Source of the DNA: Chitinophagaceae bacterium | Lineage (GTDB): Bacteria; Bacteroidota; Bacteroidia; Chitinophagales; Chitinophagaceae | DNA length: 64,000 bases | Assembly: GCA_022843585.1 (NCBI GenBank) | Contig: JALHNJ010000007.1 | Location: 1-64,000 of the forward strand | Reading direction: 5' to 3' | In this document: positions 1 through 64,000 of the stretch, one piece after another | Position numbering within the stretch: position 1 is the stretch's first letter | Layout of the letters: each line of letters starts with the position of its first letter | Notes under the pieces: generated by a model | Databases searched by the model: none | Seen by the model: the letters and a program-made list of their open reading frames with translations, nothing else | What the model was told of the DNA's origin: nothing | Position numbers and translations under genes: made by a program

Positions 1-1760
1 GGAAGTGCTAACTGGTAAGCCCTCCAATAACTATTCTCCGCATGTAAACCACCGGCATTACACGATATTGAATTCACCGGCGTTACCACATTAGACGTTG
101 ACTGCGTTAACGTAGCCGATGCACAATTATCCGTTGATCCTACCGTAAAATTAACCACAGCTCCACACTGACCAGCATCACTACCTACTACTATTGGCGC
201 AGGACAAGTAATTACTGGGGGCGTAACATCAACAACGGTTACGGTAAACGTACATGGGGCAGCAACTAAGTTGCCGGATGCATCTGTTGCTATGTGTGTT
301 ACCGTTGTTGTTCCCACTGGGAATGTTGAACCACTGGCCAGTCCAGCTGTTCTTGTTACTACGACTCCGGGGCAATTGTCAGTTGCTGTAGGTAAGGTAT
401 AATTAACTACTGCGCCGCACAGACTACCAGTAGAATTGGTTGTAATATTAGAGGGACAAGATGTAAACGTTGGTTGCTCTGCATCATTTACCGTTACAGT
501 AAATGTACAAATGCCTCCTCCTATAGAAGAACTAACAATTACAGTTGTTGTTCCAACAGGAAATACGCTACCTGATGGAATAGAATAAGTAATAGTGCCG
601 CAAGTTCCACTGGTTGTTGCAGGCGGATAATTTACAACCGCACCACATTGGCCTGCATCATTAGAAACTGTGATGTTTGCAGGACATGTAAGAGTACAAG
701 GTGGGGGTGGGCAATTAGCGGTCACCAAATCTAAAGACCAAGAGGCCAATGAACCCCCATCTCCTCCTGCATCATCACTTATTGTAAGTGTCCAAATTCC
801 GTTAGGATTTTCACCAACAAAAGCAGCCAGTGCCTCTTCAGGTGCTAAAGGTGAAGCCAATGTAAGATTAACATAGGCATGATCATTAGCAAGTCCATTG
901 TTAGTTGTATAAGGAACCTGTCCGGCGGGGTTTGCATCATCGTCCCATAAAGTTCCATTAAAAACATTATCATTTGCGCCTCCATTGTCAGTTGTAATAG
1001 TAACGACTGTACCAGCTGGAGAAGTTAATGTTATATCTAAATCGCCACAAAAGGTATGCGTAATATTGGTTAAAAGGTTTAGATCAATTAACTGGGGGCC
1101 TGCTCCAACAACATTTATTGTAGAAGATACAGTAGAAATTGTTGTTGGAATTACAACAGGAGTGTTATTAGAAAAAGAGAAAGGTAAAACAGGTGGGGGT
1201 GCAATAAGCCCCTGAATGATCAATGACCAGGAGGCCAATGAACCACCATCTCCACCAGCATCATCACTTATAGTTAATGTCCAGGTCCCATTGGGATTTT
1301 CGCCAATAAAAGCTCCCAAGCCTTCTTCAGGTGCAAGAGGAGAAGCCAATGTTAAATTCACATATGGATGATCCGTAGCTAATCCCGCATTGGTAGTGTA
1401 CGGAACTTGACCAGCAGGATTTGCATTGTCGTTCCATAGAGTTCCATTAAAAACATTATCATTAGCTCCACCATTGTCACTTGTAATTGTCACAACTGTA
1501 CCTGCTGGAGAAGTTAAGGTTATATCCAAATCAGCACAAAATGTATGTGTAATATTGGTTAGCAAATTAACATCATACAGGAATGTAGGTGCCCCTGATA
1601 CTACAACAGAAGAAGTCACTGTAGCTATCACAGTAGGGATTGCTACCGGTGTGCTATTAGTAAATGTTTGTGCTGGTGTCGGAATACATTGAGCAATAAT
1701 ACTCTTTGAAATAGTTACAAACAATACTGTAAGCAGTAATACGTAAAATTTTAATTTCAT
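1..1760 (-). CDS. Secreted P-domain-like and HYR-domain surface protein (3' end outside window)
   Basis: The reading frame opens with ATG at 1760 and stays open to position 1, giving 586 visible residues with the C-terminus missing. It starts with a signal peptide (MKLKFYVLLL..., ending near IIAQ). Two near-identical blocks of about 163 residues follow, each containing NITHTFC, DLDITLTSPAGT and NPNGTWTLTISDDAGGD-type strings, as in proprotein-convertase P domains. Then come at least three HYR-type Ig-like modules (TCPANITV, DAGQCGAVVNY, FPVGTTTV). The last visible segment (CNAGGLHAENSYWRAYQL) looks like the start of another module. Such proteins in Bacteroidota are usually large, T9SS-exported and cell-surface bound or secreted; the sorting domain would lie beyond the window. 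No enzymatic domain is seen, so an adhesive or structural role is inference. Confidence 0.88.
   Translation of the reverse strand, partial: MKLKFYVLLLTVLFVTISKSIIAQCIPTPAQTFTNSTPVAIPTVIATVTSSVVVSGAPTFLYDVNLLTNITHTFCADLDITLTSPAGTVVTITSDNGGANDNVFNGTLWNDNANPAGQVPYTTNAGLATDHPYVNLTLASPLAPEEGLGAFIGENPNGTWTLTISDDAGGDGGSLASWSLIIQGLIAPPPVLPFSFSNNTPVVIPTTISTVSSTINVVGAGPQLIDLNLLTNITHTFCGDLDITLTSPAGTVVTITTDNGGANDNVFNGTLWDDDANPAGQVPYTTNNGLANDHAYVNLTLASPLAPEEALAAFVGENPNGIWTLTISDDAGGDGGSLASWSLDLVTANCPPPPCTLTCPANITVSNDAGQCGAVVNYPPATTSGTCGTITYSIPSGSVFPVGTTTVIVSSSIGGGICTFTVTVNDAEQPTFTSCPSNITTNSTGSLCGAVVNYTLPTATDNCPGVVVTRTAGLASGSTFPVGTTTVTHIATDASGNLVAAPCTFTVTVVDVTPPVITCPAPIVVGSDAGQCGAVVNFTVGSTDNCASATLTQSTSNVVTPVNSISCNAGGLHAENSYWRAYQLAL
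735..1680 (-). repeat. Tandem coding repeat, two units offset by about 489 nt
   Basis: Anchor strings repeat at a fixed offset: the GAGGCCAATGAAC segment occurs at 742 and again at 1231. The translated copies align over about 150 residues with only scattered substitutions. The 489-nt offset is exactly 163 codons, so the duplication keeps the frame. It corresponds to the two P-domain-like modules of the surface protein. Confidence 0.8.
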
Positions 1761-2000
1761 AAAAGCAGTTTTGGTATGTTAAAAAATAAGGCGGAGTGAA
1801 ACAATTCAATAGGGGGAGGAAAAATCAGGGGTTGTAATCCAAATAATTACAATCCGATATTAAGAAAAAAAAGAATACCCGCCAAATGCAATACTTGAAA
1901 AAAGACGATTCCGGTTAAAAAACACGCCGTAAGGGATTTATATGAGAGTTTGAGTTACTAAAACCACTGATATTCCTGGTATTTCAGGCCAAAAAGTAAA

Positions 2001-2031
2001 GATCCCGGTTTACTGAAACCGGGATTTTTTT
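2001..2031 (-). terminator. Rho-independent terminator after glnS
   Basis: A 9-10 bp stem (ATCCCGGTT against AACCGGGAT) closes a short loop. It is flanked by an A/T run on each side, so it could act in both directions. It lies just past the glnS stop codon. Confidence 0.7.
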
Positions 2032-2034
2032 AAT

Positions 2035-3705
2035 TTATTTTGACGCTTTAGCCCACGAGTCTTTCAACCCTACTGTCCGGTTAAAAATCATTCCGCTGGT
2101 GCTGCTGTCTTTATCCAATACAAAATAACCTTTGCGGATAAACTGATAGGCGTCTGCTGAATGGGCATTTTTCAAAGCAGGTTCAGCAAAAACAGATTTA
2201 ATAGTTTGTAATGAATCCGGATTTATATAATCCTTAAAATCACCTTCCTCAGATGAAGGATCTTCGACTTTGAAAAGGCGGTCATATAATCTTATTTCTG
2301 CAGAAATTGCATGCTTTACACTTACCCAATGCAAAGTGCCCTTTACATTAATGCCGGAAGTATCGCTGCCACTTTTGCTTTCGGGGATATAGGTACAATG
2401 GATTTCTGCAATATTACCGGCCTCATCTTTTAGTATGCTTTCACATTTAATGATATAAGCACTCTTTAATCGTACCATTTGACCGGGTGCTAAGCGAAAA
2501 TATTTTTTTGATGGATGCTCCATGAAATCATCTCTCTCAATATACAATTCATTACTGAACGGTATTTCTCTTGTGCCCCCATTGGGGTCTTCAGGGTTAT
2601 TTTCGCTGGTTAGCATTTCATCATCCGCTAAATAATTTGTGATTACAACTTTCAACGGATCGAATACAACCATGCGGCGCAATGCTTTTTTATTCAGGTC
2701 TTCCCGTACAAAAAATTCAAGTAATCCAACATCTACAATATTTTCTCTTTTTGAAATACCCACTCTATCACAAAATTCACGGAGTGCTGCGGCAGTATAC
2801 CCCCTCCTTCTCATACCACTGATTGTTGGCATACGGGGGTCGTCCCAACCAATAACATGTTTTTCGTTTACCAGTTGCAATAATTTTCTTTTGCTCATTA
2901 CCGTATAGGTCATATTACGGCGGGCAAATTCATATTGATGCGATGGGTATATCTCTAGTTTTTCTATACACCAATCGTATAACTCACGGTGAGGAACAAA
3001 CTCCAACGTACAAATGGAGTGAGTGATATTTTCGATGCTATCGCTTTGCCCATGTGCAAAATCATACATCGGATAAATGCACCATTTGTCACCGGTGCGA
3101 TGATGATGTGCATGCTTGATACGATATAGCAATGGATCCCGCATTATCATATTAGGACTTGCCATATCGATCTTTGCCCGCAACACTTTTTCTCCATCTT
3201 TATATTTACCAGCTTTCATTTCTTCAAACAGCTGCAAATTTTCTTCTACACTACGGTCTGCATATTTATTTCTTTTGCCGGGTTCGGTGGGTGTGCCTTT
3301 TTGTGTGGCAATTTCTTCTGCCGTACTATCATCAACATATGCTAATCCTTTGTTGATAAGTGTTATGGCAAATTCATACAGCTTATCGAAGTAATCAGAA
3401 GCATATAATTCATTCTTCCATTCAAAGCCGAGCCATTTTACATCGTCTTTAATGCTCTCTACATACTCTGTTTCTTCTGTTACCGGGTTTGTATCATCAA
3501 AACGAAGATTGGTATAGCCGCCATATTTTTTAGTAAGGCCAAAATTTAAGCAAATGCTGGTTGCATGACCGATGTGCAAATACCCGTTTGGCTCCGGTGG
3601 AAAACGGGTAACAATTTGTTTGTACCTGCCCTCCTTAAGGTCTTGTTCAATAATTTCTTCGAGGAAATTAATACTGCGTTCCTCGCTTTTTAACTCTGCT
3701 GACAT
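2035..3705 (-). CDS. glnS: Glutaminyl-tRNA synthetase
   Basis: Class I aminoacyl-tRNA synthetase that charges tRNA-Gln with glutamine in the cytoplasm. The HIGH signature is in PEPNGYLHIGHA (about residues 38-48) and the KMSKS-like motif is VMSKRKL. The C-terminal part carries the GlnRS anticodon-binding beta-barrels (LHWVSVKHAISAEIRLYDRLF). Length is about 556 residues, normal for the family. I use ATG at 3705 rather than a TTG three codons upstream, because a TACCTTTG box ends 6 nt before the ATG. GlnRS and GluRS are paralogues; the FPPEPNGYLHIGH form favours GlnRS. It is a single-gene unit with its own terminator. Confidence 0.96.
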   Translation of the reverse strand: MSAELKSEERSINFLEEIIEQDLKEGRYKQIVTRFPPEPNGYLHIGHATSICLNFGLTKKYGGYTNLRFDDTNPVTEETEYVESIKDDVKWLGFEWKNELYASDYFDKLYEFAITLINKGLAYVDDSTAEEIATQKGTPTEPGKRNKYADRSVEENLQLFEEMKAGKYKDGEKVLRAKIDMASPNMIMRDPLLYRIKHAHHHRTGDKWCIYPMYDFAHGQSDSIENITHSICTLEFVPHRELYDWCIEKLEIYPSHQYEFARRNMTYTVMSKRKLLQLVNEKHVIGWDDPRMPTISGMRRRGYTAAALREFCDRVGISKRENIVDVGLLEFFVREDLNKKALRRMVVFDPLKVVITNYLADDEMLTSENNPEDPNGGTREIPFSNELYIERDDFMEHPSKKYFRLAPGQMVRLKSAYIIKCESILKDEAGNIAEIHCTYIPESKSGSDTSGINVKGTLHWVSVKHAISAEIRLYDRLFKVEDPSSEEGDFKDYINPDSLQTIKSVFAEPALKNAHSADAYQFIRKGYFVLDKDSSTSGMIFNRTVGLKDSWAKASK

Positions 3706-3711
3706 AGTTTG

Positions 3712-3719
3712 CAAAGGTA
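3712..3719 (-). promoter_or_regulatory. Bacteroidota -7 box (TACCTTTG) for glnS
   Basis: Matches the TAnnTTTG -7 consensus of the Bacteroidota housekeeping sigma factor, read on the minus strand, 6 nt before the glnS ATG. The implied leader is very short. No convincing -33 TTG was found at the usual spacing. Confidence 0.5.
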
Positions 3720-3857
3720 AGGAAATGAGAGGGTTGACGTAGTAGCCTGTCGATAAAATAATATATTATATACAACGAATTACGCAAGAAATTACCGAGT
3801 CAAACACTGAAATTAAAAAAATGCTGAGGAAAGCCCGGGGTGATGCAGTTTGCAACC

Positions 3858-3887
3858 CGCCTGCCTTAGCTGTGCGGCAAGCAGGCG
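3858..3887. repeat. Palindromic intergenic element (CGCCTGC...GCAGGCG)
   Basis: Perfect 7-bp inverted arms (3858-3864 and 3881-3887) flank a 16-nt centre between glnS and the DUF3095 gene. The arm sequence resembles the CCTGCCTG/CAGGCAGG palindrome at 62974-62994 inside ppk. No U-run follows, so it is not a typical terminator. Confidence 0.5.
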
Positions 3888-3956
3888 CAAGTAAAGACGA
3901 GAGTAGTAATGTAACTAACAAAAAATTATGCCTTAACTTTCGTTATTACTAATTAC

Positions 3957-5132
3957 TTGTTTGTGGCAGTAAAAAATGACCTTTTTTATTCGAAGCTTCC
4001 GTTGAATGAGATTCCATTGAGTGATCTATTAACGGAAGAACATTTGTTTTATAAAATCCCGGACGACTGGCATGTACTGATTACCGACGTAAAAAATAGT
4101 ACACAAGCTGCCCTGGAAGGCCGCCATCAAACTGTAAACTTAGTGGCAACCGGCAGCATTGTTGCTGCACTAAATGTCGCCAACAAAGACAACATATTGG
4201 TACCATTCTTCTTTGGGGGTGATGGAGCAACTTTTATTATTCCTCCGTCCCTGTTGCAGCAAACATTAACAGCATTGTATCAACACCAGGAAAACACCAG
4301 GAAAAATTTTGACCTCACACTAAGAGTTGGGCATGTACCTGTAGCGGATTTGTATAGTGAGAAGAGTGAGCTTAAAGTAAGCAAACTAAAAACTTCGCAA
4401 CGATTTACTATACCTATAATACTTGGTAATGGACTTACGTTTGCAGAAAGGAGAATAAAAAATGCCGATGCTGCAATACCTGAATTAGATACTAATTTAC
4501 CCGATCCGGATATGTCGGGGATGCATTGCCGCTGGGATAAGATTAAACCTCCATCCAACAATTTTGAAATAGTGAGCCTGTTGGTAATTGCACAAGATGG
4601 AATTTTGCAAGCTGAAGTTTTCCGGGATGTAATGATTACCATTGAAAAAATTTATGGTAATTCTGTAACCCGAAAACCAATCAGCATCGATAAGTTGAAA
4701 ATGAAAGCCACATTTGAAAAAGTAGCTGCGGAGATGAGAACAAGGTTAGGAAGCTTTAGCATAACCTATTTGGTAAAAACATGGTTTACTACTTTATTGG
4801 GCAAAGCTTACTTCAAAACAAAGAAAGGAAAAGAATACCTCTACAAGCTGGTTGACATGAGTGATACATTAGTTATTGACGGGAAAATAAATACAGTGAT
4901 TACTGGTACAGCTCTACAACGGGAACAATTAGATGGAGTGCTGAAACAGATGGAAGAAGATAACCGAATTTTATATGGCCTTCATGTAAGTAGCGAATCC
5001 GTAATGTCATGCTATGTAAGAAATATGGATGACCAGCATGTACATTTTGTAGATGGCGCAGATGGTGGCTACACCAAAGCGGCCGGTGTACTAAAAAAGA
5101 AAATTGCAACTCTAAAAGAGTTGAAATTTTAA
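3957..5132 (+). CDS. DUF3095 family protein (class III cyclase-like fold)
   Basis: 391 residues matching DUF3095 proteins. The N-terminal third has ITDVKNSTQAALEGRH and VPFFFGGDGATFIIPP. These resemble the metal-binding (D-x-x-x-S-T) and GGDG segments of class III nucleotidyl cyclases and GGDEF domains. No signal peptide or membrane segment is visible, so it is probably cytoplasmic. The biochemical activity of DUF3095 is not known to me. No in-frame ATG lies near the N-terminus: the frame is open back to about 3915, and TTG 3957 or GTG 3963 are the plausible starts. A TAACTTTC sequence at 3934-3941, one mismatch from TAnnTTTG, sits shortly upstream. It appears to be monocistronic. Confidence 0.85.
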   Translation: MFVAVKNDLFYSKLPLNEIPLSDLLTEEHLFYKIPDDWHVLITDVKNSTQAALEGRHQTVNLVATGSIVAALNVANKDNILVPFFFGGDGATFIIPPSLLQQTLTALYQHQENTRKNFDLTLRVGHVPVADLYSEKSELKVSKLKTSQRFTIPIILGNGLTFAERRIKNADAAIPELDTNLPDPDMSGMHCRWDKIKPPSNNFEIVSLLVIAQDGILQAEVFRDVMITIEKIYGNSVTRKPISIDKLKMKATFEKVAAEMRTRLGSFSITYLVKTWFTTLLGKAYFKTKKGKEYLYKLVDMSDTLVIDGKINTVITGTALQREQLDGVLKQMEEDNRILYGLHVSSESVMSCYVRNMDDQHVHFVDGADGGYTKAAGVLKKKIATLKELKF

Positions 5133-5152
5133 CCTACCCGATAAACTAACTA

Positions 5153-5404
5153 CTAATTTTGAACTTCGGATGCAAAAAATCCGATATCTGCCAGTACCAG
5201 AGAAGGCTCTGTGTAGTTCAGCAATGTGCTTTTCAGATTTCCTGTAAGCTCATCCCGGCTTATGCAAAAAGCCGACTTGATTAATGACAGTTTATACGAA
5301 TTGATTTTAAACTGAGCCAACCTTGCTCTTTGGATGGTATGGCTGTCGTGCAATTGAAACTCCTCGGCAATATGTGCCTGGTCGTTGTAGAATGGATGGT
5401 TCAT
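5153..5404 (-). CDS. Small hypothetical protein
   Basis: An 83-codon frame starting at ATG 5404 (MNHPFYNDQAHIAEEFQLHD...). It has no signal peptide, membrane segment or motif I recognise. It is convergent with the DUF3095 gene (20 nt between stops), and no other good frame covers the stretch. It could be real or a chance frame; homologues in related genomes would decide. Confidence 0.4.
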   Translation of the reverse strand: MNHPFYNDQAHIAEEFQLHDSHTIQRARLAQFKINSYKLSLIKSAFCISRDELTGNLKSTLLNYTEPSLVLADIGFFASEVQN

Positions 5405-5790
5405 ACAGACGGATATTGGTTTTTAATAGGACTGGACTTTTCTAAAACGAAGTAAGGGAAATAAAATTGTAATCCCCCCTTTTACCCATAAAATCAACAA
5501 GTTATATTTTAATTTTAAATAGTTATTCTATTGACATAGCAATTTTACCATTACCGGTACCTGCTCCAAAAAGATTGACTTTACCCAATACTTAAAAATT
5601 GCCATTGGCTTTTTCTGGGCTTACGGGGAGAATATTTCATAAATTAATATTGTTAGTGCTACTGAACCAATTGGTAATAGCCATAAGTCAAGCCGCACTA
5701 TCATCATTTGTACTTATTCTTTGAATCACCGGTATTTTCATTATTACTTGCTTCATCAGCACTCCTATTTCGCTGATGGCGAATAAGCAT
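5405..5790. other. Intergenic spacer with no recognised gene
   Basis: About 390 nt of AT-rich sequence between the small hypothetical and the small basic protein. I see no ORF with coding character, no tRNA-like structure and no clear repeat. The only signal is a -7-like box at its right edge. Confidence 0.5.
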
Positions 5791-5798
5791 TATCTTTA
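5791..5798 (+). promoter_or_regulatory. -7-like box (TATCTTTA)
   Basis: One mismatch from TAnnTTTG, 18 nt before the ATG of the small basic protein. Confidence 0.35.
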
Positions 5799-5816
5799 TA
5801 AAAATAATTACTCTGT

Positions 5817-5978
5817 ATGTCGTTGCTTAATCAAAACAATAAGAAAGGAAAAAAGAAAGACAATAAGAAAGCAGCTCCGGGTGCAAATGCGGCTGGCTCT
5901 AAATTTATACAAAAGCCAACTAAATCAGGAGGCTTCGTAAGCAAGCAATCTAATACCGGCTCGCAAAGAGGTAGCTAA
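5817..5978 (+). CDS. Small lysine-rich basic protein
   Basis: ATG at 5817 begins a 53-residue protein (MSLLNQNNKKGKKKDNKKAA... ending TGSQRGS). It is strongly basic at the N-terminus and Gly/Ser/Gln-rich at the end, with no hydrophobic segment. From memory, similar MSLLNQ-starting short basic proteins occur in Chitinophagaceae as uncharacterised proteins. It might bind nucleic acid, on charge alone. The stop overlaps the stop of the convergent transglutaminase-like gene by 4 nt. Preceded by a TATCTTTA box. Confidence 0.65.
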   Translation: MSLLNQNNKKGKKKDNKKAAPGANAAGSKFIQKPTKSGGFVSKQSNTGSQRGS

Positions 5979-6958
5979 TTATCTTTCTTCTTCACATTGA
6001 CTTTATAGCGAAGTATCATATCATCATTGTATAACAGGTACAACCATTCTACATCGGGGGAGGTTGCTTTGTAAAAATAATTGTACTGGTTATTGTTTGC
6101 AGAGAGTTTAGATTCTCTTGGTCGAAGAAATACCAATGATGATTGAGATAGTATTGAAGAGTCTGGTAAAAATCCGGCACCTATATTTCTCTTTTTCTCA
6201 GCAGCCGTAATTTGAACTTGCAAGCGAATGGTGTCGCCTTCTACTGCTTCTATTACACCTGTGGCCGGATAAAAAGAACTGATTTCATATTTAGCAAAAG
6301 ATTTCTGCTTAAATGGCGAATGGCGAAACTCTTCCGGCACTTTTGTATACGGTAGCAATGTCCATCTCACATCATCCGGATAATGATCGTTTAGAAAAAC
6401 TTCCGGCGTTGTAAGAAAATATTTTTCGTCGTAATCTTTTACAAACTCATTCGTTTTTGATGATATATAACCACTTGCCCAGGTTACATCCAGTAAATGC
6501 CAATTCCCATTAATGCTTACAGCATTCCAACAATGGTTAACGCCAAAATTTTCTACTGGTTTATTTAATGTACTTCTTGCATAACCGGTAATAATCTCCG
6601 TTTGAATACCGGCATATTTGCAAAGAACATGAAAAAGCCGGGCATAACCGTCGCAAACCGTTTGTTTGGTTAATAATACCATTTCGGCAACCCGTTCGTC
6701 TAATGAATTAAATTGACTATCATCTATTTCAACCTTATTCTCAAAAAAAATCATAGAGTAGGTTCCAATTACCGGAGCCTTGCCAATTCGCTTTGGCTTA
6801 TAAGCAATATTGTCTGTTATCCATCGAAAGATGGCCGTTACTTTTTCCAATTCTGTTTTCCTGGAACTCGTTAGCTGTTCTGCCAGCTTAGCTGCATTTC
6901 CCTGTGCAAATACAGAACTAAATGAAAGAAAGCATAATATGGTTAAAAACAGTTTCAC
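5975..6958 (-). CDS. Exported transglutaminase-like cysteine protease-fold protein
   Basis: The transglutaminase core is visible: Cys in TVCDGYARLF (about residue 102 from the chosen start), His in NHCWN (142) and Asp in LLDVTWASG (157), the usual Cys-His-Asp triad. The N-terminus VKLFLTILCFLSFSSVFAQ is a signal peptide, so I start at GTG 6958. TTG 7024 would add 22 residues ahead of the signal peptide. A C-terminal region of about 150 residues is probably beta-rich. Microbial members are usually proteases or peptide-processing enzymes rather than cross-linkers; the substrate is unknown. It lies directly downstream of the LytTR/histidine kinase pair on the same strand and may be co-transcribed with it. 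Confidence 0.85.
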   Translation of the reverse strand: MKLFLTILCFLSFSSVFAQGNAAKLAEQLTSSRKTELEKVTAIFRWITDNIAYKPKRIGKAPVIGTYSMIFFENKVEIDDSQFNSLDERVAEMVLLTKQTVCDGYARLFHVLCKYAGIQTEIITGYARSTLNKPVENFGVNHCWNAVSINGNWHLLDVTWASGYISSKTNEFVKDYDEKYFLTTPEVFLNDHYPDDVRWTLLPYTKVPEEFRHSPFKQKSFAKYEISSFYPATGVIEAVEGDTIRLQVQITAAEKKRNIGAGFLPDSSILSQSSLVFLRPRESKLSANNNQYNYFYKATSPDVEWLYLLYNDDMILRYKVNVKKKDN

Positions 6959-7030
6959 ATCCTTCAGGCATAATAAATATAAAAAAGGCTGCACATAAAA
7001 GCAACTGGACCTGGTAATTAGCAAAAAAAT

Positions 7031-7747
7031 TCATCGTTTCAAGAATTTACCCTTCAATAGCTTTTCCATTACCTCTTCCTTTTGATTGCGGCTGATTGGG
7101 ATATGTCTTTCACCAATTCGAATATCGCTGCCTTCAATACTGTCAATTTTTGATGCAGCTACAATGTATGATTTATGAACCTTTAGAAACTTATCAGCTG
7201 GCAGGTAATCTTCTACTGATTTAAAAGTGAGGTAAGTCATATACTTTTTATCTGCAGTGTAGATAGTTACATAATTCTGCAAAGCCTCTACAAACAATAC
7301 TTCGTCGTAGGCAATCTTCACCAGCTTATTATCTGCTTTAATAAAAAAGTAAGTTGCTGCTGTTGCCTCGGAAGTGTTTTTGTCCCTTACTTCATAATAC
7401 TCTTTTGCTTTGAGTGTAGCTTTTAAAAACCGTTCAAATGAAATTGGTTTTACCAAATAATCCAGTGCATTTACCTCAAAACCTTCCAGTGCATATTGCG
7501 GATACGCAGTTGTAAAAATTACAGGGGGTGCATTTTGCAAGGTCTTAAAAAATTCAAGGCCGGTTATTTTAGGCATTTGAATATCTAAAAAAAGAAGTTG
7601 CACTCCCCCGTTGCTGATAATATCTGTTGCTTTAAGAGGATTATCGAACTCCCCCACTAAATTTAAAAAATCAGTGTCAGCAATATATTCTTTCAATCCT
7701 TTTCGGGCCAGTGGTTCATCATCTATGACAATACAGTTAATACTCAT
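7031..7747 (-). CDS. LytTR-family response regulator
   Basis: 238 residues. The N-terminal receiver domain has the acidic pocket D9/D10, phospho-acceptor D55 in LLFLDIQMP, a Thr in FTTAYPQYA and Lys in VKPI. The C-terminal LytTR DNA-binding domain (about 135-235) includes FIKADNKLVKI, FVEALQNYVTIYT and FLKVHKSYIVA. LytTR regulators bind short direct repeats in target promoters. Its ATG overlaps the end of the histidine kinase gene by 4 nt, so the two are translationally coupled and form a two-component system. Confidence 0.94.
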   Translation of the reverse strand: MSINCIVIDDEPLARKGLKEYIADTDFLNLVGEFDNPLKATDIISNGGVQLLFLDIQMPKITGLEFFKTLQNAPPVIFTTAYPQYALEGFEVNALDYLVKPISFERFLKATLKAKEYYEVRDKNTSEATAATYFFIKADNKLVKIAYDEVLFVEALQNYVTIYTADKKYMTYLTFKSVEDYLPADKFLKVHKSYIVAASKIDSIEGSDIRIGERHIPISRNQKEEVMEKLLKGKFLKR

Positions 7748-8766
7748 GATAAATGAAGATTAAGTTGCACATTAAAACTATTTTCGGTTTCATCAATTTT
7801 CAATTCATGCATGGCGGGATATAAAAGCTCCAATCGCCTTTTTACATTATTCATTCCAATGCCGCCCTGCTTTTCTGTTGAGGTATGCTTATCCTTTGAA
7901 TTAGATATTGAAAAAACAAAAGAGCCATTTACCCGAAACATATCCACTTTTACAAAATTTGGCTTGTCACTAAAATGCGATATGTGCTTGAATGCATTTT
8001 CTACAAAAGGAACTAATAACAATGGTTCGATCAGAAATCCTTTTACATCCCCGGCGGCATTAAACTGTACCGAATATTTTTCGTCTTTCCGCAATTGCTG
8101 CAAGTCAACATAATCTTTCAGGTAATGAATTTCTTTTTCGATTGGGATTTTGCTATCATTCATTTCATATAACTGATATCTCAAAAGTTCAGAAAATTTA
8201 TGTAATGCCCCTCTTGCATCGGCATTATCTTTTTGAATAAGAAAGTAAACAGAGTTGAGAGAGTTAAAAACAAAGTGGGGGTTGATCTGCGATTTTAAAA
8301 AATTCAATTCCGCTTCTGCCTTTTCTTTTGCTGTTTCCGCCATGCGTTGTTGCAGTTTTCCATAATCAAACATCAGCTTGATGGATGCACCGGCAAATAC
8401 CAAAATAAAATGAGGAATGATGTTATCGTAGAGCCTGTCTTTAATATTAGAAGTCCAGTCATACAGAGCCGGACTATTGAGTAACCGGCCAAGGATATTC
8501 ATTTTAACTGCACTGCTGAGAATAATAAGCGATAAAAAGGAAATGCCAAGCATCAAATATCTCTTTTTATATAGCAGTTGCGGTATCAACACATAATTAG
8601 TAATGTATATCATCAAGGCCAGATCAAAAACTTTGATGAATGTAACGGCGAATGCTTTACGGGAAGATGAATAATCGTCTACCCGCAATAAATACCAGGC
8701 ACCGAATACCATTAACCAGAATAAAATATGATGTGCTTTATATTTTAATAGCCCTCTGTTCTGCAT
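7744..8766 (-). CDS. LytS-type sensor histidine kinase
   Basis: 340 residues. About four transmembrane segments occupy residues 12-130. The His_kinase phospho-acceptor region follows, with LKSQINPHFVFNSLNS (H164), then an HATPase region (LLLVPFVENAFKH for the N box, GGIGMNNVKRRLELLY for the G box). It has no periplasmic sensor domain, so it senses through its membrane part or a partner. It is the first gene of the kinase/LytTR operon and starts at ATG 8766. Confidence 0.93.
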   Translation of the reverse strand: MQNRGLLKYKAHHILFWLMVFGAWYLLRVDDYSSSRKAFAVTFIKVFDLALMIYITNYVLIPQLLYKKRYLMLGISFLSLIILSSAVKMNILGRLLNSPALYDWTSNIKDRLYDNIIPHFILVFAGASIKLMFDYGKLQQRMAETAKEKAEAELNFLKSQINPHFVFNSLNSVYFLIQKDNADARGALHKFSELLRYQLYEMNDSKIPIEKEIHYLKDYVDLQQLRKDEKYSVQFNAAGDVKGFLIEPLLLVPFVENAFKHISHFSDKPNFVKVDMFRVNGSFVFSISNSKDKHTSTEKQGGIGMNNVKRRLELLYPAMHELKIDETENSFNVQLNLHLS

Positions 8767-8931
8767 AAGTCAAAATAAAAGTACTAATTCCCCACGGCAA
8801 AACAGTTTACACCAATTGCAGACTTTACATGACAAGCAGCGAAATATCCTTTTATCAAGTATCTGATGCCACTGGTGTAAATTTTTAGTATCAAAAAATA
8901 AATAAGGCAATCTTAGCTAAAATTATCAGCC

Positions 8932-9582
8932 ATGAAACGAATAATGAGCTTCTTCGTTATTTCCCTGGTTGCCTTATCAAGCTGCGGCCAGCATAATTCT
9001 CAGCAACCCAATAAAAAAAACCCGCAAGATGTTGAAGTTGGTGGTCGCTGTGAAGATTGTGAAGCAATGTATGAAAGCCCGGTTCCTTTTAATAAACTTA
9101 AGAGTATTGATACATTACCGGGGTTTAATACTGCAGGGCCAAAAATTGAAATTAGTGGAGTAGTCTATAAAAGTGACGGGATAACAGTTGCGCCGGATGT
9201 AGTACTATATGTGTACCATACAGACCAAAAAGGTGTATACCCAAAACCGGAAAAGAATAAAGGAATGATCAGCAGACATGGTTATATAAGAACATGGATT
9301 AAAACAGATGAACAAGGAAGATATAAATTTTATACATTGGTGCCGGCCTCTTACCCAAACAGCAATAATCCAAAGCATATTCATGTTATCATTAAAGAAC
9401 CCGGAAAAAGTGAGTACTGGATTGATGATTTTCTATTTGAAGATGACCCACTGTTACCAAAAGAAAAAACAAAGAGCCCTAGAGGTGGCAACGGGGTTAT
9501 CCAACCAATTTCTGATGGCATGATATTAAAAGCGACAAGAAATATCGTGTTAGGGAAAAATATAACTGGCTACCCCGGTTAG
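8932..9582 (+). CDS. Intradiol ring-cleavage dioxygenase-like lipoprotein
   Basis: 216 residues. The lipoprotein signal MKRIMSFFVISLVALSSC places the lipidated Cys at 19. The remainder has the intradiol dioxygenase beta-sandwich pattern: ISGVVYKSDG...APDVVLYVYHTD, RTWIKTDEQGRYKFYTLVPASYP and HIHVII. The Tyr residues and the His-x-His pair correspond to the Fe(III) ligands of catechol and protocatechuate dioxygenases. The N-terminal dimerisation domain of true catechol dioxygenases is absent, and there is a short Cys-rich stretch (GRCEDCEAMYE). Exported members in Bacteroidota are common, but their substrate is not established to my knowledge. It is a single gene opposite a convergent hypothetical. 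Confidence 0.85.
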   Translation: MKRIMSFFVISLVALSSCGQHNSQQPNKKNPQDVEVGGRCEDCEAMYESPVPFNKLKSIDTLPGFNTAGPKIEISGVVYKSDGITVAPDVVLYVYHTDQKGVYPKPEKNKGMISRHGYIRTWIKTDEQGRYKFYTLVPASYPNSNNPKHIHVIIKEPGKSEYWIDDFLFEDDPLLPKEKTKSPRGGNGVIQPISDGMILKATRNIVLGKNITGYPG

Positions 9583-9593
9583 TATAATCAGGT

Positions 9594-10079
9594 TTACTTT
9601 ACGTAAAAATCAGCTCTAACCCGGTAATAGGTTATAGCCCTTTCAACAAGATTGGCAATCATTCCATTTACTTTTAATCGCCACATATCTTTCTCTTTAT
9701 CAAAAGTACATTCAATGGTTCCATTAGCAACATTTACGTAGGATACCTGGTCGCCTGAACGAAATGAATATTTGGCTGCTACATCTCTTCCCCCGGGGCT
9801 TATTTTGATTTTATACTTACCCGTTTTCAATTTTTTATCCCGGAAAAACATGGTAAAGAATTGATCCCGCTGTTGGATTGCAATAGTAAGGTCGCCACTA
9901 ACCCGATATACTTTTAATGTGGCAGGAAGTCCTTCAATAAAAAAATTGTTAGAACTGACCGTATCGGTAATAAACAGCGGACACTTTCGTAAAACAGTGT
10001 CCCGCTCCTGCTGGGCAGAGGCTGTAAAAGAAGCTAATACAAGTAGGAATAAGGTTAGAGACCGCATTATGCTATGCAT
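9594..10079 (-). CDS. Exported hypothetical protein
   Basis: 161 residues with a cleavable signal peptide (MRSLTLFLLVLASFTASAQ). The internal ATG at 10067 is an equally good start. The mature part (LPATLKVYRVSGDLTIAIQQRD, KLKTGKYKIKISPGGRDV) suggests a small beta-rich domain. I do not recognise the family. It is convergent with the dioxygenase-like lipoprotein. Confidence 0.7.
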   Translation of the reverse strand: MHSIMRSLTLFLLVLASFTASAQQERDTVLRKCPLFITDTVSSNNFFIEGLPATLKVYRVSGDLTIAIQQRDQFFTMFFRDKKLKTGKYKIKISPGGRDVAAKYSFRSGDQVSYVNVANGTIECTFDKEKDMWRLKVNGMIANLVERAITYYRVRADFYVK

Positions 10080-10142
10080 TTAAAGATAAAAAGTACTGAA
10101 ATTTTTCAACTTACATACTACTCCTTTTGTAGTACTTGGTTT

Positions 10143-10790
10143 TTAAACCCTCTGACCAAACAAAAGACTACCAATTCGCACCATATTGCTCTTTTCCACC
10201 ACCGCAATTTTATAATCACTGCTCATGCCCATTGAAAGAATCCTCAACTTGGGGAATTGATCGAAAAGTGCTTTTAGTTTTTGAAACTCTTCTTTTACTA
10301 TTTCCATATTTTCTGTAAAACTTGCCATTCCCATTAAACCGGCAATTTGAATGTTTGTAAGTGGCGAATCATTCAATTGGCTCATTACCTGATTAAGTTC
10401 AGCTTCATCGAAACCAAACTTCGTTTCCTCCTGTGCGATATGTACTTGTAGCAGGCAATCAATAACTCTCTCACTTTTAGCCGCCTGTTTATTTATTTCC
10501 TTCAGGAGTTTTAGACTATCTACTCCATGTATCAGTTGCACAAATGGAGCTATTAACTTTACTTTATTAGTTTGGAGGTGACCAATAAAATGCCAGCGAA
10601 TGTCTTTAGGAAGCTTTTCGGCCTTTTCTACCAATTCCTGTACATAATTTTCACCAAAATCCCGTTGGCCCAGAAGATATAGCTCCAGAATATCTTCAAC
10701 CGGTTTGGTTTTAGATACTGCAACCAACTGCACATGCTTTTCATCGAGATAGTTCTTGATGTTATTGTATGCTGAAATATTTACCGCCAT
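10143..10790 (-). CDS. yggS: YggS/PROSC-family PLP homeostasis protein
   Basis: 215 residues of the alanine-racemase-fold YggS family, which binds pyridoxal phosphate and takes part in vitamin B6 and amino-acid homeostasis without a clear catalytic reaction. The PLP lysine is K27 in VAVSKTKP. Family motifs DFGENYVQEL, RWHFIGHLQTNK and LRILSMGMSSDYKIAV (phosphate-binding region) are all present. Length is typical, and the ATG at 10790 fits. It stands alone between unrelated genes. Confidence 0.95.
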   Translation of the reverse strand: MAVNISAYNNIKNYLDEKHVQLVAVSKTKPVEDILELYLLGQRDFGENYVQELVEKAEKLPKDIRWHFIGHLQTNKVKLIAPFVQLIHGVDSLKLLKEINKQAAKSERVIDCLLQVHIAQEETKFGFDEAELNQVMSQLNDSPLTNIQIAGLMGMASFTENMEIVKEEFQKLKALFDQFPKLRILSMGMSSDYKIAVVEKSNMVRIGSLLFGQRV

Positions 10791-10883
10791 GCTAATTTTT
10801 AAAATACCCCCGTAAAGGTATAACCGGAAAAACGGTTTTCGTTAATTTTATTGATCAAATACACTAACCTCTTATTTTTTAGT

Positions 10884-11528
10884 ATGAATTTTAAAAGCAT
10901 CAGTCTTACTATTATCATCATATTTTCATGTGCTCAAAAAAGTAATACACAAACGTATAATGGCAAAATAGTGATCTTTTTTAAAGACACTATCGAAGGA
11001 AAAATAACTGTAGACCTAACCGGCGAAAACAAAGGATTGGTATATATTGAAACTTCAACTGTAACAAAATCAAAAAAGAAAGGAGAAAAATCAACTGCTT
11101 CGGTTACGGAAAAAAACGGTTATAATCCCGCCATAATCAGTGCCCTGTTTATTGAAGGGAAAACATATAAGTTTAAAGACCTTCGGGTGGATTATAAAGA
11201 TGAAAATAATCTTGAAAATTGCTGCGTAGAAAGAATTGCAGGAAACGACAGCATTGCTATTTATCAATGGAATAATAAAGACGGACGTATATCATATTAC
11301 ACAACAACACCCAGATTTAACGAATATGCTGAAAGCATAGAACATCCAAAGTATGATGAAGGAGGATTCAAATCATTTATGGCAATTAAACTAAGTCGTT
11401 GCAAAAGTCTTGGCGATAAAATCTATGAGATGGCAGATGGCTATTTTTATGAAAATAAAACAGCTTCTCTGGAGGAGAAGCTGCAAGTTTGGAAAAATAT
11501 TATACGGGACTATATAGCCTGTTGGTAA
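10884..11528 (+). CDS. Exported hypothetical protein
   Basis: 214 residues from ATG 10884; an upstream TTG at 10851 would only add sequence ahead of the signal peptide. N-terminal export signal MNFKSISLTIIIIFSCAQ; the Cys could be a lipobox cysteine. The mature part is hydrophilic (GKIVIFFKDTIEGKITVDLTGENKG, SALFIEGKTYKFKDLRVDY). I do not recognise the family. Its 3' end contains a hairpin that appears to be the terminator of the convergent acyl-CoA dehydrogenase gene; only 1 nt separates the two stops. Confidence 0.7.
   Translation: MNFKSISLTIIIIFSCAQKSNTQTYNGKIVIFFKDTIEGKITVDLTGENKGLVYIETSTVTKSKKKGEKSTASVTEKNGYNPAIISALFIEGKTYKFKDLRVDYKDENNLENCCVERIAGNDSIAIYQWNNKDGRISYYTTTPRFNEYAESIEHPKYDEGGFKSFMAIKLSRCKSLGDKIYEMADGYFYENKTASLEEKLQVWKNIIRDYIACW
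11451..11483 (-). terminator. Terminator of the acyl-CoA dehydrogenase gene, inside the neighbouring ORF
   Basis: A 9-bp perfect stem (CAGCTTCTC against GAGAAGCTG, 11461-11483) has a 5-nt loop. Read on the minus strand it is followed by TTTTATTTT, the expected U-run. It lies within the last codons of the convergent gene. Confidence 0.6.
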
Positions 11529-11529
11529 T

Positions 11530-12684
11530 TTATTTCAAAATACTTCTGCTGATAACAATTCTTTGTACTTCGCTGGTTCCTTCATAAATCTGGGTGATTT
11601 TGGCATCACGCATTAGCCGTTCTACATGATATTCTTTTACAAAACCATAACCACCGTGCACCTGTACGGCCTCCACCGCTGTCCACATGGCCGTTTCAGA
11701 AGAATATACCTTCGCCATAGAGGAGCTTAAAGTATAATCGATCTTATTATCCTTTTCCCAGGCCGCTTTAAGACAAAGTAATCTTGAAGCTTCAATTTTT
11801 GTAGCCATATCTGCCAGCTTAAAAGCTATAGCCTGGTGATTCATGATCTCTGTTCCAAATGCTTTCCTGGTTTTTGCATACTCTCTTGCAAATTCAAATG
11901 CCCCGCTGGCAATTCCCAATGCCTGAGAAGCTATACCAATTCTTCCACCCGCCAGCGTCTTCATGGCGAATTTGAATCCAAACCCATCTTCACCAATTCT
12001 ATTTTCCTTTGGTACTTTTACATCACTAAACATTACTGTATGTGTATCACTTCCCCGAATACCCAATTTGTTTTCTTTGGCTGCGACCGTTACACCCGGC
12101 CAGTTTTTTTCAACGATCAAACAATTGATACCCCTGGAACCTTTTGATCGGTCAGTTTGTGCCATCACTAAATAGGTAGATGCTGTACCACCATTGGTGA
12201 TCCAGTTCTTAGTTCCATTCAGTAAATAATAATCGCCTTTGTCTTCTGCTGTTGTTTGTTGAGAAGTAGCATCACTTCCTGCTTCCGGTTCGCTCAGCAT
12301 AAAAGCACCGATATGTAATTCGCCATCCTTAATACCCTGTGCTAAAGGAACAAGATATTTTTGTTTCTGCTCTTCGTTGCCATATTCCTGCAGTCCGTAA
12401 CAAACAAGGCTATTATTAACACTCATTACCACACTCACACTGGCATCTATTTTTGAAATCTCTTCCATAGCCAGTACATAACTAATAGTATCCATTCCGG
12501 CACCGCCGTATTTGGGATCAACCATCATACCCATAAAACCAAGCTCTGCCAGCTTCATAATCTGCTCACGGGGAAACTTTTGTTTTTCGTCTCTTTCTAT
12601 TACACCCGGCAAACATTCATTTTGCGCAAAATCTCTTGCCGCCTTTTGAATCATTAGTTGCTCTTCAGTCAGTTGAAATAACAT
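11530..12684 (-). CDS. Short-chain acyl-CoA dehydrogenase
   Basis: 384 residues, a full-length flavoenzyme oxidising acyl-CoA to enoyl-CoA with electrons passed to ETF. Features: FAD/substrate-binding AFMLSEPEAGSDATSQ and WITNGG, and the family signature GGYGFVKEYHVERLMRD. The catalytic base is Glu368 in QIYEGTSE, the position used by butyryl/short-chain enzymes rather than the isovaleryl/long-chain position. Exact chain length or branched substrate cannot be read from sequence. A TATCTTTG box lies 24 nt upstream. It is monocistronic. Confidence 0.93.
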   Translation of the reverse strand: MLFQLTEEQLMIQKAARDFAQNECLPGVIERDEKQKFPREQIMKLAELGFMGMMVDPKYGGAGMDTISYVLAMEEISKIDASVSVVMSVNNSLVCYGLQEYGNEEQKQKYLVPLAQGIKDGELHIGAFMLSEPEAGSDATSQQTTAEDKGDYYLLNGTKNWITNGGTASTYLVMAQTDRSKGSRGINCLIVEKNWPGVTVAAKENKLGIRGSDTHTVMFSDVKVPKENRIGEDGFGFKFAMKTLAGGRIGIASQALGIASGAFEFAREYAKTRKAFGTEIMNHQAIAFKLADMATKIEASRLLCLKAAWEKDNKIDYTLSSSMAKVYSSETAMWTAVEAVQVHGGYGFVKEYHVERLMRDAKITQIYEGTSEVQRIVISRSILK

Positions 12685-12707
12685 ATAGTAGATATCGTTT
12701 AGGTGTG

Positions 12708-12715
12708 CAAAGATA
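12708..12715 (-). promoter_or_regulatory. -7 box (TATCTTTG) for acyl-CoA dehydrogenase
   Basis: Exact TAnnTTTG match on the minus strand, 23 nt before the ATG at 12684. Confidence 0.5.
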
Positions 12716-12765
12716 AGGGCAAGCCTTTCTCCAGCATAAACCGTTCAAATTTGCAACTAATTCTA

Positions 12766-12815
12766 CCATAACCTATATTATCGTTGTTATGGCAGACTTT
12801 TTTGGCCTAACTTTG
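12766..12815 (+). promoter_or_regulatory. Promoter with possible operator upstream of ccmE
   Basis: The -7 box TAACTTTG (12808-12815) lies 21 nt after a TTG (12784-12786), the expected -33/-7 spacing. An inverted repeat CCATAAC-N13-GTTATGG (12766-12772, 12786-12792) overlaps the -33 element. A third CCATAAC copy sits downstream at 12844-12850. This is consistent with a repressor or activator site, but the regulator is unknown. Confidence 0.45.
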
Positions 12816-12833
12816 CACCCGTAAATTAAGGCT

Positions 12834-12908
12834 ATGAAATTAGCCATAACAAAAATTGATATTTATCGAAAATGTTATTGGCGAATTCCATGTGGCTTAA
12901 ATAAATAA
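12834..12908 (+). other. 24-codon leader ORF or gene remnant before ccmE
   Basis: ATG 12834 to TAA 12908 encodes MKLAITKIDIYRKCYWRIPC plus four residues, positioned 18 nt after the -7 box. The first dozen residues resemble the N-terminus of enolase-superfamily dipeptide epimerases of Bacteroidota (MKxxITKIEIY...), after which the similarity stops. It could be a leader peptide, a decayed gene start or chance. The ORF ends 10 nt before ccmE. Confidence 0.3.
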
Positions 12909-12918
12909 AGATATTCAC

Positions 12919-13368
12919 ATGAAAAAAATCCACATTGCACTGCTTGTACTGATCGCCGGAGCTATCGCCGTGCTACTTACATTTTTAAAAACCACCAGTA
13001 CTTACGACACTGTTGATACTGCAATTTCAAAACCGGGCAAGTATGTTCACTTAATGGCAAAGTTGGATAAAACCCAGCCCGTTGAATATGATGCTTTAAA
13101 AAATGCGAACTATTTAAGCTTTACAGCTGTTGATACATTAGGTAAATCAGTTAAGGTTGTTTATCATAATACAAAGCCAGATAATTTTGAGATCAGTGAA
13201 CGATTAGTGCTAAAAGGAAAATACAATGATGGTATTTTTAACTGTGATGCGATACAAACGAAATGTCCTTCTAAATATAAAGAGGAGATGAAGCCAACTG
13301 ATAAGAAATTACAAACGGCCACTACTGAATCGCCAACTTCGAACAATTCTGCCGAATCTAAATACTAA
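12919..13368 (+). CDS. ccmE: Cytochrome c maturation protein CcmE (CxxxY type)
   Basis: 149 residues. A single N-terminal membrane anchor (residues 4-23) precedes an OB-fold periplasmic domain (YVHLMAKLDK...LVLKGKYNDGIFNCDAIQTKCPSKY). CcmE is the heme chaperone that passes heme to CcmF. The classical heme-binding His is replaced by C116-x-x-x-Y120, the variant known from some archaea and sulfate reducers. The tail after residue 121 is Ser/Thr-rich and probably disordered. It is followed 6 nt later by ccmF in the same operon. Confidence 0.93.
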   Translation: MKKIHIALLVLIAGAIAVLLTFLKTTSTYDTVDTAISKPGKYVHLMAKLDKTQPVEYDALKNANYLSFTAVDTLGKSVKVVYHNTKPDNFEISERLVLKGKYNDGIFNCDAIQTKCPSKYKEEMKPTDKKLQTATTESPTSNNSAESKY

Positions 13369-13374
13369 CAGGGA

Positions 13375-15840
13375 ATGGATTATATAGGTGAGCACCTTTT
13401 ACCCGGACGAATAGGACATTTCTTTATTGTACTTTCTATCGTTGCTTCTTTTGTAGCCACTTTTGCTTATTTCCGGTCTGCTAAATCAATAACGGAGTTA
13501 GATGGAATTTACTGGAAAAAGCTGGCCCGTATTGCTTTTATCACCGAGGTTGCTTGTGTAGTTGGCACTTTTGCGGTATTATTCTATATTATCCATAGTC
13601 ATCTTTTCGAATATCATTATGCCTGGAAGCATAGCAGCCTGTCATTAGAATTCAAATATCTTCTTGCTTGTTTCTGGGAAGGACAGGAAGGAAGTTTTAT
13701 GCTGTGGAGTTTTTGGCATTGTGTATTGGGTTTAATCTTGATTAAAACCAGCAAGCAATGGGAAGCACCTGTAATGACGGTGGTTAGTTTTATGCAATTT
13801 GCCCTTGCTACAATGATTGCTGGCATATACATCTTCAATTGGAAGATGGGCTCCAATCCTTTTATATTATTAAGAGATTCCGGCGTATTAGATAATGCAC
13901 CCGCACTTCATATTGGCGGTGATGTAAATCAACCGTTGCGACAAGATTATTTGCTATCCATAAAAGATGGAAATGATCTGAATCCATTGCTACAGAACTA
14001 TTGGATGGTAATTCATCCGCCGGTATTGTTTTTAGGATTTGCTTCTACGATTGTTCCGTTCGCATTTGTGATTGCCGGATTATGGAAAAAGAAATTTGGC
14101 GAGTGGACAAAACCTGCCCTTCCCTGGGCCTTATTTTCAGCAGCTATTTTTGGTGTAGGCATCATGATGGGGGCTATGTGGGCTTATGAGTCGCTTACAT
14201 TTGGTGGCTATTGGGCTTGGGATCCGGTGGAAAACGCATCCTTAGTTCCCTGGCTGATATTGATATCAGGCATTCACACACTATTAATTTATAAGCATAC
14301 TGGACATTCATTACGGGCAACGCATTTATTTTTTATTCTTTCTTTCGGGTTTGTGCTGTATTCAACTTTCTTAACACGTAGCGGTATATTAGGTGAAACC
14401 TCTGTGCATGCCTTTACTGATCTGGGAATGAACTTTCAATTGCTCACCTTCTTACTGGTTTTTGTTGTTCCTGCATTGGTTTATTTTGCTATGCGATACA
14501 AAGAAATACCGGCAATAAAAAAAGAAGAGGCTGCTTCGTCAAGAGAGTTTTGGATGTTCATTGGTGCTTTAGTTTTCTTTTTGTCAGCAATAGTTATCAT
14601 CGGAAAAACTTCGCTACCTGTTTTAAATAAATTAATAGGTACCAAATTAGCTCCCCCAGAGAATGCAGAATTTTCTTATAACCAAATTCAGATTTTTGTC
14701 GCCATTATTGTAGCTGCTTTAACAGCAGTTACCCAGTACCTCAAGTACAAGGAAACACAAACAAGATATTTTTGGAAGAAGATTGCACTGCCAACTTTGT
14801 TAGCCATTGTAGCAGCATCACTTATTCTCGGGTTTGGTAAAGTGAATTATGAAAAAGAAACGGTAGGCTTTATGGCTGCAATATGGGTGGCTGTGGCTTG
14901 TAGTGTTTACACCATTATTGCCAATGCGGCTTATATATGGATTGGCATTAAGGGGAAATTAAAAATATCAGGCGGTTCTGTTGCCCACGTAGGTTTTGGT
15001 ATGGTATTATTGGGCATACTTATTTCTTCTTCCAAGAAAGAAGTATTATCAGACAATGTTAATGGCATTCCTGCTCCTTTAGCTGAAACAGAGGACCCTA
15101 GAGAAAACCTGACATTGGTAAAAGGCCTTACATCGGACATGGACAAATACAGTCTTACTTATGAAGGCGATTCTTCACATCCTAAAAAAGAATTGTCGTT
15201 TTATAAAATACGTTTTAAAAGAAAAGATGGTAAAGAGGAATTTGTATTAACACCTAATTCTTTTGTTAACTACAAAGGCAATGAAGGATTAATGTCGAAC
15301 CCGGATGCAAGACATTACTGGACACATGATGTGTTTACCTACATCACTTCAATAGCTAATCCCGATAATACAAAAGATACCGCTTCCTTTAAACCGGTGC
15401 CGTTAAAAACAAACGATACAGTCTTTTATTCAAATGGCTTTATTGTGATGGAGGATTTGAAAACAAAAGACAGTCTGCCAAAAGAACTATTTGGCGAAGA
15501 AGGACTACTGCATGAAGCACCGTTGAAAATCTATTCAAAAACCGGATCCGTTTACACTGTCACTACACGCCTTGCAGTAGCTAAAGGCAATATATTGTCG
15601 CTACCGGATACCATTACTGCAGAAAGTATCGTACTTCGTCTTCAAAAAGTAAATGCTGATCAGACTATAGAATTAGGAATTAAAGAATCTAATTCTATAA
15701 TGGAGTACGTAACTATCAAAGCCTATAAGTTTCCATTTATACGGTTGCTATGGTTGGGGGTATTGGTTACAGCGATAGGCATACTGATGAGCATGGTACA
15801 CCGCATCAGCCAAAACCGCAAGAGCCGGCTGCAGTCATAA
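13375..15840 (+). CDS. ccmF: Cytochrome c maturation protein CcmF
   Basis: 821 residues, many transmembrane helices, heme-handling family. The tryptophan-rich WWD motif is in GGYWAWDPVENASLVPWL. Other conserved segments are EGQEGSFMLWSFWH, MVIHPPVLFLGF and STFLTRSGILGETSVHAF. A periplasmic domain of about 230 residues precedes the last helix (FIRLLWLGVLVTAIGILMSM). CcmF ligates heme delivered by CcmE to apocytochrome c. Length exceeds the roughly 650 of proteobacterial CcmF because of the C-terminal domain, as usual in Bacteroidota. ccmA/B/C/D/H are not in this window. Confidence 0.96.
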   Translation: MDYIGEHLLPGRIGHFFIVLSIVASFVATFAYFRSAKSITELDGIYWKKLARIAFITEVACVVGTFAVLFYIIHSHLFEYHYAWKHSSLSLEFKYLLACFWEGQEGSFMLWSFWHCVLGLILIKTSKQWEAPVMTVVSFMQFALATMIAGIYIFNWKMGSNPFILLRDSGVLDNAPALHIGGDVNQPLRQDYLLSIKDGNDLNPLLQNYWMVIHPPVLFLGFASTIVPFAFVIAGLWKKKFGEWTKPALPWALFSAAIFGVGIMMGAMWAYESLTFGGYWAWDPVENASLVPWLILISGIHTLLIYKHTGHSLRATHLFFILSFGFVLYSTFLTRSGILGETSVHAFTDLGMNFQLLTFLLVFVVPALVYFAMRYKEIPAIKKEEAASSREFWMFIGALVFFLSAIVIIGKTSLPVLNKLIGTKLAPPENAEFSYNQIQIFVAIIVAALTAVTQYLKYKETQTRYFWKKIALPTLLAIVAASLILGFGKVNYEKETVGFMAAIWVAVACSVYTIIANAAYIWIGIKGKLKISGGSVAHVGFGMVLLGILISSSKKEVLSDNVNGIPAPLAETEDPRENLTLVKGLTSDMDKYSLTYEGDSSHPKKELSFYKIRFKRKDGKEEFVLTPNSFVNYKGNEGLMSNPDARHYWTHDVFTYITSIANPDNTKDTASFKPVPLKTNDTVFYSNGFIVMEDLKTKDSLPKELFGEEGLLHEAPLKIYSKTGSVYTVTTRLAVAKGNILSLPDTITAESIVLRLQKVNADQTIELGIKESNSIMEYVTIKAYKFPFIRLLWLGVLVTAIGILMSMVHRISQNRKSRLQS

Positions 15841-15869
15841 TTTTGGCTTTTTTGAAACAGCAACTTGGG

Positions 15870-15877
15870 TAGCTTTG
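15870..15877 (+). promoter_or_regulatory. -7 box (TAGCTTTG) for the DUF4294 gene
   Basis: Exact TAnnTTTG match 47 nt before the ATG at 15925. It overlaps an upstream TTG-start reading, which supports the later ATG. Confidence 0.45.
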
Positions 15878-15924
15878 TTGTCAAATTAGAGAATGCCAAC
15901 CCTGTTTTCTATTTTTACAGCGCA

Positions 15925-16635
15925 ATGATTTCCAGTAAGTCATACTATATAAAGCTTTTATACCTCTTGCCGTTCCTGTTGTTACTCTCGGGTATGTCTT
16001 TATTTGCCCAATCTGATACCATTCCAGCTGCTGCTGATTCTACGGAATTAGCCTTGCTGAAAATGAAGGAGCAACGAAAAAAGTGGGGGCCGAATGATAC
16101 GATTTTAACTTCCGCCATTTTCTATCAAAACGAAATTGTAAATTATAAAGAACAGGATATGGTTTGGATTTCCAAACTGTCTCCTGATAAGTTGGCCAAG
16201 TTTATACAAGAATGGACCAGGTTGCGCAATGCAGTGTATGTTACTTACCCTTATGCAAGAGTAGCCGGTGCCACTATTAATGAAATAAATCTCAAACTGC
16301 ACGGAGTAGAATCTAAAAAAGAGAGAAAAGAATATATCAAAACCCGGGAGAAAGAATTAAAACAACAATTCAGCGATCCCTTATCTAATCTTTCTGTATA
16401 CCAGGGGAAAATTTTGATGAAACTCATCAACCGGCAAACAGGTAATAACTGCTACGCAATCATCAAAGAATATAAAGGCGGATTAAATGCAAGGTTCTAT
16501 CAAACAGTGGCTTTTTTTGTAGGTGGCAACTTGAAACAGGAGTGGGATCTTAAAGAAAACCAATTAGACAGACAGATCGAAAATATTGTGAAAGAGATTG
16601 ATGGGAGTTGGTATGGGAATCCATATAGAAAATAA
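15925..16635 (+). CDS. Exported DUF4294 domain protein
   Basis: 236 residues from ATG 15925. The signal peptide MISSKSYYIKLLYLLPFLLL... ends near SLFAQ. The DUF4294 region covers about residues 55-230, with the conserved stretches KFIQEWTRLRNAVYVTYPYA, MKLINRQTGNNCYAIIKEYKGG, FYQTVAFFVGGN and GSWYGNPYRK. The family is confined mostly to Bacteroidota, and its function is unknown to me. It has its own -7 box and follows ccmF on the same strand, so it may also receive read-through. Confidence 0.88.
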   Translation: MISSKSYYIKLLYLLPFLLLLSGMSLFAQSDTIPAAADSTELALLKMKEQRKKWGPNDTILTSAIFYQNEIVNYKEQDMVWISKLSPDKLAKFIQEWTRLRNAVYVTYPYARVAGATINEINLKLHGVESKKERKEYIKTREKELKQQFSDPLSNLSVYQGKILMKLINRQTGNNCYAIIKEYKGGLNARFYQTVAFFVGGNLKQEWDLKENQLDRQIENIVKEIDGSWYGNPYRK

Positions 16636-16685
16636 GGATTGGATTTACTCCTACAAATCTTCTCCGCCTCAAAAAATTTCCTCTT

Positions 16686-16693
16686 TATCTTTA
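16686..16693 (+). promoter_or_regulatory. -7-like box (TATCTTTA) for bshB1
   Basis: One mismatch from TAnnTTTG, 53 nt before the bshB1 ATG. Confidence 0.3.
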
Positions 16694-16746
16694 CTTGATT
16701 AAAATAATCTACTTGTTGCTTTTATCAGTAATCGGAAATAGATAAT

Positions 16747-17484
16747 ATGAAACTTGATATACTTGCCATTGGCGTTCATCCCGATGATGTGGAGCTTGGA
16801 TGTTCCGGAACATTGATCAATGAAATAAAGCTGGGGAAAAAAGCCGGTATAATTGACCTTACACAAGGAGAACTCGGCACAAGAGGCACCATTGATACCC
16901 GTTACGACGAAGCTGCTAATGCAGCAATGATAATGGGAATACAGGTAAGAGAAAATTTAAAAATGCGGGATGGCTTTTTCACAAACGATGAAGGACATCA
17001 ATTGCAAGTAATACAAGCTATCAGAAAATACCAACCAGATATAGTTATTGGTAATGTATTGCATGATCGTCACCCCGACCATGGCCGTGCGGGAAAAATG
17101 ATAGCAGACTGTTGTTTTCTTTCAGGTTTAGCAAAAATTGAAACGAAGGATGAGAACGGAAATGCACAACAACGATGGAGACCATCCTATGTTTTACATT
17201 ATATTCAAGACTGGTATCATGAACCCGATCTGCTGATCGACATCAGCGATGTGTTTGAACAACGGATGAAAGCTGTGCAAGCCTATACCACACAGTTTCA
17301 TAGTACCAATACGAACAATGGGGAACCGCAAACTTATATTTCTACTCCCGATTTTTTAGAAAGTGTAATTGCCAGGGCAAGAATGTTTGGAAAAAGGATC
17401 GGTGTTAAATATGCAGAAGGCTTTATATGTGAGAAAAAAATTGGTATAAAAAACCTTAACGCACTAATACAGAACGAAACATAA
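16747..17484 (+). CDS. bshB1: Bacillithiol biosynthesis deacetylase BshB1
   Basis: 245 residues of the PIG-L/LmbE zinc deacetylase family. It removes acetyl from GlcNAc-malate, the second step of bacillithiol synthesis. Zn-binding motifs are H11-P-D-D (GVHPDDVELGC) and H109-P-D-H (HDRHPDHGRAG). QGELGTRGT and the C-terminal GVKYAEGF are hallmarks of the BshB1 branch. bshC (43955-45556) and a BstA/YfiT-like gene (26243-26782) occur elsewhere in the window. The bshA glycosyltransferase is not in the window. Confidence 0.94.
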   Translation: MKLDILAIGVHPDDVELGCSGTLINEIKLGKKAGIIDLTQGELGTRGTIDTRYDEAANAAMIMGIQVRENLKMRDGFFTNDEGHQLQVIQAIRKYQPDIVIGNVLHDRHPDHGRAGKMIADCCFLSGLAKIETKDENGNAQQRWRPSYVLHYIQDWYHEPDLLIDISDVFEQRMKAVQAYTTQFHSTNTNNGEPQTYISTPDFLESVIARARMFGKRIGVKYAEGFICEKKIGIKNLNALIQNET

Positions 17485-17589
17485 ACGTTTGTTTGAAAAC
17501 AACTTAGGCTGAAACGTTAAACAAAATCCACAATTGTCAACATCAACCGTTTGCCTCAAGTTTCCCGCCTTTTATAAGCTTTAATAAGT

Positions 17590-17597
17590 TATCTTTG
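17590..17597 (+). promoter_or_regulatory. -7 box (TATCTTTG) for the desaturase
   Basis: Exact TAnnTTTG match 18 nt before the ATG at 17616. Confidence 0.5.
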
Positions 17598-17615
17598 CCG
17601 CTGAAAAAGTTAACT

Positions 17616-18692
17616 ATGGCAAGCCCAAAATTCTCCAGTGCATCTCAGTCCTTTCATGGCGAATTAAAGAAAAGAATCAGTGAGTACTTTACCAATGAAG
17701 GCAAAGCATCAACAGGAAATTTCTCTTTATATTTCAAAGCAATTTTATTGGTGATAAGCTTTATAGCAGTTTACACCCATCTTGTATTTTATACTCCCAC
17801 TACATGGTTGGCAATTGTTGAGTGTATTGTTCTCGGCGGACTTACAGCAGCTATCGGTTTTAATGTAATGCATGATGGATTACATGGAAGCTTTAGCCGT
17901 TATAAATGGGTTAATGAACTGGCTGGTTTATCACTTAATTTTTTAGGTGCTAATAATTTTATGTGGCGTTCCAAACATAATATCATTCACCATACGTATA
18001 CTAACATTGAAGGAATTGATGATGATATTGAAGCAAAGCCCTTGCTTCGTCTTTGCGAAACACAGAAGTATTATAAAATTCACCGTTTTCAGCATTGGTA
18101 CTTTTGGTTAGCTTATTCACTTCTTTATATCTGGTGGGTTTTCTTTACCGATTATAAAAAATATTTTCTTGGAAGAATAGGACCAACATCATTGACAAAA
18201 ATGTCGATAGGGGACCATATTTCTTTCTGGGGCTTTAAATTATTGCATGCCTTTATTTTTATGGCAGTTCCTATTTATACACTTGGTTTTTCTACCTGGG
18301 TGATTGGTTTTCTTATCTATGGTATGTTTACCGGAGTGGTACTTAGTATTGTTTTTCAATTGGCACATACTGTTGAGCATACACATTTTCCCAAAGCAAA
18401 TGTTGATACAAACAGAATGGAAGACGAGTGGGCAATTCACCAGTTAAAAACTACTGCGAATTTTGCTACCCGCAACAGATTGATCAGTTGGTGGGTTGGT
18501 GGTTTAAATTTTCAGGTTGAACATCACCTTTTCCCTAGAATATCACATGTACACTATCCCGCTATCAGTAAAATAATTAAAAAGGCCTGCGAGGAATTCA
18601 ATGTTCCTTATATAGAATATCCTAAAATGCGGGTGGCAGTAGCGTCACATGTTAATCACTTGAAAAGCCTTAGTAAAAAAAATAATCATTAA
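17616..18692 (+). CDS. Membrane fatty acid (acyl-CoA/acyl-lipid) desaturase
   Basis: 358 residues from ATG 17616; the upstream TTG 17595 overlaps the promoter box and is rejected. The three histidine boxes of membrane desaturases are present: HDGLH (86-90), HNIIHH (121-126) and QVEHH (300-304). The Gln in the third box is the form found in front-end (delta-5/delta-6 type) desaturases, here without a cytochrome b5 domain. About four membrane helices lie between the boxes. It introduces a double bond using a di-iron centre. Regiospecificity cannot be read from sequence. A strong terminator follows. Confidence 0.92.
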   Translation: MASPKFSSASQSFHGELKKRISEYFTNEGKASTGNFSLYFKAILLVISFIAVYTHLVFYTPTTWLAIVECIVLGGLTAAIGFNVMHDGLHGSFSRYKWVNELAGLSLNFLGANNFMWRSKHNIIHHTYTNIEGIDDDIEAKPLLRLCETQKYYKIHRFQHWYFWLAYSLLYIWWVFFTDYKKYFLGRIGPTSLTKMSIGDHISFWGFKLLHAFIFMAVPIYTLGFSTWVIGFLIYGMFTGVVLSIVFQLAHTVEHTHFPKANVDTNRMEDEWAIHQLKTTANFATRNRLISWWVGGLNFQVEHHLFPRISHVHYPAISKIIKKACEEFNVPYIEYPKMRVAVASHVNHLKSLSKKNNH

Positions 18693-18716
18693 TACTTAGT
18701 TCAAAATATTTTCTCC

Positions 18717-18743
18717 GGAGTTGCTTTGCAACTCCTTTTTTTT
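18717..18743 (+). terminator. Rho-independent terminator after the desaturase
   Basis: Perfect 8-bp stem GGAGTTGC/GCAACTCC with a TTT loop, followed by eight Ts. Confidence 0.85.
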
Positions 18744-18842
18744 GCAGTAATATGGTGCTGCAGATTATCCACAAGTTTGACAGCAATTTTGTTCTTATTA
18801 TAAAGCAGTTTAATTTACACCGTTTTTCATACACCTTACATC

Positions 18843-19889
18843 ATGTTCAACGACACAACTTTCGACCCCAATTTTGTAAGTAATCCCAACAATAACATTT
18901 TCGGATTACCAACAAATGAAGAAGATTCAAGACTTATAATTGTTCCCGTACCATGGGAAGTTACGGTAAGCTGTACAGCAAGCACCGCCCGTGCCCCTGA
19001 AACTATTTTACGGGCAAGTATGCAGGTTGACCTATTTGATCCGGAAATGCCCGATGCATGGCAGCAAGGTTTTTATATGCGGCCAACAGATAAAAAAGTG
19101 TTGATGAAAAGTGACTACCTGAGAAAGGAAGCCGAATTATACATTGATTATATCTCCAAGGGTGACGAAGTAGCTGCCAACACCTTCATGTGCAAAACAC
19201 TGAAAGAAGTAAATGAAGGAAGTGTTTTCATGAACAACTGGGTGTATGAGCAAACAAAAGCTTTAATGGAAAGAAACAAATTGGTTGGATTATTAGGCGG
19301 CGACCATAGCACACCACTTGGATATATGAAAGCAATTGGTGAAAAGCATGGCAACTTTGGCGTTTTACAAATTGATGCGCATTTTGATCTGCGGGAAGCT
19401 TATGAAGGATTTAATTATTCCCACGCAAGCATTATGTATAATGCGTTGAAAGAAATTCCGCAGCTAGAAAGATTAGTACAGGTTGGTGTTCGTGACTTTG
19501 GCAGCGATGAGTGGGAATATGTAAAGAACAGCAACTTCAGAGTAATCACCTACTTCGATAAGGAAATAAAGAACCGCCAGTTTGAAGGACAAACCTGGAA
19601 ATTCATTTCTGAAGAAATTATCAGCAAACTGCCAGAAAAAGTTTTTATTAGTTTTGATATTGATGGATTAGATAGAAAACTTTGTCCCTTTACCGGTACA
19701 CCTGTTCCGGGTGGTTTTGAATTAGACCAAATATTTTATCTGTTTACCAAACTGCTGGAAAGCGGCAAAACGATTGTTGGTTTTGATTTAAATGAAATTG
19801 GAATTGGCGGAGATACGGATTGGGATGCCAACGTGGGTGCAAGAGTGCTTCATAAGCTATGCAATTTAATGGTGACAACTAATAATTGA
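18843..19889 (+). CDS. Arginase/agmatinase-family ureohydrolase
   Basis: 348 residues. The binuclear Mn site is complete: H155 in GGDHS, D178/H180/D182 in QIDAHFDLR, and D272/D274 in SFDIDGLD. The family hydrolyses guanidino compounds (agmatine, arginine, formiminoglutamate) to urea or formamide. The substrate loop residues do not let me choose. It is longer than typical agmatinases (about 300), with an N-terminal extension and an insertion at about 85-130. It heads a tight cluster: the next gene's ATG overlaps this stop (TGATG), and a radical SAM gene overlaps that one in turn. Confidence 0.9.
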   Translation: MFNDTTFDPNFVSNPNNNIFGLPTNEEDSRLIIVPVPWEVTVSCTASTARAPETILRASMQVDLFDPEMPDAWQQGFYMRPTDKKVLMKSDYLRKEAELYIDYISKGDEVAANTFMCKTLKEVNEGSVFMNNWVYEQTKALMERNKLVGLLGGDHSTPLGYMKAIGEKHGNFGVLQIDAHFDLREAYEGFNYSHASIMYNALKEIPQLERLVQVGVRDFGSDEWEYVKNSNFRVITYFDKEIKNRQFEGQTWKFISEEIISKLPEKVFISFDIDGLDRKLCPFTGTPVPGGFELDQIFYLFTKLLESGKTIVGFDLNEIGIGGDTDWDANVGARVLHKLCNLMVTTNN

Positions 19890-20440
19890 TGCAGCAGTTT
19901 CAAATTATCCTGAAGAATGAGAAGAAAAAACAATATGAACGCATTGCTTTCTTTATCATTATTGCCAATATAGCTGCATTTATTTTTTTATCATTCGTTT
20001 CAACCAGCAAAGCAGGACGTATTTCTTTTTTGGTAGGTGCTGTTTCCGTTTTTATCTGCCTTGGCATAGATTATTTTCTTACCCGTATAAAAAATAATGA
20101 GGATACACCTTACCGGCTTTTTGCATTATTTGTGATCTCAATGGTTTGGATCAATTCATCCTACTGGTGGATAGGCATAATTCTTTTTGTACCAGAAATG
20201 TTTTACCTGGTTTCCAAACGTCCGTTATTAGTAATTGCCGGAAAAGATAAGATCATCTATCCATCCTTTCCAATCAAAAACATTGTATGGCCTTCTTTAA
20301 ATAATGTGATCTTGAAAGACGGCCTGCTGACCATAGATTTGAAAAATAACCGACTTATTCAGCAGGCTATCGACGACAGCAAAACCTCCGTAAATGAGCA
20401 AGAATTTAACGACTTTTGCAGGGAACAACTAAGTAAATGA
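19889..20440 (+). CDS. Four-helix membrane protein of unknown function
   Basis: 183 residues from ATG 19889, sharing one base with the preceding stop. Hydrophobic segments lie at about 20-37, 43-61, 79-97 and 99-113. A soluble tail of about 65 residues follows (KRPLLVIAGKDKIIYPSFPIKNIVWPSLNNVILKDGLLTIDL), which looks like a small beta-rich PH-like domain. I do not recognise a named family. It is translationally coupled to both neighbours, so a role linked to the arginase-family or radical SAM enzyme is plausible but inferred. Confidence 0.8.
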   Translation: MQQFQIILKNEKKKQYERIAFFIIIANIAAFIFLSFVSTSKAGRISFLVGAVSVFICLGIDYFLTRIKNNEDTPYRLFALFVISMVWINSSYWWIGIILFVPEMFYLVSKRPLLVIAGKDKIIYPSFPIKNIVWPSLNNVILKDGLLTIDLKNNRLIQQAIDDSKTSVNEQEFNDFCREQLSK

Positions 20441-21738
20441 GTTTACAACAATCTCCATACATCCTCTACTCAGACGGTAAGGGCAATATTTTTGAAGACA
20501 CTTCATTATTTGTAACGGGCCGTAGCGGTTGGGATGCTTTTGAAGTACCCGAAGACGAATGGATCGAACTGCCGGATGGCGGCTCTTTGTACGAACTACC
20601 AGGACGAAAGGGAATTGGTATTGATGTAGTAACAGGTGAAATGCGTTTATGTGATAAGGGATGGGCCGTTGCTGCTTTTATTCCTCCGGCACATACTGGT
20701 TTTTATTTAGCAGCCTACGAAACAGATAAAGATGCTCCAACACTACCCTTGTTTTGTTATACGGCTACTGGATGGTTGGATAATAAATTCTATGTGCCTG
20801 CCACAAGAATAGAACAAGATATACGACAAGATTGTGAAGGATATGATCAGAAAAAAGTGGAAGAAGGCGTAAAAATTTTACAAAAACATTATCCGCATAA
20901 TCGTTTAGTTAGTCATCTTACCAGTAATTGTGCATTAACCTATACTTGTCCTGCGGCAAGAAATTTTTCATTAGGGAGATGGGAATGCCCGGTGCCTGTA
21001 TCGCCTGCTTGTAATGCCAATTGTGTAGGTTGTATTTCATTGCAGCCAGATGAAGAACCCATTGTTTCAACACAAGACCGGTTAACATTTAAACCCACTG
21101 CAGAAGAGATCGTTGAGTTTACAGTGCCGCATCTTGAATCTGCTCCTTATCCAATCATAAGCTTCGGTCAGGGTTGCGAAGGCGAACCATTGTTGATGTG
21201 GGAAACCATACGGGAAGCAATCATCGAAATAAGAAAACATACCAGGAAAGGAAGCATCAATATCAACACTAACGGCTCCAAACCAGATGCAGTAAGAGCA
21301 TTGTGTGAAGCAGGACTTGATTCTATTCGTGTAAGTACCAACTCTGCACGGAGAGAAACGTACATGCCTTACTATCGCCCTAACAATTATGATTTTAATG
21401 ATATCATAGAAAGTTTGAAAGTTGTTACCTCCTTCGGCGGCTGGACTTCTATCAACTATTTTGTTTTTCCGGGCATGACAGATTCTGTGGAAGAATATGA
21501 AGCATTAAGAAAACTGATAAAAGAAACCGGATTGAAAATGATCCAGTGGCGCAATTTCAATATTGACCCCGACTGGTATTTGGGAAAGATCGGTGTAACT
21601 GAAATTGGTGAATGCCTTGGTGTAAACCAACTGCAACAATTGATCCGGGAAGAATTTCCTGATTTAAAGTTTGGCTATTTTAATCCCCCGATAGAACGAA
21701 TCAAAGGAAAATTTGAAATGGATTTTGCGCATCATTAA
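20437..21738 (+). CDS. Radical SAM protein with Cys-containing N-terminal domain
   Basis: 433 residues. The radical SAM cluster motif C192-x3-C196-x2-C199 (ACNANCVGC) lies in an SPASM-less core with FGQGCEGEPLL (GGE-like), ININTNGSK and the RVSTNSARRETY segment. It has an unusual N-terminal domain of about 185 residues, with VTGRSGWDAFEVPEDEW, IDVVTGEMRLCDKGW and further cysteines (C133, C165, C171, C184) that could bind a second metal or cluster. I do not recognise the specific subfamily or substrate. Its ATG overlaps the previous stop by 4 nt and an EamA exporter follows 6 nt later, suggesting one transcript. Confidence 0.87.
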   Translation: MSLQQSPYILYSDGKGNIFEDTSLFVTGRSGWDAFEVPEDEWIELPDGGSLYELPGRKGIGIDVVTGEMRLCDKGWAVAAFIPPAHTGFYLAAYETDKDAPTLPLFCYTATGWLDNKFYVPATRIEQDIRQDCEGYDQKKVEEGVKILQKHYPHNRLVSHLTSNCALTYTCPAARNFSLGRWECPVPVSPACNANCVGCISLQPDEEPIVSTQDRLTFKPTAEEIVEFTVPHLESAPYPIISFGQGCEGEPLLMWETIREAIIEIRKHTRKGSININTNGSKPDAVRALCEAGLDSIRVSTNSARRETYMPYYRPNNYDFNDIIESLKVVTSFGGWTSINYFVFPGMTDSVEEYEALRKLIKETGLKMIQWRNFNIDPDWYLGKIGVTEIGECLGVNQLQQLIREEFPDLKFGYFNPPIERIKGKFEMDFAHH

Positions 21739-21744
21739 CCTTAC

Positions 21745-22659
21745 ATGAACCAACAAACTTCTCAACGAAATATTTACATCGGAATAGGACTTGCTGTACT
21801 GGCTGCATTTATTTGGTCAGGAAATTTTGTTGTAGCTAGAGCAGTTAAAAATGAAATTCCTCCTATAAGTCTAAGTTTCTATCGCTGGTTATTAGCATCC
21901 TTTATTATTTTCCCTTTCGCATTAATAAAGTTCAAAAAAGAATGGCCTGTTGTAAAACGATCCTGGCATTATTTGTTATGGGCTTCGCTTTCTGGCATTG
22001 CTCTGTTCAACACATTTGTATATGTAGGGGCACATTACACTTCTGCAATTAATCTGGCATTGATTGGCACCACCTCCTCTCCCATCATGGCAATTATTTT
22101 TGCCCGAATATTTTTAAAAGAAAAGATCGGTTTTTTAAAACTGGCTGGTCTTATCACTTGTATAATTGGTGTATTATTCTTGCTATCGAAAGGAAATTTT
22201 CAAAATCTGCTTTCACTTCAATTTGGCGAAGGCGACTTGTGGGTTTTGCTGGCCGCATTTTGTTTTGCCGTGTATAATACATTGGTAAAGAAAAAACCCG
22301 CCGCTATTTCTCCTGTCAATTTTTTGTTTGTCATTTTCAGTCTCGGCGCATTGCTGTTACTCCCTTTCTTTGTTTGGGAAACAAATCAATACCCGGCGGT
22401 TGAGTGGAATACGCCTCTTTTATTATCAATCTTATATCTCGGACTAGGTGCTTCTGTTATTTGTTTTCTTATCTGGAATATTGCTATCGGTAAATTAGGC
22501 TCTGGCCGCACTGCTTTATTTGGAAATTTAATTCCCGTATTCAGCAGTATAGAAGCTGCCATTATTTTGAAGGAAGAATTTAATTGGGTTCATGTTACCA
22601 GCATGATAATTATTTTCATTGGCATTGTACTTGCCAACTGGAAACAAAAAACCGGATAA
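21745..22659 (+). CDS. EamA/DMT-family transporter
   Basis: 304 residues with about ten transmembrane helices in two EamA repeats (AAFIWSGNFVVARAV...ISLSFYRWLLAS in the first, AAFCFAVYNTLVKKKPAAISP in the second). Members export or import small metabolites and amino acids. The substrate is not deducible. It lies 6 nt after the radical SAM gene, so it is probably the last gene of that operon and might export its product (inference). Confidence 0.9.
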   Translation: MNQQTSQRNIYIGIGLAVLAAFIWSGNFVVARAVKNEIPPISLSFYRWLLASFIIFPFALIKFKKEWPVVKRSWHYLLWASLSGIALFNTFVYVGAHYTSAINLALIGTTSSPIMAIIFARIFLKEKIGFLKLAGLITCIIGVLFLLSKGNFQNLLSLQFGEGDLWVLLAAFCFAVYNTLVKKKPAAISPVNFLFVIFSLGALLLLPFFVWETNQYPAVEWNTPLLLSILYLGLGASVICFLIWNIAIGKLGSGRTALFGNLIPVFSSIEAAIILKEEFNWVHVTSMIIIFIGIVLANWKQKTG

Positions 22660-22682
22660 AAGTCTTCACACATTTTATCCGG
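22642..22682 (-). terminator. Terminator of the DUF2846 gene overlapping the eamA stop
   Basis: A 10-bp perfect stem CCGGATAAAA/TTTTATCCGG (22652-22661 and 22673-22682) is followed on the minus strand by TTTTTTGTTT. It spans the stop codon of the convergent transporter gene and could also protect that transcript's 3' end. Confidence 0.6.
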
Positions 22683-22717
22683 ATACTGTATTGGGCATAT
22701 TTTTATTTCAACCTACA

Positions 22718-23161
22718 TTAATCAATATTTTCCTGGCAATTGTCCAATTTCATTTTTTCCATTTGTTTGGCAGCACTGTTTTTTGTTACTTCTACCATTT
22801 CAAGCCTTGCCCGGGTAATACTTTGTTTTACGTTACAAGCAATATAATAACTACCTCCTGCTTCTGCATCAATTTCAATTTCCGTTTCTTTCTTAAAAAT
22901 TCCGGCACCGCCCACTCTTGCACTTATCTTGTGCTTTCCTGCAGCCACGGCAATTTTCATGTACTTATTGTTACTCAACTTGCATTTTTTCTCGTCATCA
23001 GCATAAATAGCCCAGTTAGCACCGGCGGCATTCCATTGGCCCACCCGATACACATAAATAAACGTACTATCTGCTGGGTGGTTAGTGATAGTTGCAAAAC
23101 CGCTTTGGGAATGCAAAAGAGCCATAATAACTACGAACAGTAACACTAAATTTTTTTTCAT
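22718..23161 (-). CDS. Exported DUF2846 domain protein
   Basis: 147 residues. A signal peptide (first 23 residues, ending SGFA) is followed by a DUF2846-like domain: STFIYVYRVGQWNAAGANWAIYADDE, KCKLSNNKYMKIAVAAGKHKISAR, SYYIACNV. The family is a small periplasmic beta-sandwich of unknown role. It is convergent with the EamA gene. The overlapping plus-strand frame of 174 codons has no coding character and is a shadow. Confidence 0.82.
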   Translation of the reverse strand: MKKNLVLLFVVIMALLHSQSGFATITNHPADSTFIYVYRVGQWNAAGANWAIYADDEKKCKLSNNKYMKIAVAAGKHKISARVGGAGIFKKETEIEIDAEAGGSYYIACNVKQSITRARLEMVEVTKNSAAKQMEKMKLDNCQENID

Positions 23162-23334
23162 GTAGATTTTTTTTCAAATATAGCCGGAAAAGCTATAACC
23201 AGAAATAGCTTGAAAATCTTTAAAACAGCAAACCTTAACATTTAATAAATAAGCTTTTATGCAAGTTGCACGGGGTTTGCATCGTTAATAACAGGTGTGA
23301 ACAAGAATGGTTACCACCCTTAATCACCAAACAG

Positions 23335-23342
23335 TAAATTTG
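23335..23342 (+). promoter_or_regulatory. -7 box (TAAATTTG) for the TonB-like gene
   Basis: Exact TAnnTTTG match only 2 nt before the ATG at 23345, implying a nearly leaderless transcript, or use of the second ATG at 23363. Confidence 0.45.
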
Positions 23343-23344
23343 CT

Positions 23345-24220
23345 ATGAACAACACTTACATTATGTCTGCAACCCTGGATGCAAAGAACAGAAATCAGGC
23401 CGCTATGATCACAGCCGGGTTTGTGGGCTTTATGATACTGATTATGCTTCTTTTAAAATGGAAGTTGCCAGTATTTGAAAAAATCACTTACTCGCCGGGT
23501 ATTGAGGTAGAATTAAACCTGCCTGAAGAACCGGAACCTCCTGTGGATGGTGGCGGAGGTGGTGGAAACCCTGTGCAAGCTGCCGGTGCAGCCGGAATTG
23601 CAGCTCCGGCTCCTCCAACTCCGGGTGATAAAGAAGATTCCAAAGCATTGGATGAAAATGATGATAAAGACAATACCGAAGTAACAAAACCGGTAGCGAC
23701 TAAACCAAAAGCTACAACAATTACTAATACATCGGTAGCCAAAGTAGAACCGAAAGTAGTTGCGCCTCCGGCTCCTCCCCGCCCTAAAGCGGTGCTTGGG
23801 AAAACGACAACTGGAGCAGGAAAAGGTGGCGGAACTGCCGACGACTACGACAGAGCTGGTGGATCTGGCACTGGCAGCGGTGTTGGAAACGGTAGCGGAA
23901 CTGGTGGCGGAAGCGGTACCGGGAATGGTGGTGGTAATGGTTCTGGCGGTGGAAGCGGCAGCGGACCGAAAGTTACAAGAGGCGATAGAAAAATTGTAAG
24001 GCACTATTCCTTTACAGGAGATCTGGATAAAGCGACTGTTTACGCAAACATCACTGTATCGCCTGACGGTACTGGTAAGTTTGTTAGCATAGCAAAAGGT
24101 TCAACGAATACAAGCAATGCTTACAAGCAAGCCATCATGCAATACCTACAAAATATTAAGTTTGATAAAGCTGACCATGAGTCAATGCTCACCGTTCAGT
24201 TTAATTTCAGAGTAAACTAA
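23345..24220 (+). CDS. TonB-like energy transducer with glycine-rich linker
   Basis: 291 residues. A short cytoplasmic N-terminus is followed by one membrane helix (AAMITAGFVGFMILIMLLLKW, about 19-39) and a Pro/Gly/Ala-rich periplasmic linker with a long Gly-Ser-Thr run at about 160-210. A C-terminal domain of about 80 residues (YANITVSPDGTGKFVSIAKG...QYLQNIKFDK...VQFNFRVN) resembles the TonB C-terminal domain. It probably couples an ExbB/ExbD motor to outer-membrane receptors. exbB/exbD are not adjacent in this window, though a TonB-like gene followed by folC is a common Bacteroidota order. ATG 23363 (MSATLDAKNRN) is an alternative start. A terminator follows. Confidence 0.85.
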   Translation: MNNTYIMSATLDAKNRNQAAMITAGFVGFMILIMLLLKWKLPVFEKITYSPGIEVELNLPEEPEPPVDGGGGGGNPVQAAGAAGIAAPAPPTPGDKEDSKALDENDDKDNTEVTKPVATKPKATTITNTSVAKVEPKVVAPPAPPRPKAVLGKTTTGAGKGGGTADDYDRAGGSGTGSGVGNGSGTGGGSGTGNGGGNGSGGGSGSGPKVTRGDRKIVRHYSFTGDLDKATVYANITVSPDGTGKFVSIAKGSTNTSNAYKQAIMQYLQNIKFDKADHESMLTVQFNFRVN

Positions 24221-24242
24221 CAACTAAGGACGAACAAATAAA

Positions 24243-24278
24243 GGGGTGTTATGATTCAATCATAGCATCCCTTTTTTG
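24243..24278 (+). terminator. Rho-independent terminator after the TonB-like gene
   Basis: A stem of GGGTG-TTATGA against TCATAG-CATCCC with a small loop is followed by TTTTTT, placed between the TonB-like gene and folC. Confidence 0.75.
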
Positions 24279-24292
24279 TTATTTTGCAGGCA

Positions 24293-25660
24293 ATGAATTA
24301 CCAGGAGACAACAGATTATTTATTCTCACGCCTGCCCATGTTTAGTCGCATGGGTGCAGCTGCTTATAAAGCCGACCTTACAAATACGACCAGGCTATGT
24401 GACTCATTGGGCAATCCACAGCAGGCATTTAAAACTGTTCATATCGCCGGCACAAATGGTAAAGGGTCTACCAGTCATATGCTCGCCGCTATTTTGCAAA
24501 CGGCAGGATACAAAACTGGTCTTTATACTTCACCACACCTAAAAGATTTCAGGGAACGAATAAAAGTAAATGGTGAAATGGTAAGCGAAGATTTTGTGAT
24601 CAGCTTTACCAAAAATATTACGCCATTAATAGAAGAGATTGAACCTAGTTTTTTTGAGATCACTGTTGCGATGGCATTTGATTATTTCAAACAGCAGCAA
24701 GTAGATATTGCCATTATAGAAACTGGCTTAGGTGGCAGATTAGATAGTACCAATATTATTACTCCGGAGATTTCCGTTATTACCAATATTGGCTGGGACC
24801 ATATGAATTTACTCGGCAATACCCTGGAAGAAATTTCTTTTGAAAAAGCTGGTATCATTAAAGAACATATTCCGGTAGTTATTGGAGAAACATTACCTGA
24901 AACATGGCCGGTATTTGAAAAGAAAGCTATAGAAGAAAATGCTCCAATATTCATTGCTTCGCAAATACGTCGGGTTGCCGACTGGAAATGGGAAAAGCAT
25001 GAATTGATCGTTGAAGTAACAGAACAACATCATACAGATCATAAAGTATATCATCTTGATCTGCCCGGTATTTATCAAACAAAGAATTTGCTGACGGTTT
25101 TGGAAGCTTGTTCGCAATTACAACAACGAGGCTGGAAAATTGATGATGCCATCATTCACAAAGGTTTAAAAGAAACAAAAAAGCTAACCGGCTTGCATGG
25201 CCGCTGGGAAACAATTCATCAATCACCTCAATTGGTAGTTGATGTAGCGCATAATGTGGAAGGTATGAAGCAATTGGCCCAGCAAATTGAAATGACAGAG
25301 CATAATGAATTGCACATCATTGTGGGGATGGTAAAAGATAAAGATGTAGACAATGTACTCAGGCTATTGCCAAAGAATGCCCGTTATTATTTTACCAGAG
25401 CACAAATTCCCCGGGCATTGCCTGAAGATGAATTAGCCTCGAAAGCAAAGCGACTTGGGTTGGAGGGAAAATCATTCAGTAATATTGATTTTGCATTATT
25501 GAGTGCCGCCCAAAAGGCACATAAAAAAGATTTAATTATTGTTTGTGGCAGTGTGTTTCTTGCAGGCGAAGTTTCACTATCAGTAGTTAAAGAAATTTGG
25601 GGCAAAGAAAGCTCTGGCATTTTAGATCACTTCTGGCATTTTTTGGATGGGGTGCATTAA
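24293..25660 (+). CDS. folC: Dihydrofolate/folylpolyglutamate synthase
   Basis: 455 residues from ATG 24293; TTG 24284 is part of the promoter-like TTATTTTG context and is rejected. Mur-ligase-like ATPase with P-loop GTNGKGSTSHMLAAIL, SPHLKDFRERIKVNGE, FFEITVAMAFDYF, ETGLGGRLDSTNII, and a C-terminal domain with HGRWE and DVAHNVEGM. It adds glutamate to dihydropteroate and to folates in the cytoplasm. Length is normal. Confidence 0.95.
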   Translation: MNYQETTDYLFSRLPMFSRMGAAAYKADLTNTTRLCDSLGNPQQAFKTVHIAGTNGKGSTSHMLAAILQTAGYKTGLYTSPHLKDFRERIKVNGEMVSEDFVISFTKNITPLIEEIEPSFFEITVAMAFDYFKQQQVDIAIIETGLGGRLDSTNIITPEISVITNIGWDHMNLLGNTLEEISFEKAGIIKEHIPVVIGETLPETWPVFEKKAIEENAPIFIASQIRRVADWKWEKHELIVEVTEQHHTDHKVYHLDLPGIYQTKNLLTVLEACSQLQQRGWKIDDAIIHKGLKETKKLTGLHGRWETIHQSPQLVVDVAHNVEGMKQLAQQIEMTEHNELHIIVGMVKDKDVDNVLRLLPKNARYYFTRAQIPRALPEDELASKAKRLGLEGKSFSNIDFALLSAAQKAHKKDLIIVCGSVFLAGEVSLSVVKEIWGKESSGILDHFWHFLDGVH

Positions 25661-25665
25661 TTGAA

Positions 25666-26220
25666 CTAGTAAGATAATTCTCCTAATTTTTCCAATGCAT
25701 ACAATATACAGCTTAAATGCATAGACTGTACAATTTTATGTTCTCTTACTAATGCTTTTAACTCATCGATGCTAAGCAAAACAATTTCTATTTCTTCATT
25801 CGCATCTAACTTTTGCTGGGCTACCTTTTTACCTCCTCTTGCCAAAAACATGTGCAGGAAATTGGTGTTGGTAGAAGGGTTTGGAGAAATTTTGCCAAGA
25901 TAATCATACGAAGAAAAAGTATAACCTGTCTCTTCTAATAATTCTCTTGCCGCAGCGGTTTCATGATCTTTATCTGTATCATCAACACAGCCTCCGGGGA
26001 TTTCTATGCATACTTCACCTATCGCATGGCGATATTGTTTTATCATCACCACTTTCCCTTCCTCGGTAACCGGAACAACACCTACCCAGGTAGGAAATTC
26101 GTATACATAATAAGGCTCTATAATTTTACCAGTTGGTGTTTGGTATTTTTCTTTTCTTACTTTGAACCATTGGTCGTTAAAGAGATTTTCGGAGGAAAGT
26201 GTTTGCCATTTAGGATTCAT
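25666..26220 (-). CDS. Nudix hydrolase, ADP-ribose pyrophosphatase-like
   Basis: 184 residues. The Nudix box is GGCVDDTDKDHETAAARELLEETGY, with the catalytic RELLEE intact. The spacing between the first Gly and the REuxEE core is one residue longer than the textbook GX5EX7, a tolerated variant. The surrounding sequence (WFKVRKEKYQTPTGKI, VGVVPVTEEGKVVMIKQYRHA) is typical of ADP-sugar pyrophosphatases. Convergent with folC, with the stops 6 nt apart. The run of minus-strand genes 25.7-29.0 kb may be partly co-transcribed. Confidence 0.9.
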   Translation of the reverse strand: MNPKWQTLSSENLFNDQWFKVRKEKYQTPTGKIIEPYYVYEFPTWVGVVPVTEEGKVVMIKQYRHAIGEVCIEIPGGCVDDTDKDHETAAARELLEETGYTFSSYDYLGKISPNPSTNTNFLHMFLARGGKKVAQQKLDANEEIEIVLLSIDELKALVREHKIVQSMHLSCILYALEKLGELSY

Positions 26221-26242
26221 GAAGAGTTGTTTCTTGTTTCTA

Positions 26243-26782
26243 CTACCATTTCATTCTTTCCCGCAGCGACGTAATATGCGCCACATGATGTTTACCATGC
26301 CAGGCATACATACCTAACAGGTACCAAAGACGCATTGTTTTTTTATGCTCCGGATGAAAAACGGTTCGGTTGTTCCATTCATCATCCGTTACATATTTCA
26401 ATGCTTCAAACCATCGGGCATGTAATGCATGTAATAAGGTGATAGAAATATTAACTGGCAATTTTTCTACATCATGTAACTCCGCCCACAGTTTTTCTTC
26501 GTATGGCTTTATAGTTGGATTGTCTTCTGTCAACGCCAATTTAAATCGAATATAAGCATTCATATGGCTGTCGGCCACATGATGTACCAACTGGTGAACT
26601 GTCCAACCGCCATTCCGATAAGATGTTTTTAATTGAGCTTCATCCAAATTTAAAATTGCGTTCTCCAAAATGACGGGTAAGAATTTAATATCCGCCAGCC
26701 ATTCAATTTTTTGCTCAATAGAAAACGGCTTTGGTTCATAATTCCCTATCGGATAGCGAAGGTCTGCTGTAAGGGTTGGCAT
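26243..26782 (-). CDS. DinB-fold YfiT/BstA-like metal-dependent protein
   Basis: 179 residues of the DinB four-helix family, YfiT/BstA branch: YPIGNYEPKP at the N-terminus, NGGWTVHQLVHHVADSHMNAY, and WHGKHHVAHI near the end. These supply the three-His metal site. Bacillithiol S-transferases belong to this branch. With bshB1 and bshC in the same window, a bacillithiol-dependent detoxification role is reasonable but inferred. It lies 23 nt upstream of the Nudix gene on the same strand. Confidence 0.88.
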   Translation of the reverse strand: MPTLTADLRYPIGNYEPKPFSIEQKIEWLADIKFLPVILENAILNLDEAQLKTSYRNGGWTVHQLVHHVADSHMNAYIRFKLALTEDNPTIKPYEEKLWAELHDVEKLPVNISITLLHALHARWFEALKYVTDDEWNNRTVFHPEHKKTMRLWYLLGMYAWHGKHHVAHITSLRERMKW

Positions 26783-26788
26783 AGAATT

Positions 26789-27226
26789 CTATTTTACAAT
26801 TTCTAAAAGTTCAACTTCAAATATCAAGGTAGCGCCGCCCGGAATATCACTGCCTGCGCCCCTGTCGCCATATGCCAGATCAGATGGTATCCACAAACGC
26901 CAATGACTGCCTTCACTCATTTCAGGTAATGCAATTTGCCATCCTTTAATTAACGCAGTTAACGGTGCACTAAATGGCTGTCCTCTTTTAAAAGAATTAT
27001 CAAACTCTTTACCATCAAGAAGGGTTCCTTTATAATGTGCTTTTACTTTATCTCTCAGTTCTGGTTTTGCACCAGTTCCTTCTTTTAATACTTCGTATTG
27101 AATTCCACCGGGAAGTTCTTTTACATTTTCTTTACTGATGTTTTCTGTCATGAAAGCAGCACCGGCTGCTTTTTGTGCTTCAATTTTTCCTTGCATAAAC
27201 TGTTTTAATTTATTTTGCAAACTCAT
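26789..27226 (-). CDS. FKBP-type peptidyl-prolyl isomerase
   Basis: 145 residues. A short N-terminal helix (KLKQFMQGKIEAQKAAGAAFM) resembles the Mip/FkpA dimerisation region. The FKBP domain follows: VKAHYKGTLLDGKEFDNSF, GWQIALPEMSEGSHWRLWIPSDLAYGDRGAG and GATLIFEVELLEI. It catalyses cis-trans proline isomerisation. No signal peptide is seen, so it is probably cytoplasmic. Six nt separate it from the downstream DinB-family gene. Confidence 0.93.
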   Translation of the reverse strand: MSLQNKLKQFMQGKIEAQKAAGAAFMTENISKENVKELPGGIQYEVLKEGTGAKPELRDKVKAHYKGTLLDGKEFDNSFKRGQPFSAPLTALIKGWQIALPEMSEGSHWRLWIPSDLAYGDRGAGSDIPGGATLIFEVELLEIVK

Positions 27227-27244
27227 GTTTATTTGACTATTGAC

Positions 27245-28006
27245 TCATTCTTCTCTTAACGAATGCCCTGTTAGTTTAATAAATACATCTTCCAGATTAG
27301 CTAACTTCATTTCTTTTGGGCGTTCAAACCCTGTGGCAATTAAATTATCAATCAATTTATCTGGTGTATCTAATGCAATGATATTTCCGGAATCGATGAT
27401 GGCTACTCTATCACAAAGATATTCTGCTTCATCCATGTAATGAGTAGTGATGATTACGGTGGTTCCTCTTTGACGGATATTCTTTACCAATTCCCATAAA
27501 CTTCTTCTGGCCTGTGGGTCAAGTCCGGTTGTTGGCTCGTCTAAAAAAATAATGCGTGGCTCGTTGATCAATGTGGTAGCCACTGAAAAACGTTGCTTTT
27601 GTCCGCCGCTAAGTTCTTTCACCTTTGCCTTGGCTTTGTCTTTCAGGTTCACCATTTCCAATAGTTCCATCGGATCAACGTTACGATTGTAAAGACCACA
27701 AAATAATTCTATCAATTGCAGCAAATTCAACCCAGGGTAATAACCACTTGTTTGTAACTGCACCCCAATTATTTTTTTGATCTCGTTAGGTTCCTTATCC
27801 AGATCGATACCATCTACAATTACTTCGCCGCTTGTTTTATCTCTTAGCGTCTCAATAATTTCCAGGGTGGTGGATTTGCCAGCACCGTTTGGCCCTAACA
27901 ATCCAAATATCTCGCCTTCCTGAACATCGAAGGAAATCCCTTTCACTGCATTGAATTTGCCATAATTCTTAACAAGGTTCTTTACTGATATTATTGTGTG
28001 CGACAT
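27245..28006 (-). CDS. ABC transporter ATP-binding protein
   Basis: 253 residues. Walker A GPNGAGKSTT, signature LSGGQKQR, Walker B IIFLDEPTTGLDP and H-loop TTHYMDE. It is closest in character to the CcmA/NatA/drug-exporter type nucleotide-binding domains. No permease gene is adjacent: its neighbours are FKBP downstream and fbp upstream, so it must pair with a membrane subunit encoded elsewhere. Confidence 0.93.
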   Translation of the reverse strand: MSHTIISVKNLVKNYGKFNAVKGISFDVQEGEIFGLLGPNGAGKSTTLEIIETLRDKTSGEVIVDGIDLDKEPNEIKKIIGVQLQTSGYYPGLNLLQLIELFCGLYNRNVDPMELLEMVNLKDKAKAKVKELSGGQKQRFSVATTLINEPRIIFLDEPTTGLDPQARRSLWELVKNIRQRGTTVIITTHYMDEAEYLCDRVAIIDSGNIIALDTPDKLIDNLIATGFERPKEMKLANLEDVFIKLTGHSLREE

Positions 28007-28021
28007 AAATTGATTTATATA

Positions 28022-29026
28022 CTAAAGATATGTTTCCAATTCTTCCATCATGTCTTTGCTTCCAATAAACATTGGCGTACGTTGATGTAACTCTGTTGGC
28101 TGAATATCTAAAATATTCTCTTTCCCGTTAGTGGCTTTGCCTCCTGCTACCGTTACTATGAATGCAAACGGGTTGCATTCATATAACAATCGTAGTTTCC
28201 CTTTTGGTTTATCAATTGTACCCGGATACATAAATACCCCCCCTTTGATCAGGTTGCGATGCACATCCGAAACCATGCTACCAATGTAGCGCTGTGTATA
28301 AGGACCTCCGTTTGTTTTATCCTTTTTCTGGCAAATTTGAATATAATCTTGTATCGCTTTTTCGTATTGGAAAAAATTACCATGATTAACGGAATATATT
28401 TTTCCTGAACCCGGGCATTTAATATCAGGATGACTTAATGTCCATTCTCCAATAGAAGGGTCGAGTGTGAAACCATTTACACCTCTTCTTGTGGCATATA
28501 CCAACATCGTAGAAGATCCATAAACAATATAACCAGCAGCTACCTGCTGGTTACCGGGTTGTAAAAAATCTTCTTGTGTTACAACAGTTCCAACTTCAGT
28601 TTTTCGACGATACACACCAAAGATTGTTCCGATGGATACATTTACATCAATATTACTACTACCATCCAACGGATCGAACAAACAAACATATTTCGATTTG
28701 GCACTTTTAGCATCATCAAATGCTACAAAATCATCCAACTCCTCGCTGGCAATACCGGCGCAGGCAATGCCATGCTTTAGTACACCGGTAAACTGATCGT
28801 TGGCATAGATATCAAGTTTTTTAACTTCTTCGCCCTGTACGTTCACTGTTCCAAAATCACCAAGGATATCAACTAAGCCGGCTTTGTTTACTTCTGTATT
28901 TACCCTTTTTGCCGCCAAACCAATATTTCTAAGCAGGTGTGATAACTCGCCGGTAGCCTGCGGAAAATCCCGCAACTGCTGGATTGTAAACTCATCTAAG
29001 GTTTGAACTTTACGGTTAACATTCAT
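28022..29026 (-). CDS. fbp: Class I fructose-1,6-bisphosphatase
   Basis: 334 residues from ATG 29026; a TTG 24 nt upstream overlaps the -7 box. It hydrolyses fructose-1,6-bisphosphate in gluconeogenesis. Metal-site and substrate motifs: ASEELDD, LFDPLDGSSNIDVNVSIGTIFG, and the C-terminal active-site region KGKLRLLYECNPFAFIVTVAGGKA. Length is typical. The next gene on the strand, the ABC ATPase, begins 15 nt later. Confidence 0.96.
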   Translation of the reverse strand: MNVNRKVQTLDEFTIQQLRDFPQATGELSHLLRNIGLAAKRVNTEVNKAGLVDILGDFGTVNVQGEEVKKLDIYANDQFTGVLKHGIACAGIASEELDDFVAFDDAKSAKSKYVCLFDPLDGSSNIDVNVSIGTIFGVYRRKTEVGTVVTQEDFLQPGNQQVAAGYIVYGSSTMLVYATRRGVNGFTLDPSIGEWTLSHPDIKCPGSGKIYSVNHGNFFQYEKAIQDYIQICQKKDKTNGGPYTQRYIGSMVSDVHRNLIKGGVFMYPGTIDKPKGKLRLLYECNPFAFIVTVAGGKATNGKENILDIQPTELHQRTPMFIGSKDMMEELETYL

Positions 29027-29047
29027 ACTGGCACATTTTGATAATGA

Positions 29048-29055
29048 CAAAAGTA
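29048..29055 (-). promoter_or_regulatory. -7 box (TACTTTTG) for fbp
   Basis: Exact TAnnTTTG match 21 nt before the chosen ATG on the minus strand. Confidence 0.45.
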
Positions 29056-29200
29056 AGGCATTGAGCGGTAGCTGAAAAGTTAGCGATATGGCAAGATTAT
29101 TCCGACATTTGCAAACTTAATTATTAGAGAATTGAAAGTTGCCTATTACTGGTTTCCAGTTGATATTTCTGAATAGGAAGAATATTACAGGCTACCGTAA

Positions 29201-29242
29201 AATTAATCAACGAATTAACTAATTAACCAATCAACTAATCCC
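29201..29242 (+). repeat. Degenerate short tandem repeat of AATTAAC/AATCAAC words
   Basis: AATTAATCAACGAATTAAC-type words recur four to five times immediately before the aspartate kinase ATG. This occupies the leader region and leaves no obvious promoter box. Confidence 0.4.
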
Positions 29243-29245
29243 CCG

Positions 29246-30508
29246 ATGAAGGTCTTCAAATTTGGTGGTGCTTCTGTAAACAGTACAGAAAGGATAAAAA
29301 ATCTTGGTGAAATATTACGACTCTTTCCGGATGAAAGAATTGTAGTGATTATTTCTGCTATGGGCAAAACCACCAATGCTCTTGAAAAAGTAACGGATGC
29401 CTTTTACAATGGCAGAGCAGAAGAATCTCTTCAGCTTTTTGAGCAAGTAAAGCAACAGCATCTTACTACAGCCAAATATTTACTGGTTACAGAATACCTT
29501 GTTTGTGAAGCGGAACTTAAGAACTTTTTTACCGAAGTGGAATGGCTCTTGCATGATAAACCTGTTAGAGACTATGATTATTATTATGACCAGATAGTTT
29601 GTGCCGGAGAATTATTTTCCACTTCCATTGTTAGTGCTTATCTTAATGAAGCTGGTATTACTAATAAATGGCTGGATGTGCGGGATGTTTTTAGAACAGA
29701 TGATGATTTTAGAGACGCAAGTATCGATTGGGATTATACAACTAAACAGATTGAGAATTCAGTGGTACCTGAATTTAGAAATGCTGATATTGTATTGACT
29801 CAGGGCTTTATTGGTGCTACTGATGAAAATGAAAGTACAACCCTGGGCAGAGAAGGAAGTGATTATAGCGCAGCGATATTTGCCAATATATTAAATGCCG
29901 AAAGCCTTACCATCTGGAAAGATGTGGAATCGGTGATGAATGCAGATCCCAAACAATTTCCGGGTGCTGTTTCTATTCCTGAATTGAATTACAATGAAGT
30001 AATTGAGATGGCTTATTATGGCGCACAGGTGATTCATCCTAAGACCATCAAGCCACTACAGAATAAAAACATTCCTTTGTATGTGAGATGTTTTCTCGAT
30101 CCCTCACTTCCGGGAACTGCTATTCATAATAAACCGGTTCATAATCTTCCACCTATTATTGTATTGAAGGAGAAACAAGTAATCCTTGAAATGAGCTCCA
30201 AAGATTTTTCTTTTATTGGGGAGCAACATGTAGGACATCTTTATCATTTGTTTGAGAAATTTCACATCAAACCTAACCTGACGCAGAATGGGGCTATCAG
30301 TTTTATTTGTGTATTAGATGACCGGGCAGATAAAATTGAAAAAATCGCTTTAGCAGCATCTGATTTTTTAGATGTGCAGGTAATAAAAGGATTATCGCTG
30401 TTAACTATCCGGCATTATACAAATGAGATGCTGGAAAAAATTACCGAAGGGAAAAGTATTTTGCTAAGGCAACAAACGTTGGATACAATACAATTATTAC
30501 TACAATAA
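29246..30508 (+). CDS. Aspartate kinase (monofunctional)
   Basis: 420 residues. It phosphorylates aspartate, the first step toward lysine, threonine, methionine and diaminopimelate. Kinase motifs: KFGGASV at the N-terminus, TQGFIGA, TLGREGSDYSA and IWKDVESVMNADP. A short regulatory tail (residues 310-420) contains an ACT-like region. No homoserine dehydrogenase domain is fused. It is convergent with the L,D-transpeptidase gene; only 1 nt separates the two stops. Confidence 0.94.
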   Translation: MKVFKFGGASVNSTERIKNLGEILRLFPDERIVVIISAMGKTTNALEKVTDAFYNGRAEESLQLFEQVKQQHLTTAKYLLVTEYLVCEAELKNFFTEVEWLLHDKPVRDYDYYYDQIVCAGELFSTSIVSAYLNEAGITNKWLDVRDVFRTDDDFRDASIDWDYTTKQIENSVVPEFRNADIVLTQGFIGATDENESTTLGREGSDYSAAIFANILNAESLTIWKDVESVMNADPKQFPGAVSIPELNYNEVIEMAYYGAQVIHPKTIKPLQNKNIPLYVRCFLDPSLPGTAIHNKPVHNLPPIIVLKEKQVILEMSSKDFSFIGEQHVGHLYHLFEKFHIKPNLTQNGAISFICVLDDRADKIEKIALAASDFLDVQVIKGLSLLTIRHYTNEMLEKITEGKSILLRQQTLDTIQLLLQ

Positions 30509-30509
30509 A

Positions 30510-31706
30510 TTATTGCTGTGGCACTTCGATGGTAACTGTTTGTACCATTTTTTTGGCTACAGGTTTATCATGCAACAAAGCAGGTTTCCAAATACCCATT
30601 TTTTCAAGGCGGCTAATGAGCTCATCATTTAGATCGTCGCCGTCCTTAATACTTTTTAATATTTTAAAGTTGACGGGCACACCGTCTTTATCAACTACAA
30701 ATTCTACTTGCACATACGCTTTATTCAATCCCTTTGGAAGATAGCTTACCATGTCTTTTCCCAATTGAGTGAGATAATTCATAAACGCATTTCCTCCTCC
30801 GGGAAACTCGGGCCATTGATGCACTGCATCTGCTAACACTCCAACTGTTCTTGTACGATGCTGCACCGGTGCTTTCTTTACAGGTTTCACTTCTTGCTCT
30901 TTTACCTTTTTGGGCGGCACATCATTTATTATATATTGGCCTTTATCACCAATCATTACTATGGGTAATTGCTTGTATTTTTCAAAATAGTCAAAGGCAT
31001 CTTCCAGTCTATCTGCAAACTTTTTAAGATCATGGTCGTCTTTAGTGATACTCTCAAGATACTTTACACTTTTCTCTTTATTGAAGCGTATTGGGAAAAT
31101 ATGCACAGGAATAAAATCCTGCCCCTGGTTTTTTGCATGAGCGGCTAAAATATAGAGCTCATCAATTTGCTCATCCCGGATGGGAATGCAGCCTACCGTT
31201 ACGCAACTGCCATGAATAAAAATGGCACTACCAGGTCTTAAAGAATCACTCAATATTCTGTCGGAAACATTTGGATAATTAAGACCCAGCGATAAATGGT
31301 AATTACTCTTCGGATTAAATTCATTGATAGCATAAAAACCTTCCGGCACCTGGTAATCGCCTTCCATTCTTTTGGGACCCAATGAACCTGCTAATGCACA
31401 AACTTTATAGGTCTTAAAAAGTTGGAACGGCTCTTTAATATCATCCTTTACCCAAACTTCCAATTGGCTATCGTACTTAAAAGACCGGATATAAATATAA
31501 TTGGCAGGCCATTTTAGTTTCTGTGCGGCAAATTGTTTTTGCAGTGTGTCTTCTTTTCTCAGCAATGCTTCGCTGGGACGGGGAAAAGTTCGCTGATAAT
31601 CTATAAAAGAGAAGGAATTACCTCCTTTTTGAGAAGGCGGTTGTGCTGTTGCAATTGTAGCAAAAATGGAAAGCAATAAAATGGATATGAAAAGGTTTCT
31701 CATCAT
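30510..31706 (-). CDS. L,D-transpeptidase fused to a TonB C-terminal domain
   Basis: 398 residues. Signal peptide 1-21 (ending ATAQ). A YkuD catalytic domain spans about 65-230, with the segments FKTYKVCALAGSLGPKRMEGDYQVPEG and IFIHGSCVTVGCIPI (H165, catalytic Cys173). A charged Pro/Lys linker (about 265-295) leads to a TonB C-terminal-type domain (WPEFPGGGNAFMNYLTQLG..., AYVQVEFVVDKDGVPVNFKILKS, MGIWKPALL). The first half would act on peptidoglycan cross-links or anchor proteins. The second half has no membrane anchor of its own, so it cannot be a normal energy transducer. The combination is unusual. Confidence 0.9.
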   Translation of the reverse strand: MMRNLFISILLLSIFATIATAQPPSQKGGNSFSFIDYQRTFPRPSEALLRKEDTLQKQFAAQKLKWPANYIYIRSFKYDSQLEVWVKDDIKEPFQLFKTYKVCALAGSLGPKRMEGDYQVPEGFYAINEFNPKSNYHLSLGLNYPNVSDRILSDSLRPGSAIFIHGSCVTVGCIPIRDEQIDELYILAAHAKNQGQDFIPVHIFPIRFNKEKSVKYLESITKDDHDLKKFADRLEDAFDYFEKYKQLPIVMIGDKGQYIINDVPPKKVKEQEVKPVKKAPVQHRTRTVGVLADAVHQWPEFPGGGNAFMNYLTQLGKDMVSYLPKGLNKAYVQVEFVVDKDGVPVNFKILKSIKDGDDLNDELISRLEKMGIWKPALLHDKPVAKKMVQTVTIEVPQQ

Positions 31707-31859
31707 AAATACTATAGGTACTAACGGCAGGCAACGGATTTTATTATAGCTCTTTAGCTAAACTCATTGTAAAGGTAAGAGTTCAGCATCAAAAGTTAAG
31801 AGTCAGCGGCCGAAACTATAAATTTTAACGACTCGCAACGGACTAACGACTAAAGACTC

Positions 31860-32984
31860 TTATAAATTTCCCCTCGCCTCCTGCTCCCTCTCCAATGCTT
31901 CAAACAGGGCTTTAAAATTTCCTTTCCCAAAGCTTTTGGCTCCTTTCCGCTGGATGATCTCAAAAAATAATGTCGGCCTGTCTTCTAAGGGCTTGCTGAA
32001 TATTTGCAGGAGATAACCTTCATCGTCCCTGTCTATAAGAATACCAAGGTCTTGAAGCGGTTGAAGGTCTTCATCAATCTTGCCCACCCTATCCAACACT
32101 GTTTCATAATAGCTTGGCGGGATATTTAAAAATTCGATTCCTCTTTTTTGTAATTCAGTAACCGTGGCAACAATATCAGCCGTAGCAATTGCCACATGCT
32201 GTACACCTTCACCATTATAGAAATCGAGGTACTCTTCTACCTGGCTTTTCTTTTTTCCTTCTGCCGGTTCATTGATCGGGAATTTTACATAGCCGTTGCC
32301 ATTGCTCATTACCTTACTCATCAGTGCGGAGTATTCAGTAGAAATATCTTTATCATCAAAACTTAAGATATTACGAAAGCCCATCACATCTTCATAGAAT
32401 TTTACCCAGGGATTCATCTGATTCCAGCCAACATTGCCTACACAATGATCTACGTACAACAAGCCTGTTGAAGTTGGATTATAATTTGTCTTCCATTCTC
32501 TGAATCCCGGCATAAAAACACCATTATAATTTCTTCTTTCAATGAACAAATGAACGGTATCGCCATAAGTATGAATTCCACTGATCACCACTTCCCCCTT
32601 ATCATCTTTCAACGTAGTTGGCACCATATACGATTTGCCGCCACGTTTGGTAGTTTCTTCAAAAGCTGATGTTGCATCCTCCACTTTTAAGGCAATTACT
32701 TTTACTCCATCGCCGTGTTTGTAAATATGATCTGCAATTGGATTATCCGTCCTAAGCGGTGTAGTTAAAACAAAAGTGAGTTTGTTCTGGCGAATCACAT
32801 AGCTCACCTTATCCTTCATACCAGTTTCAGGACCTGCATACGCCAATGATTGAAACCCGAAAGCTGTTTTATAAAAATGGGCGGCTTGTTTGGCGTTGCC
32901 TACATAAAATTCTACGTAATCGGTTCCTTGTAGCGGTAAAAAATCAGTTTGGATAGTTGTTGATTCTGTAACAGGTGTGTTCAT
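31860..32984 (-). CDS. hppD: 4-Hydroxyphenylpyruvate dioxygenase
   Basis: 374 residues. It converts 4-hydroxyphenylpyruvate to homogentisate in tyrosine breakdown. Two VOC modules; the Fe(II) triad is H180 (YVDHCVGNV), H263 (VQHVAIATADI) and E342 (FFEIIQRKG). The C-terminal helix GKGNFKALFEALEREQ is the family's active-site gate. No other homogentisate-pathway gene is in the window. A TAAATTTG box on the minus strand at 33142-33149 would give a leader of about 150 nt. Confidence 0.96.
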   Translation of the reverse strand: MNTPVTESTTIQTDFLPLQGTDYVEFYVGNAKQAAHFYKTAFGFQSLAYAGPETGMKDKVSYVIRQNKLTFVLTTPLRTDNPIADHIYKHGDGVKVIALKVEDATSAFEETTKRGGKSYMVPTTLKDDKGEVVISGIHTYGDTVHLFIERRNYNGVFMPGFREWKTNYNPTSTGLLYVDHCVGNVGWNQMNPWVKFYEDVMGFRNILSFDDKDISTEYSALMSKVMSNGNGYVKFPINEPAEGKKKSQVEEYLDFYNGEGVQHVAIATADIVATVTELQKRGIEFLNIPPSYYETVLDRVGKIDEDLQPLQDLGILIDRDDEGYLLQIFSKPLEDRPTLFFEIIQRKGAKSFGKGNFKALFEALEREQEARGNL

Positions 32985-33186
32985 GATTTTGAAATTAAAT
33001 TATAAATCCTTCAGGAAAAGAGTTCTGTCAGAGCAGTGAGATCAAAATCAAATGCTATCCATGGCCAATGTTTCCATGAGCAGGTTAAAATTGCTGCGTT
33101 GGTCGGCAAAAAGTTTATGTGGATAGTCGGGAAGCATTAGGCAAATTTAATTAAAATAACGGGCTGAATTCTTAATCTTCAAAAAC

Positions 33187-33194
33187 TATCTTTG
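33187..33194 (+). promoter_or_regulatory. -7 box (TATCTTTG) for purK
   Basis: Exact TAnnTTTG match 5 nt before the purK ATG. Confidence 0.5.
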
Positions 33195-33199
33195 CTCTC

Positions 33200-34339
33200 A
33201 TGTTAAACTCTTCGACTACGCTCAGGGTAGGTATCCTCGGTGGCGGACAACTCGGCAGAATGCTTTTACAAGCAGCCGCAAATTACCCTGTTGAAACATT
33301 TATTATGGAAAACGATGAGGAGTGCCCCGCTGCACATCTTTGCCACCATTTTACCAAGGGAAATATTAAAGAGTTTGAGGCCGTGTACAATTTCGGTAAA
33401 GGATTAGATGCCATTACCATTGAAATTGAAAACGTAAATGTAGAAGCATTAGAAAAACTGGAAGCCGAAGGAGTAAAAATTTATCCTAAACCATCCGTGC
33501 TTAAAACAATTAAGAATAAAATTCTTCAAAAAGAATATTACAATAAAAATGAAATACCGAGTTCAGAATATGTAATCACAAATTCATTGGCTGAATTGAA
33601 TCAGCACCAGGATTTTTTACCCGCTGTTCATAAAATCGGCGAAGGTGGTTATGATGGCAAAGGTGTTCAACTGCTAAAAACAAAAGAAGATATTGTAAAA
33701 GGATTTGATACGCCATCTGTGCTGGAAAAAATGTTTCCCATCCAAAAAGAAATTGCACAGATGATTGCTATTAATGAGAAAGGCGAAACTGCATTGTATC
33801 CGGCAGTAGAAATGCTTTTCGATCCGCAACTTAATTTACTCGATTATCAACTCTGCCCTGCCGAACTCGAAGAAAAAACAAAATGGAAGGCTGAAGCTAT
33901 TGCGTTGTCGGTAGTAAGAAATTTTAAATCTCCTGGCATTTTTGCGGTAGAAATGTTTGTTGATAAAGAAGGCAATGTCTCGGTAAATGAAACAGCTCCC
34001 CGGGTTCACAATAGCGGACATCATACCATCGAAGCTCATTACAGTTCCCAGTTTGATATGCTTTGGCGGGTTATGCTCGGCTACCCGTTGGGAAATACTG
34101 ATCCGATTTTACCTTCCATCATGGTGAATATTATAGGCGCCGAAGGCTACTCCGGCGATGTAAGATATGAAGGACTGGAAGAAGTGCTGAAAATTGAAAA
34201 TGCCTTTGTCCATTTATATGGCAAAAAACAAACAAAGCCGGGACGAAAAATGGGCCATGTGACTGTCCTCAGCAAGGAAAAACAGGAATTGATTCATCAA
34301 TCGAATAAAATAAAAAGAACCTTAATATCAAAAACCTGA
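33200..34339 (+). CDS. purK: N5-carboxyaminoimidazole ribonucleotide synthase
   Basis: 379 residues. ATP-grasp enzyme of purine synthesis that carboxylates AIR using bicarbonate and ATP. VGILGGGQLGRML begins the N-terminal fold; KIGEGGYDGKGVQL is the ATP-binding loop; FAVEMFVDKEGNVSVNETAPRVHNSGHHTIEA is the C-terminal catalytic region. The ATG at 33200 follows the -7 box. Residues 4-9 (SSTTLR) are encoded by a CTTCGACTACGCTCAGGGT string that looks like a dispersed repeat. The partner purE lies 5.8 kb downstream, beyond an RND operon. Confidence 0.95.
   Translation: MLNSSTTLRVGILGGGQLGRMLLQAAANYPVETFIMENDEECPAAHLCHHFTKGNIKEFEAVYNFGKGLDAITIEIENVNVEALEKLEAEGVKIYPKPSVLKTIKNKILQKEYYNKNEIPSSEYVITNSLAELNQHQDFLPAVHKIGEGGYDGKGVQLLKTKEDIVKGFDTPSVLEKMFPIQKEIAQMIAINEKGETALYPAVEMLFDPQLNLLDYQLCPAELEEKTKWKAEAIALSVVRNFKSPGIFAVEMFVDKEGNVSVNETAPRVHNSGHHTIEAHYSSQFDMLWRVMLGYPLGNTDPILPSIMVNIIGAEGYSGDVRYEGLEEVLKIENAFVHLYGKKQTKPGRKMGHVTVLSKEKQELIHQSNKIKRTLISKT
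33210..33228 (+). repeat. Dispersed-repeat-like string in the purK N-terminus
   Basis: CTTCGACTACGCTCAGGGT. From memory this string recurs as an intergenic repeat in Bacteroidota and other genomes. Here it sits in frame directly after the start codon of purK. No second copy was noticed in the window. Confidence 0.4.
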
Positions 34340-34345
34340 TATACA

Positions 34346-34501
34346 GCTTTTGAAGATTATCCCCTTTTCATAAAACAGATCAGCTCATTTTAATTCCGTT
34401 TTAATACCCCGACTTTCAAAAGCCTTCTATCAGCCTGATTAGCCGCCCATAATTGCTTAAAATTTAGTGCAAGGATTCGTATGCTTTTGACGTCCAAAAG
34501 C
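34346..34501. promoter_or_regulatory. GCTTTTG/CAAAAGC inverted repeats upstream of the RND operon
   Basis: GCTTTTGAA (34346-34354) pairs with TTCAAAAGC (34415-34423). A compact copy GCTTTTG-ACGTC-CAAAAGC spans 34483-34501. The compact palindrome lies about 57 nt before the adaptor ATG, and a TACCTTTA box lies between them. This arrangement suits a regulator site for the efflux operon, but no regulator gene is adjacent. Confidence 0.4.
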
Positions 34502-34557
34502 TTGCAAATATCAGCTACCTTTAGCAACCCATTTTTTTTACCATTTTAGACCAAACC

Positions 34558-35622
34558 ATGCGAATACGTAATATTTCTCTTTTGCTGATTTCACTTTCAG
34601 TACTAATAGCCTGTGGCGGAAAGAAAAAAGAGGCTGCCACCCAGCAAAAACCCGGAGGCTCCAACCAGCCGCCAATGCGGGTTGATGGCTATGTTGTGAG
34701 TCCGGAATCTTTCCAGGAAAATATAGAAGTGCCGGGCACAATTGTCGCCAACGAAAAAGTTGAAATCCATCCGGAAGTTTCTGGCCGTATTGTACAGCTA
34801 AATGTGGTTGAAGGAAAATATGTTGGTAAAGGAGCTTTACTTGCCAAATTATATGATGGTGATTTACGGGCACAATTGAACAAACTGTACATACAACTAG
34901 CTCTTGCAAAAAAGACTGAAGAAAGACAAGCCCAATTATTAAAAATCCAGGGCATAAGTCAACAGGATTATGACATTAGTTTGCTCCAGGTAAACAGCCT
35001 CAATGCCGATATTGGCATACTGCAAACAAGCATTGCAAAAACAGTAGTAAGAGCACCCTTTAGCGGAAAGATTGGGTTAACAACAATTAGCCCGGGTGCA
35101 TATGTAACCCCTGCTACTATCATTGCAGTAATTAATCAAACTGATCAATTAAAACTTGATTTTAGTGTTCCGGAAAAATATACGGGTCAAATTAAAATTG
35201 GCCAATTGGTTACTTTCACATTTGAAGGTTCTTCAAAAGAATTAGGGGCCAAAGTAATCGCTACAGAAGCGAATGTGATGGAAAATACACGAAGCCTTAC
35301 TGTAAGAGCCGCAGTTGTTGGAACCGACAACGGTTTACTGCCGGGTGCATTTGCAAAAGTAAAATTGAGCTTTGATCCGGATCCAAATGCACTTTTAATC
35401 CCTACGCAGGCCGTATTGCCGCAGGCAAGAGGCAAAAAAGTTATTTTATACAAAAGCGGCACAGCTGTTTTTGCAGATGTAACGACTGGTGTAAGAGATT
35501 CTGCAAGAGTGCAGGTTCTTGATGGGTTGCAACCGGGCGATACTGTTGTAGTAACTGGTTTATTAAGTGTGCGGCCCGAGGGAAAAATTCAGATTGGAAA
35601 AATTGTGAACAACAAAAAGTAA
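34558..35622 (+). CDS. RND efflux periplasmic adaptor lipoprotein
   Basis: 354 residues of the MexA/AcrA HlyD-like family. Lipoprotein signal MRIRNISLLLISLSVLIAC with lipidated Cys19. Barrel-sandwich/lipoyl halves are VEIHPEVSGRIVQLNVVEGKYVGKGALLAKL and VVRAPFSGKIGLTTISPGAYV. The alpha-hairpin is short, and beta-barrel and membrane-proximal domains follow. It links the inner-membrane pump to TolC. First gene of a three-gene operon, with the permease starting 64 nt later. Confidence 0.95.
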   Translation: MRIRNISLLLISLSVLIACGGKKKEAATQQKPGGSNQPPMRVDGYVVSPESFQENIEVPGTIVANEKVEIHPEVSGRIVQLNVVEGKYVGKGALLAKLYDGDLRAQLNKLYIQLALAKKTEERQAQLLKIQGISQQDYDISLLQVNSLNADIGILQTSIAKTVVRAPFSGKIGLTTISPGAYVTPATIIAVINQTDQLKLDFSVPEKYTGQIKIGQLVTFTFEGSSKELGAKVIATEANVMENTRSLTVRAAVVGTDNGLLPGAFAKVKLSFDPDPNALLIPTQAVLPQARGKKVILYKSGTAVFADVTTGVRDSARVQVLDGLQPGDTVVVTGLLSVRPEGKIQIGKIVNNKK

Positions 35623-35686
35623 ATGGTCAATCATATTAAGATGATTCATTCGCTATTGTCCATTCACTATTCACAACAATAATAAT

Positions 35687-38600
35687 ATGAACATATCAGA
35701 ACTCAGTTTACGCCGGCCGGTATTAGCAATTGTGATGAATATCATTATTGTTGTGTTTGGTCTTATAGGTTTTAGATTTTTAGGCGTACGGGACTACCCG
35801 GCAATTGATCCACCCAATATTAGTGTACGTACTTCGTATCCCGGTGCCAATGCAGATATTATTGAAACAGAGATTACCGAGCCATTAGAAAAAGCAATTA
35901 ATGGTATTGCGGGAATTAAAAACATGACCTCCAGCAGCAGCAACGGTAGCAGCAATATCAATGTGGAGTTTGATTTAAGTATTGATCTGGAAGCCGCCGC
36001 TAATGATGTAAGAGATAAAGTATCACAAGCACAACGTTCACTACCCACCGACCTTGATGCACCACCGGTCGTCTCAAAAGCAGATGCAAGTTCTGACCCC
36101 ATACTTGCAATGACGGTGCAAAGCAATACCCGCAATCAATTACAGATGTCGGAGTATGCAAACAATGTATTGGTAGAAAGATTGCAAACTATACCCGGCG
36201 TTAGTGGTATACAGATTTGGGGCGAAAAAAGATATGCGATGCGTATCTGGATTGATCCTTCCAAATTAGTTGCTTTTAATATTACAGCAAATGATGTGCA
36301 AGCTGCATTGCTGAGAGAAAACGTAGAACTTCCTTCCGGAAAAATTTCCGGAAGTAATACGGAATTAACCGTCCGCACTTTTGGGAAAATAAATACAGAA
36401 GAAGAATTCAACAACCTGATTATTGCAAACGTAGGTGGTGCCGATATCAGATTGTCAAATATTGGCGAAGCAGTATTGGGACCAGAAAACGAAGAAACCG
36501 TTTTAAAAGGCGACGGTATTCCAATGATCGCATTAGCAGTTATTCCGCAGCCGGGCTCAAATTATGTATCTATTTCTGATGAATTTTTTAAACGGTTGGA
36601 ACAAATAAAAAAAGATGTTCCGGAAGATGTAAAAATCAATATTTCATTAGATCAAACCAAGTTCATTAAAAAATCAATACTGGAGGTTGAAGAAACACTC
36701 ATCATTGCATTTTTGCTGGTAGTAATGATCATTTATGGTTTCTTCAGGGAGTGGATCATTGCTATACGTCCGTTAATTGACATCCCTGTTTCGTTGATTG
36801 GTGCATTCTTTATTATGTACCTGATGGGATTCACGATTAATGTATTATCGTTATTGGCAATTGTATTAGCTACCGGCCTTGTGGTGGATGATGGTATTGT
36901 AGTTACAGAAAATATCTACAAAAAGATGGAGAAGGGAATGGACAAATGGCAGGCAGCTCTGGAAGGAAGTAAAGAGATTTATTTTGCAGTTATTGCCACC
37001 TCTATCACATTGGCCGTCGTGTTTCTTCCCATTGTATTTATGGAAGGTTTTACCGGCAGATTATTCCGGGAGTTTGGTATTGTAGTAGCCGGTGCCGTAT
37101 TAATTTCTGCATTTGTATCATTAACACTTACTCCGGTACTGAACGTAAAACTTTCGAAAAAGAATCCACACAAACATTCCTGGTTCTATAATAAGACGGA
37201 ACCCTTCTTTAGAGGGATGGAGAATGGGTACCAGTCTTCTTTGAGAAAATTTATGAAAATAAGATGGATGGCATTTGTTATAATAGCTATCTGTATAGTT
37301 GGAGGAATTTTTGTTTTCAAACAATTAAAATCCGAACTGGCCCCGATCGAAGATCGCAGCCAGTTTCGTTTAGGCCTCACTGCTCCGGAAGGTACCTCCT
37401 TTGATGCGATGGATGCCTATGTAAACAGGTTGAATAATTTTATGCTGGATTCTGTACCGGAAAGAGATGTTGTGTTAAGTGTTACTTCTCCCGGCTTTAG
37501 TGGTACAGGTAATGCTAATACAGGCTTTGTAAGAGTTACTTTGGTGCCCCCCAGTGAGAGAGATCGATCCCAAAAAGAAATTGTGGCGATGGTAAATAAG
37601 AACATGTCGAAGTTTAATGAAGGCCGGGCCTCTGTTATTGAAGAACAAACCATTGCCGTAAATCGCCGTGGTGGTCAACCGGTAGCATTTGTGATTCAAA
37701 ATAATAATTTTGAAAAGCTAACAGCTATACTTCCTAAAATTTTAGACGAAGCCAGACAAAGTAAAGTGCTGTCAAACCCAGACATTGACCTGAAGTTCAA
37801 CAAACCGGAATTAAGAGTTGAGATTGACAGGTTGAAAGCGGCACAATTAGGTGTAAGTGTGGAAGATATTTCTCAAACATTACAATTGGCCTATAGTAAT
37901 CGCCGCTTAGGTTATTTCACCCGCGAAGGAAAGCAATATTCTGTATTAGGTCAGGTGGCTCGTAATGACAGGGATGATCCCAATGATCTAAAAATATTAT
38001 TTGTCCGCAACAGTCGGGGTGAATTAATAAGTTTGGATAATCTTGTAACAGTTACAGAATCAAATACCCCCCCTGCTATTTATCACTTTAATCGTTATAA
38101 ATCGGCAACCATTTCGGCTGGCCTTCAACCCGGCTTTACCATTGGTGATGGCATAGAAGAAATGGAAAAGATTACGGATAAAATGCTGGATGAAACATTT
38201 GCAACTTCTTTATCAGGTTCATCAAGAGATTTTAAAGAAAGCGGCGGTAATATTTTCTTTGCATTGATACTGGCCTTTGCTTTAATATTCCTTATTCTCG
38301 CTGCGCAATTTGAAAGTTTTATTGATCCGTTCATTATAATGACAACCATTTTGCTGGCTATACCCGGTGCCTTTTTATGCCTATGGATTTTCGGGCAAAC
38401 ATGGAATATTTTTTCACAGATTGGAGTTATCATGTTGATTGGATTGGTAACCAAGAACGGTATCCTGATCGTGGAATTTGCCAATCAAAACCAGGAGAAT
38501 GGAATGAAAAAAGTGGAAGCGGCTATTTTTTCTGCAACACAGCGTTTACGTCCGATATTGATGACAAGCCTTGCGATGTCGTTAGGGGCTTTACCATTAG

Positions 38601-38803
38601 CACTATCATTAGGCGCATCATCTACCAGCCGTATACCGTTGGGTATTGTAATCGTGGGTGGCATTATGTTCTCGCTGGTACTAACATTGTACGTAATACC
38701 AGCGATGTATTCATTCTTATCTACAAAGAAAAAGAAAAGTGAAATTGACAAATACACGAATCCATCCTCACAACAAAAAGAAACTGTAGCCCATCAAGAT
38801 TAA
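35687..38803 (+). CDS. RND multidrug efflux permease (AcrB/MexB-like)
   Basis: 1038 residues. N-terminal helix LRRPVLAIVMNIIIVVFGLIGF, two large periplasmic loops and twelve membrane helices. The proton-relay region is LLAIVLATGLVVDDGIVVTENI, with the adjacent Asp pair in helix 4. It has hydrophobe/amphiphile-efflux-1 features (PGSNYVSISDEFF, DRSQFRLGLTAPEGTSF, LIGLVTKNGILIVEFANQ). It exports drugs or toxic metabolites by proton motive force in a tripartite complex. Ends 9 nt before the TolC-like gene. Confidence 0.96.
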   Translation: MNISELSLRRPVLAIVMNIIIVVFGLIGFRFLGVRDYPAIDPPNISVRTSYPGANADIIETEITEPLEKAINGIAGIKNMTSSSSNGSSNINVEFDLSIDLEAAANDVRDKVSQAQRSLPTDLDAPPVVSKADASSDPILAMTVQSNTRNQLQMSEYANNVLVERLQTIPGVSGIQIWGEKRYAMRIWIDPSKLVAFNITANDVQAALLRENVELPSGKISGSNTELTVRTFGKINTEEEFNNLIIANVGGADIRLSNIGEAVLGPENEETVLKGDGIPMIALAVIPQPGSNYVSISDEFFKRLEQIKKDVPEDVKINISLDQTKFIKKSILEVEETLIIAFLLVVMIIYGFFREWIIAIRPLIDIPVSLIGAFFIMYLMGFTINVLSLLAIVLATGLVVDDGIVVTENIYKKMEKGMDKWQAALEGSKEIYFAVIATSITLAVVFLPIVFMEGFTGRLFREFGIVVAGAVLISAFVSLTLTPVLNVKLSKKNPHKHSWFYNKTEPFFRGMENGYQSSLRKFMKIRWMAFVIIAICIVGGIFVFKQLKSELAPIEDRSQFRLGLTAPEGTSFDAMDAYVNRLNNFMLDSVPERDVVLSVTSPGFSGTGNANTGFVRVTLVPPSERDRSQKEIVAMVNKNMSKFNEGRASVIEEQTIAVNRRGGQPVAFVIQNNNFEKLTAILPKILDEARQSKVLSNPDIDLKFNKPELRVEIDRLKAAQLGVSVEDISQTLQLAYSNRRLGYFTREGKQYSVLGQVARNDRDDPNDLKILFVRNSRGELISLDNLVTVTESNTPPAIYHFNRYKSATISAGLQPGFTIGDGIEEMEKITDKMLDETFATSLSGSSRDFKESGGNIFFALILAFALIFLILAAQFESFIDPFIIMTTILLAIPGAFLCLWIFGQTWNIFSQIGVIMLIGLVTKNGILIVEFANQNQENGMKKVEAAIFSATQRLRPILMTSLAMSLGALPLALSLGASSTSRIPLGIVIVGGIMFSLVLTLYVIPAMYSFLSTKKKKSEIDKYTNPSSQQKETVAHQD

Positions 38804-38812
38804 ATACGGATT

Positions 38813-40129
38813 ATGACGACTAAAAGAATTTTATTAACCTTATCATTTTTTATCACTCTTTCTACTTCGGCACAGCGAATGCTTACTTTAGAAGAAGCAA
38901 TTGCTACTGCATTAAAACATAACTACGATATTCAATTATCAAAAAATGATTCTGCGGTTGCAGCTTTGGATTACTCTTATCGTAACGCCGCATTTTTGCC
39001 CCGCTTAAATGCCACAGCTGGGACAAACTGGAACAATAATGACCAGCGGCAAACATTAGCTGATGGTTCAAAGAGAGAACAGAATGGAATAAAATCTAAC
39101 AATATTAATGCGGCCCTCAACCTTAACTGGACATTGTTTGATGGATTAAAAATGTTTTTTACCAGAGACAAGGCTGAAGAATTAATAAAACTTGGAGAAC
39201 TGGGAATAAAAAATCAGGTAATTAATACTGTTGCAGTTGTTATCAATACCTATTACGATATTGTAAGACAGAAGCAGCAATTGAAAGCAACGGAAGAACA
39301 AATGTCATTGAGCCTGGAAAGAGTGAAAGTGGCACAATATAAATTAGACATTGGGGCAGGTGCGAAGCCCGATGTGTTGCAGAGTAAAGTGGATAACAAT
39401 GCACAAAAAGCACTTCAACTGGACCAGCAGGCTACGATTGCTCAATTGAAAGAACAACTGAACCAGGCGATGAATATCAGAGATGCTGCTCCATATGATG
39501 TGGCGGATTCTATTCCATTGAATATGAACTTAGCTCTTGGAGATATTCAAAACAGTATTGTGTTGACGAACCCAACTATTCAAATTCTAAAGAAAAATAT
39601 TGACATAGCCGGACTTACTTTAAAAGAAAGAAAAGCAGAAAGATGGCCAACTGTTTCGTTTAATTCCGTTTATAACTTTACCCGTACTAATAACCAAACG
39701 GTTATTAATCCCTTTTCTCCCCTCTTCAACCAGAGTAAAGGTTTGAACTATGGAGTGACAGCCTCTATTCCGATACTCAATAATTTCAATGCAAAACGCC
39801 TTGTTCGCCAGGCAGCGCTGGACATACAATATCAACAATTAGTATTGGAGAGCCAGGAAACTCAATTGAACCTCGCAGTGATCAATGCATTTCTGGAATA
39901 CGAGCAACAGAAAAAAGCATTGGCTTTAGAAGAAGAAAACATTTTGCTTGCTAAAGAAAATGTGAGCATCGTATTCCAGGTATATCGACTAAACTCCACT
40001 ACTCTTATTCAACTGAAAGAAGCAGAAAAAAGCCTGCAGGATGCACAAACAAGATTAATTACTGCCCGATACAATACTAAGTTGGCAGAAACTGAATTGT
40101 TGCGACTTAAAGGTGATCTGGTTAAATAG
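38813..40129 (+). CDS. TolC-family outer membrane efflux protein
   Basis: 438 residues. Signal peptide 1-20 (ending STSAQ), then two OEP repeats with long coiled-coil helices (for example LTLEEAIATALKHNYDIQLSKND and TTLIQLKEAEKSLQDAQTRLITARYNTKLAETELLRLKGD). It forms the outer-membrane channel of the RND pump. Last gene of the operon; purE follows after 44 nt and may be read through. Confidence 0.94.
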   Translation: MTTKRILLTLSFFITLSTSAQRMLTLEEAIATALKHNYDIQLSKNDSAVAALDYSYRNAAFLPRLNATAGTNWNNNDQRQTLADGSKREQNGIKSNNINAALNLNWTLFDGLKMFFTRDKAEELIKLGELGIKNQVINTVAVVINTYYDIVRQKQQLKATEEQMSLSLERVKVAQYKLDIGAGAKPDVLQSKVDNNAQKALQLDQQATIAQLKEQLNQAMNIRDAAPYDVADSIPLNMNLALGDIQNSIVLTNPTIQILKKNIDIAGLTLKERKAERWPTVSFNSVYNFTRTNNQTVINPFSPLFNQSKGLNYGVTASIPILNNFNAKRLVRQAALDIQYQQLVLESQETQLNLAVINAFLEYEQQKKALALEEENILLAKENVSIVFQVYRLNSTTLIQLKEAEKSLQDAQTRLITARYNTKLAETELLRLKGDLVK

Positions 40130-40173
40130 TTTTTAGTTGCAGGTTTGTAGCTATTTTTGACAAAACAATTTTC

Positions 40174-40686
40174 ATGAACCCACTTGTAGGAATTATAATG
40201 GGAAGCGATAGCGACCTGAATGTAATGCAAGCTGCATCGGATATTTTAAAACAGTTTGACATTCCGCATGAAGTAACAGTTGTATCGGCACATCGTACCC
40301 CGCACCGTATGATAGAATATGCACAAACAGCAAAAGGCAGAGGACTAAAAGTAATTATTGCCGGAGCAGGCGGTGCTGCACATCTACCGGGCATGGTGGC
40401 TTCCGTAACTGTTTTGCCTGTAATTGGTGTTCCTATAAAATCTTCCAACTCAATTGATGGCTGGGATTCGGTTCTTTCTATTTTACAAATGCCCAATGGT
40501 GTTCCTGTAGGTACAGTTGCTTTAAATGCCGCAAAGAACGCCGGGATTTTAGCAGCAGAAATTCTTGCTACGGCAGATGAATCCGTTTCCCAAAAAGTAG
40601 CTGATTATAAAAATTCCCTGAACAACGAAGTAATAGAGAAAGTGGAAAAAATGAAAAGAGAAGGCTGGGAAAATAAGTTTGATTAA
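40174..40686 (+). CDS. purE: N5-carboxyaminoimidazole ribonucleotide mutase
   Basis: 170 residues. Class I PurE that moves the carboxylate from N5 to C4 of CAIR. Motifs: GIIMGSDSDLNVM, VVSAHRTPHRM, IAGAGGAAHLPGMVAS and GVPIKSSNSIDGWDSVLSILQMPNGVPVGTVA. It needs PurK, which is encoded 5.8 kb upstream on the same strand. The lipoprotein gene starts 2 nt after its stop. Confidence 0.96.
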   Translation: MNPLVGIIMGSDSDLNVMQAASDILKQFDIPHEVTVVSAHRTPHRMIEYAQTAKGRGLKVIIAGAGGAAHLPGMVASVTVLPVIGVPIKSSNSIDGWDSVLSILQMPNGVPVGTVALNAAKNAGILAAEILATADESVSQKVADYKNSLNNEVIEKVEKMKREGWENKFD

Positions 40687-40688
40687 CA

Positions 40689-41621
40689 ATGATGAAGTCT
40701 CGCACCCTTTTTCTATTGTCACTTATTTTTATTTTCTCCTGCAAGAATGACAATACTATATTGCAGGAAGTAAAAATCTTACCACACTACCCTTCTGCCT
40801 CAGGCGTAGAATATAGTAACAAACATTTCTACATTATCGGTGATGATGCGAATAATTTATTAATACTTGATAGTAATCTCAACTCACTGGATTCACTAGC
40901 ACTTTATTCTTTTGCAGAAAAAAGAATTCCTAAAAAAGTAAAGGCTGACCTGGAAGCAGTTCTAATTACACCAAAGAATAAATTGTTATTACTTGGTTCG
41001 GGTTCTTTATCTCCTTATCGGAATATCGCATGGCTGATTGACCCGGCTACCAAACAACAAGACAGCATTCGGTTAGATACATTTTATCAGCGTTTGCATT
41101 TGTACGGATTGAAAGAAATAAATATTGAAGGCGCCTGTGCAATTCCGGGTGCTATCATACTTTCCAACAGGGGCAGCAAAGGATTTCCAAAAAATCATCT
41201 TGTATTTACTGATAATTCTTTTTGGGAAAAACAAAACAACTCAGCTGTTACCAGCATGCTGGTTGGTTCGAATACAGACAGTTCAGTATTTAATGGAGTT
41301 TCAGGTTTAGCTTATGCAACTAAAAGCGATCAGCTAATTCTAACTGTATCAACTGAGGATACCCGTAATACTATTGATGATGGTGCCATTGGCAAAAGCT
41401 ATCTATGGCTGGTAAAAAGCATATCTTCTAAAAAGAACTGGAAAGCCATCAACCCTGATCGGATAATTGACCTTGAAGAAACGGACCCCCGATTCAAAGG
41501 ACAAAAGATTGAATCTGTGTGTATAACAAAAGAGACAAAAAATTTTCTCTACATCACCCTTGTTGCTGACAACGATAATGGCAGCAGCACCCTCTTTAAA
41601 ATGGTAGTGGAAAAGGATTAG
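40689..41621 (+). CDS. Lipoprotein with propeller-like repeats (possibly DUF6929)
   Basis: 310 residues. Lipoprotein signal MMKSRTLFLLSLIFIFSC with Cys18. Repeated beta-strand patterns (SASGVEYSNKHFYIIGDDANNLLILD, DLEAVLITPKNKLLLLGSGS, IEGACAIPGAIILSNRGSKG, VSGLAYATKSDQLILTVSTED) suggest a beta-propeller. The SASGVEY...GDD pattern recalls the DUF6929 family, from memory. No function is known to me. It is coupled to purE by position only. Confidence 0.75.
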   Translation: MMKSRTLFLLSLIFIFSCKNDNTILQEVKILPHYPSASGVEYSNKHFYIIGDDANNLLILDSNLNSLDSLALYSFAEKRIPKKVKADLEAVLITPKNKLLLLGSGSLSPYRNIAWLIDPATKQQDSIRLDTFYQRLHLYGLKEINIEGACAIPGAIILSNRGSKGFPKNHLVFTDNSFWEKQNNSAVTSMLVGSNTDSSVFNGVSGLAYATKSDQLILTVSTEDTRNTIDDGAIGKSYLWLVKSISSKKNWKAINPDRIIDLEETDPRFKGQKIESVCITKETKNFLYITLVADNDNGSSTLFKMVVEKD

Positions 41622-41702
41622 TGATAAAACTAATAAAATGTAGTATTTTACTAATACATTTTATAAACCAACTTATTGTCCTTATCATATCAACCCTTGT
41701 TT

Positions 41703-43895
41703 ATGATAATACTTACCCGCATTACAACACTTTTAATACTGGTTTCAATTTCTTTAAATGCTATAGCACAAACACCACTAAAGGTTAGAGATGCCAGCAT
41801 TAAAGGGTCGCAAACATTTGCAATTGTACTTGGCGTATCAAAGTATAAATATGTAAGGCCCTTAGCCTACGCAGATAAAGACGCAATTCTTTTCAAAGAT
41901 TATTTAAAGTCGCCCGGCGGTGGTAGCGTTAAAGATGAAAACATTTTTATGCTTTTAAACGATAAAGCTTCCAATGCCAATTTCTGGGGGAAAGGTTTTC
42001 AATGGCTGAAAGCAAAAAATCTCCAACGTGGCGATAAACTTTTTATATATCTCGCCGGACATGGTGATGCAATTGACGAAGACCAATTCTTTTTCCTGGG
42101 CTATGATTGTAATCCTGCCGGTGATAAAAATAATTACCTGGTATCAGGTGCCATTCAATTATTCAACCTGAAGAAAAAAATTGCCAATGAAACTACTAAA
42201 GGAGTAGAAGTATTTTTCATTATGGATGCCTGCCGTTCTAATGAATTACCCGGAGGCGCAAGTGGTCAAAATTTTTTAAACTCTGCTATTTCTGAAAAGA
42301 AAGCCGGCGAAATAATTATGCTGGCAACAGCGGCCGGGCAAGAATCATTGGAAGATGCTTCTATTGGAACTGGACAAGGTTTGTTTACTTATTATTTAGT
42401 AGATGGATTAAATGGTGTTGCGGACTCTGATAGAAATCCAGATGGGAAAATATCATTTGCAGAAATACAAAATCATGTAAATAAAAATGTCCCCTCCATT
42501 GCGCAGCAACGTTTTCGCAGAAAGCAAGACCCCTATTTCTGTTGCACTGAGAATAGCGATAAAATTATCAGTAATGTGGATACTGCTTATCTTAGAAAAT
42601 GGCTGCAAAAGAAAAAACAGGAAACAAGACGTGGTGGTGGTAATTCATTCACCGGATTTACAGATAAGCAATTCCGTTTGTTTGAAGCAGATACATTGCT
42701 GACAGAAACCTATGAACGTTTTAACCGGGCCGTAGAAAATAAAAATATAACCGGTAACTCTTCTGCAGAAGAGTTTTTTCAACAACTGAATACAAAGTTT
42801 CCGGGCAATCCTTATACATTGGATGCTAAATCAACTTTAGCAGTTGAATATATAAACGAAGCACAGGCAAGAGTTGATCGCTACCTTATTTGTGGCGATG
42901 ATGCATCGGATAGAATTAAAAGAGAAAATACAGCCGCAGCCGACCATCTTGAAAAAGCCATTGCTATGGTGAGGGAAGATGATGCTGATTTTGCTAACTC
43001 GTTATTAGGAAGAATGTATCTATTAAGAGCTGGTGGTAACAATGTAGATGTTCAAACTTCTTTGCGCAGTGCTTACGGGGCTTTGGCGATAGACCCCAAC
43101 GGTGCTTATATTCAACATAAGCTGGCACAACTGCATCTTTCCAATAAAAACAATGACAGTGCTTTATACTATGCAAACAAAGCAGTTAAAACTGCTCCTA
43201 ACTGGGCTTGTGCATTAACAACATTAGCACTGGTTAGAAATGCTGCCAACCAGCCCAATGAAAATAATAATAAACCACAAAGCAAAAAGCCTGTGAGAAA
43301 AAGTAGCTTCGGCGGTGTGACCGGAGCAGGCCTTAGCCAGTTAACACCCACTTTTTCGGCTGATGGTCAATCAACCATTACGGGTGTTAATCCGAGAGAT
43401 ATTTTTAAAGCTGATCTCGGTATAATTTATCAAATAGGCCTAAGCTCAAACATATCAATTCGTCCGTCAACAGTTGTTTCAATGGAAGGCGGTGAGCTGA
43501 TCTATGAAAGAAGACCTCCTACCGGTGGGCAAGTTTTCAGAGATACAGTATCGCTGAAAAACACATCCGTAACAGTTTCACTTCCGGTGATAATACATTT
43601 ATCCAGCAAGAAGATTGCACCTTATATTTCTTTGGGACCATCCTTTACTTATATGATCAGCCAGGAGGAAGAAACATCAACAATAGTTCCTGTTAAAAAA
43701 TCAGTGCTACTGGGAGATGCGGCTTTTGGTGTTGATATCGGTCTTGGCAAGAGCAGATTGATGATCTCTCCTGAATTAAGGTACACACAAGGGTTTAATA
43801 ATTTAAAAGGAGATGGCAACGGAGAATTCAGTCGTACCATTTCATCGTTGAAGAAAAGAGGAATTACGTTTAGTATTTATTTGAGAGGAAGGTAA
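41703..43895 (+). CDS. Exported caspase-family (C14) protein with TPR-like region and C-terminal beta-barrel
   Basis: 730 residues from ATG 41703 (a TTG at 41676 is rejected because the signal peptide MIILTRITTLLILVSISLNAIAQ starts at the ATG). The caspase/metacaspase domain spans about 35-260, with catalytic His120 in FIYLAGHGD and Cys177 in FIMDACRS. A middle region (about 330-535) has TPR-like helical pairs (AADHLEKAIAMVREDDADFANSLLGRMYLL, AYIQHKLAQLHLSNKNNDSALYYANKAV). After a basic linker, the last 180 or so residues look like a PorT-type outer-membrane beta-barrel (DLGIIYQIGLSSNISIRPSTVVSME, YISLGPSFTYMI, SPELRYTQGFNNL). A caspase tethered to an outer-membrane barrel is unusual. A terminator follows. 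Confidence 0.88.
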   Translation: MIILTRITTLLILVSISLNAIAQTPLKVRDASIKGSQTFAIVLGVSKYKYVRPLAYADKDAILFKDYLKSPGGGSVKDENIFMLLNDKASNANFWGKGFQWLKAKNLQRGDKLFIYLAGHGDAIDEDQFFFLGYDCNPAGDKNNYLVSGAIQLFNLKKKIANETTKGVEVFFIMDACRSNELPGGASGQNFLNSAISEKKAGEIIMLATAAGQESLEDASIGTGQGLFTYYLVDGLNGVADSDRNPDGKISFAEIQNHVNKNVPSIAQQRFRRKQDPYFCCTENSDKIISNVDTAYLRKWLQKKKQETRRGGGNSFTGFTDKQFRLFEADTLLTETYERFNRAVENKNITGNSSAEEFFQQLNTKFPGNPYTLDAKSTLAVEYINEAQARVDRYLICGDDASDRIKRENTAAADHLEKAIAMVREDDADFANSLLGRMYLLRAGGNNVDVQTSLRSAYGALAIDPNGAYIQHKLAQLHLSNKNNDSALYYANKAVKTAPNWACALTTLALVRNAANQPNENNNKPQSKKPVRKSSFGGVTGAGLSQLTPTFSADGQSTITGVNPRDIFKADLGIIYQIGLSSNISIRPSTVVSMEGGELIYERRPPTGGQVFRDTVSLKNTSVTVSLPVIIHLSSKKIAPYISLGPSFTYMISQEEETSTIVPVKKSVLLGDAAFGVDIGLGKSRLMISPELRYTQGFNNLKGDGNGEFSRTISSLKKRGITFSIYLRGR

Positions 43896-43908
43896 GATTT
43901 CAACTAAC

Positions 43909-43948
43909 AAAAAAGGGTGACTTGAATTTCTTCAGGACACCCTTTTTT
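43909..43948. terminator. Bidirectional terminator between the caspase gene and bshC
   Basis: An 11-bp stem AAAAAAGGGTG/CACCCTTTTTT encloses an 18-nt loop between two convergent genes. It gives a U-run in both directions. Confidence 0.75.
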
Positions 43949-43954
43949 AATTTT

Positions 43955-45556
43955 TTATTGCTCACTCATCACCACAAACTCCTGCTCCAATCCCAATGAG
44001 TTATCATATAATTTTTGAATAAACTCCCTGCCCCATTTTGCATAATAGTAAGAAAGATTTTCCCTGCGTTCCTGTAATCCATTACCGGGAAATAATTGTT
44101 CTTTTATAGTATGTATTTGTCGCTGCCTGTCGGCGAACTTTCTTTTTTCTGCCCGCAGCATTTTCTTTTCTAACTCTTGCAGGCGATAAAGAGTTTGTAT
44201 TTTTAATGCCTCCACATGTTTTTCCAATGTTACATCAATAGCAACCGCCTGCTGTTTAATGCTGACGTATAATTGTTCTGCTGCCGAGAAAGTGCCATTC
44301 AGTTTTAATTTATTATCAGACTCCCTTGCTACTAACCGGTTTATCAACTCCTGCTCAGACAAAAAGAAATCTTCTGTTGTGAACCCAAGTTTACTGATAG
44401 CCTGTTGCCATTTTTTTTCTACTATTAAAAAGGAGTTGCGTAATACTAATACCGGGAAAGGCACTTTATAATGTTGAAACAAACTTTTTAATTGCAGCCA
44501 GTAAGCCGTTTCACCACCGCCCCCAATAAAAGCAATATTCGGCAAGATCGTTTCCTGGTATAAGCCTCTTAAAATCACATTCGGACTAAACCGTTCAGGG
44601 TGCTCTTTTAATTCGGTAAGAATTCCTGTTTCAGAAAAACTCTCTTCCCCATTTACCATTTTCCACTCTCCATTTTCTTTCTCTATCCTGTCTCTTCTAT
44701 TATCCTTCAAATAAAACAAATTGATCTCTCTTGGATTTGCCTGAACCTTGTATCCGGCCTCCGTTAGACCAGCTGCGGTTTGCTCTACGATGCCCGATGC
44801 AGTTTGGTGCAACAAATCATCTTCAAATATTTTTGCTGTCAGTTTTTTCAAATTTGCATTGTCGGGAAGCAATACAATTAATCCATACTCCGCAAATAAA
44901 GCATTCACAAAACTGAATGTTGCATCCTGTATGGTAGATCCTTCTTTATAATGCTGACGAAGTAATTCAACAATTTCATTCCCTGAAGAGTGTACGGTCA
45001 CCTGCCCTTCTATTGCATCAATCAATTTTACCAGTTGCTTATCGATCTTCATTCTGCCAACAGCACCGGTTTGCTTGGTTACCCAGGCTAATTTTTCTCC
45101 GCCCAACCATATATGATTCAGCTCATCCAGATCAGCATCTTCAGAACCAATATAAAATACCGGTACAAAATTATTTTCTGGCAGTGATGCAGATAACTGC
45201 TCCGCTAATTTAATAGCATGAAGAATTTTGTAAATGAAATATAGGGGGCCAGTAAAAATATTATTTTGATGGGCAGTAGTAATAGTGAATGTATTCTCCG
45301 ATAATAAAAGCTCGATATTAGTTTTTGTTTTATCAGAAATTGTCACAGCTGCATATTGCTTCTTCAATTCTTCTACCAGCACTTTGCGATTTACAGTAAA
45401 ATGCTTTCTTTCTTCAATTGCTTTTTTAATTCCCTGCCTGGTTGGTGGTTGTCCAAAAAAAGGTTCTAGTGCTACCGCATGGTCAATATAATCTGCTGCA
45501 ATCTTTGAGAAAGCTCCTGTTTGGCGGTAAGGTAAGCGGGTAGTTGTACAGTCCAT
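43955..45556 (-). CDS. bshC: Bacillithiol biosynthesis cysteine-adding enzyme BshC
   Basis: 533 residues. It ligates cysteine to GlcN-malate, the last step of bacillithiol synthesis. Family features: FTITTAHQNNIFTGPLYFIYKILHAIKLAEQL, NFVPVFYIGSEDADLDELNHIWLGG, FIGGGGETAYWLQLKSLF, and a C-terminal coiled-coil (LQELEKKMLRAEKRKFADRQRQIHTIKEQLFP). Length matches the family. bshB1 lies at 16747-17484. Starts at ATG 45556; probably monocistronic. Confidence 0.95.
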   Translation of the reverse strand: MDCTTTRLPYRQTGAFSKIAADYIDHAVALEPFFGQPPTRQGIKKAIEERKHFTVNRKVLVEELKKQYAAVTISDKTKTNIELLLSENTFTITTAHQNNIFTGPLYFIYKILHAIKLAEQLSASLPENNFVPVFYIGSEDADLDELNHIWLGGEKLAWVTKQTGAVGRMKIDKQLVKLIDAIEGQVTVHSSGNEIVELLRQHYKEGSTIQDATFSFVNALFAEYGLIVLLPDNANLKKLTAKIFEDDLLHQTASGIVEQTAAGLTEAGYKVQANPREINLFYLKDNRRDRIEKENGEWKMVNGEESFSETGILTELKEHPERFSPNVILRGLYQETILPNIAFIGGGGETAYWLQLKSLFQHYKVPFPVLVLRNSFLIVEKKWQQAISKLGFTTEDFFLSEQELINRLVARESDNKLKLNGTFSAAEQLYVSIKQQAVAIDVTLEKHVEALKIQTLYRLQELEKKMLRAEKRKFADRQRQIHTIKEQLFPGNGLQERRENLSYYYAKWGREFIQKLYDNSLGLEQEFVVMSEQ

Positions 45557-45616
45557 AATATCCCGTAAAAATAAAATTTGTTTGCCAGCGATCTGATACT
45601 GTTCTTAAAATTAACG

Positions 45617-46447
45617 TTACTTTACTTCATACGCTACAACTGTATTTTTCCAAAAGGTAGGCACATATAGTGTTTTTGTAGCTGGGTTGTATCCAATATC
45701 GGCTGAATTTATTTTAGCAGCTCTTCCATCCAACAGTATTTGTTTAGATCCCTCAGCAGCATTTACATGATATACTACGCCACCCCAGGTAGATACAATA
45801 AAATCATCCCCGCCAATATTTTCTATACCATCTGTTCCTCCTTCCATTCCATCTACGATCATGGTTAAGGATTTATCAGCATTTACTTTGTATAAGCCGC
45901 CAGCATCCAACACATATAAAACATCTTTATGAAACAACACTCCATTAGGACCTTTCAGGTTTTCCAGATGAACAGCAGCAATACCGTTCTGAATGCGATA
46001 CAATTTTTTAGCTTTTGAATCGGAAACATAAATCACTCCGCTACCATTAATAGAAATATCGTTTAATCCCACAGCACCCGGCACTTCAATAGTTGAAATT
46101 ATTCTTCCCTGGTGAAGATCAACGACCACTACCTTATCCATATCCGCCACAAATAAGGTATGATGATACAATCCCATTCCTTTTGGTGCATTAAAACCTG
46201 TGATCCATTCTGCATTTATCACTTTACCATCAACTCCCATCTTACCAATTGAACCAAGCCCATCTTTTCCCCATGGATCGGTACCTTCAATATTTGATAC
46301 ATATAACACCTGGTGATCGGGGTCGTATAAAACAGACTCCGGCACTTTAAATACAGAATCTGTTTCCCATCTTTTTACCAGCTCATGTTTTTGTGCAGTA
46401 GCAGTAAAACCAGCAGCAAGACAAAGAATTATAAAGAAATGCTTCAT
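45617..46447 (-). CDS. Exported SMP-30/gluconolactonase-like propeller protein
   Basis: 276 residues. Signal peptide 1-18 (ending TATAQ). Six-bladed propeller repeats follow: VPESVLYDPDHQVLYVSNIEGTDPWGKDG, GFNAPKGMGLYHHTLFVADMD, GLNDISINGSGVIYVSDSKAKKLYRI and GPNGVLFHKDVLYVLDAGG. These are SMP-30/strictosidine-synthase-like metal and substrate loops. The substrate is unknown. It is the last gene of the minus-strand run 50.3-45.6 kb, 35 nt after the FAD oxidoreductase. Confidence 0.85.
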   Translation of the reverse strand: MKHFFIILCLAAGFTATAQKHELVKRWETDSVFKVPESVLYDPDHQVLYVSNIEGTDPWGKDGLGSIGKMGVDGKVINAEWITGFNAPKGMGLYHHTLFVADMDKVVVVDLHQGRIISTIEVPGAVGLNDISINGSGVIYVSDSKAKKLYRIQNGIAAVHLENLKGPNGVLFHKDVLYVLDAGGLYKVNADKSLTMIVDGMEGGTDGIENIGGDDFIVSTWGGVVYHVNAAEGSKQILLDGRAAKINSADIGYNPATKTLYVPTFWKNTVVAYEVK

Positions 46448-46481
46448 ATAACAAGTTTAATCGGACATAAAGTTACACATC

Positions 46482-47750
46482 TCATGAAAACCTTTCAGGA
46501 TTAAATGGACTCATTCCCATCGATGTGTTTTTTGCATTGAGTATTTCATCCACCAATTTACCTGTTCCGGCACCCAAACTCAATCCCAACATGGAGTGAC
46601 CTGTTGCCACCGTCAGGTTCTCATACTTTTTAATACGTCCGATATAAGGCAACCCATCAGCTGAGCATGGACGATAGCCATACCAAATATTTTCTTTTGC
46701 TGGTAAAGGCACATCGAAATCTGGATAAAACCGTTTCACCGCATCCAATATTCCCTGCACACGGTTCATCCGTGGTGGTGTTTTATGAGAAGTAATTTCC
46801 ATCGTTCCGCCAAAGCGAATTTTATTACCGTCCATCGGAGTTATTGCAGCTCTTCCTTCAATCATCACTGCAGGATAATTTACTTTGTAGGGAGAATTTT
46901 CTAATGTAACAGAATAACCTCTTCCCGGCATCAATGGAATTTTTACATCCAGCAGTTTTGCAGTTTGTCTTCCCCATGAACCAGTCGCTATCACCACTTC
47001 ATCCGTATCAAATGAATTTTTATTTCCATTTACACTATTCGCTGTAATTACTTTATTTACTTTCCTTCCTTGCTTTTCAAATCCAACTACTTCTTCATTC
47101 GCAATCAGCTTCACTCCTTGCTGTTTCAAATACGTAAGCAGGCTTTTCATTAATTTGTTAGGAAAACAATGTGCATCACAATTAAATAAAATTGCTCCTT
47201 CTCCATTTATTCTTGTTTGCGGTTCCAGTGCCTGCAACTCATCTTTCGTCAACAATTTTGTATCAGTTAATCCCAATGCATGTGCTTTCTCTACGGCATG
47301 TCTTGCATGTTCTCCACCAGCTTCTGTTTGAAAAATTTCTAACAAGCCTTTACGTTCATACGAAAAATCAAATGCAGGAATTGATAGCCACGATTCATAT
47401 TCTCTCTTACTAAGTATGGCAATATCTCTCAACGGTACCGCAGCAGTTTCCACATGATTCTTTGTTGCACTGCGAACAAATTTCAGCCCCCAGTTGATCA
47501 AATTCCAATCCATACGCGGCTGCACATAGAAAGGACTTTTTGAATTCCACATCCATTTAAAACCCTGCTTTACTATTCCCGGTGTTGCCAGCGGAATAAA
47601 ATGACTGGGGCAGATATACCCACAATTACCATAGGAACAATTATCACTAAAATCGCCTTTGTCAACTACTGTTGCTTCCCAACCTGATCTTTGTAAATAA
47701 AATGCAGCACTTAACCCAATAATTCCGCCGCCAATAATTGTAACTTTCAT
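46482..47750 (-). CDS. FAD-dependent D-amino-acid dehydrogenase, probable D-hydroxyproline dehydrogenase
   Basis: 422 residues from ATG 47750. The longer GTG-start reading runs through a dispersed repeat and is rejected. DadA-like flavoenzyme: KVTIIGGGIIGLSAAFYLQRSGW is the FAD Rossmann motif, then NCSYGNCGYICPSHFIPLATPGIV, GRGYSVTLEN and GYRPCSADGLPYIGRI. The position near a 4-hydroxyproline epimerase, a DapA-family enzyme and a 2-oxoglutarate-semialdehyde dehydrogenase suggests it oxidises cis-4-hydroxy-D-proline. General D-amino acids are the alternative. Confidence 0.88.
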   Translation of the reverse strand: MKVTIIGGGIIGLSAAFYLQRSGWEATVVDKGDFSDNCSYGNCGYICPSHFIPLATPGIVKQGFKWMWNSKSPFYVQPRMDWNLINWGLKFVRSATKNHVETAAVPLRDIAILSKREYESWLSIPAFDFSYERKGLLEIFQTEAGGEHARHAVEKAHALGLTDTKLLTKDELQALEPQTRINGEGAILFNCDAHCFPNKLMKSLLTYLKQQGVKLIANEEVVGFEKQGRKVNKVITANSVNGNKNSFDTDEVVIATGSWGRQTAKLLDVKIPLMPGRGYSVTLENSPYKVNYPAVMIEGRAAITPMDGNKIRFGGTMEITSHKTPPRMNRVQGILDAVKRFYPDFDVPLPAKENIWYGYRPCSADGLPYIGRIKKYENLTVATGHSMLGLSLGAGTGKLVDEILNAKNTSMGMSPFNPERFS

Positions 47751-47787
47751 TTGTTTACTCTTAATATTTTTTTTGCCAACTGCATTG

Positions 47788-47842
47788 CTACTATCATCTT
47801 CGTTGCGTCGCACTCTTGTACTGCATGAATTCTACTCAGCAT
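47788..47842 (+). repeat. Dispersed 55-nt intergenic repeat, copy A
   Basis: Pattern CTACTATCA-N6-TTGCGTCGCACTCTTGTAC-N15-CAGCAT. The 19-nt core at 47803-47821 is identical to the core of copy B at 51639-51657, with the same spacing to both flanking words. It lies between the Gfo/Idh/MocA gene and the FAD oxidoreductase gene. Confidence 0.75.
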
Positions 47843-47876
47843 TTTCCATTTCTCTGCCACCCCTTACAATTTCACT

Positions 47877-49208
47877 TTACAGTTTAGGAATTTTATACCC
47901 ATTATGATATGCCGCTGCAAGATATTTCTTATTGATCTTTTCATCCGTAAAACGGCCCGTAGATTTATTCCAGCTTAATTTCTTGCCGGAACGAAAAGCA
48001 ATGTTTCCCATTTGACTCAAGACTGCAATATGCGAAGCCGATTCGATCGGGCATTTTAACTCTGCTAACTTTCTTGAACGTATCACATTCACAAAGTTCT
48101 CCATGTGTTTATCCAGGCCGTTATCAATACGAAGCTTTCTTTCTACTTTGATTTTATTTGTACTTCGGCCTTCTTCTACTACTTCCCATCCGCTTCTGTC
48201 GAGTTCTAATGTACCGTTATCGCCAATAAAAGCAATGCCATGTTCTCTATTGAACAATCCATTTTGAATTCCTAATGCATGGTCCCAAACCAGGTTGAAC
48301 TTATCAAACTCGTACATGGTACATAATGTATCCGGTGTTTCCTGCGGCGAATTAGGGTCAGCAAAATTTCCGCCCATAGCACTGATTGTTTTAGGAACAG
48401 TTGCATTCATTCCCAGCAATGCATAATCTAATAAATGTACCCCCCAATCCGTCATCAACCCTCCTGCATAATCCCAAAACCAGCGGAAAGTAAAATGAAA
48501 CCGATTCGTATTAAAAGCCCTCTTCGCTGCGGGCCCCAACCATCTGTCATAATCAATACCAGCAGGCACCGCAGAATCAGCCACAAAAGGAATTGGTTTT
48601 TTCCAACCCAAATAGCACCACACTTTTACGGTACGAATATTTCCCAACTTTCCAGAATGAACAAAATCCACCGCATCCACAAAATGTTGTTGACTACGCT
48701 GCCATTGCCCTGCCTGCACTACCCTGTTATATTTCTTTTGTGCAGCTATCATCACATTACATTCTGTAATGGAATTACCAACTGGTTTTTCTACATACAC
48801 ATCTTTACCAGCCTGGCAGGCATCCACCATTTGCAAACAATGCCAATGGTCAGGAGTGCCGATGATAACAGCATCCACTTCATTCATATCCAACAAACCC
48901 CGATGATCATTAAATGTTTTCAGTTTAGAAACATCAATATTCATCTTTGTTAATTCAGCTAATCTTTTATCGATCACATTTTTGTCAATATCACAAATAG
49001 CAACAAGATTTACACCCGGTACTTTTAATATTGCCAGCAGGTTCGACCAACCCATACCATTCACTCCTATCACACCTACATTTACCTGGTCAGATGGTGC
49101 AATCCTATTTTTGAAAATCGCAAACACATCATTGTTCATTGCAGAAGCAAGGAATGCACCTGCAGTAAGAGCAGAAGCCTGGTAGAGAAATTTTTTTCTT
49201 GATAACAT
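47877..49208 (-). CDS. Exported Gfo/Idh/MocA-family oxidoreductase
   Basis: 443 residues. The N-terminus MLSRKKFLYQASALTAGAFLAS is a Tat-like or Sec export signal with no twin Arg (RKK). Rossmann motif VNVGVIGVNGMGWSNL and the family signature DVYVEKPVGNSITE follow. Then a C-terminal Gfo/Idh domain (GQWQRSQQHFVDAV, FHFTFRWFWDYAGGLMTDWGVHLLDYAL). The family oxidises or isomerises sugars and cyclitols with NAD(P). The substrate here is unknown and no sugar genes flank it. Its place between two hydroxyproline-pathway enzymes is puzzling. Confidence 0.9.
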   Translation of the reverse strand: MLSRKKFLYQASALTAGAFLASAMNNDVFAIFKNRIAPSDQVNVGVIGVNGMGWSNLLAILKVPGVNLVAICDIDKNVIDKRLAELTKMNIDVSKLKTFNDHRGLLDMNEVDAVIIGTPDHWHCLQMVDACQAGKDVYVEKPVGNSITECNVMIAAQKKYNRVVQAGQWQRSQQHFVDAVDFVHSGKLGNIRTVKVWCYLGWKKPIPFVADSAVPAGIDYDRWLGPAAKRAFNTNRFHFTFRWFWDYAGGLMTDWGVHLLDYALLGMNATVPKTISAMGGNFADPNSPQETPDTLCTMYEFDKFNLVWDHALGIQNGLFNREHGIAFIGDNGTLELDRSGWEVVEEGRSTNKIKVERKLRIDNGLDKHMENFVNVIRSRKLAELKCPIESASHIAVLSQMGNIAFRSGKKLSWNKSTGRFTDEKINKKYLAAAYHNGYKIPKL

Positions 49209-49289
49209 AAATGTTATTTTTCATTGTGAAAACTCACCCTGCAATAGAGAATATTACATCTCAGGAAACCATTCACATTTCACCATTCA

Positions 49290-50291
49290 CTAAATCACCT
49301 GGAACCCATACGCATAAGGGTCGTCATCCGTATCTATCGAAATAGTATTGTGTCCATAAATTTTTGCCCAGCCTTCTACCGATGGCCGAATGGCAGGTTT
49401 GCCGGCAACTGTTAGCTCTTCTTCGATCCGCCCAATGAATTTACTGCCGATAATACTTTCATGGATAAACTCATCTCCCATCTTCAACTTTCCTTTGGCA
49501 TACCATTGTGCCATTCTCGCTGATGTTCCCGTACCGCAGGGTGAACGATCAATCGCTTTATCACCATAGAAAACTGCATTTCTTGCAGTCGAATTTTCAT
49601 CCAGCACTGCACCAGTCCACAGAATATGTGAGCAGCCATTTATTGTTGCATCGTCCGGATGTACAAATTCATATTTGGCATTAATATTTTTCCGCAACTG
49701 CCTTGCCCATGCAATTAATTTATCAGCCGGGTAATGTTCCAGTCCTCTAAAATTTTTCTGCACATCAACTATCGCATAAAAATTTCCGCCATACGAAACA
49801 TCTATTACCAACTCTCCTAGGTCCGGACACTCAACCGGCAATTCTGTAGAATGTAAATACGCCGGGACATTCGTAAGCTTTACACTTTTTACTTTTGAAT
49901 TTTGCATTTCGTAGTTGATCATCACCAATCCGGCCGGAGCTTCCATCCTCACCACTCCCGGAATTTTTGGTTGTATCAATCCTTCTTCAATGGCAATGGT
50001 GATGGTACCGATAGTTCCATGACCGCACATAGGCAGGCAACCACTGGTTTCAATAAATAAAACAGCCACATCATTTTGTGGATCATGCGGTAGATAGAGA
50101 ATACTGCCACTCATCATATCATGCCCCCTCGGTTCAAACATCAGCCCTGTTCTTATCCAATCGTACTCCCGGAGAAAATGCTGTCGCTTTTCACTCATGT
50201 TTTTACCTTCCAATATCGGTCCGCCTTCTTTTACTAACCGAACAGGATTACCACAGGTATGTGCATCAATGCAATTAAAGAGGTGCTTCAT
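49290..50291 (-). CDS. 4-Hydroxyproline 2-epimerase (proline racemase family)
   Basis: 333 residues. Epimerises trans-4-hydroxy-L-proline to cis-4-hydroxy-D-proline. The two catalytic cysteines are C89 (LPMCGHGTIG) and C252 (DRSPCGTGTSARMA). DAHTCGNPVRLV and the GLMFEPRGHDMMSGSILY stretch are typical of the hydroxyproline branch rather than proline racemase. First gene of a minus-strand run with Gfo/Idh/MocA, FAD oxidoreductase and propeller genes; divergent from the sterol-desaturase-family gene. A short intergenic region with CATTCAC words (about 49255-49287) lies downstream. Confidence 0.93.
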   Translation of the reverse strand: MKHLFNCIDAHTCGNPVRLVKEGGPILEGKNMSEKRQHFLREYDWIRTGLMFEPRGHDMMSGSILYLPHDPQNDVAVLFIETSGCLPMCGHGTIGTITIAIEEGLIQPKIPGVVRMEAPAGLVMINYEMQNSKVKSVKLTNVPAYLHSTELPVECPDLGELVIDVSYGGNFYAIVDVQKNFRGLEHYPADKLIAWARQLRKNINAKYEFVHPDDATINGCSHILWTGAVLDENSTARNAVFYGDKAIDRSPCGTGTSARMAQWYAKGKLKMGDEFIHESIIGSKFIGRIEEELTVAGKPAIRPSVEGWAKIYGHNTISIDTDDDPYAYGFQVI

Positions 50292-50326
50292 TCAATTTTT
50301 GTAAATTCGTTATATATTGCTTGCAA

Positions 50327-51601
50327 ATGGAAACTTACGGAAAGATACTACTCATCGCAATGCCAGCCTTTTTGCTGCTTGTACTTTTTGAAAAATGGTA
50401 TGGCTGGCGCAAAGGAAAAGACACGGTGCGGAATATGGACATGGTGAGCAGCCTCAGCAGCGGCGTTACCAATGTTACCAAAGATGTGATTGGCTTGTAC
50501 CTGGTCATTCTGTCCTACCCATTTTTTCTAAACAATATAGCTGTTACAAGCATCCAGGCTACGATACCGGTTTATATTATTGCTTTTTTTGCATTGGATT
50601 TTGCCGGCTATTGGGTACATCGCCTTCAACATGTAAACAATTTTTTCTGGAACGGCCATATTGTGCATCACAGTAGCGAAGAATTTAATTTGGCCTGTGC
50701 GTTGCGCCAAAGTATTTCATCGATTGTAAAAATATTTGCTGTTTTTTTATTGCCAGCTGCATTACTCGGTGTTCCGGCAGAAGTGATTGGCGTTGTTGCC
50801 CCGTTGCATTTGTTTGCACAGTTCTGGTATCACACCCAGCATATCAATCGCATGGGATTTTTAGAAAAAATAATTGTAACCCCTTCTCATCATAGAGTAC
50901 ACCATGCCATTAACCCGGAGTATATTGATAAAAACTACGGGCAGATATTTATTTTTTGGGATAGATGGTTTGGCACTTTTCAGGAAGAGCTTCCGAATGT
51001 ACCGCCAGTATATGGAATTACAAGACCGGTTCGCACCTGGAATCCGATCAAAATAAATTTTCAGCATGTATGGTTACTGATAAAAGATGCGTGGCGCACC
51101 AACAACTGGAAAGACAAATTCTTATTATGGTTTAAACCAACCGGCTACCGCCCTGCTGATGTAGCAGCCAAATACCCGGTGTATAAAATTGAAGATGTTT
51201 ATCATTTTGATAAATATGATACCCGCACTTCACCGGCATTTAATACCTGGTGCTGGGTGCAATTATTAATGCTGCTTTTATTTACCAGCTATTTGTTTGG
51301 CAATATTGCATTGCTAAACAGTTTGGATAAATCCTATATTATCTGGTATGGAGCCTTTCTTTTTGTAAGTGTGTATGCACTTACTGATCTGATGGATAGA
51401 AACCAGTATGCAATTATTCCCGAAGTACTACGCAGCGGTTTGGGACTTTATTTTTTATATACACAGAATGATTGGTTCGGTGCCGGCCAATGGCTTTCTT
51501 CTGTACACTATATTTTCGAAGCTTATTTTATTTTGTCCATTTTGGTGGCAGGATGGTTTGTACTAAAGCATAAAAAGGAAGATTCAATGGTAATTGCTTA
51601 G
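50327..51601 (+). CDS. Sterol desaturase / fatty acid hydroxylase family membrane protein
   Basis: 424 residues from ATG 50327. Di-iron histidine clusters: HRLQH, GHIVHHSSEEFN, HTQHINR and TPSHHRVHH. About four to five helices surround this FA_hydroxylase domain (residues 25-260). A C-terminal extension of about 150 residues has four further helices (WCWVQLLMLLLFTSYLFG, FLFVSVYALTDLMD and others), a form seen in alkylglycerol-monooxygenase-like and Bacteroidota proteins. It hydroxylates or desaturates a lipid; the substrate is unknown. Divergent from the epimerase. Confidence 0.9.
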   Translation: METYGKILLIAMPAFLLLVLFEKWYGWRKGKDTVRNMDMVSSLSSGVTNVTKDVIGLYLVILSYPFFLNNIAVTSIQATIPVYIIAFFALDFAGYWVHRLQHVNNFFWNGHIVHHSSEEFNLACALRQSISSIVKIFAVFLLPAALLGVPAEVIGVVAPLHLFAQFWYHTQHINRMGFLEKIIVTPSHHRVHHAINPEYIDKNYGQIFIFWDRWFGTFQEELPNVPPVYGITRPVRTWNPIKINFQHVWLLIKDAWRTNNWKDKFLLWFKPTGYRPADVAAKYPVYKIEDVYHFDKYDTRTSPAFNTWCWVQLLMLLLFTSYLFGNIALLNSLDKSYIIWYGAFLFVSVYALTDLMDRNQYAIIPEVLRSGLGLYFLYTQNDWFGAGQWLSSVHYIFEAYFILSILVAGWFVLKHKKEDSMVIA

Positions 51602-51623
51602 TACTTTTTTTACCGCCTTATTA

Positions 51624-51678
51624 CTACTATCAGCCTAATTGCGTCGCACTCTTGTACGTTCTGATCTCTATTCAGCAT
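51624..51678 (+). repeat. Dispersed 55-nt intergenic repeat, copy B
   Basis: Same word order and spacing as copy A at 47788-47842, with the 19-nt identical core at 51639-51657. It lies just after the sterol-desaturase-family gene, in the same orientation as copy A. Confidence 0.75.
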
Positions 51679-51799
51679 AGTAGAAGTTTTGCTTCACCTA
51701 TTATAGCTCTTGTTAATAAGCACTGTTTGCAACTTACAATTGTTGAAAACCTGTTTACAATTGCCCTCCGCTAATACCCATGCCAGCAGGCGAATATTC

Positions 51800-51807
51800 T
51801 ACTTTTG
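51800..51807 (+). promoter_or_regulatory. -7 box (TACTTTTG) for the TPR-Ppx gene
   Basis: Exact TAnnTTTG match 49 nt before the ATG at 51857. Confidence 0.4.
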
Positions 51808-51856
51808 TCTGTAAGTTTCAACACTTCGTTTTATTGTGTTAATTCAATCTCCAAGT

Positions 51857-53266
51857 ATGACACTCAGAAAGCTATTTCCGATTCTATTTTTATTTGTTGT
51901 GGTGAATGCAACGGCGCAGCCAATAAAAACACAAACAACAGCACAGTTGCTAAAAACGGCCAGCACTCTTTTACAAGCCCAGCAATTGGAAGCAGCAGAA
52001 GAATACTATAACACTGCCCTTACGAAAGCTATTGCAACAAAGAATCCTTATCACCAGGCACAGGCATATGAAGGCTTAGGAAATATTTATAATAAAACAA
52101 ACCAGCAAACACAGGCTATAGCAGCATACCAGAAAGCAGTGAAGTTTTACAAATCACTCAACATGACGGTGATCGCTGATGTGGTGAATAATCAATTACG
52201 GGGCTTGCTTGGCTTTGGAGATCTCTATGCCGGTGTTGAAATTGGTGCTAAGGGAATTAAACTCAGCATCATTGAAGTTAAGATCGATAAGAACGGTGAA
52301 AATGATTATACGTTAAAACTGGATAGTGCCATCAATACAGATGCCGCAGCTTTATCTTACCAAAGTGAAAAAGAAACCTTTGATGCCGTAACTATTTTTT
52401 ACAATATCATCCGGGAGAAATATGAAATTCCGGCTTCCAAAATTCATATCGTTATCAGCAGTGGATTAAAACAAGAACTGGATAAATACAATAAGGTAGA
52501 ATATTTTGCGAATGTGGTGCGACCCAAAGACCTCGACCCGAAAATAAAAATCAATTATATAACCGTTGAACAAGAAGCAGAATTAAGCTTTAAAGGAATT
52601 GTTCCTTCAGTCAACCGTCTGTCGGCCAACCAGCTCGATGTTGGAAGTGGAAATACCAAGGGTGGATATATTAACAGCAGGCGGAGTTTTATTCCAGTCA
52701 CTTTTCCATTGGGCACCAAATCTTTTCAACGTTTGCTGGAAGAAAAAATGCCGGGCAATGCAAAAATTGATGACTACCTGAAGGCTGCGGAAAAAGTTAT
52801 GATTGATAGTCTAGGCAGAATGATCGTTTACCAGTTCAGGGACAAACCAGATTTTAAATCAAGAGATATTATTTATGTATCCGGCGGTGTGGTATGGGCC
52901 ATTGCATCGTTAATGCACCCGGAACTGATAAAGCAAAACCATGTAGAACTGAACCAGGAGGATATTGCCAATTTTCGTAAACTCGTTTATAGTGATTATG
53001 ATAATCTCATTAATCCTGATCTAAGTAATCGCCTGAATGAGGATGATGCAAGAGCATCACTGGAAAATATAAAACGGGTGGTAAAAACCTACGATCAAAA
53101 AGCATTGCTATCTGGTACTATCTGGTTAGATGAAGTAATTAAGCATGTCAACTCAATGAATGCTTCCAAGAAGCTTATTTTTCCAAGATATGCTTATGTA
53201 GGTTGGATAAGCGGATACATCATGGATAAGATCAGTAAGCAGTACACGGGACTAGCCAGTCGCTAA
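51857..53266 (+). CDS. Exported TPR protein fused to a Ppx/GppA-like (ASKHA) domain
   Basis: 469 residues from ATG 51857 (GTG 51836 rejected; the signal peptide MTLRKLFPILFLFVVVNATAQ starts at the ATG). TPR-like helices occupy about 28-105 (EAAEEYYNTALTKAI, YEGLGNIYNKTNQQTQAIAAYQKAV). A Ppx/GppA-type domain follows: phosphate-1-like GVEIGAKGIKLSIIEV (126-141), the catalytic-Glu region VEQEAELSFKGIV (about 237-249), phosphate-2-like LDVGSGNTKGGYI (260-272) and YVSGGVVWAI (340-349). This is the order seen in exopolyphosphatase and guanosine-pentaphosphatase. Those enzymes are cytoplasmic, so an exported version is unexpected. ppk lies 9 kb downstream. Confidence 0.8.
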   Translation: MTLRKLFPILFLFVVVNATAQPIKTQTTAQLLKTASTLLQAQQLEAAEEYYNTALTKAIATKNPYHQAQAYEGLGNIYNKTNQQTQAIAAYQKAVKFYKSLNMTVIADVVNNQLRGLLGFGDLYAGVEIGAKGIKLSIIEVKIDKNGENDYTLKLDSAINTDAAALSYQSEKETFDAVTIFYNIIREKYEIPASKIHIVISSGLKQELDKYNKVEYFANVVRPKDLDPKIKINYITVEQEAELSFKGIVPSVNRLSANQLDVGSGNTKGGYINSRRSFIPVTFPLGTKSFQRLLEEKMPGNAKIDDYLKAAEKVMIDSLGRMIVYQFRDKPDFKSRDIIYVSGGVVWAIASLMHPELIKQNHVELNQEDIANFRKLVYSDYDNLINPDLSNRLNEDDARASLENIKRVVKTYDQKALLSGTIWLDEVIKHVNSMNASKKLIFPRYAYVGWISGYIMDKISKQYTGLASR

Positions 53267-53283
53267 AAAATGCAACTTACTAA

Positions 53284-53862
53284 TCATCCTTGCTTACGCA
53301 AATATTTTGTAAGTATCACAATTTGTTGCCCCTCTACTCTTCCTTCAATTTGCTCGGTGTTATCCGGTACTAATCGAATGTTGCGTACTACTGTTCCAAC
53401 TTTTGCATTGATGGTAGAACCTTTTACATCTAATGATTTGGTGAGCACCACCGCATCCCCATTCTGCAGAATAGCACCATAGCAATCTTTGTGTAGATCA
53501 ACTGCACTATCGTTTTCATGATCGCCGCTGGCTTTGGCCCAGGCAAGGCGTTCATCATCGAGGTACAACAAGTCAATACTTTCTGCAGCCCAGCTTTCAT
53601 TGCGTAAACGGTTCAGCATTCGCCAGGCCATTACTTGCACTGCAGGTACTTCACTCCACATGCTGGTAGTAAGACATTGCCAGTGAGTATTGTCTAATTC
53701 TTCTTTCTTTTCAATTTGGGCCAGGCACTTGGGGCAAACCAAAATTGCATCATCCATATTGCCGGTGGCAGGAGGCACTTCATATACTTTCAAATTTTCT
53801 GTGGCCTCACACAATTCACATTTGTTGCCGCTACGTTGTATCAATAGATCTTCTTGCTTCAT
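53284..53862 (-). CDS. PhnA-like zinc-ribbon protein
   Basis: 192 residues from ATG 53862. An N-terminal extension to 54000 would be encoded by the hairpin repeat and is rejected. An N-terminal zinc-ribbon-like region (NKCELCEATENL and ILVCPKCLAQI, two CxxC pairs) precedes a C-terminal PhnA/YjdM domain (DCYGAILQNGDAVVLTKSLDVKGS, GTVVRNIRLVPDNTEQIEGRVEGQQIVILTKYLRK). The family is often annotated as alkylphosphonate utilisation, but evidence for phosphonate chemistry is weak. It lies downstream of the semialdehyde dehydrogenase gene on the same strand. Confidence 0.88.
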   Translation of the reverse strand: MKQEDLLIQRSGNKCELCEATENLKVYEVPPATGNMDDAILVCPKCLAQIEKKEELDNTHWQCLTTSMWSEVPAVQVMAWRMLNRLRNESWAAESIDLLYLDDERLAWAKASGDHENDSAVDLHKDCYGAILQNGDAVVLTKSLDVKGSTINAKVGTVVRNIRLVPDNTEQIEGRVEGQQIVILTKYLRKQG

Positions 53863-53918
53863 ACTTATTTTTATTGCGGCGAATGTAATTGTAAAACTTG
53901 TGTTTAATATGAGGAATA

Positions 53919-54002
53919 TTTTGAAACACAAAGACACCAAGTCAATGAGACACAGAGAAAAAACTTTGTGCCTTGGTGTCTCCGTGACTTTGTGTTTCAA
54001 AA
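53919..54002. repeat. 84-nt hairpin repeat (CACAAAG/CTTTGTG type)
   Basis: The outer arms TTTTGAAACACAAAG (53919-53933) and CTTTGTGTTTCAAAA (53988-54002) are perfectly complementary over 15 bp. A second pair AGACACCAAG (53932-53941) and CTTGGTGTCT (53972-53981) nests inside. It lies between the dehydrogenase stop and the PhnA gene and resembles small hairpin elements found in many copies in bacterial genomes. Confidence 0.75.
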
Positions 54003-54005
54003 CAA

Positions 54006-55490
54006 TTACTTCACACTATCTTTTGTTATTTCACTATTTACAGTACGCCAGATTCCCAAAGGGTTTTCATTCTTCAATTCATCAGGCAATAATTCATTGC
54101 CCCAATTTTGAAAAGCAATGGGTCTTGCAAAACGTTTTATGCCATCTGCGCCAACAGAAGTAAATCTCGCATCTGTTGTTGAAGGGAAAGGACCGCCGTG
54201 GTGCATACTTAAACAAACTTCTACACCCGTAGGCACACTGTTTAAAATTAACCGACCACAAATATTTTTTGCAGCATCCACTATTTTTTCATGAATCTGC
54301 ATATCACTATCGGTTGCCATTAATGTAACGGTTAGTTGTCCTTCCAATTTATTAGCAACTTGCAACATCTCTTTCATATCCTTACAGCGAACTACTAATG
54401 AATAAGGTCCAAATACTTCCTGGTGCAACACGGGATTGCTTAAAAAAGTTTGTCCATTTGTAGAGGCAATAGTTGGGCTTCCCTGGTTCAAATCTGGTTT
54501 TGTTTCGCTAAAAGCAACAGTATCTACTCCTTTTTGTGAAAGGGCATGATCTTTTTTCTTCCGGTAATTTTTAAAAATGCCGGGATGCAACATAGTACCC
54601 GGAGCTATCTTAGTAATTTCTTTTCCTAACTCTTCTATAAAAGTATTTAACTCTTTACCATCAAGTCCAATGATGATACCGGGATTGGTACAAAACTGTC
54701 CTACACCCAATGTGATTGATCCCGCATACATTTTAGCAATTGCCTTTGCATCAGTTTTCATTTTCTCTGGCAGTAAAAAGACAGGATTGACACTTCCCAT
54801 CTCTGCAAACACCGGAATAGGTTCTTTACGTTGATTGCCCCAATCAAATAATTGTTTGCCCCCAGCATATGATCCGGTAAAACCAACTGCTTTTGTATAA
54901 GCATGTGTTACCAATGCTTTACCAACTTCAATACTTGCACCATGTACATGGGTAAAAACCCCATCAGGCATATTGCAGTCAGCAGCGGCTTTTAATATTG
55001 CTTTCGCCACCATCTCACTTGTTTGTGCATGTGCAGGATGTGCTTTTACAACAACGGGACATCCCGCAGCAAAAGCACAAGCAGTATCACCACCGGCAGT
55101 AGAATAAGCAAATGGAAAATTGCTTGCGCCAAAAACAACCACTGGCCCCAATGGAATCAGCATTTTTCTAATGTCGGGTTTTGGTGGTGTTTTATCAGGA
55201 ATTGCAGTATCTATTCTTGCTTCCAGCCACTCTCCTTTTTCACATGCATCTGCATATTGATTCAATTGAAAAATTGTACGACCTCTTTCGCCCCGTAATC
55301 TTGCTTCTGGTAAATTAGTTTCTTCACCTGCAACCTGTAATAACTCATCGCCGCAGGCTTCTAATTCTTTGGCAATGGCCCGCATGAAATCGGCCCTTTG
55401 CTTCAATGATAATTTACGGTAAACATAAAAAGCTTTCCATGCCTGTTGCATTACTTCTTCTATTTCTTGTGCTGTTGCGTCTTGGAACAT
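54006..55490 (-). CDS. 2-Oxoglutarate semialdehyde dehydrogenase (aldehyde dehydrogenase family)
   Basis: 494 residues. NADP-preferring aldehyde dehydrogenase of the hydroxyproline/glucarate type: ETNLPEARLRGERGRTIFQL, GPVVVFGASNFPFAYSTAGGDTACAFAAGCPVVVKAHPAH, catalytic E230 in FAEMGSVNP and C267 in GQFCTNPG. These motifs are characteristic of ketoglutarate-semialdehyde dehydrogenases. It would oxidise 2,5-dioxopentanoate to 2-oxoglutarate, the last step of hydroxyproline breakdown. It is 39 nt downstream of the DapA-family gene, probably co-transcribed. Confidence 0.92.
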   Translation of the reverse strand: MFQDATAQEIEEVMQQAWKAFYVYRKLSLKQRADFMRAIAKELEACGDELLQVAGEETNLPEARLRGERGRTIFQLNQYADACEKGEWLEARIDTAIPDKTPPKPDIRKMLIPLGPVVVFGASNFPFAYSTAGGDTACAFAAGCPVVVKAHPAHAQTSEMVAKAILKAAADCNMPDGVFTHVHGASIEVGKALVTHAYTKAVGFTGSYAGGKQLFDWGNQRKEPIPVFAEMGSVNPVFLLPEKMKTDAKAIAKMYAGSITLGVGQFCTNPGIIIGLDGKELNTFIEELGKEITKIAPGTMLHPGIFKNYRKKKDHALSQKGVDTVAFSETKPDLNQGSPTIASTNGQTFLSNPVLHQEVFGPYSLVVRCKDMKEMLQVANKLEGQLTVTLMATDSDMQIHEKIVDAAKNICGRLILNSVPTGVEVCLSMHHGGPFPSTTDARFTSVGADGIKRFARPIAFQNWGNELLPDELKNENPLGIWRTVNSEITKDSVK

Positions 55491-55529
55491 TGATCGTAAT
55501 TATTTTTATTAGTGATTACTGATTATTGA

Positions 55530-56432
55530 TTATAGGTTCGGACGTGTAGCAATACCATCATTAATTATTTTCAGCACTCTTTCCCGTTCTTCTCCTTCAA
55601 TTACTAAACGTGGAGCTCTTACATTTTCGCTACCAATTCCGGCTTGCGTTTCAGCCAATTTAATATACTGTACTAATTTTGGATGAATATCCAGTTCAAG
55701 CAATGGCATAAACCAACGGTAGATCTTTGTTGCTTCTGCTATTTTACCGGCTTTTACTAAATTATAAATGGCAACGGTTTCTGCAGGAAATGCACAAACT
55801 AATCCTGCTACTAATCCATCTGCTCCTAACACCAATTCTTCCATGGCTAAAGTATCTACACCGCATAGAATTTTATAGCGGTCTCCAAAACGGTTGATCA
55901 ATCTTGTAACATTCGTAACATCTCTTGTACTTTCTTTTATCGCCGTAATATTTTTACTGGATTGTAATTCATCAAACATATCAGGTGTTACATCTATTTT
56001 ATAATCTACCGGATTGTTGTAGATCATAATCGGCAAATCAGTAGTAGCTGCTATTGTTCTGAAGTAGGTAACAGTTTCTCTATGATCGCTTTTGTAACGC
56101 ATCGGTGGCAATATCATTAATCCGGCGGCACCCCATGCTTTTGCCAGTTCGGCCTGGCGGATGGCTTCTTTGGTAGATCCTTCAGCTATATTAATTATTA
56201 CCGGCACTTTACCAGCTACTTCTGCTACGGCAAATTTTACCAGTTTTTCCTTTTCGTCTGTGGTTAATACGCTGGCTTCACCTAAGGTGCCACCCAGTAT
56301 AATACCCGTTACACCCGCCGCTAATTGAGCATCCAGGTTTTTTTTAAATAAGGGTAGATCCAATTCGTCGTTGGCCGTAAATTTTGTCGTAAGTGCAGGC
56401 ATTACACCCTCCCATTGAAATGACATATTCAT
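55530..56432 (-). CDS. DapA-family deaminase/aldolase, probable 1-pyrroline-4-hydroxy-2-carboxylate deaminase
   Basis: 300 residues, TIM-barrel class I aldolase of the DapA/NAL family. Schiff-base Lys166 in NITAIKESTRD, Tyr138 in MIYNNPVDYK, and the GGTLGEASVLT loop in place of DapA's GTTGE. The context with a hydroxyproline epimerase and a 2-oxoglutarate-semialdehyde dehydrogenase points to Pyr4H2C deaminase, which yields 2,5-dioxopentanoate. Dihydrodipicolinate synthase is less likely given the neighbours. ATG 56432 or 56426 could be the start. Confidence 0.9.
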   Translation of the reverse strand: MNMSFQWEGVMPALTTKFTANDELDLPLFKKNLDAQLAAGVTGIILGGTLGEASVLTTDEKEKLVKFAVAEVAGKVPVIINIAEGSTKEAIRQAELAKAWGAAGLMILPPMRYKSDHRETVTYFRTIAATTDLPIMIYNNPVDYKIDVTPDMFDELQSSKNITAIKESTRDVTNVTRLINRFGDRYKILCGVDTLAMEELVLGADGLVAGLVCAFPAETVAIYNLVKAGKIAEATKIYRWFMPLLELDIHPKLVQYIKLAETQAGIGSENVRAPRLVIEGEERERVLKIINDGIATRPNL

Positions 56433-56646
56433 TGATTTTTAATTTGATAGGAATGTTTGACCATTTAAAGATTATTACCCGAAAATGCAAAACAAAAAGA
56501 GGCTTAAAGGTAAGGCTTCATACCCGTTTATCCACAAGGCATAACAAACGGTTGCCTGATATTACAAAGGGTGCTTTTGTACGGGAAATAATCATTAATT
56601 TTCAACTTCAAAATTTATTATTGCCTTCACATTAAATAAACCGTCA

Positions 56647-59600
56647 ATGAGACTATTTTCTACCCGGCTAACAAAATTATTGTTCCTTATTCTTTTACCT
56701 GGTTTTCTTTTTGCTCAGGTAAAAGATTATTCACTTCAACTTACTTCTGGAAAATATTTACCGGAAGAAAACAGAAATACTGTTAGTAAGCAATCTGATG
56801 TTTTTCAGCAAAGTCTTTTTAGTGGGAAGCATTATGTAACTATTCAATTTTATGCAACCCCGGACCAGGCTACCAGGAGCAGGTTAAGCTCGGCGGGTAT
56901 TGAATTGATAGACTACATACCCAACTATGCTTATACAGCAATAGTAAAAGAGAATTTTGATCTTGCGGCTATACAAGGACTACCCATAAGAAGCCTTCTG
57001 CAGTTTTCTACCGAACAAAAAATGCCGGCATCTTTTTTTAAAGGTATAGTACCTGCACATGCAATAAAACAAGCTGGTTATGCTGATGTGGTGGTTACAA
57101 CGTATGAAAAAATTAGTGCGGATAAAATTGCTGCAGCATTAAATGCGGTTGGAGCAGCTATTATCGCAGACAATCAAATTTTTAAAAATTATGATATCCG
57201 GGTTCCGATTGCAAACGTAAATGCATTGGCAGCTTTACCCTTTATTCAATGGACAGAGCCTATTGACCCGCCGAATGTGTTAGAAAATGCCCCGGGCAGA
57301 TCACTTCACCGGGTTAATATTTTAAATGATGGTGTTAGAAATTTAAAAGGCGATGGAATTAATATTGGCATTTGGGATGGTGGCCAGGTCAATCTTAATC
57401 ATCTTGACTTTTCACCTGCAGGCAGAGTTACAATAGTAAGAGCAGGCGGAGTATCCGATCATGCGACGCATGTGGCAGGTACTATTACGGGAAAAGGAAT
57501 TGTAAATCCTGTAGCCCGTGGTATGGCGCCAAATGCAACATTATTCTCCTGGGATTTTAATACAAACATTCAAACCGAAATGGCAACCGAAGTGCCTAAT
57601 CGTAATCTTTTAGTAAGCAGCCACTCTTATGGTTCCTCGGGAACACCAAGCTGTTCGTTGAATGATCCTTTAGGAGTTTATAGCACTACTTCAAGAAATA
57701 CAGACGTAAATCTAAATAACAACACAACACATCTGCATGTTCATTCTGCCGGTAATTCAGGCGGTGTATGTGCAGGTGGATTTATGACAATAACCGGAAG
57801 TGGAAAATCAGCTAAGAACAACCTCGTGGTTTCAAATGTTACCACAACAGAAGCAATTTCCGGCTCCAGCAGCCGCGGCCCGGTACAAGATGGCAGAATA
57901 AAACCAGAAATAAGTGCAATGGGAACCAACGTTTTTTCTACCTGGATTCCTAATAGCACTTATGCTACTATTTCAGGAACATCAATGTCTACACCGGGTG
58001 TATCCGGAACTTCAGCTTTATTGTACCAGCGATATAAACAATTAAACGGAAATGCAAACCCTATATCATCGCTTATTAAAAATGTTATTTGTAACGGAGC
58101 TTTAGATATAGGTAATGCCGGACCTGACTATACTTTCGGTTTTGGTCGTATTGATGCCTTATCAGCTGTAGAAATTCTGGAAGAGAACCGCTATTCCGTA
58201 AACACCATTACTAATGGTGCTACTAACTTTATTGATGTTACTGTACCGGCGGGTACAGTGCTATTGAAAGCTATGTTAACATGGAATGATCCGGCGGGTG
58301 CAGCAAATGCAAACCCGGCTTTGGTAAATGATCTTGACCTAACTGTTGTTAACGGAGCTACTACAACCCTCCCTTGGATAATGGACAAAAGTAACCCTGC
58401 AGCACTTGCTACCAGAGGTGTAGACAATTACAGTAATATAGAACAGGTTACTATTACTAATCCTGCTGCCGGCACTTACAGATTAAATGTAAATGGTACC
58501 AACGTAACAACTGGGCCTAACCAGCAATATGCTCTAACATGGATTATAGAACAACAGCACATCGAGGTACTTTTTCCCAATGGCGGTGAGAACTTTATTC
58601 CAGGTACTGCAACCGGCTCGAACATTCAATACATAACATGGAATAATGCAGGAATTACAGGCACACAAACAGTTGAATACTCTACTGATAATGGAGCCAA
58701 CTGGACTACTATTGGAAGTGTTGCTGCTAATGTTACAAGATTAGCCTGGAATCCTATTCCTTCAGTAAGCACTGCTACTGCACTAGTCAGAGTAATCAGT
58801 GGTGCTGTATCTGATGTAAGCGATGCTAACTTTAGTATCATGGGACAACCGGTTTTACAATTTGTAAGTGCTGCAGCATGTCTTCCAGGCGAAATCAGTT
58901 ACACCTGGCCTGCAGTAACTGGTGCCACACATTATGATATATACAGACTTGACCAGGCTACCGGAGATTTTGTAATGATGGCTTCTAATATAATAGGCAC
59001 CGCACATACAATTACAGGCCTTACTCCCGGAGCAACAATATGGGCTGCGCTGGTTGCAAAAAATAATACCACTGGTGCTCAAAGCCCACGATCAAATGCA
59101 GTTAGTGGAACGGTTTCAACTGGTGGCGGGGGTCTTGCTCCTATTGGAAATGTTTCCGGCCAGGCAAGTGTTTGTGGCAATATTCAAGTTCAATATTCTG
59201 TTCCAACTGTTACAGGTGCTACATTATATACCTGGACTTCTCCTCCGAATACAACTATCGCCAGCGGACAAGGAACTAATACAATTTTGGTAAACTTTTT
59301 TGCTGGTAGTAGCAGTGGTAACGTTACAGTATTTGCCAGCGCAGGTTCCTGCCAAACAAGTACATCTACTTTCCCTGTCACGTTCAGCAGCGAAGTGCTA
59401 CCCCCGGCTAGCGGAGGAGATCAAACTAGTAATATTTGCCCTCCAACCCCCATACCAACATTAACTGCAACAGCAACCGTACCTGCCGGACATACTTTAA
59501 CTTGGTTTACAGCCGCAACAGGTGGTTCTATAGTAACAAGTCCAACTTTAAGCACCCCGGGTACAGTCACCTATTATGCTTCTAGTTCTAATAATGCAAG

Positions 59601-61068
59601 TGGTTGTATCAGTCCTTCAAGAACACCGGTTACATTAACTATAAATGCAGTTTCAGGAGCAGCTATAACTGCCGGAGGGCCTCTTACATTCTGCCAGGGT
59701 GGTAGTGTTGTATTAACTGCTACTGCAGGTACCTCTTATATATGGAGAAATGGGGCAACACAAGTTGCCACTACCCAGGCTTATACAGCCACTGCTTCTG
59801 GTTCCTATACAGTAGAAGTAACTACAGGCTCTTGTGTTAATACTTCAGCTGCAACAAATGTTACTGTAAATCCAACGCCAACTGCAGCCATTACTGCTGG
59901 TGGCCCAACTACCTTCTGCCAGGGGTTAAATGTAGTGCTTACTGCATCGGCAGGTTCATCCTGGTTATGGAGCAATGGGGAAACAACACAGTCCATCACT
60001 GTAACTACTTCCGGCAACTATTCAGTAATTGTTACCAATGCATCAAATTGCAGTACTACATCTGCTGTAACGGCTGTTACTGTTAATCCTAATCCGGCTG
60101 CCGTAATTACTGCAACCGGAGGTATAACAACAGTTTGTCAGGGTGGAACTGTTACACTACAGGCCAATGCAGGCAACTCCTATTTGTGGAGCAATGGAGC
60201 CACTACACAATCAATTACACTTACCGGACCAATTGGTACTACAAACTATTCAGTAGATGTAACACAAGCTGGCGGTTGTGTATCATCATCCTCAGCTACA
60301 GCGGTTACCATAAATCCATTACCAACAGCTACAATTACTGCTGCAGGTCCATTAGCATTTTGTAATGGCAATAATGTTGTTTTAAATGCTCCTGCTGGCG
60401 GCACATGGATATGGAGAAATGGAGCAACACAAGTTGCTACTACACAATCATACACCGCTACTACTACCGGTGCTTATACAGTACAGGTAACAACAGCAGC
60501 TGGTTGTTCTAATACTTCGGGTATTACCAATGTTACAGTAAGCCCTAACCCGGTTGCAACGCTGGCAGCAGCGCCATATACTAAATTGTTCCCTGGTTTA
60601 AAAACAAACCTTACTGCTACTGTTAATCCAACCGGAACGTATACTTATACATGGCTACGAAACGGTAATGCTGTACCGGGTGCAACAACAGCTTCTATTC
60701 CAAATATTGATTTGAATGGCCTTGGCACTTATACCGTAACAGTAACAAATACTACTGGCTTACCATGTTCTAACACATCTAACGCCGTAGTAATTGCCGA
60801 CTCCATCAGTGCTAAGTTGTTTGTATATCCAAATCCATCTAAAGGAGCATTCCAGGTTCAATTCTATACCACTAACACATCTGCACATACCGTTTCCATT
60901 TTTGATGCTAAGGGAAGTGTAGTGTATAGAAAAGAATATAACCTGAGCATCCCTTACCAGCAAATGGATGTAGATATAAGAAGACATGGTGCTGGTGTGT
61001 ACCAGGTGGTATTACACGACAAAACAGGAAAACGATTGGCGTACAAACAAATAGTAGTCGCTCAATAA
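56647..61068 (+). CDS. T9SS-secreted S8 serine protease with Ig-like repeats
   Basis: 1473 residues. Signal peptide 1-24 (ending LFAQ). A propeptide-like region is followed by a subtilisin domain (about 225-515) with D244 (GIWDGG), H272 ([10 protein letters not shown]), oxyanion N370 (HSAGNSG) and S446 (SGTSMSTP). A P-domain-like jelly roll follows (about 515-640), then an FnIII-like module (about 745-820). Then come about six Ig/PKD-like modules rich in Thr/Ser, several opening with AxITAGGPxxFCQG. A type A T9SS sorting domain ([10 protein letters not shown]...[24 protein letters not shown], about 1390-1473) ends the protein. It is probably secreted or surface-attached. Followed by a strong terminator. 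Confidence 0.95.
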
Positions 61069-61088
61069 CACTCAAACAAAATTTTCCG

Positions 61089-61124
61089 AAGGCTAAACGT
61101 ATTTTTTACGTTTAGCCTTTTTTA
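61089..61124 (+). terminator. Rho-independent terminator after the subtilase
   Basis: Perfect 13-bp stem AAGGCTAAACGTA/TACGTTTAGCCTT with a TTTTT loop, followed by five Ts. Confidence 0.9.
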
Positions 61125-61156
61125 ATATTTTGTCAGCAAAATAATTGCCAGGTTTC

Positions 61157-62272
61157 ATGAAATTGCAACCCTTACAAGTTTATAAATTCAAGCAAGTACT
61201 GCGCATTACTTTAATGTGGGTATTTATTGGAGTGGTACTGGAATTACATAATGCGATCAACTACAATCCTGAAACAGGGAATTATTTTTTTTATCCGCAT
61301 TTTGGCGAAACAATGCTTGAACACTTATTAATTACTGCTGTAGGACCTTTGATGGGCGGAATACTATTTGGATCTCTTATCATTTTTTATTTGCGGGAGA
61401 AATTAAAAACCAGTAGCTATAGTAAGAAGCTGTTAACCCATTCAGTTATTTATATTGTTGCAGTATTTATTTGCGTAGCAACGGTTGGTTTCATAGCCGC
61501 CTTAAATGATAACACAACAAATCAGTTTATTGAAAAACTATATGCTGCAATCATTAATTTACGGGTAATGCGATTAATGTTTGATTGGTATTTTATCGTA
61601 ATCATTACTATTTTTCTTTTAGATGTAAGTGAAAAATATGGACAGGGTATACTGCGAAAAACTTTGCTGGGAAAATACCATACTGCCCGAAAAGAAGTAA
61701 GAGTATTTATGTTTCTTGATTTAAAATCTTCCACCACTATTGCAGAAAGAATTGGGGAAGATGCTTATTTTAATATGTTAAAACTTTTTTACAGTCTTGC
61801 TAATGAAGCAATAGTTAACAGCAAAGGAGAAATATACCAATATGTAGGTGATGAAGTAATAGTATCATGGACTGAGGCAGATGCAATAAGCGAAGCCAAT
61901 GGCCTGAATTGTTTTTATAAAATAAAAGAAGCCGTTACAACTGCAAGTGATGAGTTCAATAAGCGATATGGCGTAACGCCTGATTTTAAAGCTGCTATAC
62001 ATGCTGGCCGGGTAGCCACCGGCGAAATTGGATTAGTGAAAAAAGATATTGTGTACTCCGGCGATGTATTAAATGCTACAGCTCGTATGGTTGCCTTGTG
62101 TAATCATTACAAAGCTGATTTGCTGATTTCAGATATGCTATTTGAAAAACTTAAAACAAATAGTAACTATCAGTTTCAGTATGTAGATAGCCCGGATTTG
62201 CGGGGCAAGCAGGCTAAACTCGGATTATATAGTGTAACAAAAAAAATCACCCCTTCACATAATCATAAATAG
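61157..62272 (+). CDS. Membrane-bound class III adenylate/guanylate cyclase
   Basis: 371 residues from ATG 61157 (TTG 61145 rejected). Four membrane helices at about 15-32, 58-79, 96-116 and 141-157. A class III cyclase domain spans about 183-365: metal Asp188 in FMFLDLKSSTTIAERIGE, Asp232 in YQYVGDEVIVSW, FKAAIHAGRVATGEIG, and DVLNATARMVALC with the transition-state Asn/Arg. It would make cAMP or cGMP at the membrane; I could not assign nucleotide specificity. Its 3' end overlaps the end of the convergent ppk gene by 26 nt. Confidence 0.9.
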   Translation: MKLQPLQVYKFKQVLRITLMWVFIGVVLELHNAINYNPETGNYFFYPHFGETMLEHLLITAVGPLMGGILFGSLIIFYLREKLKTSSYSKKLLTHSVIYIVAVFICVATVGFIAALNDNTTNQFIEKLYAAIINLRVMRLMFDWYFIVIITIFLLDVSEKYGQGILRKTLLGKYHTARKEVRVFMFLDLKSSTTIAERIGEDAYFNMLKLFYSLANEAIVNSKGEIYQYVGDEVIVSWTEADAISEANGLNCFYKIKEAVTTASDEFNKRYGVTPDFKAAIHAGRVATGEIGLVKKDIVYSGDVLNATARMVALCNHYKADLLISDMLFEKLKTNSNYQFQYVDSPDLRGKQAKLGLYSVTKKITPSHNHK

Positions 62273-64000
62273 CTTGCTGTGCTGCCAATGGCAAGCCATC
62301 GGAACTTACCCGTTCGTTTTCGAGATTGTTACTCAATAAAACTGCCTTACGGTTATCTTGTAATTGCAGTTGTAGTATATGTTCAATCTCAGCTTGCAAC
62401 GATTTGTCATAAATCGGGAAAACAACTTCAATACGACTATGGAGATTTCGGTTCATCCAGTCGGCACTTCCCATATAATATTCAGGTTCTCCATCGTTAT
62501 GAAATACAAATACCCTTGCATGTTCCAGATACCTGTCAACAATGCGCCGGACTTTAATATTCTCACTTTGTCCGGTTACACCTGGCGCCAAACTACAAAT
62601 ACTTCGTACCAACAGATCTACCTGTACTCCTGCCCTGCTGGCTTCGTATAGTTTTTCTATCATGGCTCTTTCCTGCAGGTTGTTCAACTTAATAATTATC
62701 CGTGCGGATCTTCCTTTCGATGCGTTCTTAATTTCACGGTCAATCAGTTTATTAAACCGCTTGATCATATTGAACTGTGAAACCAACAAATGTTTAAATG
62801 AAATCTTCCCATACAAAACAGGCTGTGTTCTTGATTGCAGATACACAAACAATTGCTCCAGCTCATCTGCAAATTCAGGCTGTGTAGTAAAAAGAACATG
62901 GTCGGTATAAAAACGTCCGGTTGATTCATTAAAATTACCAGTGGCCATAAAAGAATAATTCTTCCATTGCTTGCCTGCCTGCCGGTCAGGCAGGTTCTCC
63001 CATCTTTTTACCAGCGCCACTTTTGCATGCACTTTTAAACCCGGTATGCTGTTGATGATCTTTATGCCCGCTGCTTTCATTTTCTTACTCCACTTCAGGT
63101 TATTGGCCTCATCAAACCTGGCTTTTAATTCCACGAACACAGTCACTTTTTTACCATTTTTAGCAGCACTGATCAGCGCATTTACAATATGCGAATCCGC
63201 AGCTACCCGGTACAGTGTAACATATATTTCTTTTACCCCCGGATCTATTGCTGCCTCATTAAAAAACCGGAGTATATAGTTATAAGAGTGATAAGGCAAG
63301 TGCAGCATTTTTTCTTTCGCAGCAATACTCTGAAAAATGGAATGATGAGTATCAAACTCCGGGTGCAGAACCGGCGACCAGTTAGTATAGGTAAGCTTCC
63401 CTTTTACAGGATTTGGTAAGCTTCCCAAATCTTTTAGATTATGATAGCGGCCACCTTCTACCATTTCTTCTTTACGAAGAAGAAAATATTTTTGAACAAA
63501 ATCTCTTACCTCTGCAGGCATTGCGCTATCATATAATAAACGGGTAGCATGCCCTACTTCTCTTTTCTCTAATTGTTTTTCTATTTTTTCGGCAAGGTCG
63601 CCAATAAATTCATCCTCCAGGTTCATCTCAGCATCACGGGTCAATTTTATACTCCATGCTCCGTGAATAAGGACAGCTGGAAAAATTTCTTGTAAATTTT
63701 CCCGGATGACCTCATCCAAAAACAAGAGATAATTGTCATTGCCAAGCATAGGTAGTTCCGAAAAGCGGGGCAAATTAGAAGAGGGAATATTTAATACCGC
63801 ATACTGATGTTTACCGGGTTGGTCTGCTGGTTCTATATCTACAATAAAATACAACGCATTGTTCTCCAAAAAAACATTGGGCTGATTTTCTTTTTGGAGC
63901 AATACGGGTTGCAGAAACGATAATACTTTAGATAGAAAATATTCCCGTATTGTTTCTTTATGTTCTGGCCGTATAGGCTCTCCGTAATAAAGGAAGATAT
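62247..64000 (-). CDS. ppk: Polyphosphate kinase 1 (5' end outside window)
   Basis: The frame is open to the window edge; 584 complete codons plus stop are visible and the N-terminal 100 or so residues are missing. It makes polyphosphate from ATP. Visible motifs: LYYGEPIRPEHKET, HLPYHSYNYILRFFNEAAIDPGVKEIYVTLYR, the autophosphorylated His in PGLKVHAKVALV, FMATGNFNESTGRFYTDH, the second active-site His in YLEHARVF, and SADWMNRNLHSRIEVVFPI. An extra NLPDRQAGKQ segment after VKRWE is encoded by a palindromic element. A secreted Ppx/GppA-like gene lies at 51857-53266. Confidence 0.95.
   Translation of the reverse strand, partial: IFLYYGEPIRPEHKETIREYFLSKVLSFLQPVLLQKENQPNVFLENNALYFIVDIEPADQPGKHQYAVLNIPSSNLPRFSELPMLGNDNYLLFLDEVIRENLQEIFPAVLIHGAWSIKLTRDAEMNLEDEFIGDLAEKIEKQLEKREVGHATRLLYDSAMPAEVRDFVQKYFLLRKEEMVEGGRYHNLKDLGSLPNPVKGKLTYTNWSPVLHPEFDTHHSIFQSIAAKEKMLHLPYHSYNYILRFFNEAAIDPGVKEIYVTLYRVAADSHIVNALISAAKNGKKVTVFVELKARFDEANNLKWSKKMKAAGIKIINSIPGLKVHAKVALVKRWENLPDRQAGKQWKNYSFMATGNFNESTGRFYTDHVLFTTQPEFADELEQLFVYLQSRTQPVLYGKISFKHLLVSQFNMIKRFNKLIDREIKNASKGRSARIIIKLNNLQERAMIEKLYEASRAGVQVDLLVRSICSLAPGVTGQSENIKVRRIVDRYLEHARVFVFHNDGEPEYYMGSADWMNRNLHSRIEVVFPIYDKSLQAEIEHILQLQLQDNRKAVLLSNNLENERVSSDGLPLAAQQAIYDYVKG
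62974..62994. repeat. Palindromic element inside ppk
   Basis: Arms CCTGCCTG (62974-62981) and CAGGCAGG (62987-62994) are perfect with a CCGGT centre. Read in frame it encodes LPDRQAG in polyphosphate kinase. It is related in arm sequence to the intergenic palindrome at 3858-3887. Confidence 0.65.

Follow-up and report, generated by a model that had tools for sequence, protein, structure and literature searches.

We have found, in the genome of a Chitinophagaceae bacterium, a protein whose sequence best fits a variant of the Ppx/GppA superfamily that is extracytoplasmic, carries TPRs and has the charge of one catalytic position reversed. Filing it among the exopolyphosphatases would be a mistake, because one of the catalytic acids is lost, the predicted location is not that of such an enzyme and the Pfam score stays below the curated cut-off. 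The gene lies in the window, i.e., the whole stretch of 64,000 nucleotides analyzed here, and its features are the following (residue roles at the three catalytic positions come from PMC11234463).

51857-53266, plus strand: open reading frame, 469 amino acids plus stop
51857-51919, plus strand: type I signal peptide without lipobox, residues 1-21, ending in ATAQ (by eye; the N-terminus is hydrophobic in relatives as well)
51938-52210, plus strand: TPR region, residues 28-118 (Pfam TPR_12 over cut-off; AF2 helices)
52220-53188, plus strand: ASKHA (Ppx/GppA-like) domain, residues 122-444 (AF2, Foldseek, hhalign)
52232-52267, plus strand: phosphate-1 loop GVEIGAKGIKLS, residues 126-137, with E128, K132 and K135 inside (alignments)
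52574-52576, plus strand: E240, equivalent of DrPPX E114 (hhalign and row counts)
52637-52639, plus strand: D261, equivalent of DrPPX D136 (hhalign and row counts)
52658-52660, plus strand: K268, at the position of DrPPX E143 (hhalign and row counts)
52877-52900, plus strand: GG (adenosine-type) motif VSGGVVWA, residues 341-348 (alignments)

The N-terminus, MTLRKLFPILFLFVVVNATAQ, was judged by eye to be a signal peptide lacking a lipobox, and export of the protein is predicted. A crude test for a hydrophobic and basic N-terminus was passed by 47 of the 49 extracytoplasmic rows in our alignment (two fail) and by none of the nine canonical ones, so that a mis-called start, a concern already raised by the sequence-only reading, looks very unlikely. 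Behind the signal peptide, TPR_12 scored 37.8 bits against a curated cut-off of 30.1 (E 2.3e-9, residues 30-100) and TPR_8 27.1 against 25.7; the AF2 model places helices there at residues 28-40, 44-60, 64-80, 84-100 and 104-118. The Ppx-GppA family (PF02541) reached 21.6 bits (E 1.7e-4, residues 152-314), which misses the curated cut-off of 27, and was matched at E 0.01 by three of the 27 relatives scanned. Two relatives pass the cut-off (L081, 57.5 bits; L090, 29.3) and two others fall short of it (L092, 22.2; L076, 18.9), while even at E 0.1 this family gave no match for L078 or for L002, the TPR-less paralogue of the same genome described below. The exported TPR and Ppx/GppA-like fusion proposed before is thus borne out, for export by sequence, and the four Ppx/GppA motifs quoted in its support are present in the order given.

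The AF2 model, built on a shallow alignment of 27 rows, had a pLDDT of 86.5 and a pTM of 0.69, with helices over residues 28-118, the strands and helices of an ASKHA domain over 122-443 and a final helix at 446-468. Its best PDB match by Foldseek was a putative exopolyphosphatase (1.7e-11), A. aeolicus 1t6c reached 2.3e-11 with a target TM of 0.74, and ranks 1 to 24 among the best 50 rows were all Ppx/GppA or exopolyphosphatase-like entries. Structure prediction against PPX/GppA, the check proposed earlier, gave an ASKHA fold with solved Ppx/GppA first, and the match of the model to these structures is above chance. The paralogue, modelled from its own, likewise shallow alignment (pTM 0.80), also had 1t6c as top PDB match (E 3.9e-12). 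Profile comparison by hhalign of 24 extracytoplasmic members with seven canonical-type Bacteroidota Ppx/GppA gave 98.8% probability (E 7.7e-17) and, with it, the residue correspondence. A PDB sequence search with the single protein returned 37 sequences at E up to 1, all through the TPR region; with the 27-row profile H. pylori PPX/GppA came first (E 0.0042), followed by exopolyphosphatases at E 0.22-0.59, and the relative L081 matched A. aeolicus Ppx/GppA directly by sequence at 2.6e-8.

The second group in the fold searches were the GDA1/CD39 NTPDases (e.g., Legionella NTPDase1, 4bra), which are ASKHA phosphohydrolases working outside the cytoplasm and carry Gln in phosphate-2; Q193E stands in the PDB title of one NTPDase row, 4brd. 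They appeared after Ppx/GppA, from 7.4e-10 for the window protein (Legionella NTPDase1) and from 1.5e-8 for the paralogue. The window protein matched 15 Pfam families at E up to 1, and a set of 27 members matched 18 at E up to 0.01; GDA1_CD39 was in neither list, and we have rejected NTPDase kinship on the grounds of fold rank and this missing Pfam match.

The change that sets these proteins apart is in the catalytic site. The equivalents of DrPPX D7, E114, D136 and E143 in the window protein are E128, E240, D261 and K268, the DrPPX numbering being matched through motifs rather than by direct alignment of DrPPX. The columns of E240 and D261 are invariant, Glu and Asp respectively, in all 49 extracytoplasmic and all nine canonical rows. 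The K268 column, in contrast, is Lys in 48 of 49 extracytoplasmic rows (L079 has Leu) and in none of the nine canonical ones, where it is Glu in eight and Asp in one. At column 128, the Mg-ligand position, we found Glu in 40, Asp in seven, Gln in one and Ser in one of the 49, against Asp in 9/9 canonical rows; E128 at the DrPPX D7 position is a conservative change. The K132 column holds Lys or Arg in 35/49 rows versus Asn in 9/9, a second lysine of the loop in the window protein is K135, and at K205, which corresponds to DrPPX R86, a basic residue (K or R) stands in just 29/49. These counts leave out duplicates of one gene under two locus ids, the fragment L020, L061, L039, the canonical L115, close copies of kept rows (L024, L026, L027, L028, L032), f5-family rows (L049, L051, L052, L053), G477:C3 (in L096), G828:C22, the later found Azospirillum P0002 and weak hits without a returned locus. 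Lysine or histidine can occupy the phosphate loops of other ASKHA families, actin among them. When aligned by sequence, an H. pylori chain named E143A in its PDB title shows Ala where GGGST-E has its Glu. In DrPPX, the catalytic water is contacted by E114, D136 and E143, an assignment that comes in part from docking and simulation, and D7 holds Mg2+ (from docking and simulation); Ala at E143 brings kcat down about tenfold, to 3.64 per s against 37.95, and kcat/Km to 0.04 against 2.28 (PMC11234463). The sequence-only reading had based its suspicion of an altered activity on the GAKG of the phosphate-1 loop; that change is real and the suspicion appears right, but it is the lesser change, and the replacement of the phosphate-2 acid by K268 is, at the level of sequence, the more telling one. 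Compared with Ppx/GppA (PF02541; A. aeolicus 1t6c, H. pylori 6pc0, D. radiodurans 8jgo) the protein shares the ASKHA fold and the order of phosphate-1, catalytic-helix Glu, phosphate-2 and GG motif, with E240 and D261 conserved; it differs in the added TPR, in the missed PF02541 cut-off, in N to K in phosphate-1 and E to K in phosphate-2, and in a signal peptide that predicts export in place of the cytoplasmic location.

By sequence, the protein is a member of a Ppx/GppA superfamily branch that is extracytoplasmic and occurs in Bacteroidota, with one member found in Alphaproteobacteria. The same genome carries a TPR-less paralogue (G000:C3:263957) with 29% identity over the domain. Among the 117 genomes of the family sample 19 had an extracytoplasmic member, the TPR form being present in six and the TPR-less form in 17 (one of them a fragment). 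The search for proteins combining signal peptide, TPR and Ppx that had been suggested thus recovers such a group, though TPR is not general in it: it is absent from the paralogue, from short exported proteins of about 360 amino acids (family f5), from lipoproteins and from N-terminally TM-anchored members (forms assigned by eye). In the wider samples, where at most the best four candidates per genome were scored, at least 34 of 395 genomes matched at 1e-5 at the phylum level, six of the weak hits examined being canonical Ppx/GppA, and at least 35 of 395 at 1e-8 at the class level, where many weak matches were confined to the TPR region and three of those examined were canonical. Within f5, L083 and L046-L053 have GRRA or GRRT phosphate-1 loops, and the aligned rows show GAQTTKGG or GAANTKGG in phosphate-2, a sub-branch further decayed in which the lysine is kept. 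The TM-anchored gene lies in a three-gene run that is alike, by eye, in two genomes (L094:6339-9433 and L095:8330-11315), and its two companions in L094 have no Pfam family over cut-off.

The one relative found outside Bacteroidota, WP_014189769.1 ('hypothetical protein') of an Azospirillum lipoferum 4B plasmid, has a signal peptide and the motif DIGSGNVK; its domain aligns with 99.85% probability, and it carries the same phosphate-2 lysine. On that plasmid the exported Ppx-like gene is located 59 bp downstream of a serine/threonine protein kinase gene (L132:1-2595). Searching plasmids with L081 matched 14 records, one from Acetoanaerobium; two of the 14 were translated, those of A. lipoferum and A. 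brasilense, the latter being a canonical GGGSTE protein without signal peptide. As to mobile elements otherwise, P0001 had no plasmid match at 1e-5, and a scan of viral contigs with two peptide patterns found no match.

A tree of 58 rows split extracytoplasmic from canonical members with support 100/100, L110 and L097 standing on long branches. The tree is unrooted and has no outside family, and midpoint rooting puts the canonical rows inside the extracytoplasmic ones, so it does not establish a single origin of the lysine branch. For the two closest relatives, the pairs in which dN/dS was usable (dS being saturated or undefined in more distant ones), the Nei-Gojobori values over the ASKHA domain were 0.032/0.860 (about 0.04, L032) and 0.0145/0.647 (about 0.02, L024). 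The domain is therefore maintained by purifying selection.

The distance of the TPR-form gene to ppk had been given as 9 kb, and we measured about 9.0 kb, although this ppk is the second copy of the genome:

62247-63998, minus strand: second ppk (ppk1), 3' end at 62247, running off the window

The other copy is at C3:236588, beside the canonical ppx (C3:238419). As an argument the proximity does not hold. In eight of nine other genomes with the TPR form all ppk hits were on another contig; among the hits listed as TPR form, the gene is separated from the contig ends by some 35 kb or more in seven of these genomes, while in G025 one end is about 9.5 kb away. In the ninth (G359), where both are on a single contig, the nearest ppk was about 298 kb away. 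We have accordingly rejected ppk linkage as a functional clue. Co-occurrence with ppk, also put forward as a check, was rejected too as uninformative, ppk being present in 19/19 genomes with an exported member and in 91/98 without (p = 0.6). The neighbours of the TPR form are proline racemase, aldehyde dehydrogenase, fatty-acid-hydroxylase-type and YjdM/PhnA-domain genes; they are on mixed strands and common to close relatives only, for which reasons we have drawn no function from the neighbourhood. By eye, among the called ORFs, no phosphate-starvation or transport gene was seen beside the TPR form, except for the YjdM/PhnA-domain gene, on the opposite strand in close relatives. Elsewhere in the window, positions 41676-43895 (plus strand) code for a metacaspase-like protein of at most 739 amino acids with an apparent signal peptide (caspase Peptidase_C14, E 8.3e-14), and 56647-61068 (plus strand) for an exported protein of 1473 amino acids that looks, by eye, like a subtilase with several copies of an Ig-like module and a sorting domain at its C-terminus.

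The TPR-less paralogue does have a gene association. In L065 its neighbours on either side are proteins with one N-terminal hydrophobic segment, a coiled coil and an apparently beta-rich C-terminal part (by eye), which probably face the periplasm:

L065:7707-8681 and 10101-11030: paired TM and coiled-coil proteins flanking the paralogue, no Pfam match over cut-off

Nearly all genomes of the sample (114 of 117) have this coiled-coil family. Two of its genes enclose the TPR-less gene, on the same strand, in five genomes (G000, G012, G027, G038, G074), and one lies next to it on the same strand in three (G040, G083, G100), i.e., they adjoin in at least eight of the 17 genomes with this form; in the remaining ones with listed coordinates the coiled-coil genes sit elsewhere. 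Two or more coiled-coil copies were found in 15/17 genomes with the TPR-less form versus 18/100 without it (p 3e-8, uncorrected for descent), some of the 18 being fragmented hits and the partner profile having been built from copies adjacent to the paralogue. In the clustered loci of the TPR form no coiled-coil neighbour was seen.

The analysis establishes the domain order, the predicted fold, the residue conservation, the purifying selection and the gene association of the paralogue; the ligand, the loss of hydrolysis and the sensing are what we infer for the window protein. The explanation that we prefer, and to which we give about an even chance, is that it is a periplasmic binder or sensor of phosphate or polyphosphate with a rewired site, and not an ordinary exopolyphosphatase. 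It would be a soluble periplasmic protein in which a TPR docking module is joined to a Ppx/GppA-fold domain, from a family that may have moved out of the cytoplasm and had its catalytic centre rewired. Of the three acids that contact water in DrPPX, two are retained (E240 and D261) and the third is replaced by K268, with the extra lysines K132 and K135 in the phosphate-1 loop. By homology, K268 could form salt bridges with E240 and D261 or bind phosphate directly, and this contact would occupy the space that Mg2+ and water take in the enzymes. Phosphate, polyphosphate or some other phosphorylated ligand would then sit in the cleft and undergo little or no processive, Mg-dependent hydrolysis. 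Domain closure might be relayed to protein partners, for which this form would use its TPR and the TPR-less paralogue probably the membrane-anchored coiled-coil proteins. Several points stand against the binder. An enzyme that still works, by altered chemistry, would equally keep E240 and D261 throughout; the Ala mutant of DrPPX loses a factor of ten but is not inactive (PMC11234463), and a Lys need not behave like an Ala; the K205 column is basic in just 29/49 rows; the partner evidence belongs to the paralogue and not to the TPR form; and the unrooted tree does not give the lysine branch a single origin.

The first of these points leads to an active periplasmic phosphohydrolase acting on polyphosphate, pyrophosphate or nucleotides, in which the lysine has joined the catalytic site and which scavenges phosphate like the exported NTPDases. 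We consider this less likely than the binder, yet a serious rival. The two acids kept in 49/49 rows, the strong purifying selection on the ASKHA domain and the bacterial, plant and animal NTPDases that rank next after Ppx/GppA in the fold lists, interleaved with them, speak for it, but the acid at K268 is lost in 49/49 (to Lys in 48, to Leu in one), the column of the Mg-binding Asp now reads Glu 40, Asp 7 and other 2, and, YjdM/PhnA-domain gene excepted, no phosphate-starvation or transport gene was seen by eye among the ORFs called beside the TPR form. Ala at the K268 position also cripples DrPPX (PMC11234463). An equally serious rival, and in our estimation just as likely as the hydrolase, is a pure scaffold, whose cleft would no longer bind any phosphate ligand and whose domain would serve as a protein-protein module only. 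The weak Pfam score (21.6 against 27, none for the paralogue, 3/27 relatives at E 0.01), the altered loops, the TPR or coiled-coil partners and the four of seven aligned f5-family rows with further decay in phosphate-1 (GRRA/GRRT) and phosphate-2, the lysine being kept, all agree with it; the cleft motifs, however, rank with the best conserved stretches of the protein, and this speaks for a ligand. As for a cytoplasmic Ppx/GppA with TPR and a mis-called signal peptide, it is scarcely credible given the N-terminal test in 47/49 relatives and 0/9 canonical proteins, the lipobox or TM anchor that takes the place of the signal peptide in some relatives (by eye) and an upstream in-frame GTG that merely adds seven residues to the same signal peptide.

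Beyond the window protein, the periplasmic binder could be extended to a multi-phylum class of extracytoplasmic ASKHA proteins, with Lys replacing the metal and water site, that act as metal-independent periplasmic receptors of polyphosphate or phosphorylated compounds and are wired to the envelope by interchangeable TPR, coiled-coil and lipid or TM-anchor modules. This we offer as a tentative possibility that we would sooner expect to be wrong than right.

There are other Ppx homologues whose activity departs from the family name; those of the Rtg2 and Rv1026 types are not known to be exported. Such a departure is reported for Mycobacterium Rv1026-type proteins, where the predicted catalytic residues of Rv1026 are kept, unlike those of the window protein (PMC3411833), and for Rtg2-type homologues (PMC5417653). 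A haloarchaeal enzyme for exogenous polyphosphate is reported (PMC13318637). In the titles and abstract starts of the open-licence literature we found no Bacteroidota extracytoplasmic polyphosphate receptor or enzyme and no paper on Ppx/GppA with a signal peptide in Bacteroidetes, and the papers on secreted or periplasmic polyphosphatases were not about this family. Labelling such proteins exopolyphosphatases would be an unsafe annotation. The sequences suggest instead a little-known branch that may bind phosphate compounds in place of the usual breakdown, and an extracytoplasmic Ppx/GppA branch with a charge-reversed catalytic residue would be a concrete, testable candidate for dealing with polyphosphate outside the cytoplasm.
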